A stretch of 64,000 bases of DNA, from assembly GCA_007922305.1 (NCBI GenBank), contig ML677364.1, positions 16,328,260 through 16,392,259 on the forward strand. Direction: 5' to 3'. The notes under the pieces are model-generated. The model was not told where the DNA came from, made no database searches, and worked only from the letters and a program-made list of their open reading frames with translations. The first letter of the stretch is position 1; each line of letters starts with the position of its first letter. This document shows positions 1-64,000 of the stretch, in pieces. A program made the position numbers and the translations under genes. This DNA comes from Dermatemys mawii (lineage: Eukaryota; Chordata; Testudines; Dermatemydidae).

Positions 1-689
1 TTTATTTCAGCTGTAATCTGTAATTTTTTTCTTGTCCTCATTGTTTTCCTGTTAAAGACCTAAACCAGTGGGGCTCCAATATACACAAACAAGTGTTCTG
101 CTTTTGCTACAAGAAGGATATTAATATTCAGTAAGGATCCTAGAATACTGCCTTTTGTCAGATTGCCAAGCTAAATTCCCTAAATCCTATTAATTAGGAG
201 GTCACAAAAAGAATATTTATTGGGAAACAAAAGTGAGTACCCTAAAGATATATTAAGTCAGAGTTAGAAAGTTACTGAGAACTATAAAATGGGGGTGGGG
301 TTTGGGACCTTGCATGGGAATGCAGCATTTGTCTACTGAGTCATCCTGATATCAGGTGCTTGAACACTGCATAACTGTGCAGGATAATTACTGCTGAGTC
401 AAAGAGGCAGGTGCAGCTTTTTAACTCCAACCTGGCTATAAAAGGGGTTGGATTACCTCTTGCAAGAGTGGTGGGAATTTGGGGGATGGGAAGGAATCTA
501 CTTATAAAGAGAGAGTACTAAGCAATGCGGTTCCAGCTCTGGGAGTTGCACCCTGTGTAGATAAGGGCAAAATTGAGCTTCATGTGCTCAGGTATGTTTC
601 TTGTATGATGGATCCACATGGCAGGGAGAATGTTAAATTAGACTAGGTACAACCTCAGATTAGGCCCCTAATGCCATATTTAAGCACCT
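1..689. other. Non-coding stretch, no feature seen
   Basis: AT-rich sequence with short open frames only. I see no recognisable exon, repeat family or RNA gene. Confidence 0.5.
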
Positions 690-925
690 GGTGGTCCAGT
701 GCTAGGACACTAGCCTAAGTCCTAGGAAAAGTGGATTCAAGTGCCTGTTCTGACATACCTCCCTGTGTGACTTGGTTGGGATAGTCACAACTAGTCAGTC
801 TGTGCCTCTGTTCCCTGCCTGTAAAATAAGGACCATAGCACTTATTTATTTTGCAGGGGTGTTGTGTAGATCAACACATTAAAGATTGTGAGACATTCTG
901 ATGCTATGGTAACTGAGGTCTTGGC
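690..925 (+). repeat. CORE-SINE/MIR-like copy
   Basis: This copy has the order typical of this group: a tRNA-like head, then a line resembling 'tgtgacttgg..agtcac', then 'ctgtgcctctgttccc..ctgtaaaataa', then a tail with 'ggggtgttgtgtagat' and 'attaaagattgtgag'. The same order recurs at 30020, 31150, 32570 and 54935, so a dispersed family is visible within the window. It is diverged and has no open frame. Confidence 0.65.
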
Positions 926-1369
926 CAGAATAAGCGACCAGATTTTAAGCAGTACTGAGCCCTCCCAACTTCTTTGAAGTCAGATGGGGATTTAGATCCT
1001 GGAGGTACAAAGCGGATGTTTATGGGAGATAGGAACCAGACTTTGGTTATTGTCACAGTGAATGTGGAGCTGTCACTCAATAGAAGATTCCCTAAGGAAC
1101 ACTAGAGAAGTGTGAGTTACTAATCCAAAAATAAGTAGTGATATTACTGAACAGCGCCATTGTGCAGTCTGTCCCATAGGCTTCCTCGTTCTCCACTGTA
1201 TTAACTGTTAAAGACTTAGAGGCGATAAGAGCTAAAAGAGCTCACACAGGGGTCCTGAGTGGTTCTGAGGCTTCCCAAAATTACCCGTATCCTCACCTGA
1301 CAGATTGTTTTGCATACCCTGAAATTAGATAAAAAAAGGTTTATCCTGCTGGGTTCTCTAAAGTGTGGC

Positions 1370-1384
1370 GGGGGGGGGGGGGGG
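1370..1384 (+). repeat. Poly(G) run of 15
   Basis: Fifteen consecutive G bases, followed shortly by a run of nine A. It could form a G-quadruplex and is a likely sequencing and assembly weak point. Confidence 0.9.
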
Positions 1385-1589
1385 CGGCGTGAATAATATT
1401 GAAAAAAAAAGGCAGCTAACCTTTGGGGTTGCTCTTTGCTTCAGTGCAGAAGATTCAGCTTGGATTTGTAATTCCCTAGAGAGAGGTATGGCCTGAGGCT
1501 GCCATTAGAATTAAAGACCTTGTGCTTTATTGGTATAGCATCATTGGTGGGTATGGCACTTTACAGATAAGTATGAACCCAAAGTCCCT

Positions 1590-1662
1590 GCCCTGAAGAG
1601 CATACAGGCTAAGTATTATGCTAAGTATTATGCCCTGAAGAGCATACAGGCTAAGTATTATG
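1590..1662 (+). repeat. 42-bp tandem duplication
   Basis: The 31 bases at 1590-1620 recur exactly at 1632-1662, with a 12-bp repeat of the unit's end between them. A third, partial 'catacagg' follows. This looks like a recent local slippage or duplication. Confidence 0.85.
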
Positions 1663-1699
1663 CATACAGGACAAGAAGACAACCTCAAAAGCTTGGTGC

Positions 1700-4609
1700 A
1701 CTGTGTGTTAGTTACAAGGTTTCTGCCTGGGTCACACTAGGGAATTGTGACATTTTTATGAGAACTGGTCCAATGCACCATAGTGAGATATCAAGTCTAT
1801 GGGCTCCACTGTGGTGATGGCATTTCAATGAAAAACCATTATTGTGTCAAAACATTGCCATATTGCAGCAAGATGTAAATGGGTATTTATATGACCTCCA
1901 TCTCAATAGAAACTGAGTGCATCTCAAGTACTTATGCATAGAAATATCCATCAGCCTGATTTACTGATATGCTCCAGCTACCTTATACCGCTGTCAGGGA
2001 ACTCACAGGTGTATCAAAATGTATTTGTTCTGTTATTTGCCAGCTAGAAACACATAGTAGTAGTTCCTGTTTGAATAGATACCATAGTAGAGTACACCAT
2101 GAGTAGCAGAGAACATATGCACCTCAAGGATAACTATTAATATGATTCAATTTTAATGTTATTACAGCTGCATACCATTACAGTAATAAATATAATCTAG
2201 ATATCTCACACTAAAATAAGTGTTTTGGAAATACTACCCCATGATTAAGGCAAAAAGGAAGCACCAATCTTATTTTTATTATTATTTTACCAGTGAAGGT
2301 AAAGACTGCATTAAAATTTAATTTCCAAACCTATACAGGGCCATTATCCACTATACAGGAAAGAATGCTTACAATGAAAATAGCATCATGCATAATACTT
2401 AATGCATTCATAACCACAAAATAAGTATCCCATAGGGACACAAAAACATGGAAACAATACAGGATAGGAACTGAAATTATGTCATGTTCTTCTATCCTCA
2501 ACATTACTGACTTTCTCAGTCCATAAAAGGTTTATAAAGTGCATCCCAAAATGTTCTTTCTCTTCACCTAATGATAGAAATAATTAATTCCATATTATAC
2601 ATTGTACATGCTCTAAAGACCTGTGTTCAGCTCCCAGTAGAGGAAACACCTTTGCCAACTCGATTTTCCTTCCTGAACCTGCGGTGATTCTACTCAGACT
2701 CAGGAACTTAGATATCACAGAGATGAGCACAACAGCAAAGTCTATAAATAAAATAATATAAATTAAATAATAATATGCTGATAAGGGTCTAATTCACCCC
2801 ATGGCCTAAACGTGAATGATTCCTTTACTTCAGTGTGCTCTCCCTGCTTATGCCAATGGGGAATTTGACACTTTATGTCCATCACTATCTGTCTTGATTA
2901 GTTATCTGAAGACTAAACATAAAATATTAGATTAAATTCATCCTGCCACTAAAGAAGGAATGGCCAGTGGTTCCATCTCTGCACAGACCTACAGGCATTG
3001 TCCACACTACACCTGACCACACACATACAGAGGAGCTAACTGTCATTCTGAATTCAGATCCCTTAAGTTATACAGCCCCTGGACCAATCAACGTGGCTCA
3101 TTAAGATAATACATAATTTTGATATCTCGTGGAGCACCTAACACTAAGGGTAATTTTCATTCCAGTTAATATGCAATAAGCAGTTATACACTTTTTTTGC
3201 TCTTTGTCTTTTTAATTTTAAAATGCATTTTTAATTAGTTTCCTACCCATCTAAGAGTAAGGATTATGAATAAAGTACCATCAAGACCTCTGCAGCTATT
3301 ACTTTAACTGCTCCTTCTTTACAGAGTGTTTAACTTGTATTGCATTTCTGGTGCACACTTTGCTCTTCATGTCAGGTCACCACAAGTGTTTCAAAGACTT
3401 GAGGCAGCAGGTAGAAAGCAGCTAATTTCAACTTCATAACACTTCTTTACATTTTTTAATAATTATTTTAAATAACAAAACAAAACATTGAGGATTGAAA
3501 AACTAGCTATTGTGTTATCAGTTTAAAATGTCCAACCAGAGTTTGTGTTGGGTTAAAAGGATGGAAATATAATACATGTACACAGGATCGAATCCTGGCC
3601 CAGCTTCTGTGAACACACGGAGGAATGCGGATGTGTACAGCATTTCATGGGTAGCAGCACAGAGAGAGTGGTCCTCTCTGCGGAGCTGCTATATTCCCCA
3701 ACTTTCCCCATTAGTGCATGAGTATAGCATTGGCTCTATCTCTCTATGCACTGGCCAACATAGCTGTGGAACACTCCCAAGAGCATATGCTGTGCCATAT
3801 ATCACCTTGATGCAAGAGGGAACCCAAAGGGTAGTCCCAGTGTGCCCCAGGGAAGCATAACAATATACTGACCATAGCTGGGGCAAAGCCACAGTTCAGC
3901 CTGTTGTTTAGTACATGAGTACCACGGGCTTCTTTTTAATAACAAACTCCCATTGCTTTCACAGCCAAACAGAAGACAAAGTTCATCCATTTTTAAACAA
4001 TTTACCTTGTCTAAGCAGAATGTGCCTCTGAAAAGGGCTGTTATGGCCAGGATGGGGATAGGGATGAGCTCCCATCTCCTATAAAATGCCCCAAGCAGCT
4101 AGCAAAACCAACCACCTCTGACAGTGAAACTCCCCATCGCTTGCCTTCGGTCGGTGGAGGTGTTTCTATCAAAAATGGAGGTGTGAAAGACAAGCATCTG
4201 GTGCCTTTTAAAAGAAATCATCTCCTCAGGGCACATGTGGCTCTTCAGCCCTGGCAGGCAGCCGCTGAGGAAAATGAAACTCCAAATTCAAACCAGGGCT
4301 ATAATGCCCCTCAAGACAGAATGTCCTCTTTGGATGACAACAGCAGCGGATGCTACCAGGATTATTGTCCACAATTACTCATGATCACATGGCAAGACTT
4401 CAGCATAGAGGTGACACATTGGGTGGCATATTTGGGGAAGCCAACGTAATCGCATGGGTAATTTCAGCAATTAATTTGAGATGGGTAACTGGATACTGAG
4501 CAAATCAAAATGACCACACAAGTGCTTTCCATCGGCACATGAAATGTTTGTACCCTGAAAGCAGGATATCTTCAACCAATATAAAATGAGTTCTCATCAG
4601 TGAATGCAT
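1700..4609. other. Non-coding stretch, no gene seen
   Basis: AT-rich DNA. The open frames at 3576-3860 and 4141-4449 have unbiased composition and no family features that I know. 3580-4430 is more GC-rich than the preceding 2 kb and could be an old, unrecognised repeat. Confidence 0.45.
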
Positions 4610-4850
4610 ACCAAGATGCCAGTCGCTGCTGCCATCTGGAAGCTGGCCACGCCTACATGCCAGCAGGCTGCAGCCAACAAATTTGACATGAGGATATGAA
4701 CTGTTGGGCTGATGGTCATGCAGGTGTGTGATGCTATGGAAAAGTTATTGTTGCACTGGGATGTAAATAATACTCGAGATTATTGAGGCCTTTGCATGCA
4801 TGGGGTTCCTAGTCTGTATTGGGCAATTCATGGGAACCGTGGGCCTATTA
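4610..4850 (+). pseudogene. Decayed PIF/Harbinger transposase fragment
   Basis: The plus strand around 4690-4850 follows the order of the Harbinger transposase segments at 10.7-11.5 kb and 50.8-51.3 kb, which lie on the minus strand. It reads a 'gtcatgcaggtgtgtgatgctat' counterpart, then a degenerate GF.....AI.G...PI block near 4799-4845, where the catalytic D of the family's GAIDGTHIPI motif has changed. Stops and indels are frequent, so it is a non-functional remnant. No terminal repeats were found. In the family this protein is the DDE nuclease that excises and inserts the element. Confidence 0.55.
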
Positions 4851-4859
4851 TTTGACTCT

Positions 4860-6360
4860 CCCTCCTCCCATCCGGGTTCAGAATTTGTAAACAGAAAACA
4901 CAAAATCCACTCCAGCAGGCCCTGCTGTCAAGAGAGCACAGGACCTGCTTCCAAATTCTTCTTGCTCTGAGAGCAACTTGCCAAAAGAGGGGGCAAGAAC
5001 TGACGGAGAGTAGAAAGAGTCATCGCTCCACCCACCCACTGTTCCCTACACCAGGCAGCAGAGCTGTCTAGCCTAACCGGGGGAACATGCTACACTCCTT
5101 CACAGGATATGGCAAGTTACTCAGAGCTCTCCAGAGGCACTGTGCCTCTCTGAGACAGAGATCCAAAACTAACAAAAAACAAACAAACAAAAAACCAGTC
5201 AACCAACAAGATAACCCAAGCAGAGTTTTCATACCCCAAAAAGAGAGAAGGTCCAGAAACCCCATGAAGTCCACCCAGCACTTCGCTATAATTGATTCTG
5301 CATGGAAGGTGCTCAGATACTGCACTTGGAAAACCCTAAGTCAGATTTGCAAATAAATGGATAAATACTCCCTGTGCCTCCCTTGTGGCAGTTCAGCTTT
5401 ACACAGTTCACTGCACTGGACAGTGGCTTCAAGGTACATTTTAGATATGGGTGACTTACGCGGTGGTGTGTGTTACACAGTGCAATGTAAATGGGTGAGA
5501 TGGTAAGTGCTACTTGTGATAACTTGGCGTTCAGTGGGTATGCAGAATGACTGGAATTTACAAATGAAGGTCCAGCTCCTGCCACTTATGTTCACCCTGA
5601 GTAATGCTGGCTGGATTCTATCCTGTTAACTCATGAGTAGTAATTGAGGGAATTTCAATTTATTTTTAATTTTGATGCAATACAAACATGTTTAGAAGCT
5701 AAGTACATTGCTGCTCAAGCCCACGCAGAGGAGGACGATGCATTGACAGATCCAGTTGACATTAAGTTTTCCAAAAGTTATTCTTTGACACAGATTTTCA
5801 ATAGTTATCCCTCCTCATCAGCATTTTTGTTTATATTGTAGCTTTTCTCTGTGCTTACATTTTTTGTATGACATAAATTAGGCTAATAGCTAATGTCATG
5901 GGAATACATCTCTTGTTGGTTTAAAATTGTTTATCAATTTTTTCTCCCTTCATTCTTTAAACTATGATTGTCATTTTCCCTAAAATATGTCAATGCTCGC
6001 CAGGATTTTCTGTTGTATGATCTTTCTATCTCTGGAATTCTTAAATGTGTACGTGGAATTGAAAACAGTGGGCCAGATACATCACTGGGCACTGGCTGCT
6101 TTGAGCCACTCTAATGTAACAAACAGACCTAAACCCACCTTACTATTGGCTCAGTCCAGAGGTGCTGAGCCCTCTGACCCAAGTCCAGCAAATCATTTAA
6201 GCATGGCTTCAGTAGGACTATGCACATGCTTAAAGAGCACACTTAGGAGCCTCACTGGATTGGGGACAGAGCATTCAGCATCTTGCAGCATCCAAGCCCT
6301 TGGTATAGATATAGCCCAATGTGCAGTTAAGAGGACAGAGCCATGTCCTTTGGTTTTTAT
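4860..6360. other. Non-coding stretch, no gene seen
   Basis: Includes an A-rich stretch near 5167-5210. Open frames here show no recognisable domain. The 190-codon frame starting at 5987 runs straight into the hAT MITE at 6370 and is treated as chance. Confidence 0.45.
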
Positions 6361-6369
6361 GTCTCAGGG

Positions 6370-6702
6370 CAGCGGTTCTCCAACTGTGGGTCATGACCCC
6401 AAAGTAGGTCATGACCCTATTTTAATGAGATCACCAGGGCTGGTTTACACTTGCTGGGGTTTGAGGCTGAAGCACACGCCCCACTGCCTGGGGCCAGAGC
6501 CTGAGGGCTTCAGCCCTGGGTGGCAGGGCTCAAGTTTCAGGCCCCCGGCCTCGAGCTGAAGCCCTTGAGCTTCGGCTTTGTCTCCCTCACCTCCTCCTCC
6601 CCAGGGTGGTGGGGCTCAGGCAGGCTCAGGCTTCGGTTCCTCCTCATTGGATTCTGTAGTAATTTTGGGGGGTCATGGTGCAATGAAGTTTGAGAACCCC
6701 TG
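6370..6702. mobile_element. hAT-type MITE with 8-bp target duplication
   Basis: The left end reads CAGCGGTTCTCCAACTGTGG and the right end reads TTTGAGAACCCCTG, giving inverted terminal repeats of the 'CAGnGGTTCTCAAAC' class. Immediately outside lie TCTCAGGG (6362-6369) and TCTTAGGG (6703-6710), an 8-bp target duplication with one mismatch, which is the hAT hallmark. The 333-bp interior is GC-rich with repeated 'gcttcagccctgg'-like words and no transposase, so it is non-autonomous. Confidence 0.88.
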
Positions 6703-7003
6703 TCTTAGGGTGATTGTTGCTTTACTGATAGCAGAACAAAACAAAGCCGGTTGTGAATTACCCCTGGTCATTCCAAAGGAATGAAGCAATGTACAGAGAA
6801 ACCCCCATTTAAACAAAACTCTCCATTACCCAAAGGGTCTTCATGTCTCCTGACAGTAATACCTCCCATGTGTTGCACACCTGCTTGCCCTGTTTTTTCT
6901 GAAGGTTTTTGCCAACTGAGGTTGCACCATATTACTCTGAATTCTGGCCAAGACCATATTTCTATCAAAACAGAAGACACGTGGGGCTCTATTGTGGGTT
7001 TAA

Positions 7004-7263
7004 GGGTATGTCTACACTACCACTTAAGTCACTGTAACTTATGTCGCTCAGGGGTATGAAACAGGCCCCTCCTGAGTGATGCAAGTTACAGCCACCTAAG
7101 CGCTGTCCACGTCAGCACTGTTGGCAGGAGACGCTCTCCCACTGATATTGCTCCATGTCTATGAGAGGTGACAGCTATTATGCTGACGGGAGAGCGCTCT
7201 TCTGTGGGTATAAACCATCTTCACCAGCTGCACTGATGTAGCACTTCTAGTGTAGACTAGCCC
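7004..7263. mobile_element. PIF/Harbinger-type MITE
   Basis: The left end GGGTATGTCTACACTACCAC faces a right end that reads GGGCTAGTCTACACTAGAAG on the other strand. The flank is TAA on the left and AAA on the right, a decayed 3-bp target site. It is about 260 bp with no coding capacity. The ends match those of the other Harbinger-type copies at 10.07, 37.58 and 62.87 kb. Confidence 0.78.
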
Positions 7264-10060
7264 AAAGTCACAACCCTATGTTAGGGCTAGTGTGGTGCAG
7301 CGTGTACTCACTACCCTACTCAAACAGCCAGTTCTTCTGGGCAGTGCAGATGGCGGATAGGGAAGGCAAGTGTGCTTGCCTCTCTGCAGGAGGGGGTTGG
7401 GAGCAAATAGAGAGAAGACTCCTTCTGGCTTATCTACACATGGGTCAGTCACAGTCTGGACCTTTTTAATTATTATAGGGTGTGATTTTCATAGCTGCTG
7501 AAATGCAGTTGGGGTAATAAAATGACAATGTATTGACGGAGGTTATTATTTCTCAATAACATTGTAAACATAGGTAACTCCAGTGGTCCAAAAAATAGAT
7601 AAATAGTGTATTAAGAGAGTTTTAGTCCATTGAGATGGTCCTTGTTTAGAAAAGAGTTGCTTTTGACTTTGCCAGTATGGATCCAAGCTCTTTCCAGAAT
7701 GTGTCCTTTGTCTCCTCTTTGAGATTTCATCAGCACTATTTCTAAAGGGTAGGAATTCTCTAAATAGAGATGTTGCTAATCCAGGCCTATTCAGAAGTCC
7801 AAGGTGGAGTCTGTTTCTTATTGCTCGCTTTTAAAGTCACTTATCAGATTGTCTTTGAAACTCTTTTGCTTCTGGGTTTCATTTCCTTAGAAACACAGCC
7901 AATAAGGAATGCAGAAGAAGCCAAGTGGCATTGAAGAGAAAGCTGAAGTAGAAATATAATATTTCACTCATACTTAAATCTTTTCTTCTACTGCTTTCTC
8001 TCTGTCTCACCTGAGATATTGTTCTTTGTGTGTTCCTCTCTGTGAAGAAATATTCAACACACTTTTAAGCAGCTTGATTTCATTGGGGAAGGTGATGATG
8101 AGCCATAGGTAACATGAGTCAGATTAAATACTTTCAGGTGTTGTGTCTCACTCAGGCTGCTGGCTTCCTTTCCCCACTGATAATGTATTTACAAGGACAG
8201 GTCTTTTCTCATCTTCATTTGTGCACGTCACAAAAAAACACCTCATTATTTGAGACAACTGGCAACTGTCCTAGCTCAGGATTGCAATAGCCAAGTTTGG
8301 GAAGGTCAGTTTTGATGTGTGTTGGCGGAGCTGCACAATGCTCCATGAATGAATCTGTCTAAGCGGTACTGTGTTCCCCTGCATTAATCATACTAACTTT
8401 TTTAAAAAAGCACTTCTGTGTCTGACAGAAGAGAGTGTGATTTTCTAGTCAGTCCAGTGGAAATGGGTGTCTTTTGCATCTATGTGTATTTTGAGCTTCC
8501 AGTACCACTGAAGAGTCCAAAAGGAGTCCAAGGCTACAGACTGACTTCAGAATCAGAGGACAAGTGCCTTTGATTGGGGAGGACTGTTACAGAGGAGGCA
8601 AATTCCCCAAAGCAATCCCTCTTCCCATCAGCATTTCCTCAGGCAGCTGCTTTCCATCCAATTGGCTAGGTGCACTGAGAAACCCAAGAGATCCTTCAAC
8701 GCTAACCTGGGACTCATCAAAGTGATGTTGCTGAACCTGTCTTCTGGCTATTGCTATGGACAAACACAAGGCACTCCTGCTCCTGTAACAGTGTCAGTCT
8801 AAAACCAAGCCATGGTATCAACTTAGCACCTCTGTGGGAGAGCTAAATGGATTTTGTAAATTCCATTGGTAAATTAGTGCTAGAGACATTCACATAAATC
8901 TTGTCATTGGAATGATTTACCACAACTGTACTATTATTAATGCTCAGTAAATTAGGTCCATAAAACAGCATTTGCCTTGCCATTAACTGAAGACAATCCA
9001 CAAAGCTAATTTCTACCCCCTCTTTATTTTTTTATAATGCCCTTCAGCTCTCTAAGCGGCATGTACTCATCAGTATCTTGATAGCACTAATGCAGCATAC
9101 CCTTCAGATCAATTACTGAGCTGGGGAGACTAGTACAGACAATCTTTACTTGTGGTCTGAGAAAAAAATCATTATTTATAAGAGCAAACAAAACTGTATC
9201 ATTGTTCTTCAATACCAAACACATGTTCCTGGGAGCACCAGCCATTTTCAGACTATCATTAGTCAAAGTACAGGTTAGCCCTGAACAATATTGGTGGTTT
9301 CAGAATCTGCCTGAATTGACATCTTAAAACAAAACAAAACCCCAACTCTGGGAACAAACAACACAAATAAAAATGATTAACAACCACTTTAAAAAGTAGT
9401 CAATGGACAAATGTCACAGAGCATAAGACAGCTTCATTATATGCGTTACAAGGTTTTGCCTCTCTCTCATTTATACGAATTTTTGGCCCCTGATAATCCA
9501 CTGCTGTTTCTCTTAAAGTTGCCACAGTATTGCTGCTGAGCTCCCGCTCTCCACTGGAGTCCCTTCTTGCCTTGGATTTTAGTTTGCAGTCCTCAGTGAA
9601 ATTTGCACAACATTCATTCACTCACACACAGAAGAATTTATAATATAATATTTCATGTCATGCATACTTTGTTAAGACACAGAAATCACAAAATCCATAA
9701 ATTCCATAGCAGAAATCCAGCTTTGGAGCTAATAAATAATGTATGCCACCTCAGACATTTTTCTTTCAGTATAAGGTGGCTTGCTTCACGAGATGTGCAA
9801 ATTAGTTTCATCTTACTCTTTAGTGAGTACAGATGCTCTCTCGGCTTTTGTTACCTGTTTTTCATAAGTTCTTATTTACACAACTCTAAAATGTATTGAG
9901 TAGGGTTAGTTAATTGAAGGAGCAAAAGGGAAAAAGAATGTTGTGCAATGTACGAATTGTTAATTGTATAAAACAGTTATCTGAAATTTACTCTGACAAT
10001 AGAAAATAAAGTTAGCAACAAAATTTCAGCACTGCTGGTACAGGACCTGAAAGGACAAAA
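7264..10060. other. Non-coding stretch, no gene seen
   Basis: About 2.8 kb of AT-rich unique-looking DNA. None of the short open frames resembles a known domain. Slow-evolving non-coding elements could be present but cannot be judged from one sequence. Confidence 0.45.
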
Positions 10061-10229
10061 AGAACTAGGCCTTGTCTACACTACACAGGTTTGTAAAAAA
10101 AAAAACAGCTTTCGTCAACAAAACAGTGGAGGTGTACACACTGAAATAGTCCTCCCACCAATGTAACTTCCTGGCTACATCAACAAAATAAAACCACCTA
10201 AATGAGCAGCATATAGCTTTTTGCAATGT

Positions 10230-11560
10230 AATTAGCCAAAAAAGGCAGCGCCAGAGGCCTTTTAATCTGCCAAAGGCACATTCAGTGGTCATTTGGCACC
10301 AGCTGAGCCTGCTGTTGAAGCAGTCCTTGCTGCTGTCTTGGTTCCCAGTACAGTAGACTCTCGATTATCCAGGATGATAGGGAAAAAATTAATCCTGGTT
10401 CATAAAATCCCAGATAATCACCTTCCATAGGAAACATGGGGAGGGAGGGTTGGTTCACCAGCCACCCTGCGCGGCGGGGAGGGAGTGTTGGTTCACTGGC
10501 TGCCCTGTGTCCTGGTGGGGTTTTTGTGTGTGTGTGTGTGTGCGCACTTGATGTGGCAACAAAGCCAGAGCCAACCCTGCAAGTTACACGTAATTTTTTT
10601 TTGACATCCTGGTTAATCAACATCCTGGTTAACCCAATGCTGGATAATCAAGAGTCTACTGTATAAGTCACAAGAGTAAGGGCTAGGCTGGATCTCCCAG
10701 GATCGCTGTGGACATCTGCATATCCCGACTGGAATCTTCTGGTCTAGAAAGAAAGTCCCAGATGCAGTTTTCTATACAGTCCAGTGTTCCTAAAGATGCA
10801 TGCATCGTGCACTTTCCCTGACCAACCCACACTGATGTCAGTGAAATAGCCCCAGTGATCCACCAGTGCCTGTAAGGTCATAGAGAAATAGCTTTTTGAG
10901 TTGATGTACTCCATCACAAGATTGTTTGGGGCTAAAATTGGGATATATGTGCCATCTATCAGCCCACTGCATTTAGGGAATCCCATTGCTGCAGAGCCAC
11001 CAATTATTTCCTGCACATTACCAAGAGTCAGAGTCTGTAGTAGGAGGAGGCAATTAATGACCCTGCACACTTGCATCACTGGAAGCCCCACAGTGGACTT
11101 TCCAACTCCAAACTATTTGCGACTGAAAATCTGGATTTGCCAGCTTACACAAAGTGATCATCACTTACTTTTCCACTGTGAGGGCAGATCTCATTGTGGC
11201 ATCCATGCACTGCAAAGCAGGAGTGAACTTTACAAACAGTTCCAGGAAGGTGGCTTTGTGCATCTAAAAGTTCTGCAGCCACAGCTCATCATCCCAGACC
11301 TGCATAACAATGAAATCCCAGTGCTTGCTTCCCAAGCCCAGTACCAATGGTCCACCATGTGCAGCTGCTCCATGAATGCCAGCAGCAATAATGAATTGTT
11401 CCTTTTCATTGCACACAGCATGGCAGGTATCACAGATTCCCTTTCTGTTTCCCAGCTCATGAAATACTGCAGGACCAGCCGCATTGTGTTCATAAGGCTC
11501 ATCACCTGACTGGCCAGCAGTGCAGGATCCATGCTTTCAGGCAGATATGGCAGGCACACA
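10230..11560 (-). pseudogene. PIF/Harbinger transposase, broken
   Basis: Transposase segments lie in order on the minus strand. 11559-11230 is the N-terminal part and ends in a CGCRTFRCTKPPSWNCL-like block. 11091-10744 carries GFPKCSGLIDGTYIPI, whose D is the first catalytic Asp position, and YFTDISVGWSGKVHDACIF, whose D positions match the second. 10292-10220 carries ECAFGRLKGLWRCL, the conserved C-terminal E block (VECAFGRLK in related copies). The segment between the second D and the E is shortened and the Tigger MITE interrupts it, so the catalytic domain cannot be complete. Frame changes also separate the segments. The family (DDE_Tnp_4) cuts and pastes DNA at TWA sites. Confidence 0.85.
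10351..10661. mobile_element. Tigger-type (Tc1/mariner) MITE nested in Harbinger
   Basis: The left end CAGTAGACTCTCGATTATCC is matched by the right end, other strand CAGTAGACTCTTGATTATCC, with one mismatch in 20. TA dinucleotides flank both sides (10349-10350, 10662-10663). The 311-bp interior has a (TG)n tract and no coding sequence. The 'ACTCTCGATTATCC' termini are typical of the Tigger group. It must be younger than the Harbinger copy that it interrupts. Confidence 0.9.
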
Positions 11561-11899
11561 ATTTACAGCGGCTGTTCAAAAACTGTGTGCAATGAAGTCA
11601 GAAGTCCATGGAATGATGGGACAGAAAGAACTGCATCATGGGATGTTGAGCATGCCCCCATGATGCACTAAGCTCTGTTCCCAGATCTCCCAGTAGCAGA
11701 GGGTGGTGAGTTGCACAATGGGATAGGTATCCACAATGCAATGCTCTCTCAGTCGATGCAAGAGCACTGAGTGTGGACACACTCCACCAACACAAGGAGC
11801 ATTGTGTGGATGTGCACAACTGATATAATTAACACGGTATATGATTGTTGACCTAACTTAAGTTGACTTAAATCTGTAATGTAGACAAGGCTTTAGTGG

Positions 11900-13583
11900 A
11901 GGATTTTACATATCAAATTATTTCTGAAATTAAATATAGTTTTACTTAAAATAAATGCTACACTTGAACTTTGTCAGAAAAGTGTATCTGATCTAATCAC
12001 CTGAGGAGCTTTACTTCTTAAGGGGTTGAACTTCATTCTTTGTAGGTATCCTTGTTGAAAAAAATAATGCCTCAGATTCTCAGCTGGTGTAAATTAGTAT
12101 GCCTCTTTTGGCTTCAGTGGAACTCAGCCATTTTACACCAGCTAAAAATCTGTCCTGGTATTCGTATTTTTTTAATGATGATAGGTAGAGTATCCTCTTG
12201 ATATATGTCCTTACATAAGGTCTTCTTTAATTGTTTTGTTAGCCCTGGGAAAATGATGGAAAGATGATAATCACAATAATAAATTATATTTATATTGCAC
12301 TTTTCATCTAGAAGACTCCTGAAACACTTCACACATTCTAGGCAGATTCTCAGTTCGTACCACTTTGTATCAGGAGTAATTCCATTCCAATAACTGGAGT
12401 AAAACCAGAGTAAAATTGGTAAGCCACAATCATGCTTTATATAAATTGCTAGTCAAAAAATGCTACATGCAGACCATGAAAAAATTAATATGGAATTACA
12501 ATTTTTAATTTTGTGCACATTCTTTCATGGATTTTTCTGTTTTATTCAATGAAGTGAAAAGCAAGAGGGAAGTAGAATGTCAGGAAATAGTTGTGGTCTT
12601 CAAAAATTGACATGTTTTCAGATTTTGTTTAATTGAAAAAGTGAAAAATTTTAACCAAAAGAAGATTTGTCTATTTTGGTCAAAAAAGCCATTTTTAATT
12701 TCAAAAAGATATTTAAATTAAAACATTTCAATGAGCTATACTTGTATACTCACCAGTCACTGGAAATGGTACCAGCTGTGGTGTGGACCATTTATCTATT
12801 CTACTCCATCAATGCTACTTTTAGAAGATGAACGGAAAACTAGCTTCACTCACTGAAACTAAATGGGCCCATAGGGGATTTTAGCTAGCCAGAAAGTAAT
12901 TACCCAACCTGGAATTTTGTTAGTGCATTGGATTAACCCTGCCCTTGCAAAATTGTCATGGTGGATGTAATGAACACAAATGGATTTTAAGTCTCACATA
13001 TAGAATATTTTTATAATTTCACTTTACTCATCTATTTTTTTAAATCATTATTACTATAAATAGCCATGGACTCAACTAAGAACCTAAGTGATCAGTGAAA
13101 AATTCAAAAGACTTTTGCTATTTAAATATTATCTTCCAGACAGTATCATCTCTTGAGAGCTAAAATTCACCATCAGACCTGTACCTCTCTTCAAGCCCTA
13201 TCTATGAGATACATGGTGTTATATTTTACAGTTTAAAATAAAGAATGTAAGGCCAAATTCTGCCCTCAGTTACATCAGTGTAACTCCAGTGAAATCAGCT
13301 GTATTGCAACAGTTACAGAATTTCCCTTAGTCTGTCTTTGCTACTGTCTCTAGAACAAAGAATACAAGTCATTTTTAAAGCATACATTTTCAATTTGTCT
13401 TGTACTGATGCTCTCAAACGAGGCAGCTTTAGTTCCCAGCTAGTAGAGTTCAACTAAGATACTAAAAGAAATATCCCTGCAGCAACCTTCCATATATTTA
13501 AGGCTCCTAGAAATGTTGTTCACATGCTGCTCTGCTGATCCCAAGAGAGAATCTATAATACAAAAAGAATCTGGACTAGTGAA
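11900..13583. other. Non-coding stretch with small old palindromic repeats
   Basis: No gene seen. It holds diverged copies of a short amniote-type palindromic repeat: 12064-12145 ('cagctggtgtaaat' ... 'ttacaccagct'), 12370-12425 and 13250-13320. Each reads as a partial hairpin with 'gtgaagtcaatgg'-like inner words. These are too old to delimit exactly. Confidence 0.5.
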
Positions 13584-13585
13584 AC

Positions 13586-13680
13586 TGCAAAGCAAGTATA
13601 GTGCTTGTGGTTAGAGATAACTCTAAACTATACTATATTTACTTACTGCAAAGCAAGTATAGTGCTTGTGGTTTAGAGAA
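13586..13680 (+). repeat. Direct repeat of about 33 bp
   Basis: The segment 'actgcaaagcaagtatagtg' followed by 'cttgtggttagaga' recurs about 59 bp downstream with a single extra T. The bases between contain a near palindrome 'gataactctaaactatacta'. It is a local duplication. Confidence 0.8.
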
Positions 13681-13699
13681 AGAAAAACAAAATTAGAAC

Positions 13700-15940
13700 T
13701 GCTTGGACTTCCAGAAGAGTTATCGCTGTGCTTGAGCACGCTGATATGGGGAAACTAGACATATAAAGGAGATTCCTGAGCTTTTATTGGGACTGTTTGC
13801 TTGCAGAGTTGTGCTGGTTTAACTAAAACCATATTTTTAATCACACCTTTTGGGGTAAGTTGGTACAAAAGGCAATTGGAACAATTTTATTTCAGTTTAA
13901 ACCCAGGCCTATTATGGCTTAGCTGAAGTTAAGTAGGAACAGGTTCAGGATAAACTGCAGTGAACCAGTCTTAAGTCAAAATCAATGTGTCTATGCTGCA
14001 ATTTGCATCAATTTCTCTAAACAGGGCAAGTTCGTTTGGAGACAAGATTATTATAAAAAAGTAAGTTTTTAGCCTTTCCTTATGACAACTGTGATAATAT
14101 AAACCAATCACTAGCAGCTTGGCTCCACTTCTGTCACAGGAGGCTGGAGGGACACCCCCCTTCCAAAAAACAGAGACATTTTAGGTAAGATGAGTCAGTC
14201 CAGTTTGGTGTTTGTTTTAAAAGATCACTCTCCCCCAAATCCTGAGTCCTAAATTTTGCACAGTGCTATGACGATGGTGGACAGGTGTCAGTTGCTTTTG
14301 GTGTGATAGCCCCAAAGAGTCATTTCACAGATCTGTGTCAAAAGGCTAAGGCCAGCTCTGAGCTCTGATCCTCCTGACAACTTCAGAATAAAATCACAAA
14401 AAGGTCAAACAGCTACTTGTTAGAAGCGGGGCAGTTAAATGAGAGGTGATGAATAAATGTTTCTAGTACAAGTAAATTAATGTGGAGTCGGAGAGCACAT
14501 TAATGTCAATGGGCCTTAGATCAGAACTGAATTCCAAACTGCCGTGCTCACAACTATTCCAACAAGTTAATCAGTCATAATAATAATACAATAAAAATAA
14601 TTTTCAGTATGAAATACTTATACAGTGCCTCATAGTACAAAAGCACAGCTGAAATGTTAACAGATTACTCCTTACAGCTCCTACTGAGTAGATAAGTTTT
14701 ATCATCCATTTGATACATGGGCAATCAACAACGGACAAGTTGAGTGACCTGCATGAGGCCACCCCGTGAGTCAGTTACAGAGCCAGGAATAAAGTCAAGA
14801 GCTTGAGCCTTTCAACCCTACCCTCAAGTCTCAAAACTATGTAAACTCTTAATGAACTAAGATCATGCTACTAAATGCTATGGTGCCAGAGACAACCCAG
14901 ATAGGCTGCTGGTGGGATTTGGGTGACAATGATCTATATATTTCCATGAGATGTTAAATAAACAGTAGTAGCTGGAAGAAGATTTGTATGTTTCTTAAAA
15001 GGACAAGATGTAATGGAAGCAAACCAGTGGTTTTAAAAAGGAAAACACACAAAAAAGAAAAGAAAGAAAGCTGTTCCTAAAAGTAAATTTGAGCCCTCAA
15101 ATGTGTTTAATGTAAAGAGCCCAGCATGTGGTTGTATCAAAAATTTACAGTAATTTGTCTCTGGAATAAATTTCCAAACAGCTATGTTTCCTTTTATAAG
15201 AGAATGTAAAGTGTGTGTTTACACCATAGCTTTGCATTTGCTCCACCATTTACAAAAGGATCTAAAGAGCTGAAACCATTTTTCAAAGCAAGCCCAGAAA
15301 AACCACTTAGACCCACGGAAATCTGGAAAATCTGCAGACACAATAAGTAATGTTTTCCTGCTTTGGCAAAACAGTTGATAGGCCAAATCTGGGGCCACCA
15401 GCTGTGGAAATTCTTTTGGAGAGGATGACATAGTTGGGCAAGCCATCTACAACTCTTTTCTTCAAGTTAAGTGCTGTGTAATCTGTAAGCCCTCTCTGCT
15501 GTACACAACAATTTCATCAGCTCTACAAATTTATGAACAATGCAACATATTTTAGGTGTCAATAGAGGGAGGTCTTTAGATTAACTGTCTACATATACAA
15601 CACCCGCTCTCAAATATATAATTTCTTTAACAGCTATAGAGGAGCTAGAGCCAGACAGTGCTATGCGGAAAGTGGGAGGACCCAGCTGGGGAGGGAATGG
15701 ACTAGGCAAGTAGAGAGATGTTCTACTTCAGTGCATCTCCTGGGGAGCCTCCATTGACAGGGCTGTATTTTAAAGCTGCCTTCCCTTGGCATAAACCCAG
15801 GGGAAGACAGCCAGTGCTATCCCCACCTTCATTACAGCTGTCCCTACAGGTAGAGGTGAGTCCAATCTGCAGAACCTGAACCTAGAAGGATGAATTTGGA
15901 CAAATCAGTTGAATAGGCAGCAAGGGAGATTTAGGTTATA
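13700..15940. other. Non-coding stretch; one diverged SINE-like patch
   Basis: No gene seen. Around 14690-14860 the sequence resembles a minus-strand CORE-SINE/MIR-like copy ('gatacatgggcaatcaacaa', 'agtgacctgcatgagg', 'agccaggaataaa'). 13800-14010 could be an old Harbinger-like MITE ('gtgtctatgctgcaatttgc') but its ends are not clear. Confidence 0.4.
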
Positions 15941-15949
15941 AATATTTTC

Positions 15950-16140
15950 CTAATCTCTATCTATAAGGGTTGTTAAATTCTGGAATAGACTTCCATGGGA
16001 AGTTGTGGAATCCTCACCATTAGAGGTTTTTAAGAACAGGATGGGCAAACACTTGTCAGGGATGCTCTAGATTTACATGGTTCTGCCTCAGTGCAATGCT
16101 CTTGACTTGATCTTTCAAGGTCCCTTCTAAGTCTACATTT
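15950..16140 (+). repeat. CR1 LINE 3' end, old copy
   Basis: The order 'ggttgttaaattctggaata', 'gaagttgtggaatcctca', 'ttaagaacaggatgggcaaa', 'cacttgtcagggatg' and 'caaggtcccttctaagtcta' is that of the C-terminal coding end and 3' UTR of CR1, followed by the 'atttctgtgaa' terminus. It is 5' truncated, as is usual for CR1. Confidence 0.8.
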
Positions 16141-16149
16141 CTGTGAACT

Positions 16150-16350
16150 TATCAAGAGTTGTGGTGAATTCTGTCACTTAAAGTCTGTAAATCAAGACTG
16201 GATATCTTCAAAAAAATGCTACAGTTCCAACAGAAGTTGTGTGTTTGATGCAGGTACCACTGAGTAAATTCTGTCTATGGCCTGTGTTATGCAGATCAGA
16301 CTATATGATCATAATGGTTCTTCCTGGCTTTAAAATCTGTGAATCATGCC
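16150..16350 (+). repeat. Second CR1 LINE 3' end in tandem
   Basis: Immediately after the first copy a second CR1 tail reads 'aagactggatatcttcaaaa', 'gatgcaggtaccactgagta', 'cagatcagactatatgatca', 'taatggttcttcctggcttt' and 'aaaatctgtgaatc'. It belongs to a different CR1 subfamily from the preceding one and shares its terminus with the fragment at 20490. Confidence 0.75.
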
Positions 16351-17149
16351 AAAGTTCTGTCTTGGATTACTTTTGGGATGGGACAGCCCAGGAAGGAAAG
16401 AAAAAGAAGTGAAAACAGAGGCAATCTCTTTTTATTAGAATGCTTACAAAATCTTTTTCTAGTGATTATTGGCTGTACCTAGCAGAAATAACTCTGTTTT
16501 GACCTTTGCAGCAATGACTGCCAATATACAGTATACTCTTCTCTTTCAAATATGTTCATATTCTGGAATTTGCCCTTTGGCTTTTAATGTGAAATAACAG
16601 CACAAAGAGGAATCAATATACCAGGACCTCAGTGTGTGTGTGCCCCTGCTCTCTACTAAAACAAATTAATTGCATGTTTATTGCATTATTCTGTACTGGC
16701 TCATTAGTAGGGGTCTGTAGTGTGGGACTCAAAAGAGAGGTCAGGAAATTGAAAAATATTGAACCAAACACTCATCTCAGTTATATCCACTGAAATCAGA
16801 TGGAGTTGTAAGGGGCAAATAAGGGTAAAATTTGGCAATTATGTTTCATTCATACTGCATTCATGAATCTGTACATAGAGTCAGCATGGACAAGTACTTT
16901 CATATCAAACCTGATTTTTGAATTTTTCCCTGGAAACCATACAAAATTAATATGAATGAAGATTGTGAGCTTATTTTTCCAATATGGATGCCTAACTTAA
17001 AGCTCCCAGTTCTGTGTTCGGATGTTCCAATTGATAATTAAGTGCCTGGAATGCTCATGTATAGGCCACCAGGAGCTAAACTGAGCACTCCAATGCAGAA
17101 CTGGGCATGCCACATTAAACAGGGCACTATGATATGAGAGCTTTTTATC

Positions 17150-18476
17150 TGTTATTGTCCCACTTTGGCAGGGCAGGGAGCCACACTAACCTGGCTCCAT
17201 CCCTACCCCTTCCCAACACACACTTTGCCATCTCACCCGACTCTGCATTTGTCAAGTCCCTGTCAAAGACTGATCCCTCCTGGCCAGGTCCTTAATAGTC
17301 TCTATCCCCCTTTAGGATAATGGAGAAGAGGTTCTGTGGCTTCACTGGGGGCGAATCAGTTCTCCAGAGCATAGGAACTTCTTCTCTAAGGCCATGGTTA
17401 CACTGGCACTTTATAGCGCTATAAAGCCCACAGGAGCGCTATAACCTACTACCCGTCCACACTGGCAAGGCACGTAGAGCGCTATAACCGTGGAGTTATA
17501 GTGCTCCTGGTAACTTCCAGGGGCACAGGGAATAAGGGCTGTAGTGCTCCCGCTGTAGCATGACGGTGAGAATATGGACACCCTCTGCGCTACAAGGGAT
17601 CTCTTGAGATGCTTAGAGCCATTTAAGGCAATTGACGTCTCTTCCCTTTCTTTTGAACTCAGCTGGAGGAATGCGGAAGTACCTGTTTAGAGTTTCTCTC
17701 TTAACTCGGCAGATAAGCAATGCAAATGTTTAAGGAGGGAGCCTGTGTGAAAACAAAGCCCTCTGTGAACGGACACGCGCTGATAGGCTCGCTGACAGGC
17801 TCTCAGAAGGACGGAAAAACCACTGGCTCTCTCCCTCCGCAAACACACAACATGCCCCCACTCACCCTCCTCATTTGAAAAGCACGTTGCACCCAGCTGA
17901 ATGCTGGGATACCTTCCCTAATGTGCTGCTCTTAATGCCGCCTGAAGTGCCACAAATGTGGCCACGCTATAGAGCTGGCGCGTCTCAGTGTGGACACGCA
18001 ATAGCGCTATACATATTGCTGTATAAGGGGACCGCTATTACCAATAGCGCTATAATCCTGTAAGTGTAGCCATGCCCTAAGAGTTCCTGGGGCAGGTGAA
18101 AAAACCCAGGCCCACCCACTGTGCTGGGTTCCAGCTCAGAACCCTTGTTTGGAACATCCAGAATCAATCCTCCTCTGTCCCTTGCTGTTCCCTCAGCTAC
18201 TGCCTACCTCTGTAGTTTTCCCCAGCTTCTTGCCCTGCTTTTCCCTCTTTGGTGGGTTGGTTGGTCTGGGAGCTTCTCACCCCTCTGCTGGAGGATCCAC
18301 GCTCTGCAATCCCCATTGTCTCTCTGGCAGGACAGCCACCCCGCACTCCTGCATTGCAGCCTTTTTATCTTCACAGCTGCTGTGGGGCTGTCAATCAAGT
18401 CTGGCTGAGCAGGCAGGCATTTGCCTTTTTAACCCTCTGGCTACTGAAACAGCATGGGGTACATAGACCCATAACG
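17150..18476 (-). mobile_element. Probable LTR, minus strand, split by a MITE
   Basis: The outer ends read TGTTATTGTCCC at 17150 and, on the other strand from 18476, CGTTATGGGTC, an inverted pair allowing for one decayed TG. On the minus strand a 'gataaaaaggc' TATA-like box lies near 18360. Without the MITE at 17390-18077 the length is about 640 bp, typical of a solo LTR. No target duplication is visible, so both boundaries and type are tentative. Confidence 0.42.
17390..18077. mobile_element. Harbinger-type non-autonomous element with TAA duplication
   Basis: The left end GGCCATGGTTACACTGGCAC pairs with the right end, other strand GGGCATGGCTACACTTACAG. TAA flanks both sides (17387-17389 and 18078-18080). 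The termini also share the 'tatagcgctata' palindrome at 17412-17425 and 18046-18056. It is 688 bp. The centre ('tgaatgctgggataccttcc') resembles non-coding parts of larger turtle Harbinger copies, so it is probably an internally deleted derivative. Confidence 0.82.
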
Positions 18477-18499
18477 AGCCCACTATCAGTTCTCCAAAA

Positions 18500-19990
18500 A
18501 TTGACACTTTTCATTGTACTGCAGCACAATAACATGTGTAACACACTCCCACAGATTAAGATAAAAGATTGTATTGCAAATGAGTGCTTTGGGCCAAGTT
18601 GCAATCAACGACTATACAAAAAGATATGACCTATTAACACCCAGACCCTTCTTTTAGACATGCTGCTATGTTTTCACACATGACAACATTCGAATAGTAC
18701 AGAATATACAAGTCAAAGTGTCTCATTTCTATTTTAATTTCTTGATTCTGATGTAAGAACAATGTATCTCGGGGGAATACTCTGCACCCCCCTGTTAATC
18801 CTTACAATGTGATTGTGTGGTATCCAATGCAAAGTTTGTCATGTCAGATGTCTTTGGAAGGCTCGTGATGCACTGAGCATTGTTGTTATAGTAATGTTAT
18901 AGGTTGTAATTTCATGTATATATACTTCTGAGGCTGAAAATGTGTCCTCATGGTTTAAAACAGGCCTGCACAACTCGGAAAGCAGCGAGGGCCATATTAC
19001 CACAAAAAAAACAGCTGTGGGCCGAAAAGCCCTGCCCTCACCCCGCCCCCTTCTACTTCCACCCACCCCACCACTCGGCTTGCTCCACCCCTACTCACCC
19101 CGCCGCAGGCTGCATAGTGAGCCCATGCGGGCCGCATGTGGCCCCCGGGCCGCATGTTGTGCAGGTCTGGTTTAAAACAAGCCAGGCAAAATGTTCCAGG
19201 AACAAAGGGGCAGTTCACACCTCATCAGGACATGTATGGGACAAACCCAGCCCAGCCTCACAGGAACAAAGGACACTGGCCTAGGCACCAACAAAGGATC
19301 TGTTGGACTCTCAAGTGAGTCACCCCCCCTTCCCTTAGTCAGTCAGGGACTACAATGAGGTAATGTTCACCTGACTCTGAAGTGGAGAGGGCAAAGTCAA
19401 GAGGGAAGAAAGAACATGATAAAAAGGAGAAATGTTTGCCATGTTCTTCCTCTCTCTTCCAGCTCCATCTACAGACACCACCACCAAGCGAGTGAAGCGC
19501 TGATCAAAGGAGAGAGCCTGTCTGAAGGGCAACAGATCAGCCCGTGGTGAAAAGGATCTAAGTTTTTAAGGGCACTGAAAGTGTTAAGATCAGCTTGGAA
19601 TGTGTTTTGCTTTTATTTCATTTGATCAAATCTGACCTGTTTTGCTTTGACTTATAATCACTTAAAATTTATCTTTATAGTTAATAAATTTGTTTATTCT
19701 ACCTGAAGCAGTGTGTTTGGTTTAAAGCTTGTCAGAGACTCCCCTTGAGAGAACAACCATGGTGCATATCAATTTATTTGTTAAATTTATGAACTCATAT
19801 AAGCTATATGTCCAGCAGGCATAACTGGACACTGCAAGACTGAGGTTCCTAGGGTTGTATCTGGGGCTGGAGATATTGGCTAGCATCATTCGGTTGCACA
19901 ATCCAAGCAGCAGCTTACATGCCAGAGGCTGTGCGTGAACAGCCCAGGAGTGGGGGTTTTCACAGCAGAGCAGGGTTTGTTTGGGTTTTT
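18500..19990 (+). mobile_element. Probable endogenous retroviral LTR-like region, plus strand
   Basis: I recognise this block as a high-copy turtle LTR-type sequence: 'tatgggacaaacccagccca', a 'gataaaaagg' TATA-like box at 19419, 'cagacaccaccaccaagcga', an 'agttaataaatttg' poly(A) signal near 19680, then 'cctgaagcagtgtgtttggt' and 'cagcaggcataactggacac'. No open frame, primer site or terminal duplication was found, so the exact ends are unknown. A hAT MITE is inserted at 18961-19169. Confidence 0.5.
18961..19169. mobile_element. hAT MITE with perfect 8-bp target duplication
   Basis: GTTTAAAA lies on both sides (18953-18960 and 19170-19177), an exact 8-bp duplication. The ends are CAGGCCTGCACAAC and, on the other strand, CAGACCTGCACAAC, inverted with one mismatch. 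The 209-bp GC-rich interior contains 'gggccgcatg' words and no transposase. It is inserted in the LTR-like region and is therefore younger. Confidence 0.93.
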
Positions 19991-20489
19991 TTTGCATATT
20001 GGCTTAAAGCCGAATGCTCCCCAAAATGAGTCTGGGGTTTAATAGTATGAGCTGTGATCTGTGCCATATGTCAGATTTCTCATAATTTGTTTAGGCACAC
20101 AATAACACAAGGTTTTCATCTGTGATCCAGTGTATTGTTATGCACTTTCTTACTGCTCATGTTAATATTCTGAACTGATGTTTGTCTTTGTTGTTTTTTG
20201 GAGATTTGGGGGTGTTGCTCCAAGAACATAACATATTGAGTTTTTAATCAAAAACTCTCCCAAAGCCCTCATGTAAGTTCTATGTAGGTGTAACTAAAAT
20301 GTTTGCACCTTTGGGCAGTCCAAGAAAATATATGTGTGCTGACCTATTTGCTGACATCCTTTCCAGCAGAGCCTATTTTCTATTTTTCTTTTCCAGTGTG
20401 TATGCCAATACATAACATAAACATGAATGTTTGCATTAACAGAACTCAGATTACATATTATAGTGTATAAAACAGGAATTTATGGAAGT

Positions 20490-20555
20490 CCTTGTGTTAT
20501 GCTGAAGGACAGACTAGATGATCACAACGGTCCTTTCTGGCCTTAGAATCTATGA
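20490..20555 (+). repeat. CR1 3' terminal fragment
   Basis: The terminus 'gacagactagatgatcacaa' followed by 'cggtcctttctggcctta' and 'gaatctatgat' is the CR1 3' end. Only about 65 bp remain. Confidence 0.75.
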
Positions 20556-20574
20556 TCTCTGCTGAACGCATACT

Positions 20575-21348
20575 TGTAGCGAGGCAAAGACTCACCGGCG
20601 TGGTGCTTCCTGCTGGTCGTGCAGGGAATTAGCTCTTCAGCCCTCAGAGAGCCTTCTGGTGGCCAGTGTCTCATCTGCCACTGGCCCCCATGTCCCTCCT
20701 GGATCCCAATGTCCTTTCACTTCAGGGTTCTGCCCCTCTGCAGTACCCCCTCACTCTGGGTCTGCCCTACCCAGTGGAACCCCAAACCCTCTAAACCCAC
20801 CTTGCCTCAGTGGCTACTGCCAGTCATCATCTAGCCCCAGCTCACTGGGGCAGACTGCAGTCTGTAATGGCCACTCATCATTGGAAGGAAGTTGGACCAG
20901 CTGCCTCTGCCTAATCCCTGGCTGCACTTCTTCAACCTCAGTGCCTGTGTAGGCCTTCACCAAGGGTTTACCAGGCTGGAGCTCCCCACCTCCCTTGCCC
21001 TATTCTCCAGCACTGCTCCAGAGTACCTTTTCATAGGCCTTCACCAAGGCCTGAAGTCTGGGGGTTTACCAGGCTGGAGCTCCCTTTGCCCTGTTCCCCA
21101 GCCCTGCTCTGTTCTGCTTCAGGTACCTTGTTCTCAGTCAACCAGATCCTTCTCTCTCCAAAGCTGGAGAGAGACTCCTCTAACTCCTAGTCCACAGCCC
21201 CTTTTACCCAGGCCAGCTGTGGCCTAATTGAGCTGGCCACACCTGTGGTCAGCTACTCAGGTGCTTGCAGTCCTTTTCCCAGCTGCAGCCCTTTCCAGGG
21301 CTGCTTTTATCCTCTGTTCTGCAGGAATGGGGCAGTCGCCCCACTACA
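20575..21348 (-). mobile_element. Solo LTR, minus strand, perfect 5-bp target duplication
   Basis: ATACT lies on both sides (20570-20574 and 21349-21353). The ends are TGTAG at 20575 and CTACA at 21348, the TG..CA rule with a 5-bp inverted terminus. It is 774 bp. On the minus strand a 'ggataaaagcag' TATA-like box is near 21308. The minus strand shares words with the plus-strand LTR at 62199 ('ctggccacagctgtggccag' there, a close match here near 21230), so they are one family. No internal genes remain, consistent with recombination between two LTRs. Confidence 0.92.
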
Positions 21349-21643
21349 ATACTATAAACTACTGGGGATGTATATCATGGCAGAACTGCCATTACAGTGA
21401 GAACCTGTAACTTTTTTTATTTCCTGATATTTGAATATTTGCAAAAATAACCTTAACATGACCTTAGTGTAACTTTCTGTGTTATTTGAATGTGATCCTA
21501 GTTAGGAAGACTGAAATAGTGTTACATATTACAGTCTGTAAAGTGGGGATAAAGATATTGATCTCCTTTGTAATGCTCTTTCGGATCTGCTGATGAAAAA
21601 CAACTATATAAAAGTGAGGTATTGTTATTATTACATTATACCC

Positions 21644-22539
21644 TGTGATGGGGTTGAGTGGCCCTGCACTGTTACCGCAGGGGTTAACCCTTCTCTCTGG
21701 GCAGAGGAAGCCACGCCCCAGAAGCTCTGCTGGGCATGCTCCAACTGGAGGCCCAGTATAAAAGCCTGCAGAGCAGCTCAGTCGGGGCTGACCGCTGGAG
21801 AGGAAGGAGCCACGCTGCTAGCTCCTGCAGAGGGACAGCCAGGATCCTGGGTTCCAGAGGCCAGCCCAGCTGAGACGCCGCTTGAGGCCCAGCTCGATGC
21901 CGGTCCTGAAGGGGAACGCACCGGAGGACCCCTGGATACTGAAGGCAAGGCAGTGAGGGTAGGAAGTGACCCAGGGAACTCTTAAAGACATGCACATGCT
22001 CAGCATGTTGCGGATGGCTCCCTGTCGAGCTAGGGGCAGGGTAAGCCCCACTGTCAGGTGAGGCCTGGGTCGGGACCCAGTAGAGAGGTCAGGCCTGGGT
22101 CCTCCTACCTCAGCAGCCACTAGGCCGCACTATCTCGGTAGCCACTAGGCTGCACTATCCCGAGGCTTGGGGAACTCCTATGGACTCCGGCCGCTAGGCC
22201 ATGCTGCCGCGACAGTGGGGAGCAACCATATAGACTCTGGCCATTGGGCCACGCTGCCCCAAGAGCGGGGAGCAGCCGTATAGACTCTGGCTGTTGGGCC
22301 ATGTTGTTCCGAGAGTGGGGAGCAACCGTATAGACTTTGGCCATCGGGCCACGCTGCCCCAAGAGCGGTGAGAGACTGAATAGACTCTGGCCGTTGGGCC
22401 ACACTGCCCTGAGGCTGCATAAGTTCTGGCCCTTAGGCCATATCGCCCCGTGACCGGGGAACCAGAGAGTGGCTGAGGTCCGCCGCCACACACACACACA
22501 CACACCACAAGGGGGAGCTACAGAGCAGGACCCATCACA
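21644..22539 (+). mobile_element. Solo LTR, plus strand, perfect 5-bp target duplication
   Basis: TACCC lies on both sides (21639-21643 and 22540-22544). The 9-bp ends TGTGATGGG and CCCATCACA are exact inverted repeats. A 'tataaaag' box is at 21757-21764. The 896-bp length is swollen by a ~60-bp minisatellite and a (CA)n tract. A 5-bp duplication fits a Gypsy or retroviral LTR; the internal region is absent, so the family cannot be decided. Confidence 0.93.
22130..22460 (+). repeat. About 60-bp minisatellite inside the LTR
   Basis: Five or more diverged units repeat the words 'gtatagactctggcc', 'ttgggccacgctgcccc' and 'aagagcggggagca'. Stop-free frames on the minus strand across this array are a result of the repetition, not genes. 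A (CA)n tract follows at about 22487-22505. Confidence 0.88.
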
Positions 22540-22664
22540 TACCCCCTGAACATTATATCTCAGGAATGGTAAAGTGGGATTTTACTGTATATCTAGCACA
22601 CTAGGGGCGGCTTTAGCCTGAGTTCACGGGTTCAGTGGTACTCAGAGATCATGAAACTTAGGAT

Positions 22665-23040
22665 TCAGTAACACCTCACAGGAAAGTCGTGATCATGCCT
22701 TTGCATGAGGAACTGAGCACAGCAATATAGCCTGATCACTGTGTCATGGTGGTGCTGCTCTGGGCCATATTGCTGCACAGTGATGTTGGAGTCATGTGCT
22801 GCTATGGAGGCACAAAGAGCAAAATCTGCCAAAGGGAGCCCAGGGAGCTGGCAGGACAAAGCCCCTGAGTCCTCGCCTCCAGGTAGTGGAGAAATGGAGC
22901 AGGACAGTGTCTCTACCTCTTCTGAGTAGCTGGATCTGATGCTGAGCAGAGCTTCCTCCCCCACCACGTCCTCAGTGGGCTCTCTCATAGTGCACCCATT
23001 GAATCTGGAGGCTTCATCCACCACTGCAGCACATCAAACT
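22665..23040 (-). other. Unrecognised open frame, repeat-like
   Basis: A 119-codon minus-strand frame (23024-22665) contains acidic and Ser-rich text (SYSEEVETLSCSISPLP) that reads like protein rather than random sequence. No zinc-finger, transposase or polymerase motif is visible. It could be the tail of an old element-borne protein or a processed fragment. There is no flanking structure to decide between them. Confidence 0.25.
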
Positions 23041-23049
23041 GCAAGAGGG

Positions 23050-24060
23050 AGATAAGCATTCATATAACAGACCAAATTGGGGCCTCAGAGAATCACAGCC
23101 CCCATTGTTCAGATAAACTGTATTTCAGAAACTAGATAGTTGGTCAAACTATCTTGTGTTCTGTAGAGTACAATACAAGATATTTTGTACATGAGAGATG
23201 GTGAAAAGGCACTAAAGAACTCAGCCTCTATACCTTTTTTTTACAGATATAAATGAAAACGTCAGACAGTTCTAATAGGTTAGTTTATGGGACTGTGGTA
23301 AATATTTATGGAGATCGGTCTGAATGGTTTTCCATTAGGTACTATGCTGTAGTTTTCTTGGCTCATGTTTGAAGGAAGTTATAAACCAAAGTGGGTTTCT
23401 CATTCTTCAGCATTTGACATATTCTGACTGCAAAACATTTGAGGTTTTACACGATTTATTGAAAATAATCTCTCCTATAATGTTCACAGCACAATAATTC
23501 ACAACCCTGAGGCAAGAGAGCTCTACAAAAATGACATTATATGGAAGATCGCTTTTCAGAATTTACCATTTGTGCATCATGTTCAGAATCTCTAACACAT
23601 GTAAAGCGATCAAATCATCATCCTTCAAATAGTTTTTCTATCATTTTGTGGTATTTTGATAAAAATACTTACAGCCAGCTGAATAGCTTGACTGGTAACT
23701 CAATATGCTACCACATCACATGAGGAGGGGGGAAGCGGGGGAAGGTACTGGGGCATAAGAGGGCTAGCAGAGACAACAGGATTGCCATGTCTTTATGGTG
23801 GTTGAGGAGTAGAGAGACTCCCATATCCAGAAATGAAATACACAGTACTACAATTATGTTAACAAAATAAAATATTTTTATACAAGAAAAACATGTGTTT
23901 GCGTTGTGGTACTTAAATAAAATCTGCTTTGAGGCAGCCCCCAGAGTCAACGTAACCTGTTCTCGTATCTTTTCACCTGTATGTTCTCACCACTGATTCT
24001 GAAGATGAAATTATGATAAAATATTTATTGTTATTGTTATTGTTGTTATTGATGAAGATG
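23050..24060. other. Non-coding stretch, no gene seen
   Basis: AT-rich sequence with short frames only. No repeat ends were recognised. Confidence 0.45.
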
Positions 24061-24064
24061 GAAA

Positions 24065-24340
24065 GAAGGTCTTATAGTTGAATCAGTGGGCTCAGAATAA
24101 AACAATCTGGATTCTGTTCCCAGTTCTACCACTGACTTCATGTATAATTCCCATTTAGACACTTAAATAAGGACCAGAATTTTAAGTGTTCCTCTCCCTG
24201 CAGCTCCCATTAGGATACTTAAGGCCAGATTTTCAAAATAGGTGTTAAAAATGAGCCTTATATGTGTGTATAGCACCTAGCACAATGTGGCCCCAGCCTG
24301 GCTGAAGCCTCTGGGCACTACTGCAATATAAATGATTAAG
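24065..24340 (+). repeat. Old SINE-like fragments
   Basis: 24065-24165 resembles a CORE-SINE/MIR-like body ('ctggattctgttcccagttc', 'taccactgacttc'). 24265-24335 is another old family with the words 'tatagcacctagcacaatgt' and 'ggcactactgcaatataaat'; this second family recurs near 38310-38390 and, inverted, near 30340-30385. Confidence 0.5.
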
Positions 24341-24669
24341 AGTCATCAATACCCTGAACCTGACTTATTGACATTGTGCTGCGCATTATGAAAAGGGATA
24401 CTGCGAATCAAAAGCAAAGCTCTCCTCAGCAAAAAAGACACCTTTCTTATGACCTGGCTAATGAGACTGATTCAGCCTCCTTTGCAGGAAGGTGAAATTT
24501 GCACACATAAGCCCTGCATCAGAAGGAGAGGCAGCACTGAAGATGGGGATCATATTGTAAACTATGCTCCAATGGAAGGTGCTGGCATCGGAGTTCCACC
24601 ATTGGAGCACAGTTTGCAATACAATGGTGGCTGCCTACTCATGGAGGTTCAGTCAGCACATCTCCTTGG

Positions 24670-25496
24670 CAGTAGCATAGCTAGGGAGGAATCAGGGGGA
24701 GCGGCCATTCCCCCCGAGCCCGAAATTCCAAAAGGGGCTCCTTTTCAATTCCTGGTCCTCTCTGTAGCTCTCCTTTCCTCAGTGGCCACTATTCCTCTTT
24801 AATCGATGGGCCGCTTTCCTTCGCCACCTGCCCCTTGGTGTCCGGCCAGGTGGTGACACGGGGACCGCTGCAGGCGGAAGGGACAGGCGTCCTCAGCGCT
24901 AGGATGGGGCAGAGATGCTGGGCCAGCCCCGGCTCACCAAACCTGGCAGCGACACGCACATTTCCAGCCGTTGACAAGCATTTGAGTCTTACACACTTGC
25001 GGCTCCTGCGTTTCTCTATTGACTCGTTTCATCGATATACAAAAAAAGTACAGCTCCTATCCTACACGCCGGGTCTCTCTTTCTTCAGCTACCCTCTACA
25101 AAGGAAAGTAATACCACAGTGAACCACCGCTCACCTCAGAAACAAATTAATCCATACAACTCATTCGAGCAGTAGAGGATGTTCTTTTTAAAGGGAAAAA
25201 AAATCATTCAGGACTTGGAGCTTTTTAATTAAAGAAAGTAACGGACCGTTTATTTTGATCAGGAAGCAGTAATTTTAAAAAGTCAACCTATCAACACCAA
25301 CCTTCTCCCAAGTAGGGAACAACAGCTGCTCTGAGCTTCCCAGAAGAGGCCAATGACTGAATGCAATCATCCGAGTGTTTTTAGTTTAATCACAAAATAA
25401 GTATCTGCAATAAATTAGTTTATTCCGTGTGTGAAGCGGTGCCTTTTTTTATTTTGGTGTTCGCTCCCCCGATGTTAAAACCTGGCTATGCCACTG
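24670..25496. mobile_element. hAT-like element with CpG-containing interior
   Basis: The ends are CAGTAGCATAGCTAGG and, on the other strand, CAGTGGCATAGCCAGG, 14 of 16 identical, followed on both sides by a GGGGGAGCG word. Flanks are CTCCTTGG (24662-24669) and TTCCTTGG (25497-25504), an 8-bp duplication with one mismatch. The 827-bp interior keeps more CpG than the surroundings (for example 24820-25080) and has a 95-codon frame at 24835-25122 that I do not recognise. No hAT catalytic block is visible, so it is probably non-autonomous and may carry captured sequence. Confidence 0.87.
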
Positions 25497-25834
25497 TTCC
25501 TTGGTCCCCAAGCCATGCTCCTTGGTTGGCCAATATCGATCACTTTTGGAGGTGGTGCTGGCAGTTCCGGGCCTCTGGATAGCTCAGGGGTTGTGCATTC
25601 TGTGCTCTGCTGTACCCTATTCCAGGAAGCTGTGCGACCCACGGTTTGAGATAAAAGTGGGAATGAATCTTAGGATTTCCATCTCCACAATAGTGAAAAT
25701 GATTATCAACATAGGCAAAATCCAAGACTCTACATAATTTCAAACATCCACAGCCACTCACATCCCCTGCAGCTTGGAAGGTATTATCCTCATTTTACAG
25801 ATAGAAAAGAAGAGGCACAAGGAGGCTATGGCGA

Positions 25835-25975
25835 ACATTTTCAGACTCCTGAACTGAATGTTAGGCACCTAAATCTTTATTTAGGCAACTAAATCAATAG
25901 CCTGGTTTTCAGAAGTGCGGAGCACCCACAGCTCCCATTTACTGCAATGGGACACCCCATTTTGAAAAACGTTGC
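25835..25975. repeat. Old palindromic amniote-type repeat
   Basis: Words such as 'attttcagactcctgaactg', 'aggcacctaaat', 'ttcagaagtgcggagcaccc' and 'acagctcccatttactgcaa' belong to a dispersed hairpin-like family. Related text occurs at 24175-24245 and 44340-44440. Confidence 0.5.
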
Positions 25976-25999
25976 CAGCATTATTAAACAATGAATAAG

Positions 26000-28900
26000 A
26001 GGAACACCCTGCCCACAGATCAAGTATGGCCTGCTTGATATGTTTATATGGCCTGCATAACAGATCAAGAGTCTGCAGAACATAACCTCTCTTTCTCTTT
26101 AAATCAATGTTCCTCAGACTATGGGGTAAGCCATATGTTCCCCAGACTATGGGGTAAGGGTGCAGAGGAATGTTCGGCAGGCATGTGGTGGGACCCAGGC
26201 CAGCTCCCACAGTGGGTGGGGAGCGAGTGCCTGGCTTCCATCCCTGCTCTGAAACTTTCCTGCTGAGGAAGCCTTGGCAGTGCAGTTATGATTCAGTTAA
26301 TGGTAAGGGAGGGATGCAAGTGGAAAAGTTCGTGCAACACAGTTTTAAATGGCCTTCATGATTACAAAGGGAACTTCCTATACCTGAGAACAAGATGACC
26401 CCTGCAGTGTTGTCTTTCTAGATCTGCAGACAATGGCTCTGTGAGCTATGAACTTTCCCGGGTCCCATTGATTTCATGGGAGTGTTGTGTCTAACCCTAA
26501 CAAAGATCCTTTAAATGTCACCATTCATTATTCTATTGCTGATCAGCAGATGAGATGGAGAAGGTGCGGAAGCACCACTAGGGTAGGAATTAAGAGTTGC
26601 TGCCCAGAGGAACATGGAGAGGGAAGACGTAAGGAAACACACAAAAATAGGAGTGGGACTGGTACTGAGAAAGGAGAATGGGGCAGGAAGAGAAACAAAA
26701 GGGCGTAGTGAGTGGTGGTCCTAACTGTGAGCATGTTTCCCATTGAGTGGGGCTCAATATCACCATACAACACTTAAGTAATGGTAACAGCTACAAGTTT
26801 AGTCACTACATAAGGACATTTCTTAGCTTTAACCTTTGCACCAAATCTCCCAGTGATACCAGTGGGAGATCTGCTGTGGTTTGAGGGAAGTACAAAATCC
26901 TGAATTTAGATCTTGGCCCACAAGCCATCATTATTAATGGAGTTTCCTCTCCCTAGAATGGCATGATGCCCCTGATCTACAACGAATGAGTGTGGATGAA
27001 TGCATACTTAGTGCCCATTTTATATGTATTGAAACAAGCAACCAAAACCTGAAATGATCATTTTAATCATGATAAAAGCTTTGGGTGACATTTTCAAAGC
27101 ATGCTGTGGGAAATGAACAGATGGAGCCTGTGTATTTCCAGTGTTCTGTTTTGAACTTTTAGCTCAAAAGACCTAAGGGTAAAATTAACAGTTAATAAAT
27201 ATGAAGTTTTCTCATATTAATCGCGTCCAAAATAACAAGAAGAGTTGAAACCAGTCAAAATAATCCCAGAGAAACATCGATGTCTGTTCCTCAGGAAGCT
27301 TTGGAAACCCTGCCATTTTTCTTTTCCTTTTTTTCCCCTTTTCTTGTCATTATTTAATTGTTTGCATATTGATGCTCATTTCTTGTCAGCGCTTAATAAT
27401 TCATGTCAAATTACGAAGGCATTATTGTTACAATACACATACCATCCATCTGAATCACTTGCACCTACAACATCATCATAAACACAAAACATGACTTTAT
27501 CTTTATCACTGGGACACTTGGGATGAAATATGACCTACATGACCTACAGGTAAAAGGTAAGCGTCCCAAATCTGTGTATCACCCAAATGGCTCTTTGGTT
27601 GCAGAAGTTATTTGCTTCTGCCTTTATCAGCTGCAGGTCTTTCAAATGGAGATCAACAGAGAGCTGTGAAGACATCGGAAGATTAATGAGAGCTTGACCC
27701 TCTTGAATATCAAGGACACGCAGTTCATTGTTGCAGATATCTCTAGTCAATATTAACATTCAGTACACTAATATCATTGTTTCTAGCAGAATATCAAGAG
27801 ATCAGTGATCTAAATCTGAATGTCTCAAATGTTATTACCAGCCAACCGACATTTCCTCTTTAGTTAGGGCCAGATTATGACTTTAGGAATATACCTGTAC
27901 AAGGTGCAGTGGCTAAATTGCATCATCCCTGGAGGCATTGTGACTAGGAGATGCACCTATGTGTCACAATGCCTTTCTCACTTTCTTGGCCAAATTACAC
28001 CAACTTATCTGTGATGGCAAGCAAATGGTGTGGGTGGAACCTCGGCTCCACCCATTCCCCACCCTTTCCCTGCTCACCAACCCTGGGGAAGGAGTTTGCA
28101 GCCATGCAAATCCTGCTTGCAGCAGTCTGCCCAGACCTAAGACCCGGGTATTTTGTGTTTGGGTATAAGGAGGATTCATACGCTTCTGTGTGGGCATATA
28201 GCCCAAGTCCCAATCCAGTCATTAATTAGTTATTGAAAAATGTAGTGAAATCCAGGGCTCTTCTGGAACATGCCAAAATTAAAATGTTAAAGAAAAAGGG
28301 GAGGAGTCGGATTTCTGTTCTGCACCAGCATCTAGGGTGGCATTTACAGAAGGAAAAATGTTACAGGGCTGACACATTAACACCTGGTTCTCATGAGATA
28401 ACATGACCCTGTTCTCTCCCTACCATTTCTGCTAGCCCCATGGTGGTGGATGGGCAGTAGATTCTTCATGTTCCCTCACTCCTAGGATGGAGGAGAGGGA
28501 ACATTCCAGCCTCTTGACATATCCTACTTCCCCACTTCAGGGAGGAGCTAAGAGATGACAGGGGCGCTTTTCTTTCCTCCTCCTTGGAGGAAACAGAGAA
28601 CATGGCTGTTGGCATATTCCCTTCCTCCCTTGGAAGAGGTTTGAGAGGAGTAGAGGAGCATTCCTTTGTCCCTACAGCAGACAGGGTAAGAGAGTCTTCT
28701 TCTTTCAGGAGGAGTTAATGAAGGGTCTGGTGACTAAAAAATTACCAGTTCTTGATAGAGCAAAGCAGTCTCTGAGAGCAATGATCAGTGTACTCCATTC
28801 AAAGTCCATACTTCATGTCCAGGGATTTGACTCTGGCCCATTGCTAACGAATATTGTGGATATATAAGATAGTTGAAAAAATGATTCCATTTGGCTTCCA

Positions 28901-30010
28901 TTCTTAATATTTGGTTAACATAAGCTGTTCAGGCACAGTATGTAAAACCACATTTTACTTCTTGAGATAACATACTATAGTACTTATTGAAGTCTTCATT
29001 TATTTTATTGCATTTTTAAACCACCAAGAAGGAGAGCATAACATGGTATCAGCCTTAAATCACCATTGGCAACTCAGTTTATATTAATAGCACACGGATA
29101 CAATGGATTGTTGCCTTATAAATATATATAGTAATGATTAATGTTGGTAGTTTAATTAAGCCCTGTTCAAGAATATAAGATGGGGAAATGTTTACCTTTT
29201 TCCTTGATTTTAAAAAACAGCGGCTTTCCATTTCAATTTTTATAGAGGCAAAACCAGATTCATGAAGACTCTTTGTGGATCTCTGTTAAAAAGGATTGAC
29301 CTCTGAAGTCACTTTTTAATAATTAACTCTCTCTAAGTTCATTAACACTAATTGAAGCTACAGAAGAAAAAATTGTGAAGTATATGCAGGCTGACAGAAA
29401 CACCAAATGTGATTAAAGACACTAACTGTGGTATGTATGTACAATACTATACATGCATTATATAGATCGCAAATTCAATTTCATAGAGGCCTTTGAACTT
29501 CACTATCACATGATAAATTCAACAACAATTTGTGCTACTGAAAGTTCACTAACAAAGATGTATGGGCTAAATCTCATGGACTTCTTAACCAATAATCTTC
29601 TGGAAGAGCAGGAGAAATAGATTTCAAATTGTAAATGATACAGATCTTTTAATCCATGAAACAATATGTTTTGAAACAAGATTTACAAATTCAACAATTC
29701 CCACATTGTCACATACTCATAGATTATTTCAAAAAGTTTTGTTAATGTATTGGAAAAGCAATCATTTTTAAAATACATACCTGATTATTTGTATTATTCA
29801 AATATTAAATACATTGACACTTATTTGTTTTACTCATTGAAGGGCCAAAACCAAGAACAGGTTACAGCAAGCGTTCTTTTTCAAGGAAAATAAGTCAGGA
29901 AGTAATGCAAACATATCTTATTATTAACCAGATCATTTTATATCTGGTTCTTAAAAAGCACAGTTCTCAGATACAGGGATCCCTTATGCAGAAAGGCACA
30001 ACATGGTCCA
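26000..30010. other. Non-coding stretch, about 4 kb, no gene seen
   Basis: A locally duplicated 'ccagactatggggtaag' (about 26115 and 26142) is the only repeat of note in the first kilobase. 28,700-29,900 is AT-rich and free of recognised repeats. No exon-like frame, splice-bounded or otherwise, is convincing. Confidence 0.45.
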
Positions 30011-30019
30011 ATGAGTAGG

Positions 30020-30300
30020 GAACATGACTGGGACTTGGGATACATGGTTTTCTCTCCCCCTGACCTGCTTTATGACTAAGGGAAGTTGCATAACCTCTTT
30101 GTGTCTCTGTTTCCCCTTTACTCTTTGTCTGCAGTAGCCAACGGCCCTAAACAGGATTGAGACCTCATTATGCTGGGTGCTGTACAGCCACTTTCAAACT
30201 CTTCACAGCAAGGACTGGACCAGATTCCCAGCTAGTATAAACTGGAGGAGTTCCAGTGAAGTCAATAGAGCTAAACTGATTTACTCCAGCTGAGGATCGC
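30020..30300 (+). repeat. CORE-SINE/MIR-like copy plus palindromic repeat
   Basis: 30020-30180 follows the SINE order ('gacttgggatacatggtttt', 'tgactaagggaagttgcata', 'acctctttgtgtctctgttt'). 30213-30300 is the hairpin repeat 'accagattcccagctagtat' ... 'gatttactccagctgaggat', also present at 38695. Confidence 0.6.
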
Positions 30301-30599
30301 CCAGTGTCTCTTACTATGCGTATACATCATGCTTACTGCTTAGAGGCCCCAGTCTCATTTGGGGCTTCTCGGTGCTATGCTGTCACACAATTAAAAAGAA
30401 GAATTCTATGAGTAAAATCTCATAGCATCCAACACCCTTTAAATAGGGCGGGTTCCTCTTTCTGGGCCTAGAAAATTCTTGGTGACTTCAGTGAGTTTTG
30501 GATTAGGTCCTTCTTGTCTGTTTCCATAGTCTCATCCTTCTCTTTCTACGTCTTTCTGTTTCCAGGGATGCGGGTGGGATGTAAAAGGGGAAAAGTCAG

Positions 30600-31100
30600 A
30601 GCTACATTAGTGGACTTTGGGGAAAGTGTCTGTTTGGTGTTTCTTTTAACGCAAGAGACTTAATGTAATACCAAAGCGGTCGTATAGTCTCACATATCAG
30701 AAAGGAAGGATGGTCCCAGACCAAGGCTAACCAATGTGCATGCTGGACGGGCAGGCGGCTGGGGCAAACCTGCAGGGCACAGGGGCATGTGAGTGTGAGG
30801 CGGACAATGGGAGCAAGAGGAGCTGGGCAGCTGGGGTCAAGAGCCGCTTCCCAAGCCCAGTACAAGAGCAGAGTACTGAGCCTGGGGTGTTGCCAGTGAG
30901 TGGCCAGAAAGATCCCAGAGCAGTGGATGAGGAGCTGGAGCTGAATTGTAGGGTGGGCTATGAGGTGAGTGGGGAGCGTTATGGGGCTGAAGGGTGAGGG
31001 GTGAGTGGGGGCTGTGGCTGGTGGGAGGTGTTGGCAGCAACGATGTACAGGAGACATGTCAGGGAATCTGTGTGGCGTGAGGTATGTATAGGGTGGGGGT
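30600..31100. other. G-rich plus-strand patch, no gene assigned
   Basis: The plus strand is purine- and G-rich ('gggtgaggggtgagtggggg'). This creates a 180-codon Pro/His-rich frame on the minus strand (31144-30602). The frame has no domain, and its composition follows from the base skew. I do not call it a gene. Confidence 0.4.
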
Positions 31101-31149
31101 GCTTTAAGGAGGAAGGGTGATTTCCATAATGCGCACAATCTCAAAATTC

Positions 31150-31385
31150 TTTAATCTGGGCCTGGGAGGTCCAGCAGTTACACCACTAGCTAGAACTTGG
31201 GAGTCTTGCTTTCAGATCTTTGCTCTGCCACAGACTTCCTGTATGACCTTGAGCAAGTCACAGTCTTGCTGTGCCTCAGTTTCCCTATCTCACAGGGTAT
31301 TTTGAAGAAACGTACATGAACAATTATTAGGCAATCAGATATTACAGAAATAGGAGCCATATAAGTACCTAAGATAAATGCATCA
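31150..31385 (+). repeat. CORE-SINE/MIR-like copy
   Basis: Reads 'gtccagcagttacaccacta', 'acttgggagtcttgctttca', 'atgaccttgagcaagtcaca', 'ctgtgcctcagtttccctat' and 'ggagccatataagtacctaa'. It is the clearest member of this family in the window. Confidence 0.75.
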
Positions 31386-32440
31386 GTGCAGCATATTTTT
31401 CTCATATTTTAATACAAATTTATTGTTATTTTTATCTTTTTTATTTTTTGCCCCCAGTGCTTGTGCAACTAGTCTACAATGTGAATAAGAGGTTTACAAA
31501 ATGAAAAAAAAAATTGGATTTGAGGTATCAGAGTATAAGCAAGAGTCCAGACCACAACATTTCTACTTTTGTTTTAGTTTGCTTTCCTATTACTGGTAAA
31601 CAACCAAACACTTCCTTAGTGTGCTGAAAATATCTAAATAAATAGTCTGAACCTCAGATTTGGTCTGCCAAATTCTGTCAGTAAAACCACTATAATATCT
31701 AGACTTCTATCATTTACATAAAAAGTGTTTTACCCCAGTTCATAACAACAGCGCTATAAAAGAAAAAAATTAAAACCTGAGATACAATGGTTCCACAGAG
31801 GTTAAACATGCAAATTGCTCCACATCCCAGCTACAGTTCAACAAGGAAAGCAATATTTTGGGACAACACTTCTGATTTTGTAATGAGCCTGTAGAATTCA
31901 TTCCACTGAAATGGCTACAGGTATATTATCCCCCATGAATTATTACAAAATTAAACTTCATAAGCAATATGCCAGTGTTTTGTGTGATGCATTTGCTAAA
32001 AGAATCATTCAATTTATCATGTTTTCCTGAAGCGTTATGCGACAAGTTCTTTGAATAAAACTCATTTCATTAGGCTACCTTGTTACATGGGAAGATAAGA
32101 TCTACACTTGACTAAAGACATCATTCTATCATCCCCATAATAACCCTACCCAGAGAGGTAAACATTCAGGACCCTAGAAAAATGGCACTGTACTGCTCTT
32201 CTAATAGTACTAAAAGAATACATTTTTTAAAAAAAATAAAAGGTTCAGATGGACATAAAAAGTTCTGCAAAAGTGAATCTAAGCACATAGCCACATATAT
32301 AGAAAACTCTCTGATATGCACTGGAAATGAGTTGGGAGCAATAGTCAAGTACAAGGTGTTCTGCCTATCAAGTGAATGAAGAATGTGCGAAGTGTGGTAG
32401 GAGCATGTTATTGTGGTTAAAAATTGGACTGAGGACTGGT

Positions 32441-32560
32441 CTAACAAGTTTTTGTACTGATTTACCTACATAGGTTTAGAAACTGACACATTAAAATCAG
32501 TTCAACCCTCTCCTGTGGGCATAGTTATATGGGTATAAAGGTGCTTATATTGGTATCTCT
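32441..32560. repeat. Probable truncated MITE
   Basis: The text 'ggtctaacaagtttttgtac' ... 'gggtataaaggtgcttatat' resembles a common turtle MITE that starts GACTGGTCTACACT. Only part of one terminus is convincing. Confidence 0.4.
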
Positions 32561-32569
32561 TATTTCAGT

Positions 32570-32935
32570 ATAGTCACAGAGTTAGGCGAACTGGGTTCTA
32601 GTCCAAGCTCTGACATAAATTTGCTGTGTGATGTCAGACAATCCACTTAACTGTCTGCATCTCACTTTCCCAGTCTGTACTAAGAGGAGGAAAATATAAT
32701 ATGTACCTAAACAGCAAGGGGTATCAGGGAGCTAATGAGTTGATACCTAGATTGAGACTGGTGCAGATTTTGTAAATGAGGTTCCTGTAGTTCTCCAGCA
32801 CCAAAACAATGTGCAGTTCAATGATAAAAACTTTAGGGTTTGATTATTTCTTCACACTGATGTAAATCAGGAGTAGTTCCAGTGACGCCAATGAAGTTAT
32901 ACCAATGTAAAACAGTGTGAGAAATGAATCAGGCC
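32570..32935 (+). repeat. CORE-SINE/MIR-like copy and old hairpin repeat
   Basis: 32570-32770 follows the SINE order ('ctgggttctagtccaagctc', 'gctgtgtgatgtcagacaat'). 32845-32935 is a copy of the short palindromic family ('actgatgtaaatcaggagta' ... 'aagttataccaatgtaaaac'). Confidence 0.55.
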
Positions 32936-33173
32936 TCTGACTTCATGAACTTTTTGATGATTTAGAATGAAGAGAAGTTCTTGTGGAATCACAGATTTGT
33001 AAGGCTGTAGGGTACATGTTCTCAAGCAGACTTTTAGCTGAATTTTTATGTATGCAGTGAAATGTTTTTTCATAGCTACTGCGTAGCAAAGTGGCAAGAC
33101 TGGGCTGCCCTGGTTTTTATTTTAAATGGGTGTTTTATATTGTGAGAAGAAGCTAAATGCCACATGCCTATTA

Positions 33174-33300
33174 CACTGGTCTACAATTTTTTAGAAGTGG
33201 TCTGCTTCAGAGATAAAATGTGATATTTATTATGTATTTTGATGTGCTGAATTCAAATATGACAATTAAAACAACTGATTGGCTACTGTTTCTAAGATAT
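33174..33300 (+). repeat. Left terminal inverted repeat of the CACTG element
   Basis: Begins CACTGGTCTACA directly after TTA. The inner conserved word TGATTGGCT with a nearby AAGATAT at 33276-33300 has its inverted partner in the right arm. It is diverged between arms, so the element is old or the inner part was never identical. Confidence 0.8.
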
Positions 33301-33534
33301 TTAAGTTTTTACATTTTATGTCTATGTATATTGTGTAGATAGTAGAGTTTTAATCACAAATTGTAAACCTAGGTCTTTTCATGTGTTTGTGGTTGCTTTA
33401 CATGATAATATTTCACCTGTCCTGTTTATGTAACACTTTAAAAATCAGCAAAAGGGTTATATAAATAAAATGTATTATGAAACAAAAGGCAAAAAAACTT
33501 TTATGTACATAGTTTAGTCCTATTCAGTGTCTAC

Positions 33535-35192
33535 TCAGAGCTTCTTGGCTTGTCTCTTGTATTCATTACATGGAGCATCTCTTGTCACCGTCCAGCAATA
33601 GTCTGCAAGCATTGATGGGCTCCATTTGCCCTGATAGCGTTTCTCCATTGTTGCAATGTCCTGGTGAAATCGCTCGCCGTGCTCGTCGCTCACTGCTCCG
33701 CAGTTCGGTGGAAAAAAATCTAGATGAGAGTGCAAAAAATGTATCTTTAGTGACATGTTGCAACCAAGGCTTTTGTATGCCTTGAGGAGGTTTTCCACCA
33801 ACAACCTGTATCTGTCTGCCTTGTTGTTTCCGAGAAAATGTATTGCCACTGACTGGAAGGCTTTCCATGCCGTCTTTTCCTTGCCACGCAGTGCATGGTC
33901 AAATGCATCATCTCGAAGAAGTTCACGAATCTGAGGACCAACAAAGACACCTTCCTTTATCTTAGCTTCACTTAACCTTGGAAATTTTCCACGGAGGTAC
34001 TTGGAAGCTGCTTGTGTTTTGTCAATGGCCGTGACAAAGTTCTTCATCAGACCCAGTTTGATGTGTAAGAGTGGTAACAAAATCTTCCTTGATTCAACAA
34101 GTGGTGGATGCTGAACACTTTTCCTCCCAGGCTCCAATGACTGTCAGAGTGGCCAATCTTTCTTGATGTAGTGGGAATCTCTTGCACGACTATCCCATTC
34201 GCAGAGAAAACAGCAGTACTTTGTGTATCCAGTCTGCAGACCAAGCAAGAGAGCAACAACCTTCAAATCGCCACAAAGCTGCCACTGATGTTGGTCATAG
34301 TTTATGCACCTCAAAAGTTGCTTCATGTTGTCATAGGTTTCCTTCATATGGACTGCATGACCAACTGGAATTGATGGCAAAACATTGCCATTATGCAGCA
34401 AAACAGCTTTAAGACTCGTCTTCGATGAATCAATGAAGAGTCTCCACTCATCTGGATCGTGATCACACCATCGATGTTGTTGCAGGCTACAAGATCACCT
34501 TCCATGAAGAAGAATGGGACAAGATCCTTTTGATGGTCACGGAACATGGAAACCCTAACATCACCTGCCAGGAGATTCCACTGCTGTAGTCTGGAGCCCA
34601 ACAGCTCTGTCTTACTCTTGGGTAGTTCCAAATCACTGACAAGGTCATTCAGTTCAGCTTGTGTTATGAGGTGTGGTTCAGAGGAGGATGGGAGAAAATG
34701 TGGGTCCTGTGACATTGATGGTTCAGGACCAGAAGTTTCATCTTCTTCCTCTTCCTCATCTGACTCAAGTGAGAATGATTCTAGTGCATCAGGAACCAGC
34801 AGTCCTTCTCCGTGGGGTATTGGACGTATAGCTGATGGAATGTTTGGATAATGCGCAGTCCACTTTTTCTTCTTTGACACACCTTTCCCAACTGGAGCCA
34901 CCATGCAGAAGTAACAATTGCTGGTATGATCTGTTGGCTCTCTCCAAATCATTGGCACTGCAAAAGGCATAGATTTCCTTTTCCTGTTCAACTGCTGGCG
35001 AAGATTTGTTGCACAAGTGTTGCAGCATATGTGTGGGGCCCACCTCTTGACCTGATCTCCAATTTTGCAGCCAAAATAAAGGTGATAGGCTTTCTTAACC
35101 ATAGTGGTTATACTGAGCTTTTGTGATGCAAAAGTCACTTCACCACAAACATAGCAGAAGTTATCTGCACTGTTCACACAAGTACGAGGCAT
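33535..35192 (-). pseudogene. Putative DDE-type transposase of an undescribed family, broken
   Basis: The start is the ATG at 35192. The N-terminal ~62 residues carry C13-x2-C16 and C57-x2-C60, a ZAD-like zinc-binding pattern, and a further CYFC motif follows near residue 94. An acidic stretch (EEEEEDE) and Ser/Pro linker come next. A frame change lies near 34,462-34,468. After it come FIDSSK (D codon near 34431), CGDLKVVALLLGLQ (D at 34269-34267) with KYCCFLC (about 34218-34201) just downstream, a TGA at 34146-34144 where CGA is the simplest ancestor, and finally SDEHGERFHQD (E near 33675). The D, D+Cys cluster, E order resembles CACTA-type DDE nucleases. The frames sum to about 550 codons without introns. 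I recall close relatives as uncharacterised proteins in arthropods and cnidarians. The transposase role is inferred. Confidence 0.75.
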
Positions 35193-35239
35193 CTGTGCTC
35201 ACTTTGGCTCAACAGAAATGTGTCCCTTTGCAAAATCAA

Positions 35240-35702
35240 ATACTGACAAATAAGAGAACACGACACTGTATGATTTCTAGAGCTGATATAGGGCAATTTG
35301 TTCAGCAGAGTGATGTAAGCTTCATTATGATTGCATCATCCATGACTTCTAGGAATAACATGATGCAATTCATATCATGTAGGACGCAATACCAGCTTCA
35401 GATTGCATCATTCATTGTTTTGCCTAAAAAGCAACTACTGTCCAAACCCAGTCATAGATTTATTCATAGATCCAGTCAAAGATGTATTTTAGTCATTTCT
35501 GGTTTAAATTGAGATCCCTTCCCTTTATAACTCACTTATCCTCCGCCATTCCCATGTCAAGGGTCGTATATACTGAACCAATAGCATATCTTGAAAACTA
35601 GAGCCAATCAACAATTTTAAGCATCATTTTCGTTCTCAGTGACCCAGAATTAGTAAAGTTTGACTATATTTATTTCAGAAGCATTTTGGCTGTAGAGCAG
35701 TG
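35240..35702 (+). repeat. Right (5') arm of the CACTG element with inner direct repeats
   Basis: Upstream of the gene, 'gattgcatcat' occurs at about 35328-35338 and again at 35402-35412, with related 'catgatgcaattcat' between. The arm ends TGTAGAGCAGTG, followed by TTA. The repeated words are candidate transposase binding sites. Confidence 0.65.
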
Positions 35703-35749
35703 TTACAGCTAATCAAAAAAATTATATGAAAAACATTTTTGATAAGAAA

Positions 35750-36840
35750 TGACCTCTTTCTCCCCCCCCCCCCCATAACCATTTTAATTTCTTTTTAAAA
35801 AACTGTGGGTTTTTTTCAACAAGAAAAAATGAATTCCACATTTTTTCAGCTACTGAAAATCAAAATTATTTTGATTTTTCAGTCATCCCCCACTCCTTTT
35901 TTTCCTTTTTCTTTTTTTTTTTTACTGGAAAAGGAAGGGAGCAAAAAAACCAGACATTTTTCATTTAAAAAAAAAATAAAATAAATTGTTTTTAAAATAC
36001 AATTTTTTTCAAATTGCCTCACAGAAATGGGCACTTTCAACTTGCCTTTGTGTCTATATAAAAATAACTTAATCAATGTTCCCTGGGGGCTCAGTCCTGC
36101 GAGTTACTAAGCATGCTCTCTCAGGTCCTCAGTGCCCTCAGCTCCCTCCGAAGCATCTCTCAGACCAACTCTCATGATTTTGTCATGAGTCTCATGAAAA
36201 ATTTTGTTTTCCTTAAAGCCCCAGCTCCTGGAATCAAGTGGATATGTGATGATTTCAGCCTTCATTTCTAGCTCTCATAGCTGTGGAGAAAGCTTCAAAA
36301 GGTGACCCCAGTGCACCCTATAGGCTCAAAAAGCAGATGGCAAATAAAAAAACACAAATCTATTATTTGTACATAATCTCATGATTTTAAAGCCAATCTC
36401 AGGATTTTTGGCAAGCCTGACTCATGATATTTGAACATTTGGGGGTGGCAATACTGGTGTCTGCTCAGCTAACAAACATGTTCTGCCTATGAAAGTTATA
36501 GGTGAATCCCCAGCCCCACCCAACCGTCCCTTGAATTCTGGTTCTACACTGAAAAATTCTTGGAGACGATGCTTTTCTTCTGTGGCAGTATAACAATGAG
36601 TTATGATTTTATTAATGATAGGTGTGTTCACTCCTTGTTTCTATGCATAGAGTTCATTATAAATGTTTTGGATTCGGTGCTGTATGCCATTGGGTGTAAA
36701 AGAACCTGTTCTGGGAATTTTACATCCATGACATGCAAAATATCTAGAGATAATTAAGCTTTTCTGAAGTCCATATTTCATGAGGTGTTCAAGGGAAAAG
36801 CATTCCCTCTTCCACAGCTAACCCACTGAACACAAAGAGA
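35750..36840. other. Non-coding stretch with homopolymers
   Basis: Holds a poly(C) run (about 35763-35774), T- and A-rich runs to 36010, and no gene. The sequence 36080-36420 may be an old repeat but I cannot name it. Confidence 0.45.
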
Positions 36841-36994
36841 AGCACGGACTGGGAAAGCAAGTGAGCCACAACTACTTCAGAAGGCAGCATGCTCAGCCCG
36901 TGGAAGGATCTGGACACAATGCAAAGAAGTTATGCTGGGAGTGAGCGCTTACTCAGCTCAGCAATAAAGTGAAGCACTGGCAGAGATCTGACAT

Positions 36995-38216
36995 TTTGGG
37001 GTTCGCACAGGCCACTAAAGGGGTTGGTCACAGTCTGCTTTGTAACCTTGGGTGCCCTGTGGCTATGCAGCCTGAATCCACATCTGATCCCGCCAAGCTA
37101 CCAGCTGCCCATGAGCCTCACCCGGCTTTGCTCAGTGTGGTTACTCCTTGCAGGCTGAGCTTAGTACTCTTCCAACCCTAAATCATCCTGCTGCAGTCCC
37201 TCTCACTGAACCCTCACAGAGAAAATGTTAGGGTAGCTGCCTTTACTGAGACAGCTTTCTAGAAGCACACACTTGACTGAACTTACGCAGCACTTACAAT
37301 GAGAGAAAAACAAGGTTTATTAACAAAAGAACATGGATTAAGTGATGCCTGTAGAAGGGATAAAGGTAGAAATTGTCACAGGCAAACAAAAGTGAAAACA
37401 CAAACCTAAAAAACTAAAACTTAAGCTAATTTCTCTCACCCACACTCTCCTTTCCAACTCTTTACTGGCCAGCTTGGAGATCAAACCACTTGGTTCCTTT
37501 GTCCCCTAAAGTGAAAGATCACAAAAGAGTCTCTCTCTCTCTGTGTTCCTTATATTCCTATGGATGTCTTTGTCTTAGGCTTGGTCTACACTACGGGAGG
37601 GTGGGGAAGGTTGGCCTAAGATACCCTATATGAATAATGTAGCAGAAGTCAGCACATCTTAGGTCAACTGACCTGGTGTCCTTATGGCGGCAGCGGGCTC
37701 CCCCCTTGACTCCAGCTTGTGCCTCTTGGCAAGCTGGAGTTCCGGTGTCGATGGGGAGTGCCTTTGGGGATCGATTTATCATGTCTAAACAAGAAGCGAT
37801 AAATCAGTCCCCGATAGATCGATCACTACCCACCGATCTGGCAGGTAGTGAAGACATACCCTTACAGGTCAGGGAGGCCTCCTGGGCATTCAGTTTCTTG
37901 TGTCTCTCATGGTGAAGGAACCATGTTAATTCTCTTTCTGGAGTACAGGCTCAGGGTAACCTCCACCAAGGTAACCTCCACCAACAGTTTAGCTCAATGA
38001 CTTTTTCGCGGCTAATATGTAAGTTGAGATAAGCCCACATTCCTTGTCTAGGGCAGACTGTTGCTCACCTTTACCTAAGCTAGGCTGTCTGGATGTAAAT
38101 GTATTCTATTAACTTCATACAAAGGGAATTCATAACTTCATAAACAAGGTTAATACATGCATTTTACAATTACATTAATAACCAGTGTGTTGTTAGCTTT
38201 CATACAATCCCTCACA
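36995..38216 (-). mobile_element. Probable retroviral LTR, minus strand, split by a MITE
   Basis: The centre 'aacaaggtttattaacaaaa' near 37312 gives AATAAACC poly(A)-type text on the minus strand and resembles a common turtle ERV LTR. The proximal end is a probable TGTGAGGGATTG on the minus strand ending at 38216. The far end is less certain; TGGCAG at about 36979 flanked by AAGCAC, against AAGCAT after 38216, is one possibility. A Harbinger MITE is inserted at 37578-37861. Confidence 0.45.
37578..37861. mobile_element. PIF/Harbinger MITE with perfect TTA duplication
   Basis: TTA lies at 37575-37577 and 37862-37864. The ends are GGCTTGGTCTACACTAC and, on the other strand, GGGTATGTCTTCACTAC. 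The interior has 'gggatcgatttatc' and 'gataaatcagtccccgata', an inner palindrome typical of this MITE group. It is 284 bp and non-coding. It lies inside the LTR-like block and is younger than it. Confidence 0.92.
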
Positions 38217-38294
38217 AAGCATAGTTTGTACAATTTTTAGTGGAGTAGTATGTAGGGTATGAATACAGGAGTGGCTAGGATCAAGGGACACTTT

Positions 38295-38560
38295 GTTTAG
38301 ACCATAAGATCTTTGGGGCAGGAACTGTCTTTTGACCGTATGTTCATACAGCACCTTGTACAATGGGTTCCTGTCGGAGTTTCCTGGCAGCACCATACAG
38401 GGTGACCAGACAGCACATGTGAAAAATTGGGACAGGGTTGGGCGGGTAATAGGAGCCTATATAAGGAAAAGACCCCAAAATCGGGACTGTCCCTGTAAAA
38501 TCGAGACATCTTGTCACCCTAGTGTCACATAATACAAATAGCTAATAACAACAGATAAAG
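38295..38560 (+). repeat. Old interspersed repeat split by a hAT MITE
   Basis: Before the MITE: 'ttggggcaggaactgtcttt', 'cagcaccttgtacaatgggt'. After it: 'gtcacataatacaaatagct'. The two halves join into the family seen at 24265, so the MITE at 38398 split an existing copy. Confidence 0.6.
38398..38522. mobile_element. 125-bp hAT-type MITE, copy 1
   Basis: Begins AGGGTGACCAGACAGCACAT and ends with the inverse of AGGGTGACAAGATGTCTCGA. Inner words 'aatcgggactgtccctgtaa' are shared with copies at 40377 and 47342. It is non-coding. Confidence 0.8.
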
Positions 38561-38694
38561 AATGAGAGAGGAGACAGAGGCCAGGAGGCAAAGGAGAGAG
38601 AACTTCTTGGACATAATAAGTAAGCCTGACCCACTCTGTTAAGTAGCATTGTAGCATTCTTAACTTAAAAAAGAAAATCAGCCAAATGATACTG

Positions 38695-38780
38695 AGCCAG
38701 ATCCTCAGCTGGGGTAAATCAGCTCTATTGAATTAAGAGGAGCTGCACTGATTTATACCATCTGAGGATCCGGCTCATTA
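38695..38780. repeat. Short palindromic repeat
   Basis: 'gatcctcagctggggtaaat' opens and 'atttataccatctgaggatc' closes an imperfect hairpin of about 80 bp. The same family occurs at 12064 and 30213. Confidence 0.7.
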
Positions 38781-38789
38781 TATGAAAGA

Positions 38790-40376
38790 AAAACACTTTG
38801 AAGTGACCAGAATTACAGCTTAGCAACATCGCTGTGGTTGAATATAAATCTCAGGAATACTTACAGGATACTGATCTCCCACATCAGTTGAAAATAGGCC
38901 CATCAGAGCAGTGATGTATTACGTCTCACTTTTGTTCTCTTGGGGGGAAAAGTCTGTTTCTCCAAATTGCCAGCACAACATGACTGTAGGTGTCAGGTTA
39001 CTGCAGGTTCACTCTGTCTGAGCCTGGCCAGATGAAGGTCATGTCTCTATCACTTGGCACTAGCAGGTCATTTACATTTGTTTGCAATTGTTTTTTTAAG
39101 CGTGCATGTGTTCAGGGTGGGCGGGGTGGGGTGTGTGTGGATGGCTTGGAGAATTGGTAATAGGATATCCGAGCTCCTCATTTCTAGGTGGCACATGTTA
39201 AGCCTGAGCAGTTGTTATTGGCCAAAATGTGTTACCTTTCTGATAGCTAGTCAGTGGCTTAGAGAAAAGGAGTTGATGATTTCAGTCCAGATCCTACTGA
39301 TGGGGTCTACCCCACAAAACTACTCTGCTGTTACAATTGTCACTAAAAGGGCACCCTGGTGCTGGTATTGTCAGCAGAAAGGTCAAGGTCTTTATGAGCT
39401 TGGAGACTGATCTACAATCTCACCCCAAGCAGGGATCCATCCAGACCAGTTATGTGAGGAGGGTGGGGAAGGTTACAATGATGCTGCCCTTTTTGTCCCT
39501 GTAGTGAGGGCTAAAGCATGCACTCGAGATCCAGGGACATTAATCTGACACACGCATTTAAAGAATTGAATGCAAGCCTTAAGCACTGTACTAAATAAAC
39601 ATGCAGAGAAAGCTAGAACAGGCTTCAAAAAGACACTTGGAAACTCTGTGCCTCCATACGCTAAATTTCACTGACAATGTTAGCAAATGCCTAGTGCCAA
39701 AATTACTGAATTTTTTTAAAAAAACAAAAAAATTAGACCAGTGTACTATTTATGCTCTCCACAAAACATCTCTCTCTCAAGTAGCAAATAATAAATGCTT
39801 CAGTCAGGTTATGGCTGATGCTGCTTAGGGACAGTGTAGGGAGCAAGGGACATAAGTAGCCACTCAACCAGCAAGCACACCCATCTCGGACAAAACCATA
39901 ATTTGGCTGGCTGCACTGGTAGCACAAAGGGAGACAGTCTCATGCTGTGTGTGACACTAGCAACCACGATGGTGTTTGGTTGGGATGGTGATGTCATAGT
40001 CCCACTCCCCTGCTTACCAGACAGCACTAATAGAAGACTAAGTGCATGATAGAACTTTTCAAAAGCGTAGCAAAAGCCATTTTAACTGTGCTCCTGCCCC
40101 ATGCCCCAACACGGATTACGTTTGAATGCTGATCCTCTCCATTGGCCAGCAGACCTACCACTCCCTATGCAGCTCTGCTCCTTAGAGTCACAATTTAACT
40201 GTACAGGAAGGTTTAAACTGCAATCCCAGATCTGAAACCACCTCAGACTTCAGGGAAATTTGGTCATGGGTCAGAGTTCCAGATCTCAGGACTATATCTA
40301 GGAAATACCCATCTAAGAAGATCTCCTGCAACCATAAAAAGTATTATTTTCATGTGCAAAACTGACAATCTAAGCA
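38790..40376. other. Non-coding stretch, no gene seen
   Basis: No repeat ends or coding motifs recognised. The 118-codon frame at 39054-39410 has unremarkable composition and no domain. Confidence 0.45.
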
Positions 40377-40503
40377 AGGATGACCAGAAAGCAAATGTGA
40401 AAAATCAGGACAGGGGGTGAGGGGGAATAGTAGGAGCCTATATAAGTAAAAGACCCCAAAATCAGAACTGTCCTTATAAAATCAGGACATCTGGTCACCC
40501 TAC
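40377..40503. mobile_element. 127-bp hAT-type MITE, copy 2, perfect 8-bp duplication
   Basis: TCTAAGCA flanks both sides (40369-40376 and 40504-40511). The element begins AGGATGACCAGAAAGC and ends GGTCACCCTAC, inverted ends of the same family as 38398 and 47342. The exact 8-bp duplication establishes the family as hAT. Confidence 0.93.
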
Positions 40504-41079
40504 TCTAAGCACAACTGCATCTTAGGTTTCAGAGCAAGTACAAAATAACTAAAAATGTCTTTCTGGATTGCTGCCTTGGGATATTTCTGTTTCTTCATTC
40601 TTCACAGGTGGTTTTTCCACCTGCATGAAGGATCAAACACTTTACACATACTGAAAACACAGAGAGCTGAACATAGGTATTTAAGCTATATGGGTGGCAC
40701 TATTACTAGCCAATACCTAGTAACTGGAAGGAGCCACTTAGTGTCTCAATTTCCTAAGACTGCAACTAAAAACACTTCCCCATTTACAAAGTATAGGAGA
40801 ATACAGATTTACAGACAGTAACTAGAATAAACTAAGAATCACTTTTTGGAGCAAATCAGTTATGTCACAATCTGCTAACATCAGTGGGAAGGCCCAGTGC
40901 TTTGTATCAGCAGCAACACCAACAATTGTCCAATTTATTAGATGAGCAACCTCCAGTCAACATAAGGATGTAGGATGGGTAGGACAAGGGCACTATTGTT
41001 TTCAACTGAATTTCCCAAACCTAACTTTTCTCTATTTCCGATACTGGTTCCTTCTTCCTGCTTGCTAGTACATATTTAA

Positions 41080-41819
41080 GATAAGGCCTCGGCTAGAGTA
41101 TGCATCTAATTCTGGGTGCCACATTTCAGGAAAGGTGTGAACAAACTGGAGAAAGTCCATAGAAGAGCAACAAAGATGATTAAAGGTCTAGAACACATGA
41201 CCTATGAGGGAAAATTTAAAAAACAGTTTGCTTAGTTTGGAGGAGAGAAGACTAAGAGGGGACAAAATAACAATTTTCAAGTACATAAAAGATTGTTACA
41301 AGGAGGTGGGAAAAGAATTATTCTCCTTAAACTCTGAGAATAGGACAGGAAGCAACAGGCTTAAATTGCAGCAAGGGCAGTTTAAGTTAGACGTTAAGAA
41401 AAACTTTCTGTCAGAATGGATAAGCACTGGAATAAATGCTTATTATTTAAATAAGCATTAAATGGTTAATGGTTAATTAAATTAAATGGATAATTAAATT
41501 AAATTTAATTAATTATCCATTATTAAATCAAATGTATTTATCCATTATTAAATTAAATTTAATTAATTATCCATTAAATTAAATTTAATTAATTATCCAT
41601 TATTAAATTAAATTTAATTAATTATCCATTAAATTAAATTTAATTAATTATCCATTATTAAATTTAATTAATTAAATGAATTAATTTAATTTAATAATTA
41701 AATTGAATGGTTAATTGAATTAAATGGATAAGCACTGGAATAAATTGCCTCCATAATTTGAGGCTTTTAAGAACATGTTAGACAATCACCTGTCAGGAAG
41801 ACAGGTGATTTAGATGATT
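41080..41819 (+). repeat. CR1 LINE 3' part, older copy, interrupted
   Basis: 41090-41440 matches the CR1 C-terminal coding region ('gagaaagtccatagaagagc', 'aagatgattaaaggtctaga', 'agaagactaagaggggacaa') and carries an 85-codon remnant frame at 41204-41461. The element is broken by an AT minisatellite (41446-41735), resumes at 41726 ('ggataagcactggaataaat'), and is broken again by a younger CR1. Its 3' end is at 42615-42712. Confidence 0.85.
41446..41735. repeat. AT-rich minisatellite of 24-27-bp units
   Basis: Units of 'aaattaaatttaattaatta' plus 'tccatt' alternate in length, with self-complementary TTAATTAA cores. Both edges carry the same CR1 text 'ggataagcactggaataaa' (41418-41436 and 41726-41744), so the array arose by duplication and expansion inside the older CR1 rather than by insertion of a foreign element. 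Confidence 0.9.
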
Positions 41820-41825
41820 AGACCA

Positions 41826-42614
41826 AAAGAAATCTGATAAGGTTCAACAAGGACAAGTGCAGAGTCCTGCACTTAGGACGGAAGAACCCCATGCACTGCT
41901 ACAGACTAGGAACTGAATGGCTAGGCAGCAGTTCTCCAGAAAAGGACCTAGGGATTACAGTGGACGAGACGCTGGATATGAGTCAACAGTCTGCCCTTGT
42001 TGCCAAGAAGGCTAATGATATTTTGGGCTGTATAAGTAGGGGCATTGCCAGCAGATCGAGGGACGTGATCATTCCCCTCTATTCGACATCGGGGAGGCCT
42101 CATCTGGAGTACTGTGTCCAGTTTTGGGACCCACACTACAAGAAGGATGTGGAAAAATTGGAAAGAGTCCAGAGGAGGGCAACAAAAATGATTAGGGGCC
42201 TGGAGCACATGACTTACGAGGAGAGGCTGAGAGAACTGGGATTGTTTAGTCTACAGAAGAGAAGACTGAGGGGAGATTTGATAGCTGCTTCCAGCTCCCT
42301 GAAAGGGGGTTCCAAAGAGGATGGAGCTAGGCTGTTCTCAGTGGTACCAGATGACAGAACAAGGAGTAATGGTCTCAACTTGCAGTGTGGAAGGTTTAGG
42401 TTGGATATTAGGAAAAACTTTTTCACTAGGAGAGTGGTGAAGCACTGGAATGGGTTACCTAGGGAGGTGGTAGAATCTCCTTCCTTAGAGGTCAGGCTTG
42501 ACAAAGCCCTAGCTGGAATGATTTAGTTGGGGATTGATTCTGCTTTGAGCAGGGGGTTGGACTAGATGACCTCCTGAGGTCCCTTCCAACCCTGCTATTC
42601 TATGATTCTATGAA
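41826..42614 (+). mobile_element. CR1 LINE, 5'-truncated, younger copy nested in older CR1
   Basis: Ends in the classic CR1 3' signature 'tattctatgattctatgaa'. Most of it is open in one frame (41891-42526), and it has far fewer defects than the older copy around it. CR1 moves by target-primed reverse transcription and is normally 5' truncated, as here. Confidence 0.93.
41891..42526 (+). pseudogene. CR1 reverse transcriptase C-terminal part (truncated)
   Basis: About 211 codons covering the region after the polymerase palm in the CR1 second open frame. Landmarks are the [14 protein letters not shown] block, [60 protein letters not shown], and [20 protein letters not shown] near the end. It lacks the endonuclease and the catalytic YxDD region because of 5' truncation. 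There is no start of its own; the ATG at 41891 is incidental. It closes about 90 bp before the CR1 3' terminus, as expected. Confidence 0.92.
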
Positions 42615-42712
42615 TGGTCTAATTATTATGTAGTCCTGCCTTGAGTGTAGGGGACTGGACTAGATGACTCTTGAGATCCCTGCCAGTCCTACACATCTAT
42701 AATTCTGTGATT
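42615..42712 (+). repeat. 3' end of the older CR1
   Basis: 'tggtctaattattatgtagt', 'gactggactagatgactctt' and 'ctataattctgtgatt' complete the CR1 interrupted at 41819. Confidence 0.8.
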
Positions 42713-42834
42713 TACTATATGGTCACATTGCAGTGGTCACTGTCACTTAACTAAAGGATTATTTTTAATGTGATTTCCTCCATGCATTGCATTTCCTGAT
42801 TGCCAGCTGAACAGCTTCCCAAAAGTTTCTGTGG

Positions 42835-43085
42835 AAAGATGTATTATCATTTGTATTATAGTAGCACCTAGATGCCCCAGTTGTACAAACACATAGTGAT
42901 ACAACGTGCCTTCTCCAAATCTAAAGAAGCAAGAGGGTAGGAAGAGAAACTGAGACACAGGGAGGTGTTGTGACATGCCCAACGTCCTGCAGCTGATTGG
43001 TGGGAGAGCCAGAAATAGACTTTAGATCTCCTGAGTCCTCAACCAGCTCCTTAGTCACTGGACAACGTTACCTCTCCTACGTGTA
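42835..43085 (-). repeat. CORE-SINE/MIR-like copy, minus strand
   Basis: Reads in the inverse orientation: 'gagaaactgagacacaggga', 'ttgtgacatgcccaacgtcc', 'ggtgggagagccagaaatag', 'gatctcctgagtcctcaacc', 'ttagtcactggacaacgtta'. Confidence 0.75.
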
Positions 43086-43976
43086 TGAAAGCAACTAGTG
43101 AGTTCTATTGTCCCTGAACCAAATATTATTTTATTTTTTTAGTCTGCAGCTAGTATAACCTTTTTCAGCAGCTGTGAACAGGACTTGACTGGGAAGTTTT
43201 AACGAAGAGAAACTCCCTCTCTGTTCTTCCCACTGGTGTTAAAATAATTGTTTTATCAAGGAGAACTGCATTTTCCCCTCTAGCCCTGTCTGAGGCTCAC
43301 TTTGAACGGTGGCCTCCAGAACTAAAAAGCACTTAGTATTTTACTACCACATAATCTCCTGATTGGAAATATGGTATGCAAATGAATATTTAATCTCCCA
43401 TTGTCTAAAACCCATTTTGTGATTACCAGCTCTCTTGAGATAGGTGTTATTGACTTGGGGTTGAGGTTTAGAAAAGGAACATAGTACAGCAATTCTTCTG
43501 CCAATTTGCTGGCAGCACTCCATTCGGAAATCATCTGCTGGGAGGTACGGTGTTTTGTAAATGCATGCAAAGGTGCATTGCTATTTATCTACTATATGAA
43601 CATGGAGAACCTCCAGTTAAATACAAGTGCATGTGTCTATCTGTCACAGGCAATGAGGGTGCTTTTGTATCTGTCTACCTTGCGAGACAGGAAAACCTTG
43701 GTGCCTGCACCTTGAGCTTGTGAGCACATACTTGCTTCATTAGGAAGCAAGAAACATCAACTGGAAACAATGACATGCCTGTTAGTCAGTAATTGGTAAG
43801 TTAGAAAACTGTGCAGCAAAACCCTCTCCTCTCTAATTCAGACTGACAGTTGTATAGTTTTTCCTCCATTGTCTACTACACAACCTATCAAAAGGGAGAG
43901 TGTGACAAATGTTTAAAGTAGCTGAATGGTGGATTTATCATGTTTGACTGCTGGTTCTGAAATCAGACATTTGGTT

Positions 43977-44035
43977 TATGGTTTAAAATAGTAGACATGG
44001 GTTAAGGCGCTGGCCTTTCACCTCTGGAGATGTGA
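43977..44035 (+). repeat. 59-bp tRNA-like segment, copy A
   Basis: 'gggttaaggcgctggccttt' followed by 'cacctctggagatgtga' resembles the D-arm to anticodon-arm part of a Leu/Ser-type tRNA and could be the head of a tRNA-derived SINE. The same 59 bp recur at 45636 with one C/T change. Confidence 0.7.
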
Positions 44036-44339
44036 GCTGAACATTTGCCTTGCTTGCCAAGTGAAAGTGAGCTTGGTGGTCTCCCCCTTGGAGATGCTTC
44101 CCAGTATTCCCCAAGCCCAGCACAAGCGGGGAGATTGCTATGCCACTTTAAAAAACAATTAGAAAGGAATGAGACAAAGTATCTCAGGTCAGGACTTCAG
44201 TGTGAAAGGGAACATAACAAAACACTTGCATGCAATCTGCCTAGCAGTAGCTCCTGCTCCAGTACAAGTTATTCCCTTTCAGAAGTATCTGGGCGAGGTG
44301 GGGGGCGGGGCGCAGATATCCAAATTAGTTGGGGACCCA

Positions 44340-44440
44340 CAGTTGGGGCCAGATTTTCAAGAGGATGTAGCTCCACTTAGGCACCAAACTTAGCGGTCAG
44401 ATTTTCAAAGAACGCACCATATTGGATGCTGAGCTCGTTT
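44340..44440. repeat. Old palindromic amniote-type repeat
   Basis: 'ccagattttcaagaggatgt', 'acttaggcaccaaacttagc' and 'cagattttcaaagaacgcac' belong to the family seen at 25835. Confidence 0.5.
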
Positions 44441-44555
44441 GCACTGAAATATAGTAACAGTTACTGGGCTGCCTGCATTTCTGTGTGTGGCACATCCACA
44501 GACAGCTGCTAATGCAGATAGCTTCCCCCAGGGAGGAGGGACCCTGTCTCAGGAA

Positions 44556-44777
44556 TAAGACGAGGAAGACTTGTGGCACCTTAGAGACTAACCAGTTTAT
44601 TTCAGAATAAGCTTTCATGGGCTATAGCCCACTTCATCGGATACATCCGATACATCTGATGAAGTGGGCTATAGCCCATGAAAGCTTATGCTGAAATAAA
44701 CTGGTTAGTTTCTAAGGTGCCACAAGTCTTCCTCATCTTATTTACAGATACAGACTAACACGGCTGCTAATCTTGAA
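44556..44777. mobile_element. Inverted-dimer Penelope-like 3' module with 13-bp target duplication
   Basis: A 13-bp direct repeat CCTGTCTCAGGAA (44543-44555 and 44778-44790) brackets two near-identical arms in head-to-head orientation (about 44552-44640 and 44655-44744). Each arm holds 'gatgaagtgggctatagccc', 'atgaaagcttatgctgaaat' and 'aggtgccacaagtcttcctc'. After the right arm comes 'acagactaacacggctgcta'. I know this text as a very common reptile repeat and think it is the 3' part of a Penelope-like retroelement, but the family name should be checked. The inversion with a single flanking duplication fits one target-primed insertion event. Confidence 0.75.
44656..44699 (+). ncRNA. Hammerhead-ribozyme-like core (candidate)
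   Basis: CTGATGA (44656-44662), a hairpin GTGGGC/GCCCAT with TATA loop (44664-44679), GAAA (44680-44683), then GC-TTAT-GC as a possible short third stem. The order CUGAUGA-stem-GAAA is the hammerhead core, and Penelope-like elements are known to carry such ribozymes. One extra A between CTGATGA and the hairpin departs from the canonical core, and in the partner arm GATGA is intact but the C of the CTGATGA motif reads differently. Activity is doubtful. Confidence 0.35.
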
Positions 44778-45635
44778 CCTGTCTCAGGAAGTAACTCTGG
44801 GAGGATGCTGAGGGGGGTGTGCTTTCTGCCTCGGAGAGAGAGGGAAACAGTCTGTGCCAGCAGCAGGAGAGTTGGGTCCGTACCGCCTTACAGTAATAAG
44901 TACATATTGTTCTTTTGTTAAACTGAGATCATGACAGTGTCATTATGCCAGAGACTCTGCACAGCTGTGCTAACCTAGCGAGATCATGTAACAGTGTATT
45001 ACAGAAGACAGACACAGTATGAAAGTGTAAAGGGGCCTTGGATGAGTTACTTTACTTCAGTTATATTTATTTGGAAACTTATAGACTGTCTGAACAGGAG
45101 TACGTTAGCCATATCAGCATCATCGCCTGTCCTGTCTGCAGCATTTTTTTCAACTTATTTACTGGTATTATTCACCAAATTCTGCAAAACTGTTCATTAA
45201 TAGATGCCATGTTGCTGTCCAACCATAATCCTTGAGTGGAGCAGCTGTAATACCTTCTATCCATTTGCTCCACCACTGGCAGCTCTGAGGAGTCCCAACC
45301 CAGTGCCTCCAAATACTACTGCCATATTCACTGACTCTCATCAGTGAAAATTGTCCTCAAAGTACCAAATCAAAGCAGAATGTTGAGTGAGAGCAGGAGA
45401 GTAGCATTTATGGGAATATCACAATAGAGAGCGCCAGCGCTCATTTTGGTATGTTTGAAATAACAATAGAGGTTAAATGAGCGATTTAAACATGGCAACC
45501 TCTTACTATGGTTAGTGAACTGACCCTTTATGCGTTGCTGTGTTTGAACTGGTATATAACAGAAATGAATTTATAAATTGACTGATCTGTAGATGATATA
45601 TAGCTCTCTCTATATTTCCGCATCAGCTTGTTAAC

Positions 45636-45694
45636 TATGGTTTAAAATAGTAGACATGGGTTAAGGTGCTGGCCTTTCACCTCTGGAGATGTGA
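45636..45694 (+). repeat. 59-bp tRNA-like segment, copy B
   Basis: Identical to 43977-44035 except for one base ('aaggtgctgg' against 'aaggcgctgg'). It runs directly into an AT repeat in which 'ttaattttacattaaaatta' occurs twice (about 45697-45757). Confidence 0.8.
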
Positions 45695-45759
45695 TTTTAA
45701 TTTTACATTAAAATTATTAAAATTACATTTTACATTTTAATTTTACATTAAAATTATGC

Positions 45760-47145
45760 ATTTTTTTATGAATGAAGCCTTTCCCCCATGCCTACAGTCA
45801 CTAGCCCTGTCATTCAGTGTATTATCATCACTGCCGTTGTTCTTGTTGATAGCCTGATGATAGTTTAACAACAGGTAGTCTGAAGAATTAAATCCAGGGG
45901 GTTTTATCTGTCTGCTTTTATACTGTGGGGAATCCCTAGAAACTAATCACTGATTGTTATCACTAAGAATACACTATACTACACTGAAGCAGAATTAGGG
46001 AAACAATTAACATCAATAATCTAATACTATGGGCCTTTTACAGGGTCTCACACTTTTGTAAAAAGAAGAGATTAGCTAATACAAATGTTCATAATATATT
46101 AACAAATGTCATAGAAAACACAGTTCTTTTCCTTTAACGGTCTGAGAGCCCTTAACAGGGCTAATAGAACTGGTTCAGATAAAAGAAGAACTAACCCAAA
46201 CTTTATTCCAAATATTTGCTAAACTTTTCCTTTAAAATAAAATCACAAAGCCTTTGCACTTTTTTAATCTAGCCTGGACCAGAAGTAGAGGCAATGAAAT
46301 AGCTACTACCAGACTTCTGCAGGACTTATAACTTGGCCAAAACCAGAAAAGATAGCTATTTTAGACCAATTTCTAGACCAGATTGTTTCAGATAATCTTC
46401 ACAGCCTTGGTGAAATCTTTGAATGTTCATCCAAAGCAAATCAAGCTGAATCTGCAGACTGATGAGAACCACTTATCAATCACATCCAAGACTATTTTTT
46501 CCACACAATGAAACACTGTGCTTTTCAACAGGGTTGACAGCAGGAAACAAAAATATACAATCTGACCTATGAGTTCAATTAAAACTAACTAACCAAATTT
46601 GAAAGTTGAAGACAAAGCTTGGAAACGGTTCATTTTTGGTGTCAGTCCCAAGCAAATCCATAGAAAAATGCTTAGGGCGATTCATGTTGACCATGTCTGA
46701 ATCTTGCAGCTTCCCACTCCTTGCCTTCAAATCCACACAGAGGTTTGAAGTAGGTAAAGAGAGAAATAGATGGCTCCTCAAAGAGCCATACAGGTGTTCT
46801 GGGGAATTTACAGAGTATCTGACCTGCCACATGCATTCCCTGGCCATCTATAGCTGTCCAAAGATCCAGAGATTTTTTGCATGGAACTCAGAATAGCTGT
46901 AAGGTTGGAAAATCACACACTCTGCCACCTCAGAGGGCTTCTATATCTGTCTCAGTGTGAGGGCTGCAAAAGAAGCCTCAAGGCCATGGAGTTTTCTACT
47001 GATCTTTGGCTCTCCTATTGCTTTTGACACGAGAGGTCATGATATAGCCCAGTGTGATCAAAACTATGTTCCCTGTGAAAACATACAATGGAAAAATTAG
47101 TGACACCTTCTTTGCACAAAGAAGAAGCCTTTCTTCTGTGACTAC
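45760..47145. other. Non-coding stretch, no gene seen
   Basis: AT-rich DNA without recognised ends or domains. Confidence 0.45.
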
Positions 47146-47341
47146 AGGTATGACTGTAGTACAATGTAATGCAATGTAAGCCCGGACTCAGTAGACTCAA
47201 GGCTAACCCCACTCACTTCTGTCTACATACAAATCATGCTAACCCAAGATCCCAGGACCCTAAGGAATAGCAAGGTCTATGCAATGACCCATGGTTAAAG
47301 ACCCTTTGTTCTGTAGTGTAGATGCAGTTCCCACTCCAGAT

Positions 47342-47464
47342 AGGGTGACCAGACAGCAAATGTGAAAAATCGGGACGGGGACAGTGGGTAATAAAAGCCT
47401 ATATTAAAAAAAGACTCAAAAATCGGGACTGTCCCTATAAAATCGGGACATCTGGTCATCCTAG
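47342..47464. mobile_element. 123-bp hAT-type MITE, copy 3
   Basis: Same family as 38398 and 40377: AGGGTGACCAGACAGC at the left, 'gggacatctggtcatcctag' at the right. Flanks CTCCAGAT (47334-47341) and CCCCAAAT (47465-47472) match at 6 of 8 positions, a decayed 8-bp duplication. Confidence 0.85.
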
Positions 47465-47728
47465 CCCCAAATCAGGTCCTGGAAGTCCTCCAAAAGTATC
47501 CCACAATCCTATGGGCCAACTTCCTTTGTCCTCTCTATCCCAAAAATCTCCAGTTGACTCAGCTGAAAACAGAAGCCCTGCCTCTGGGTGTGCAGCTGCA
47601 GCTCAATAAGTAAGCATTAATCCTTCCATTGTCTTCTCACCACTGAGCTGCAGACACACCATCTGTGTTTGCCATGGAACCCAAACAGAAGAAACCTTTT
47701 AACCTTTTACTAAGCACACTGCCTCATG

Positions 47729-47868
47729 GTCATTGGAGCACATCCAGTTTTTAGTAGATCTCTGAGGGGAGGCCAACAAAACTGTGGACTTCAATAAGAG
47801 TAGCAGGAATGACCACACATACCAGCAAACAGCGAAGAAGCTGACAGCGCAGGGAGTGGATTAAGCAG
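47729..47868 (+). pseudogene. Harbinger Myb/SANT-like accessory gene fragment
   Basis: The plus-strand reading has the trihelix/Myb_DNA-bind_4 pattern: EHIQFLVDL, a stop, GEAN, then SSRNDHTYQQTAKKLTAQG, which matches the family's spacing of 'RN..vY..ia.kL...G'. In active Harbingers this DNA-binding protein cooperates with the transposase and binds the element ends. The frame has stops and the LTR at 47957 lies just beyond, so it is inactive. Confidence 0.5.
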
Positions 47869-47956
47869 TTCTAGAGTCAGTACTGGAAAAGCAGGGACCT
47901 GCACTGGGGGCAACTCACCGACATCATGTCCATTTTATGAGAAGTTTGACTCATGC

Positions 47957-48572
47957 TGTTGGGATACGTAAGGGTTAAGTAAAGACATGAAAACCTGCTG
48001 GTGTGCTGGCATGGTATCAGGGAGCAGACACAGGCACGCACTATTCCTTCACTAATAAATAAACTGTTACCACTATCCCCTCCCCTCTCCTTGTTAAGAA
48101 TTAATAAGTGTTGCAGCTACATGAGAACTGTGGGGATCTAAAGAATACCTTTTGGGTAAAGAAGTGTTATCCCCTCCTCCCTTCCTTTCCCAGCTACATA
48201 TGTGAGATCTGGGTCAGGGCTCCTTCATTCCTCCCCTGCAAACTGCTTATCCAAAGAGTTCATAACCACAATTACAGCAAATAAGTGTATCTTCAAAGTA
48301 AAACTTATTGGTAGAATATGCTAATGAGGTAAATAGTAATTAGGGGCGGGAATAATTATATTCAGTATAGGGTTATCAATATTCATTTTGTAGGTGTTCA
48401 TATTACTCTGTAACAGTTTTGGGGGTGTTGTAATAAATGTAGTAATTTACATACTAATGTAAATAAAAAGAGTATTTGTAATTAATCCGGTGCTTACTGG
48501 AGAACAACTACCACAATAAAGAAGCCCATCTACTCAAATCCGCCTTTGGGTCAGCCGGTTCTTCTGCTAACA
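47957..48572 (+). mobile_element. Solo LTR with perfect 5-bp target duplication
   Basis: CATGC lies on both sides (47952-47956 and 48573-48577). The ends are TGTTGG and CTAACA, TG..CA with a near-perfect inverted terminus. A polyadenylation signal AATAAA is at 48515-48520, about 50 bp before the 3' end, as in a retroviral R-U5. It is 616 bp. The type (ERV or Gypsy) is unresolved without an internal region. It is inserted in the Harbinger and so is younger. Confidence 0.92.
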
Positions 48573-49749
48573 CATGCTTTACACAGAGCCCAGCACGGAG
48601 CCAGCCATGGTGCGTGATGACCTGCTAAGCCAGGATGGTGCATTGCTGGCCCCTGAACCCAGCATGGGGACAGACAGGAACCAGCAGTAAGGACCATGTT
48701 GCTGAAATCAGGCCCAAGGCAGCCCTTTGGAACAGGAGCAGCAGCACATTCTGGGACCATCCTCAGAGGAACTGATTGATGCTCCCCATGGAACAACCCA
48801 CTGCAGAGCAGACAGTAGGGACAGAAGCCTCTCCTGCGCCCGGTAAGTTTCTGGCTCCATTTTAATGTTTATTACTACAGTAATGGGAGCTCTATGAACC
48901 AAAGCAAAAGTTATCATAAGCCCTGGCTAGCAGCATTAATCTGCAGAGTGTATGCCAACACCTTGGTGACCCTGACCCGCTCTCCTCACCCCTCGGAGTT
49001 CAAAATGGCAACCGGGAAATGCAAACAGTAAAGAACACTTTTAAAGTGTATTTTTACTAAAAAGCCACAAATTTTTGCTATGGCTTTTCTCTTTCTTACA
49101 AAGCATAACTCTTCATGGCCCGGGGTGTAAGTGTGCCACCCTGTATCCATTCAACAGTCTGTCAAGCTGCCCGGAAACAGTGGACTCTGTGTGTGTGATT
49201 AGAGAAATATGTTCCCTTTCCAAAATCTAGTCCATTTCAGTTAGTGGCAGTCCATGCATTCTTTGGGTGACAAAATCATTTATCCCAAGTACGACTGGGG
49301 TTTGAAATTTTGTCCAGAAATGTGCGGGGAGGGGGCAGGAGGGGATGGCTTTGGAGTTCTGGGTGTTTGCATTGCAGCCATAACACAGCATAGGCCATGT
49401 GGAAGCTAACGCAGCATCCCGTTGATTCCCTCCTGAATTCCGACCCAATCGTGGGTGCTGAGAGCTGGAGCTTTTCCAGAAGCAGGAACTCCAGATAGGT
49501 AGTCACTTTTGGGGGAGGGGCATATTTTCTGGGGCTACTTCAGTAGCTGACCAGCCCATTCCACTCATAGATGTGCTGTTCAGTCACTATACTGGAATAT
49601 TTAGGTTGCGTAAACTGCAGGTTTCCCGCCAGCAGTTTGACATTTCCCTCTGCCAATAGGACACCACAAGAAGTGTTATGTCCTCCAACATTCGGAAAGC
49701 CTGAAAAGATAGAAAAAGCCCCTAACTGTCATAGGTCCATTCAGAAGGA

Positions 49750-51550
49750 AATGACTCACCTCTGACTTCACAAAGATTGTGAAGAGCACAGCAAGCCTCA
49801 GTCATGCGGATAGTACTGGTGACACTGGCATCCAAACAGGTCTGTAAACATCTCCAATAGGATTTCACTCTGCCAAAAGCACATTCAACATCTATTCTAC
49901 ACCTGCTGAGAGTGTAATTAAACCATCTTTTGCCAGTGCCTCTGAAATCAGGGTATGGTTTTATAAGTCAAGGTAAAAGGGGGTAAGCAGGGTCCCTCAA
50001 AGTAATGGTAGAGACCGTAACTCCATTTATGACAAAGCCATTTGGTGGGACTAGTGCCTGTTAATATGGCTACGATTTCATCATGGACATTTTTAGTAAA
50101 AGTCACAGACTGGTCACAGGCAATTAACAAAAATTCACAGAAGCCGTGACCTGTCCCTGACTTTTACTAAAAAAGTCCATGACAAAACTGGGGAATGGGG
50201 AAGGTCGAGCACCCTCCTCTGCTGTGGTTGTGAACTGCAGCCCCTGCCCCATGGCTGGGACCTGGGAGGGATCCCCACCTGTGACAGCTGGGGTGCTGCA
50301 GGGGTCCCCTGCATCTGTGGGGACTGCAGAGCAGCTGGGGGACTCCCCGCATTGTTCATGGGAGCACCGGGGGATTCCCTTCCCCCTGCTGGCAGAAGAA
50401 GCCAGGGAGCTGCTGGATATCCCCCACCCCCTGCAGGGACTGGGGACCTGTGTGGGCTCCCCACCACTCCAGGCAGCACGGGCACCCTGCTGCTCTTGAC
50501 CACCATGGGAGGTGGGGGTACCCTGCTGCTCCCAGCCACAGAGGACTGAAGTCATGGAGGTCTGTGGGAAGTCATGGATTCTATGACTTCCGTGACCTCC
50601 ATGGCCAAATCGTAGCCTTACCCATGAATATGGACTTCCAATCAGCAAAAAAACCCTATCATGAATTTATCCAGTGCAGCCCACGTTGACATTCATAAAT
50701 TGTCCTCTGTGGTCCATGAGGGTCTGCGTAGCAATGGAGTGGTACCTTTGCCATTTATGTTCTCTTGTGCTCCTTGAGGAGGAGAAAACTTATGGGTCCA
50801 GGAGTCCCATCAACTGCCCGGGTACAATTAGGCAACCCCATTCTCTCAAAGCCAGCATTTACCTCAGGAATATCTTTTACGCCCACGACCGTGGAGTAAA
50901 CCACACACCTGACTGTCTCAGCCACCTCCACCGCTTTACCCACAGTCAACTTCCCAATACCAAGCTGGTTTGCAACAGCCCTGTAGCAGACTGGGGTAGC
51001 CAGCTAACAGGCGGCTCTAACAAACCACTTCTGGACCAGCAAGGGTGCCCTCATGCATGTATCTTTATGCTGAGGGTTGGAGCAAGCTGCTTACAAGACT
51101 CCAACAATGTAGCTGTCTTCATGCAAAAGTCCTGAACCCACTGCTGGTTATCCCAGGTCTGCATGATGATGTGATCCCTCCATTCTGTGCTTGTGGCCCT
51201 GCGCCAGAGGCATCAGTCTACAGGGGGGCTTCAGTGGCTATACCAAATGTAATGAACAGCATCTGACAGTTTGAGTGTGCCAAGCAGGTACTCTGCCTCT
51301 CCTCCACTATCCTAAGCTCTGTCAGGTTCCTAAGGTGGGTCAGAAAACACCACCAAAATGTCCATTGCTTATGGAACCTCTGCCTATTTCCTGACACAGG
51401 AGTGAAAGAGCAAGCAAGAGAAGGTCTTGAAAAGGGGTCTCCTCCATGTTGCTAGCTCTGTTAATTGAGTGTCCACAGACCAAAATGACTCCTCTGATGT
51501 TGGCAGGCTGTTCAAACTTCCAGTAATGTGCATGGTGGGCAGCCAAATTT
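49750..51550 (-). pseudogene. PIF/Harbinger transposase, broken and interrupted
   Basis: Minus-strand pieces are in the right order. The GLPNCTRAVDGT block (about 50850-50810) contains the first catalytic D. The second-D region is lost at the MITE insertion (50068-50617). Then come GDPAYPLLPWLIKPYPDF (about 50005-49950), CRIDVECAFGRVKSYWRCL with the E (about 49905-49850), and CCALHNLC near 49790. Stops and frame changes occur throughout. It is a different, more complete-ended copy than that at 10.2-11.6 kb. Confidence 0.82.
50068..50617. mobile_element. Non-autonomous DNA element with GGCTACGATTT ends
   Basis: GGCTACGATTT at the left and AAATCGTAGCC at the right are exact 11-bp inverted ends, extended by further inverted text ('gtccatgac', 'gtcatgga'). 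The 550-bp interior is GC-rich with overlapping long frames on both strands that I regard as base-composition artefacts. The flanks (TTAATAT on the left, TTACCCAT on the right) do not give a clean duplication, so the superfamily is open; hAT is a possibility. Confidence 0.8.
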
Positions 51551-51812
51551 TCCCACAGTTCATTATGGCCAAAGGGCTAGAGCAGTCACCTTTCAGGAGA
51601 GTGCTACAGATTCTGGGATATGGTTGGTTTGACTGGGGTCTGCCTGTTGCAGTGTGGACACCAGAGCTCCAGGTTTGAGCCCAGATTAGAAAATTCTTAA
51701 TGTAGGGTTAACAATCAGTGTAGATGCTCAGGCCCTGGGTTCTGTACCCCAAGGTCAGCTGAGTCTAATCCCACTAACCCTGAGCTTTCATTGCAGTGTA
51801 GATATACCCTAA

Positions 51813-53312
51813 GAGCCTTGCATGAAATGGTATTTTCCACAACTGAAATAAAATAAAAGAATTGGCTCTGCATCTGGTAGCATCAACATCAAAACAAGAA
51901 AGCCTGTTTGAACATGGGTCCATACACTCTGTTACCAATATTATTTGCATCACACACGGGTATAGTCGTCTTAGTCAGAAATCAGGCCCCACATGTACAA
52001 ATGTGTAGTAAAAAACAGTTCCTTCCTCCCCTATGGCTTAAACCAATTATGTGAAAAGCCAAATTAGCTTTTCAGTTTTAAAACCCATACTATAATACTT
52101 CACTATAATACTCTAAAAAGACTGTAGTCAAACTACTGTAAAGTATTGAGATGCCAACCTTTACTGGAAAATACTGTTGCTCTTCATAAGGGAATCACAA
52201 TCAGACGTACAGCATTGTGGAAGTCATCATTCCCTGTTCTCCAAATTCAGCTGGTGATGCCTATAATATTCGTTTTGTCCTCGGGTGAGTTATGATTCCA
52301 TTAGCAGCTTGAACTTGGAACTCTGCTCGGAGTGCAGCAATAACAAGACAGATAGGCCTTTATGAAATCTACACTATTAACACTATTTGTTTTGCCATGA
52401 GTTGACAACTTTAGTAAATTGTTCATAATTGGCTATCAAGGAAAAAGCCCAAGCCTGCTTGCCATTATTATGGTATTGATTCTCAATAATTTCTTTGTGT
52501 GTGTGTGCATGCGCATTTGCGTGCATTGCTTTTGTGTTGCTGGCAGGACAGCCTACAAAGAAACCAGCTGAGTGGGTCTGCTGTACATCTGGGAGCTCCA
52601 GATGGAAAGAAACACATAAAATGCACACCAGGAATAGCTGAAGCAGAGGGTTGTGTGGGGTTTTTTTCGGTGTTATAGCATTAAAAGAAGAGAATGGAAT
52701 TAGCGTGTAGCTAAACACGATGGTAGCCCTGTAGGATATTCATGTTAATCCAAGGCTGAAGTACATTAACATTAAAAAACTCCATAGGGTTATTTTAAAT
52801 ATTCATTAGGAAATTTACAAACTTTGGTGTAATGGCTGAAGACTCCAGTGTCTTTATAATTGGGAGCCAGACCAGTGGAAACTTTCTCAGCCATGGGAAA
52901 ACACTGTAGCCCAGTTTCTCTTCCACTATTAGAGACTCTTGATTATAATCACTAAATATTAATCCCCCTTCTTTCACACAGGCACACACACAAACACATA
53001 CACCTGATACAGTATTGTTATGTAGCATCATTCATTATCTGCTATGCTGCCTGATTTTTTTTAAACATATGCAGTCATGCCCATGGCCCAAAACATAGCT
53101 TTCTCCTGTTCTTTCTTCAGATGAAAGGGACAGAAAGTAAAGCGTGTCTAGTGTCTCTCAACAGGTAGACAATTCAGATAATTTGCTGACAAGCACAAGC
53201 ACTTACATATACCCAGAGAGACTGTCAGAGATCTTATTTAGTGATGACTCACTCGAAATTCAATTAACACATTATTACAAACTGATCAGGGGAAAGAAAC
53301 TGTATTTCTGGA

Positions 53313-53348
<36 letters not shown>

Positions 53349-54930
53349 AACTATAAAACTCACCAAAAGTCAGCATGTGGTTGGTTTCCTGATGCACCAT
53401 GTCTCAGGACACAGGAGAACTGTTTGAATTCTCTCCTCATCACTTTCTTGCTCCATAGATGTCAAATGATTGCCATGAAACACTAGAAAAGTAGAGTTCT
53501 GAAGATTTACCCCTCCCAGGAGATCTTTGCCCAGATTTTCTATAAAACTCAGTGCAATCTTTGATCTTCCAGCAACTTGTACTCTTCTCTGTTACTTGAA
53601 ACCCAGCATTATTATTAAGCTTAAGTAGATTGCTTTAAACTTCTACAATATTTACTCTCCTGCCTCCCAATGGGATGTTAACAATAAAAATAGCAAAGGC
53701 TTCTACATTTGTTTTCACTTTACATAAATGAATTAAGCAGTTTCTATTATGCTCATTTATACCCTCAATAATGTAAATTAAGCAACATAAAAGAGTTTCC
53801 ACACCCATATTTACAGGATAAAAATCAGGAGACTTTGGAGAGAGAGAGGTACCTAACACATCCTATCTTCTTAAGTGTGAGCAAATCTCTCGGCTTATAA
53901 AAGAAATGTGTGACACTAACAGCTGCATTGTTTGCTTTGGTATTTTAAAAAAAAACAAGTTCAAAGGGGCTCACTTGATTGTATGCCTCCCCAACCCCCA
54001 GCTTCATCCTTCATAACCATTGTTTAATGAATTTTTATTAGAAAAGCATGGCTCCACTTATGAAAAAAAAGTCTGTCTTTGAAACCAGGAGGAGAGTGTG
54101 TTTTCCCTGGCATTACCCTGTTAGTTTTTAATATCAGGTTTGCGCTGGGGTTGACTCCTGGTGCATTTTGGAATCATAAACCAACAAAGTGAAGCTAATG
54201 GGAAAGGAAATAATGCAGTAGAAAAGAGCTTCTTTTGAAGTGGGGACAGGAAATCTGTCCAACTTTCCTCCTTCTTCTTTTCTTTCCCCCACCATGCCTT
54301 ATACCCCTCACAATGCAAAGTGTGTTTCTTGCTGATTTTTGCTTACAGGATAGAATCTAGTAAGAACATAAATTTAATCTCCATTTCTCAGTTTGCAAAA
54401 CCTCTGGAAAAAAGATACTCACTGATACAAAAAGAGCAAATAAAACATAATAATAGATAAATATGCTGTGGATGAAATCCTGTTTCCATAGCCATCAATG
54501 GCAAAACTCCCACTGACTTCAATAAAGTCAGGATTTCACCCTGCATGTTTGGGTGCAGTTAAGAATGTTTCCTTATATCAAGTTATCTGAAATATTCCTC
54601 ATACAGTACTCCTCTGAGAATGAGAAATGTCTATTATACTTCTAGCTAAACAGATGATATTGATGCAGGTTGTACTGGTACCCAAAGAGGAACACATGGC
54701 CGTAAGCTTCAAATTACTATGAGAAAAATTACAGAATAGATTCACTGCCAGCTACTTTTGTGACATCCTGGTGATACAAAGCAGCCGAATGTACTCATGG
54801 ATCTTGCCCTACGTTTTATTCATTACCTTTTTCTCTTATGGTCATTATCACAAGATTTTATTTGTTTTGTACAACCTTTTACATACTCCAGAACTTCATT
54901 GGCTGGCCCATTTTTCCTTGAGGAAAAGGA
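51813..54930. other. Non-coding stretch with microsatellites
   Basis: No gene seen. It holds a (TG)-rich tract near 52496-52526, a (CT)n run at 53316-53343, and a copy of the 'aactcccactgacttcaata' palindromic repeat at 54480-54540. Confidence 0.5.
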
Positions 54931-54934
54931 AACT

Positions 54935-55175
54935 CAGTAAGGATGTGGTTAACACATTAGCCTTTGACATGGGTACAACTCCTTGCTCTGCAACAGGCTT
55001 CCTGAGTGACTTTGGGCAAACCACTTAGTCTCTCTGTGCCTCAAGTCCCCATCTATAAAATGGGGGAAATCGTGTCTCACAAGGGTATTGTGAAGATAAA
55101 TATGTTGACGATTGTGAGGTATTGCAATACAGGGATATGTGTGCCATAGATAAATAGATATTTTAAAAGAGGTAT
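54935..55175 (+). repeat. CORE-SINE/MIR-like copy
   Basis: Reads 'gtggttaacacattagcctt', 'gtgactttgggcaaaccact', 'ctctgtgcctcaagtcccca', 'ataaaatgggggaaatcgtg', 'ttgtgaagataaatatgttg'. Confidence 0.75.
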
Positions 55176-55179
55176 AATA

Positions 55180-55970
55180 AAAAGCCAATAAAATAAAGCA
55201 AAACAAAAAAAATTACAGATTATAAAGGCCAACCATCAGAAGCACTGAAATTCTGTTGTCTCCTTTCCTTGATCATTCAGAGACTCTAATGATAGAAACT
55301 GTCATTATACGAACCATCAAAATAGCTGACAGGGAAATGGTATAAATGTGACCTCTCTGAGTGGTGTGATCGTCCTCAAATGTTTCTGGGTTAAGAAAAG
55401 AATGGGCATCCTTTAAGTTAATCATCCTCTGTCCCTAAAGCATGGGCTGGCGATGCACAGAATGCTTGTGGCTTGTAGGATACTGATTCCCACCCCCATT
55501 TCTTAAAGCTGCTTCTCGCAGGCATCCAGGCTCTTCGCTGTAATCAGCCCTATGAATCCAATGCGAACAGAAGCAACAGACTAAACTCCTTAGAATGTCA
55601 CAGCTCCTGTTTCTCTAAGAACTGATTCCTCCTTATCAGTACAAATGTGGCCTCACATATTAAGCTAGGTACATGTGCTTCTCTTTTACAATGGGCAGTA
55701 GGAGCCCAACCAACTCAACAGTGTGGACAATTCCCATTGCATTCATTATGTTTGCTGATGTCCAACACAAGTCACTGGAATGAAGCTTAATTAATAAAGA
55801 AATGCACTTGTTGAAATATCCCTCTGGCCAGGGCCAGAGGCCTAACCAGGATCTTACTGTTCCCTTCCCAATGAGGGCTGGTCACGTCCATACATGCTGC
55901 AATTAGTATACATCAGTGACTATAGTGAATGGTAATGGATCACAGAAAACTGAAGACCAATTGTGACAGG
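55180..55970. other. Non-coding stretch, no gene seen
   Basis: No recognised repeat ends or coding motifs. Confidence 0.45.
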
Positions 55971-55971
55971 G

Positions 55972-57017
55972 TACCTGGTGTGCAACCTGGACTCTGGGAC
56001 CACTGAGCCTTCTGTCCTACCAAACTGAAGTATCCCTCTCACACTGTGATGCTGTGATAAGCTACAAACCTCTGGCAGGCACTGCACTTACACAGCCATC
56101 CACAGGCAGGGACACACCCAGCTGAGTTTCATGAATGCTTCTCCCAGCCACTCATGAACCAACAATAGAGACGCAGCAGCCAGTTCCCCGCAGCTCGGCA
56201 GCCTTGCACCCCCGGAATACACCGTCTTGCCCTGGTCAGAAGCCTGACCAGTGTAAGTTTATTACCCAGTCTGCCCCACCCTGTAACTTGAGCTGAGATT
56301 CCCCAAGCACTTCAACCAAAACACACTGTTTTAGGTGAAATATAAAAAGGTTTATTACCTACAGAAAGAAAGATTTTAAGTGATTATAAGTCGCAAGCAC
56401 AGAGATCAAAGTTAGTTACCTAAGAAAGAAAATAAATTCACATTCTGAGTTCTATAAACAAAACAGGATTTGAATCAAGCAGTGTCTCACTCTGAGAAAT
56501 GGTACAAACAGGTCACAGATCATCAATATACAGACTGAGACTCTCCTCCAGCCTGGAGCCACTCAGTTAAAAATCTTTGTCCTCCAAACATGTTTGCAGG
56601 TGTTGAATTGTGGTGGGGAGTGAGGCTAACCCATAATGTCACTTCCCCTTCTTTTATAGTTTCTTCCAGCGTCCTGAAAGATCTATGCTTGTGATGTGCG
56701 GGTCTGCCCCCACTGGGCAATCAGTCTCCATTGTCTACATGCTCTCTCTGAGAAGTCTTCTGGGGTGGCCCTGGGAAAGTGATTCCCTTTAATAGACTAT
56801 CAACACATCTGGCTCCTCTATTGTTGCTCCTGAAAGGCTAGTTGTGGGTGTTCCCAACCTCGCAACATATTTCAGTAATACACACATAGCAAAACTTCAC
56901 TGCTTCCCATACAATAATAGGATATAAAATTCAACAGGTTATTAATGTTCAACAGAAGTTTCAAAATGATACTTCACAAGGCATACATTCAACAAAACAT
57001 ATAATAATTAAATGACA
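55972..57017 (-). mobile_element. Probable retroviral LTR, minus strand
   Basis: Starts TGTGACAGGGTACC on the plus strand. It includes 'aaaaaggtttattacctaca' (AATAAACC on the minus strand), 'attttaagtgattataagtc' and 'ctgccccaccctgtaact', which I recognise as a common turtle ERV LTR. The right edge near 57017 ('aaatgaca') is approximate and no target duplication was found. Confidence 0.5.
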
Positions 57018-59285
57018 GTGATGAATGTGGAACCTCCAGCGTGTTGCTTTGAGGTACAGAGTGCCACACCAATACATTCAAAAAATACGCTTTGTGTGTA
57101 GCTCATGAAATATTGTTGTATACTTCCCACGGCTTCACAGCAGCATAGCACCATGGGACTGTGTAGCATCCACATTCCTGGCCAAAGCCCTGACATAGAA
57201 TCTGTTCTGGGGACCTGATCACCACCTTCTTAATTAAGGCTACCCATGTACACCCGCACCAGAATTACTAACTTGCTGGTGACAGAAAACTGGAGAGCAA
57301 TAAATCCAATAAATATACACTTACAAGTTATGTGAAATGCTGTGTGTATAGGACAGGAAACAGTGCTTTACAACAATGCAACAATAAGGAGACTGTGTTT
57401 CCAAAGCCCCATGCCACATCCCTGGCACTAAGACAATTCTACAAAGCTGGACTAGGTATATGACTACAACCTTCAGTGCTAGGAAGGTAAGACCATGCAA
57501 AACCCCTACATAGACCCTGAGCAAAGAGTAGATTAAATGAGTTGTATAGAGATCTGGCTATCCCCATTATGGTTGATACTATACATGCATAGAACATATA
57601 AACATTTTTCTGAATGTGGTGAGAGAAAATGAATTATAAAAGTGACCTCAAAATGTATATATTATATATCCTAATTTTTCCTTCGCTGATGCCTCAGCTG
57701 AGTCAAAGCCTGACTCAAGTGAACTGGAAAGGAAAAAGTTTCAAGTGTCTTCAATATTCCCAAATCCTGCCAACCTAGAAAACTCCACAAACTGTTCCCA
57801 CCTTCTCCCTGGGAGAACCAAAGGCCTGGGTCATACTCTTTAGCAACTGCATTGTCACTTATGCTGCATGTGCAATTTCAGATGTTCTCCTGGCTGCTGC
57901 AATCAAGGCATCCTCTAAGTCAATAATTATTTTTTACTCCTCTACTACCTCTAAGGAGTGGAACTCCACGCATTTGTGGAGCTCTTCTTCTAGAGCCAGG
58001 GAGATGTCTCTGTCCTCATGTATTTGTGAAGGGACAAGCCCTTGCCTTGGACTGAAGGGGACTGTACAGTATTAGCACCTCTGTTGCAGATGTACAGTGA
58101 AGGGTTTAACTTTTCACAGGTTTGCGCACCCACCAGTGACCAGTTTGACAGGGGCAGACTCAGCAGTTCTGCTATAGCCTACACAGAAGTTGTCTTAAAA
58201 GAACTGAGAAGCTTAGGGTCTTTTAGGGCACACATATGAGTGGGCTTGACTGGGGTGTGGAGGAGAGGCTGTGGGGTGTATATAAGGAGCTGGGACACCT
58301 ATTGCCCCAAAAAGAGTGGGGAGGAGGCAAAGCCATGATTGCAAAGGATGACAGAGTCTGCAGTCTCCCTGTGCACTAGGAAACTTGGGAAATGACTGTA
58401 CCTGTTCCGCCCCATGCTCTCCCTGGAATGGGGCAAGTCTCCACTGCCTGCAGTGTGGGGCTCGCCCTTAGGAGCACAATCTCACCCAAGTGAATGTTTC
58501 AAAAGTAATAGGCAATAGAAATGAGAAAACAAAAGACTTAGGTCAAAAGTGGAAAATAAAAAGGAAGGAAAGTATATTAATTGGTGGCACTTTTGCAGAG
58601 AAAGATTGTAAGAAAAATGGCAAATCTATTCAGGGAAAGTAAAACAGATGTGTGAAGTGTCTGACTGAGCTATTGTTTTAGCTTTGTAATCTAAAATAGC
58701 TGACTAGATTTTGTTTTAACAAGGGATTAGTTTAGCAGACAGTTTGGATTAACAGCAACATATATAAATAAACATGCTACTCCTAAAACTTAAATGCTGA
58801 GCTTACAAGACGCAGGACAACAAGAACTAGAAAAATACTGGTCTTGGACTTTTAAATTATAGAGCCAGAGCATGTGTCCATTCCACAGAGACAAGGCATT
58901 AGTAAGAGCCTTCAAATTCAGCAATGTAATACAAGAAATATTCATGATTATGATTTCATTGTGAAGTAATTCAAGCACTACTTAATGGCAGATGACCACA
59001 AAGCACTTTAAACATAAGCTCTTTTAAGTAAAAGTAAGCTAAAATAATACTTGTATAAATAGACAGCACACTTCATGTGCAAAGGATCCAGAAATGCTTT
59101 AGAAATAATGGGCCAAATATGCTGTAAGCAGAGATCCGCACTGCTACTGCCAACAGCAGAAAGAAAAGCCTATCTATAGCTAGCATTGTGGCTCTCACCC
59201 AGAATGCTAACCTCACTAAACCAGACATTATTAGCTATAGCAGTTCTATTAGCAGTTCTGATTGTGGGAAGACTGTAGACTGGCT
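57018..59285. other. Non-coding stretch, no gene seen
   Basis: Unique-looking DNA; the open frames here have no domain. Confidence 0.45.
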
Positions 59286-59289
59286 GTGG

Positions 59290-59390
59290 GTTAGGTCAGT
59301 GTAACTACATTGCTCAGGGGGTGTGGATTTTTCACATCCTTGAGCGATGTAGTTATACAGACATAAAAAGTTTGTAGTTTAGGCTTGGCC
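59290..59390. mobile_element. Harbinger-type MITE, truncated
   Basis: The right end reads GGCCAAGCCTAAACTACAAA on the other strand and is followed by TTA. The interior 'gagcgatgtagttata' matches the common Harbinger MITE body. The left terminus is missing or unrecognisable. Confidence 0.6.
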
Positions 59391-59399
59391 TTAGACCAA

Positions 59400-60720
59400 G
59401 AATCCTGTATCTCTGGGAGCTCTGGGAGCTTTCTCTAGAAAGGTGTACGAGAAAAACAGTAAGTATATTAGTATGAAAGGATAATGTTCAAATACTAGAA
59501 CACAGGGTACAATAACTAGGCAAGGCCAACCAGACTCATGAAATGAGGATGGGATTTAATAAAACTTCTAGGTTCTCAGCATGCCTATGATCTAGACTCG
59601 TATTGGCCCATGTAGATGTGTATTGGCCTCCAGTGTATCTACTCCACATGTTCTGGGGGAATGCAGACAACTGGCTCAACGTCAGGACCTTGTTGGGTGC
59701 TCACTCCTCAGCCAGACCTAAATTACACCCTCAGAGATTTAAACCATCAGTTTCTATTTCCACACAAAAATTTAGATAACTCAGCGTTAGGGCTACTGAA
59801 GTGCAGCCCCTATTGACTCAGTCACTAAAAATTAAGGGAATCATCAATTAAGCCACCGTTAACATCCCACCCAACCTGAGCGCACACGCCTTGGCATCCA
59901 AACATCATGCTACCCAAATGCACTCACAGACTCCTCACCTCCACAACCAGCTCCCTTTCCACTCCAGCATATAACCACCCAAACTACACAAAGCCAGTTC
60001 TTCTAAATCACACACAACCTTGGCCCTGACCTCAGCAAGATGAAGATAAGTTGGCACACAGGGGTGACCTACGTACTCTCACTTCTTTTTCCTTTTGGAG
60101 CCTCAGTTCCCTCTATCTCTTTCTCACCAGACACATAAGGGCCAGTAGCCTCATGCACTCTCATCTCACCTCACATGGAGGCTAAATGAGGCCTTTAATT
60201 CTCCCTTTTTCTACCCGCAGTGGAGTGGCTAGCTGGGGGTCTCCATGTCTTGTCTTCCCCTCAACACCCAAAAGAGCTTGTTGGGACCTTTCAGTGGTCC
60301 ACTCGCTCCACCCCCAGTAAAAGGAGACTTACTGGGGGAGTGTCTATTCTTTTGTCCTCTAAACACACCTATCGGAGCTTACTAGGCACTTTCATCCTCC
60401 TTATTTCCCCCATGAGGGCTTGCAGGGACCTCCATCCCTCTCTGCTTCTCCTCTCCCACACATACATATAGGGCTTCCTAGGAACTGTAAAACTTCCATC
60501 TTCCAAACACACACACAATGGGGTTTGCTCAGGGCCCCCTATACACCGTTTTCTCAGAGCATCCGTTCCCCTCTTTCTTCTTCCCACATATGAGGACTTT
60601 CTGGGAGCCAGCTCATCCCCCTCTGCTGAAAGCAGGGCCAGGAGTTCCATTCTCCCCTAGTGGCAGCCCCTTTTGCTGCTTCCACCCCTTGAATGAACCT
60701 CCCCTCCGAAAAGGGGAGAA
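59400..60720. other. Non-coding stretch, pyrimidine-rich in part
   Basis: 60180-60720 is C/T-rich with 'gggacctt' and 'cacacaca' words and several chance frames. It might be a decayed LTR, but no ends were found. Confidence 0.4.
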
Positions 60721-60723
60721 CAT

Positions 60724-61345
60724 AAGAACATAAGAAAGGCCGTACTGGGTCAGACCAAAGGTCCATCTAGCCCAGTATCCTGTCTACCAACAGTGGCCAA
60801 TGCCAGGTGACCCAGAGGGAGTGAACCTAACAGGTAAAGATCAAGTGATCTCTCTCCTGCCATCCATCACCCCCCTCTGATAAACAGAGGCTAAGGACAC
60901 CATTCCTTACCCAGCCTGGCTAATAGCCATTAATGGACTTAACCTCCATGAATTTATCCAGTTCTCTTTTAAACCCTGTTATAGTCCTAGCCTTCACAGC
61001 CTCCTCAGGCAAAGAGTTCCACAGGTTGACTGTGCGTTGTGTGAAGAAGAACTTCCTTTTATTTGTTTTAAACCTGCTGCCCACTAATTTCGATGGGTGG
61101 CCCCTAGTTCTGCTATTATGGGAACAAGTAAATAACTTTTCCTTATTCACTTTCTCCACGCCACTCATAATTTTATATACCTCTATCATATCCCCCCTTA
61201 GTCTCCTCTTTTCCAAGCTAAAAGTCCTAGCCTCTTTAATCTCTCCTCATATGGGACCCATTCCAATGCCCTAATCATTTTAGTTGCCCTTCTCTGAACC
61301 TTTTCTAATGCCAGTATATCCTTTTTGAGATGAGGAGACCACATT
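60724..61345 (-). mobile_element. CR1 LINE 3' part, minus strand
   Basis: The plus-strand start 'ataagaacataagaaaggcc' is the inverse of the CR1 tail with its short repeat. 'accaaaggtccatctagccc' and 'caacagtggccaatgccagg' are the 3' UTR of a well-known sauropsid CR1 subfamily. The coding remnant follows at 60920-61437. Confidence 0.92.
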
Positions 61346-61437
61346 TGTACATGGGAGAGCATCTGTTTTGTTGCTTTAACTGCTGAAAGCGAAAGACCTG
61401 TTAGCAAAAGAGAGGGATCTGTTGCCAGCATCATCAT
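60920..61437 (-). pseudogene. CR1 reverse transcriptase C-terminal fragment
   Basis: Two overlapping frames (61437-61198 and 61216-60920) give [15 protein letters not shown] and [17 protein letters not shown], then [21 protein letters not shown], the C-terminal part of the CR1 polyprotein after the polymerase. One frame change separates them and the catalytic region is missing. Confidence 0.9.
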
Positions 61438-61662
61438 GGGTCCTCCCAGCCATCTAACAACATTCCCCTAATGGGAAGAGAAGAGATTAATAAGGAGCAA
61501 ATGACGGCCAAGGAAGGAGGAGGCTGACACTGAGGCAAAGGTAGGCAGGGAGGCACCTCAGAAATGAAAAGGCTGGAGCATATCTTAAAACCACCAACCC
61601 TTTGCTTAAATTAGCAGCAGAGTGACCTAGTCAGTGAATGCCGGCTATGCCACCCTTTACAG

Positions 61663-62040
61663 AAGTGGTTCTCAATCTTTTGTACTGGTGACCCCTTTCT
61701 CTTAGCTAGTCTATGAGTGTGACCGCCCTCCCTTATAAATTAAAAACACTTTTTCATATATTTAATACCCAGGGAGATGGTGGAATCTCCTTCCTTAGGG
61801 ATTTTTAAGGTCAGGCTTGACAAAGCCCTGGCTGGGATGATTTAGTTGGGGTTAGTCCTGCTTTGAGCAGGGGGTTGGACTAGCTGACCTCCTGAGGTCC
61901 CTTCCAACCCTGATATTCTATGATTCTGTAATTATAAATGCTAAATGCAAAATGGGATTTGGGGTGGAGGCTGACAGCTTGTGATCCCCATGTAATAATC
62001 TCATGACCCCCACACCCAACTCCCAGTTTGGAAACCCCTG
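61663..62040. mobile_element. hAT MITE with 8-bp duplication, split by a CR1 tail
   Basis: Flanks CTTTACAG (61655-61662) and CTTAACAG (62041-62048) match at 7 of 8. The ends are AAGTGGTTCTCAATC (ancestral CAGTGGTTC likely) and, on the other strand, CAGGGGTTTCCAAACTGG. Inner words 'gtgacccctttctctta' and 'ctcatgaccccca' are typical. A CR1 3' end is inserted in it. Confidence 0.82.
61768..61931 (+). mobile_element. Very short CR1 3' end nested in the hAT MITE
   Basis: 'gggagatggtggaatctcct' through 'ccttccaaccctgatattct' and 'atgattctgtaat' are the last ~160 bp of the same CR1 subfamily as 41826-42614. Confidence 0.9.
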
Positions 62041-62198
62041 CTTAACAGACTCCCCTGGCCTGTACTCAGGCCAAAATCCCATTGACTAGGAATTTATCTG
62101 GGAATGGCAAGCCCACAATCTTCCATCATTCCTGACAGTAGAAGTCAAGGATAGATAGTACTTCCTTGATTTCATTGGGACTTTTGCTTGAGACCTGG

Positions 62199-62872
62199 AG
62201 TAGCGGGGCGGTTGTCCCACTCCTGCAGACAAGGAGTAAAACAGCCCTGGAGAGGGCTGTTGCGGGGAGAAAACAGCTGAGCATGTGGCTGGCCACAGCT
62301 GTGGCCAGCTCAGTCAGAGCCCAGTGGGCCCTTATAAAAGGGCTGAGAGTTAGGAGCTGAAGTGCAGTCTCCCTCTAGCTTTGGAGGGGGGTGGACCTAC
62401 CTGCCTGAAAGCTAAGGGCACTGAGGGTGGAGCAGTGCTAGAGAAGGGGCAGACTGAGCCGGGGAGCTCAGGCCTGGTGACTTCCCAGGCTGCGGCCTGG
62501 TAGAAGGCCTAAGGAAGGTACTGGGCTGCAGGGAAAGGCAGCAGGTCCCAACCCACCTTACCTATGATGACCTGCTGTTACACTGCTGTCTGCCCTAGGG
62601 TGCAGGGGCTTGACAATGACTGGCAGTAGCCTAGACTAGGCAAGGTGGGGATTGGAGGGTTGAGGATTCCTCAGGGAGGGGAGACCCAGAGGCAAAGTGT
62701 GGGGGTATTGCTAGGGGACAGCACCCCAGATAAAGGGGCTTCAGGGTCCAGGAGGGACATGGGGCCAGTGGTCAGTGAGACACCAGCCTGGAGAGGACGC
62801 TCCAAGCTGGAAGAGCTAATTCCCAGATGGCCAGCAGGAGGCACCACAGGGGTGAGTCTTTGCACCACTACA
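62199..62872 (+). mobile_element. Solo LTR with perfect 5-bp target duplication
   Basis: CCTGG lies on both sides (62194-62198 and 62873-62877). The right end is CTACA; the left AGTAG has lost the TG of an expected TGTAG. A 'tataaaag' box is at 62333-62340. It is the same family as the minus-strand LTR at 20575-21348. It landed in the left end of a Harbinger MITE. Confidence 0.88.
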
Positions 62873-63141
62873 CCTGGTCTACATTTAAAACTTAAGTCAA
62901 CCTAGCTACATTGCTCAAGGCTGTGAAGAATTTCATGCCGTAGGTGACATAGTTAGGTGGACCTAGCCCCCACTGTAGCTGCAGCTAGAGCAATGGACTC
63001 ATTCTTCCATCAACCTAATCACCACCTCTGGAAGGAGTGAGTTTACTGCAGGAATGGAAAACCCCCTTCCACTGTAGTGTCTATACAATAACAGCATAGC
63101 TACTGGACTGCAGCTGTAATGCGTGTAGTGTAGACATATCC
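62873..63141. mobile_element. Harbinger-type MITE, left end displaced by an LTR
   Basis: 'cctggtctacatttaaaact' at the left and, on the other strand, GGATATGTCTACACTACACG at the right. Interior 'taggtgacatagttaggtgg' and 'ctgtagctgcagctagagca' match the common family. The first few bases of its left end lie at about 62190-62198, on the far side of the LTR. Confidence 0.78.
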
Positions 63142-64000
63142 GAGTAAAGACTATGACAGGCCCAAACAGTATTTTGATTAAAACACAATACCAATATGAT
63201 TGGAATCTGCCACCTTCCAAACCCAGAAACTTTGTAGAGCAGGCTACACAGAGTCTTTGGTAGAGATAAAAAATTAATGTATTAAATAATTTAGGCATCT
63301 GAGAGAGTCCCATGACCATAATATAAACATATTGATGTTGGCAAGGAACAGTTAATTATTAATTTTACTTGAGAGCTACAAAGTTCCAGGTGCACATCCT
63401 TAATTGAGAGGCATGCACAATTTCATGAAAACTAAAACTAATTTGCCCTTTTTTCTACTTTAATCAAAAGAATAGTGATGTGGAAGAAGGACACGAATTT
63501 TCCAAAGATCTGGATATTTATTTGTTCAGAACAAGCACACTTATCACAATTAAGAGTCTGCAAAAACACAAAAAGCATAGGCTGCCAGTGTTTGGAATTG
63601 TCATGGCAATGCCCTAGATTTCTATCAAGTTCTGTCCTGAATAAATAATAATTATAATTCTTTTTTTCCTCATTTGGGTTCCTTAGCTAGAGTGATGACC
63701 ATGTCCATAGAATATATGGATTGAAAGAGAGAAAGAAAGAGAGAAGCTAAAGTTAGACAAGTTAATATTCCATCAAGTATTAATTGCTGGAGTTAGAAAC
63801 AGATGCTGAAATTATATACTAGGCAAATTTTCAAAATGCTAAACTGGTTTCGAGGGTTTGTGCATTCAGCCAGATCCAGATTAACAGGATGAATAAAAGA
63901 GTGTCAAACTAACAACTTGAAAGAAACTGTGTAGTTTTTTTGTTTGTTTGTTAACTTATCACCTGGCAAAGGGTCAGACATGAGCTTTATTCATTGTAAT
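63142..64000. other. Non-coding stretch, no gene seen
   Basis: AT-rich with a short (GA)-rich tract near 63727-63744. No features recognised. Confidence 0.45.

What the first reader, a model, noticed from the sequence alone, without database searches (positions are those of the whole stretch)
33174..35702. A 2.5-kb transposon of a possibly undescribed family (CACTG ends, TTA target, broken single gene)
The sequence shows 12-bp inverted ends starting CACTG, an exact TTA duplication and extended inverted similarity inward. Inside is one gene with a zinc-binding N-terminus and conserved D, D+Cys cluster and E positions. CACT-type ends and 2-3-bp target sites are known for CACTA/Mirage/Chapaev elements, but the protein does not read like any transposase of those groups that I know. 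From memory, relatives are filed as uncharacterised proteins in insects, spiders and Hydra.
Basis: partly seen in the sequence, partly recalled or inferred. Interest (0 to 1): 0.9.

Follow-up and report, generated by a model that had tools for sequence, protein, structure and literature searches.

The report
Broken copy of a Chapaev3 transposon
The sequence is one broken copy of a cut-and-paste DNA transposon that fits the already described Chapaev3 type, whose enzyme is predicted to fold like the RAG1 antibody-gene recombinase; the transposon is real and present in many copies, but its kind is not new.

The parts
33174..35702 (.). Whole element, 2,529 bp
   Evidence: same ends and own 3-bp duplications in other copies of the genome
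33171..33173 (.). Left target-site duplication TTA
35703..35705 (.). Right target-site duplication TTA
33174..33185 (+). Left terminal inverted repeat CACTGGTCTACA (downstream of the gene)
   Evidence: 11 of 12 bases match the other end
35691..35702 (-). Right terminal inverted repeat, reads CACTGCTCTACA on the minus strand (upstream of the gene)
34344..35198 (-). Transposase piece 1: Cys-rich N-terminus (ATG at 35190-35192; CxxC pairs starting at 35156/35147, 35024/35015, 34916/34907) up to a frameshift near 34464
34144..34494 (-). Transposase piece 2: RNase-H-like core with first D (34429-34431), second D (34267-34269), C(2)C (34210-34212, 34201-34203); ends at an in-frame stop 34144-34146
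33535..34143 (-). Transposase piece 3: LH (34063-34065), H(4)H (33739-33741, 33724-33726), conserved E (33682-33684, 33673-33675 or 33643-33645; which one is catalytic is not settled)

Best explanation
A decayed autonomous copy of a Chapaev3-type cut-and-paste DNA transposon (CACTA/Mirage/Chapaev/Transib clade). In copies with an open frame one single-exon gene encodes a transposase of about 560 aa. Shown here: its ends, its preferred target (TWA, often between A and T, duplicated on insertion), a site occupied in one place and empty in related repeats, its multi-copy spread, two copies with an open gene, and a predicted RAG1/Transib-like catalytic part. Inferred: the enzyme binds the CACTG ends, cuts the element out by a metal-dependent D-D-E reaction (perhaps with RAG/Transib-like hairpins) and joins it to targets cut with a 3-base stagger. 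The window copy no longer encodes a full enzyme.
Confidence: 0.9

Rival explanations
1. A separate, unnamed lineage of the CMCT clade, near but outside Chapaev3 (or an animal EnSpm-like lineage), sharing ends and target by descent.
For: No direct comparison with named Chapaev3 proteins was possible; no Pfam family reaches its cut-off; fungal EnSpm shares CAC..GTG ends and 3-bp duplications; the A/T flank rule is looser than published.
Against: TWA target, LH plus C(2)C plus H(4)H, length and single exon fit Chapaev3. The published Chapaev3 tree includes leech and lamprey, where relatives of this protein occur (P0217 Helobdella 61%, P0009 Lethenteron 79%), though that does not show they are the same elements.
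Confidence: 0.08
2. A host gene domesticated from a transposase rather than a mobile element.
For: Relatives are annotated as host proteins, some joined to KRAB domains.
Against: Many copies on many contigs with ends and own duplications; 26 of 28 aligned copies lack a full-length frame; star-like divergence.
Confidence: 0.01
3. A chance pairing of inverted ends around a pseudogene.
For: 25 pairs as good, its own included, occur in the window.
Against: The same two end points recur in 29 of 30 loci, 28 with exact duplications, and related sites lack the element.
Confidence: 0.005

Closest known systems
Chapaev3 transposons (Merrow, Garfield, Conan; PMC4079192)
   Same: CAC...GTG ends, TWA duplications, similar length (Garfield_BM 2,289 bp, 556-aa transposase), C(2)C, LH, H(4)H, star-like bursts in a genome
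   Different: One exon (Merrow and Garfield have two; most other Chapaev3 one, per the paper); A/T flanks only a preference here; no sequence comparison with the named families was possible
Transib transposons, RAG-like elements and RAG1
   Same: Predicted catalytic part with RNase-H-like core, helical insertion and C(2)C / H(4)H
   Different: 3-bp duplications (5-bp for Transib is recalled); 11-14% identity in the structural alignments to RAG1 and HzTransib
EnSpm/CACTA
   Same: CMCT motif set; CAC..GTG ends and 3-bp duplications in fungal families
   Different: No TWA preference known to me; different gene content in plants (recalled); not compared by sequence

Membership tests
Chapaev3 (CMC/CMCT clade) | Terminal inverted repeats with 5'-CAC and GTG-3' ends | tested here: met
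   CAC...GTG in the window copy and most of the 29 paired copies; a few have one mutated end base
Chapaev3 (CMC/CMCT clade) | 3-bp TWA target-site duplication | tested here: met
   28 of 29 exact, 24 of 28 TWA; empty sites
Chapaev3 (CMC/CMCT clade) | Duplication lies between A and T | tested here: inconclusive
   A preference, not a rule: A before 19 of 28, T after 23 of 28, both in 16 of 29
Chapaev3 (CMC/CMCT clade) | C(2)C, LH and H(4)H motifs with D, D, E | tested here: met
   D, D, first C and LH histidine in 87 of 87; second C in 86 of 87; both H of H(4)H and E in 79 of 79 with letters
Chapaev3 (CMC/CMCT clade) | N-terminal complex zinc finger (Chapa domain) | tested here: inconclusive
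   Conserved CxxC pairs and His; weak matches to zf-AD (5 of 87) and RAG1_imp_bd (2 of 87) among 35 weak families; no Chapa profile held
Chapaev3 (CMC/CMCT clade) | Groups with Repbase Chapaev3 transposases in a tree | not testable with these tools
   No named reference sequence found; a viral-contig scan with two peptide patterns gave no relative
Transib/RAG1 | RAG1-like transposase core fold | tested here: met
   (a shared fold, by prediction)
Transib/RAG1 | 5-bp target-site duplication (recalled) | tested here: not met
   duplications are 3 bp
Chapaev other than Chapaev3 | 4-bp target-site duplication (3-4 bp for all Chapaev in PMC4079192; 4 bp for the others recalled) | tested here: not met
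   duplications are 3 bp

The most novel reading that the evidence does not exclude
The N-terminal zinc domain of these transposases is homologous to the ZAD domain of insect ZAD-C2H2 transcription factors and vertebrate ZNF276, so that this large transcription-factor family may have taken its dimerisation domain from a captured Chapaev-type transposase (or both share an older source), and the transposase would dimerise through it.
Probability: 0.15. Interest if true: 0.65.

Novelty: new member of a known kind. Interest (0 to 1): 0.25.

Why it matters
It shows that the element need not be an unknown superfamily. It adds a well-supported Chapaev3-like family in a genome inferred to be a turtle's, with copies about 1.6% from their source and two of 28 with open genes, useful for studying the spread of such elements and a RAG-like transposase for which no solved relative was found by sequence. 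If the ZAD-like N-terminus held up, it would bear on the origin of insect ZAD transcription factors.

Tried and rejected
Undescribed superfamily: rejected as the main reading, because the features fit Chapaev3; kept as a rival at 0.08. Host gene and chance repeat: rejected on copies, duplications and empty sites. Extended inverted similarity inward: 15 of 48 bases in register; gapped similarity not tested.

Led nowhere: Pfam above cut-off; PDB sequence searches, which also gave no ZAD match, a point against the ZAD lead; a Chapaev3 reference through viral contigs and phages. Paper searches for turtle Chapaev elements: 4 papers; swamped: 15 of 1,877 listed, none shown to hold a Chapaev term; 2 papers with Chapaev and Chrysemys; of these I saw one passage of PMC7397244 (on the anole) and otherwise only listings. 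So I cannot say that this turtle family is undescribed. Short deletion derivatives (MITEs): in 30 right-end loci with 1.5-kb flanks paired only L055 and L057 with a left end (2 mismatches allowed), both without a duplication; the left-end search did not complete. A ZAD comparison by the genome search with PF07776 did not complete. The third protein search listed 120 of 2,884 proteins, none named Chapaev. Rfam found nothing in the window.

Full report
Observation. The window reads TTA|CACTGGTCTACA at 33171-33185 and TGTAGAGCAGTG|TTA at 35691-35705, a 2,529-bp unit with 11 of 12 matching end bases. Inward of these, the two ends match at 15 of 48 positions in register (no chance test). A scan of the whole window found 25 site pairs 1-4 kb apart, the element's own included, with an equally good 12-bp inverted match and an exact 3-bp repeat; the ends alone therefore do not prove a transposon. 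Inside lies one gene on the minus strand in three pieces, broken by a frameshift near 34464 and an in-frame stop at 34144-34146.

Copies. The window's own genome (1.81 Gb, unnamed; a turtle by inference from the 88-93% matches to Chrysemys and Gopherus proteins) gave 2,651 first-look candidates, of which 40 were scored, each 94% or more identical to the window copy. I read the 30 loci that were cut out: 29 have both ends (L029 had no pair within two mismatches), 28 of 29 carry an exact 3-bp duplication, and of these 28, 14 are TTA and 10 TAA; the other four are CTA, TAT, ATA and AAA; the exception is L002. A stands before the duplication in 19 of 28 and T after it in 23 of 28; A and T together in 16 of 29. 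As a control, three-mers just outside the duplication, compared across copies, agree in 30 of 756 pairs. A second set of 30 right-end loci, some of them the same copies, has TTA 16, TAA 7, TAT 4 and one each of ATA, CAA, CTA, with T following in 25.

Empty sites. Joined flanks of the copy L014 matched the genome at 41 places (40 candidates scored of 2,573): 38 span the junction without the element at 78-82% identity, two are the two halves of L014's own locus, and one is a short piece. The sequences of these 38 could not be read. One such site was read inside a locus already held: L035 matches L014's joined flanks at 78% over 385 columns, with one trinucleotide and no gap at the junction. L005 and L008 have more diverged relatives (68-75%) across the junction, some with small gaps beside it; the pair L030/L013 has a 16-base gap there and I do not count it.

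Age and state. Of the 30 loci 28 were aligned (L026, with about 600 extra bases, and L029 left out): pairwise identity 95.8-98.5%, mean 96.9%; the nearest neighbour of all 27 others is L024, a star-like pattern; half the mean K2P distance is 1.6%, or 1.1% without CpG columns; two of 28, L008 and L020, have frames of 566 and 564 codons between stops. Of these I looked only at L008's translation, in which the motifs are present. So this looks like one burst from one source, and copies with an open frame exist.

Protein. The read-through protein found 2,238 relatives at E 1e-3 or better (only the 7,995 candidates sharing most words were scored), 120 listed: mostly unnamed sequences, and uncharacterised proteins of painted turtle, lamprey, frog, firefly and leech. 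Identity to lamprey P0009 is 79% over 85% of the query, high for so distant a host and in line with the horizontal transfers published for Chapaev3 (PMC4079192, section 16); I did not test this. In 87 aligned relatives both D, the first C of C(2)C and the LH histidine are in 87 of 87, the second C in 86 of 87, and both H of H(4)H and three candidate E in the 79 of 79 that have letters there. The second D and the first C are 19 residues apart, as in RAG1 D708-C727 (RAG1 numbers recalled).

What it is. PMC4079192 (outline with abstract, sections 14, 15 and 16, and passages) gives for Chapaev: CAC/GTG ends and C(2)C, LH, H(4)H; for all Chapaev3 it examined: TWA duplications between A and T; mostly one exon; for Garfield_BM 2,289 bp and a 556-aa transposase; star-like copies. 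PMC12730594 (passages) defines the CMCT clade by C(2)C and H(3-4)H between second D and last E, CA..TG ends in most cases and 2-5-bp duplications; it also shows that fungal EnSpm has CAC..GTG ends and 3-bp duplications, so those two features are not unique. PMC4411706 (passages) places Chapaev3 with Transib and RAG1 and gives it an N-terminal zinc domain, Chapa. The element fits, with the A/T flanks only a preference. The test I could not do is a tree with named Chapaev3 sequences. The mechanism (D-D-E cut and paste at CACTG ends into TWA targets) rests on the footprint and a predicted fold; the chemistry is inferred.

Verdict. A real, well-formed but ordinary find: most likely a member, in this genome, of the known Chapaev3 kind.

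Noticed in passing
34960-35192 (about the first 75 codons of the transposase): N-terminal zinc domain weakly resembles ZAD domains by fold and profile, not by PDB sequence search; possible link between Chapaev3 and ZAD transcription factors.
   Followed up: partly
P0005 (Rhinatrema bivittatum) and P0094 (Gopherus flavomarginatus), relatives of the window's protein: Gene models join a KRAB domain to pieces of this transposase (residues 1-212 and 79-204); P0050 of Gopherus joins two transposase pieces. Could be exonised transposon sequence or prediction artefacts.
   Followed up: partly
G000:C10:7370804-7373354 (L008) and G000:C43:17977527-17979510 with its surroundings (L020): Two copies of the family with full-length open frames (L008).
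   Followed up: partly
window 10744-11112, minus strand: Fragment of a DDE_Tnp_4 transposase, E 1.9e-13; Harbinger type is recalled.
   Followed up: no
window 41822-42526, plus strand: 234-aa frame that reads like the end of a LINE (CR1-type) reverse transcriptase; label recalled, no Pfam match at E 1e-3.
   Followed up: no
G000 C45:2163982 / C46:2162025 and C33:3222251 / C32:3223106: Paired matches at near-equal positions with equal scores on neighbouring contigs suggest that the assembly keeps both haplotypes in places.
   Followed up: no
L026 (G000:C66, element at 1500-4636 of the locus): One copy is 3,137 bp long between its ends, about 600 bases more than the others, perhaps a nested insertion.
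   Followed up: no
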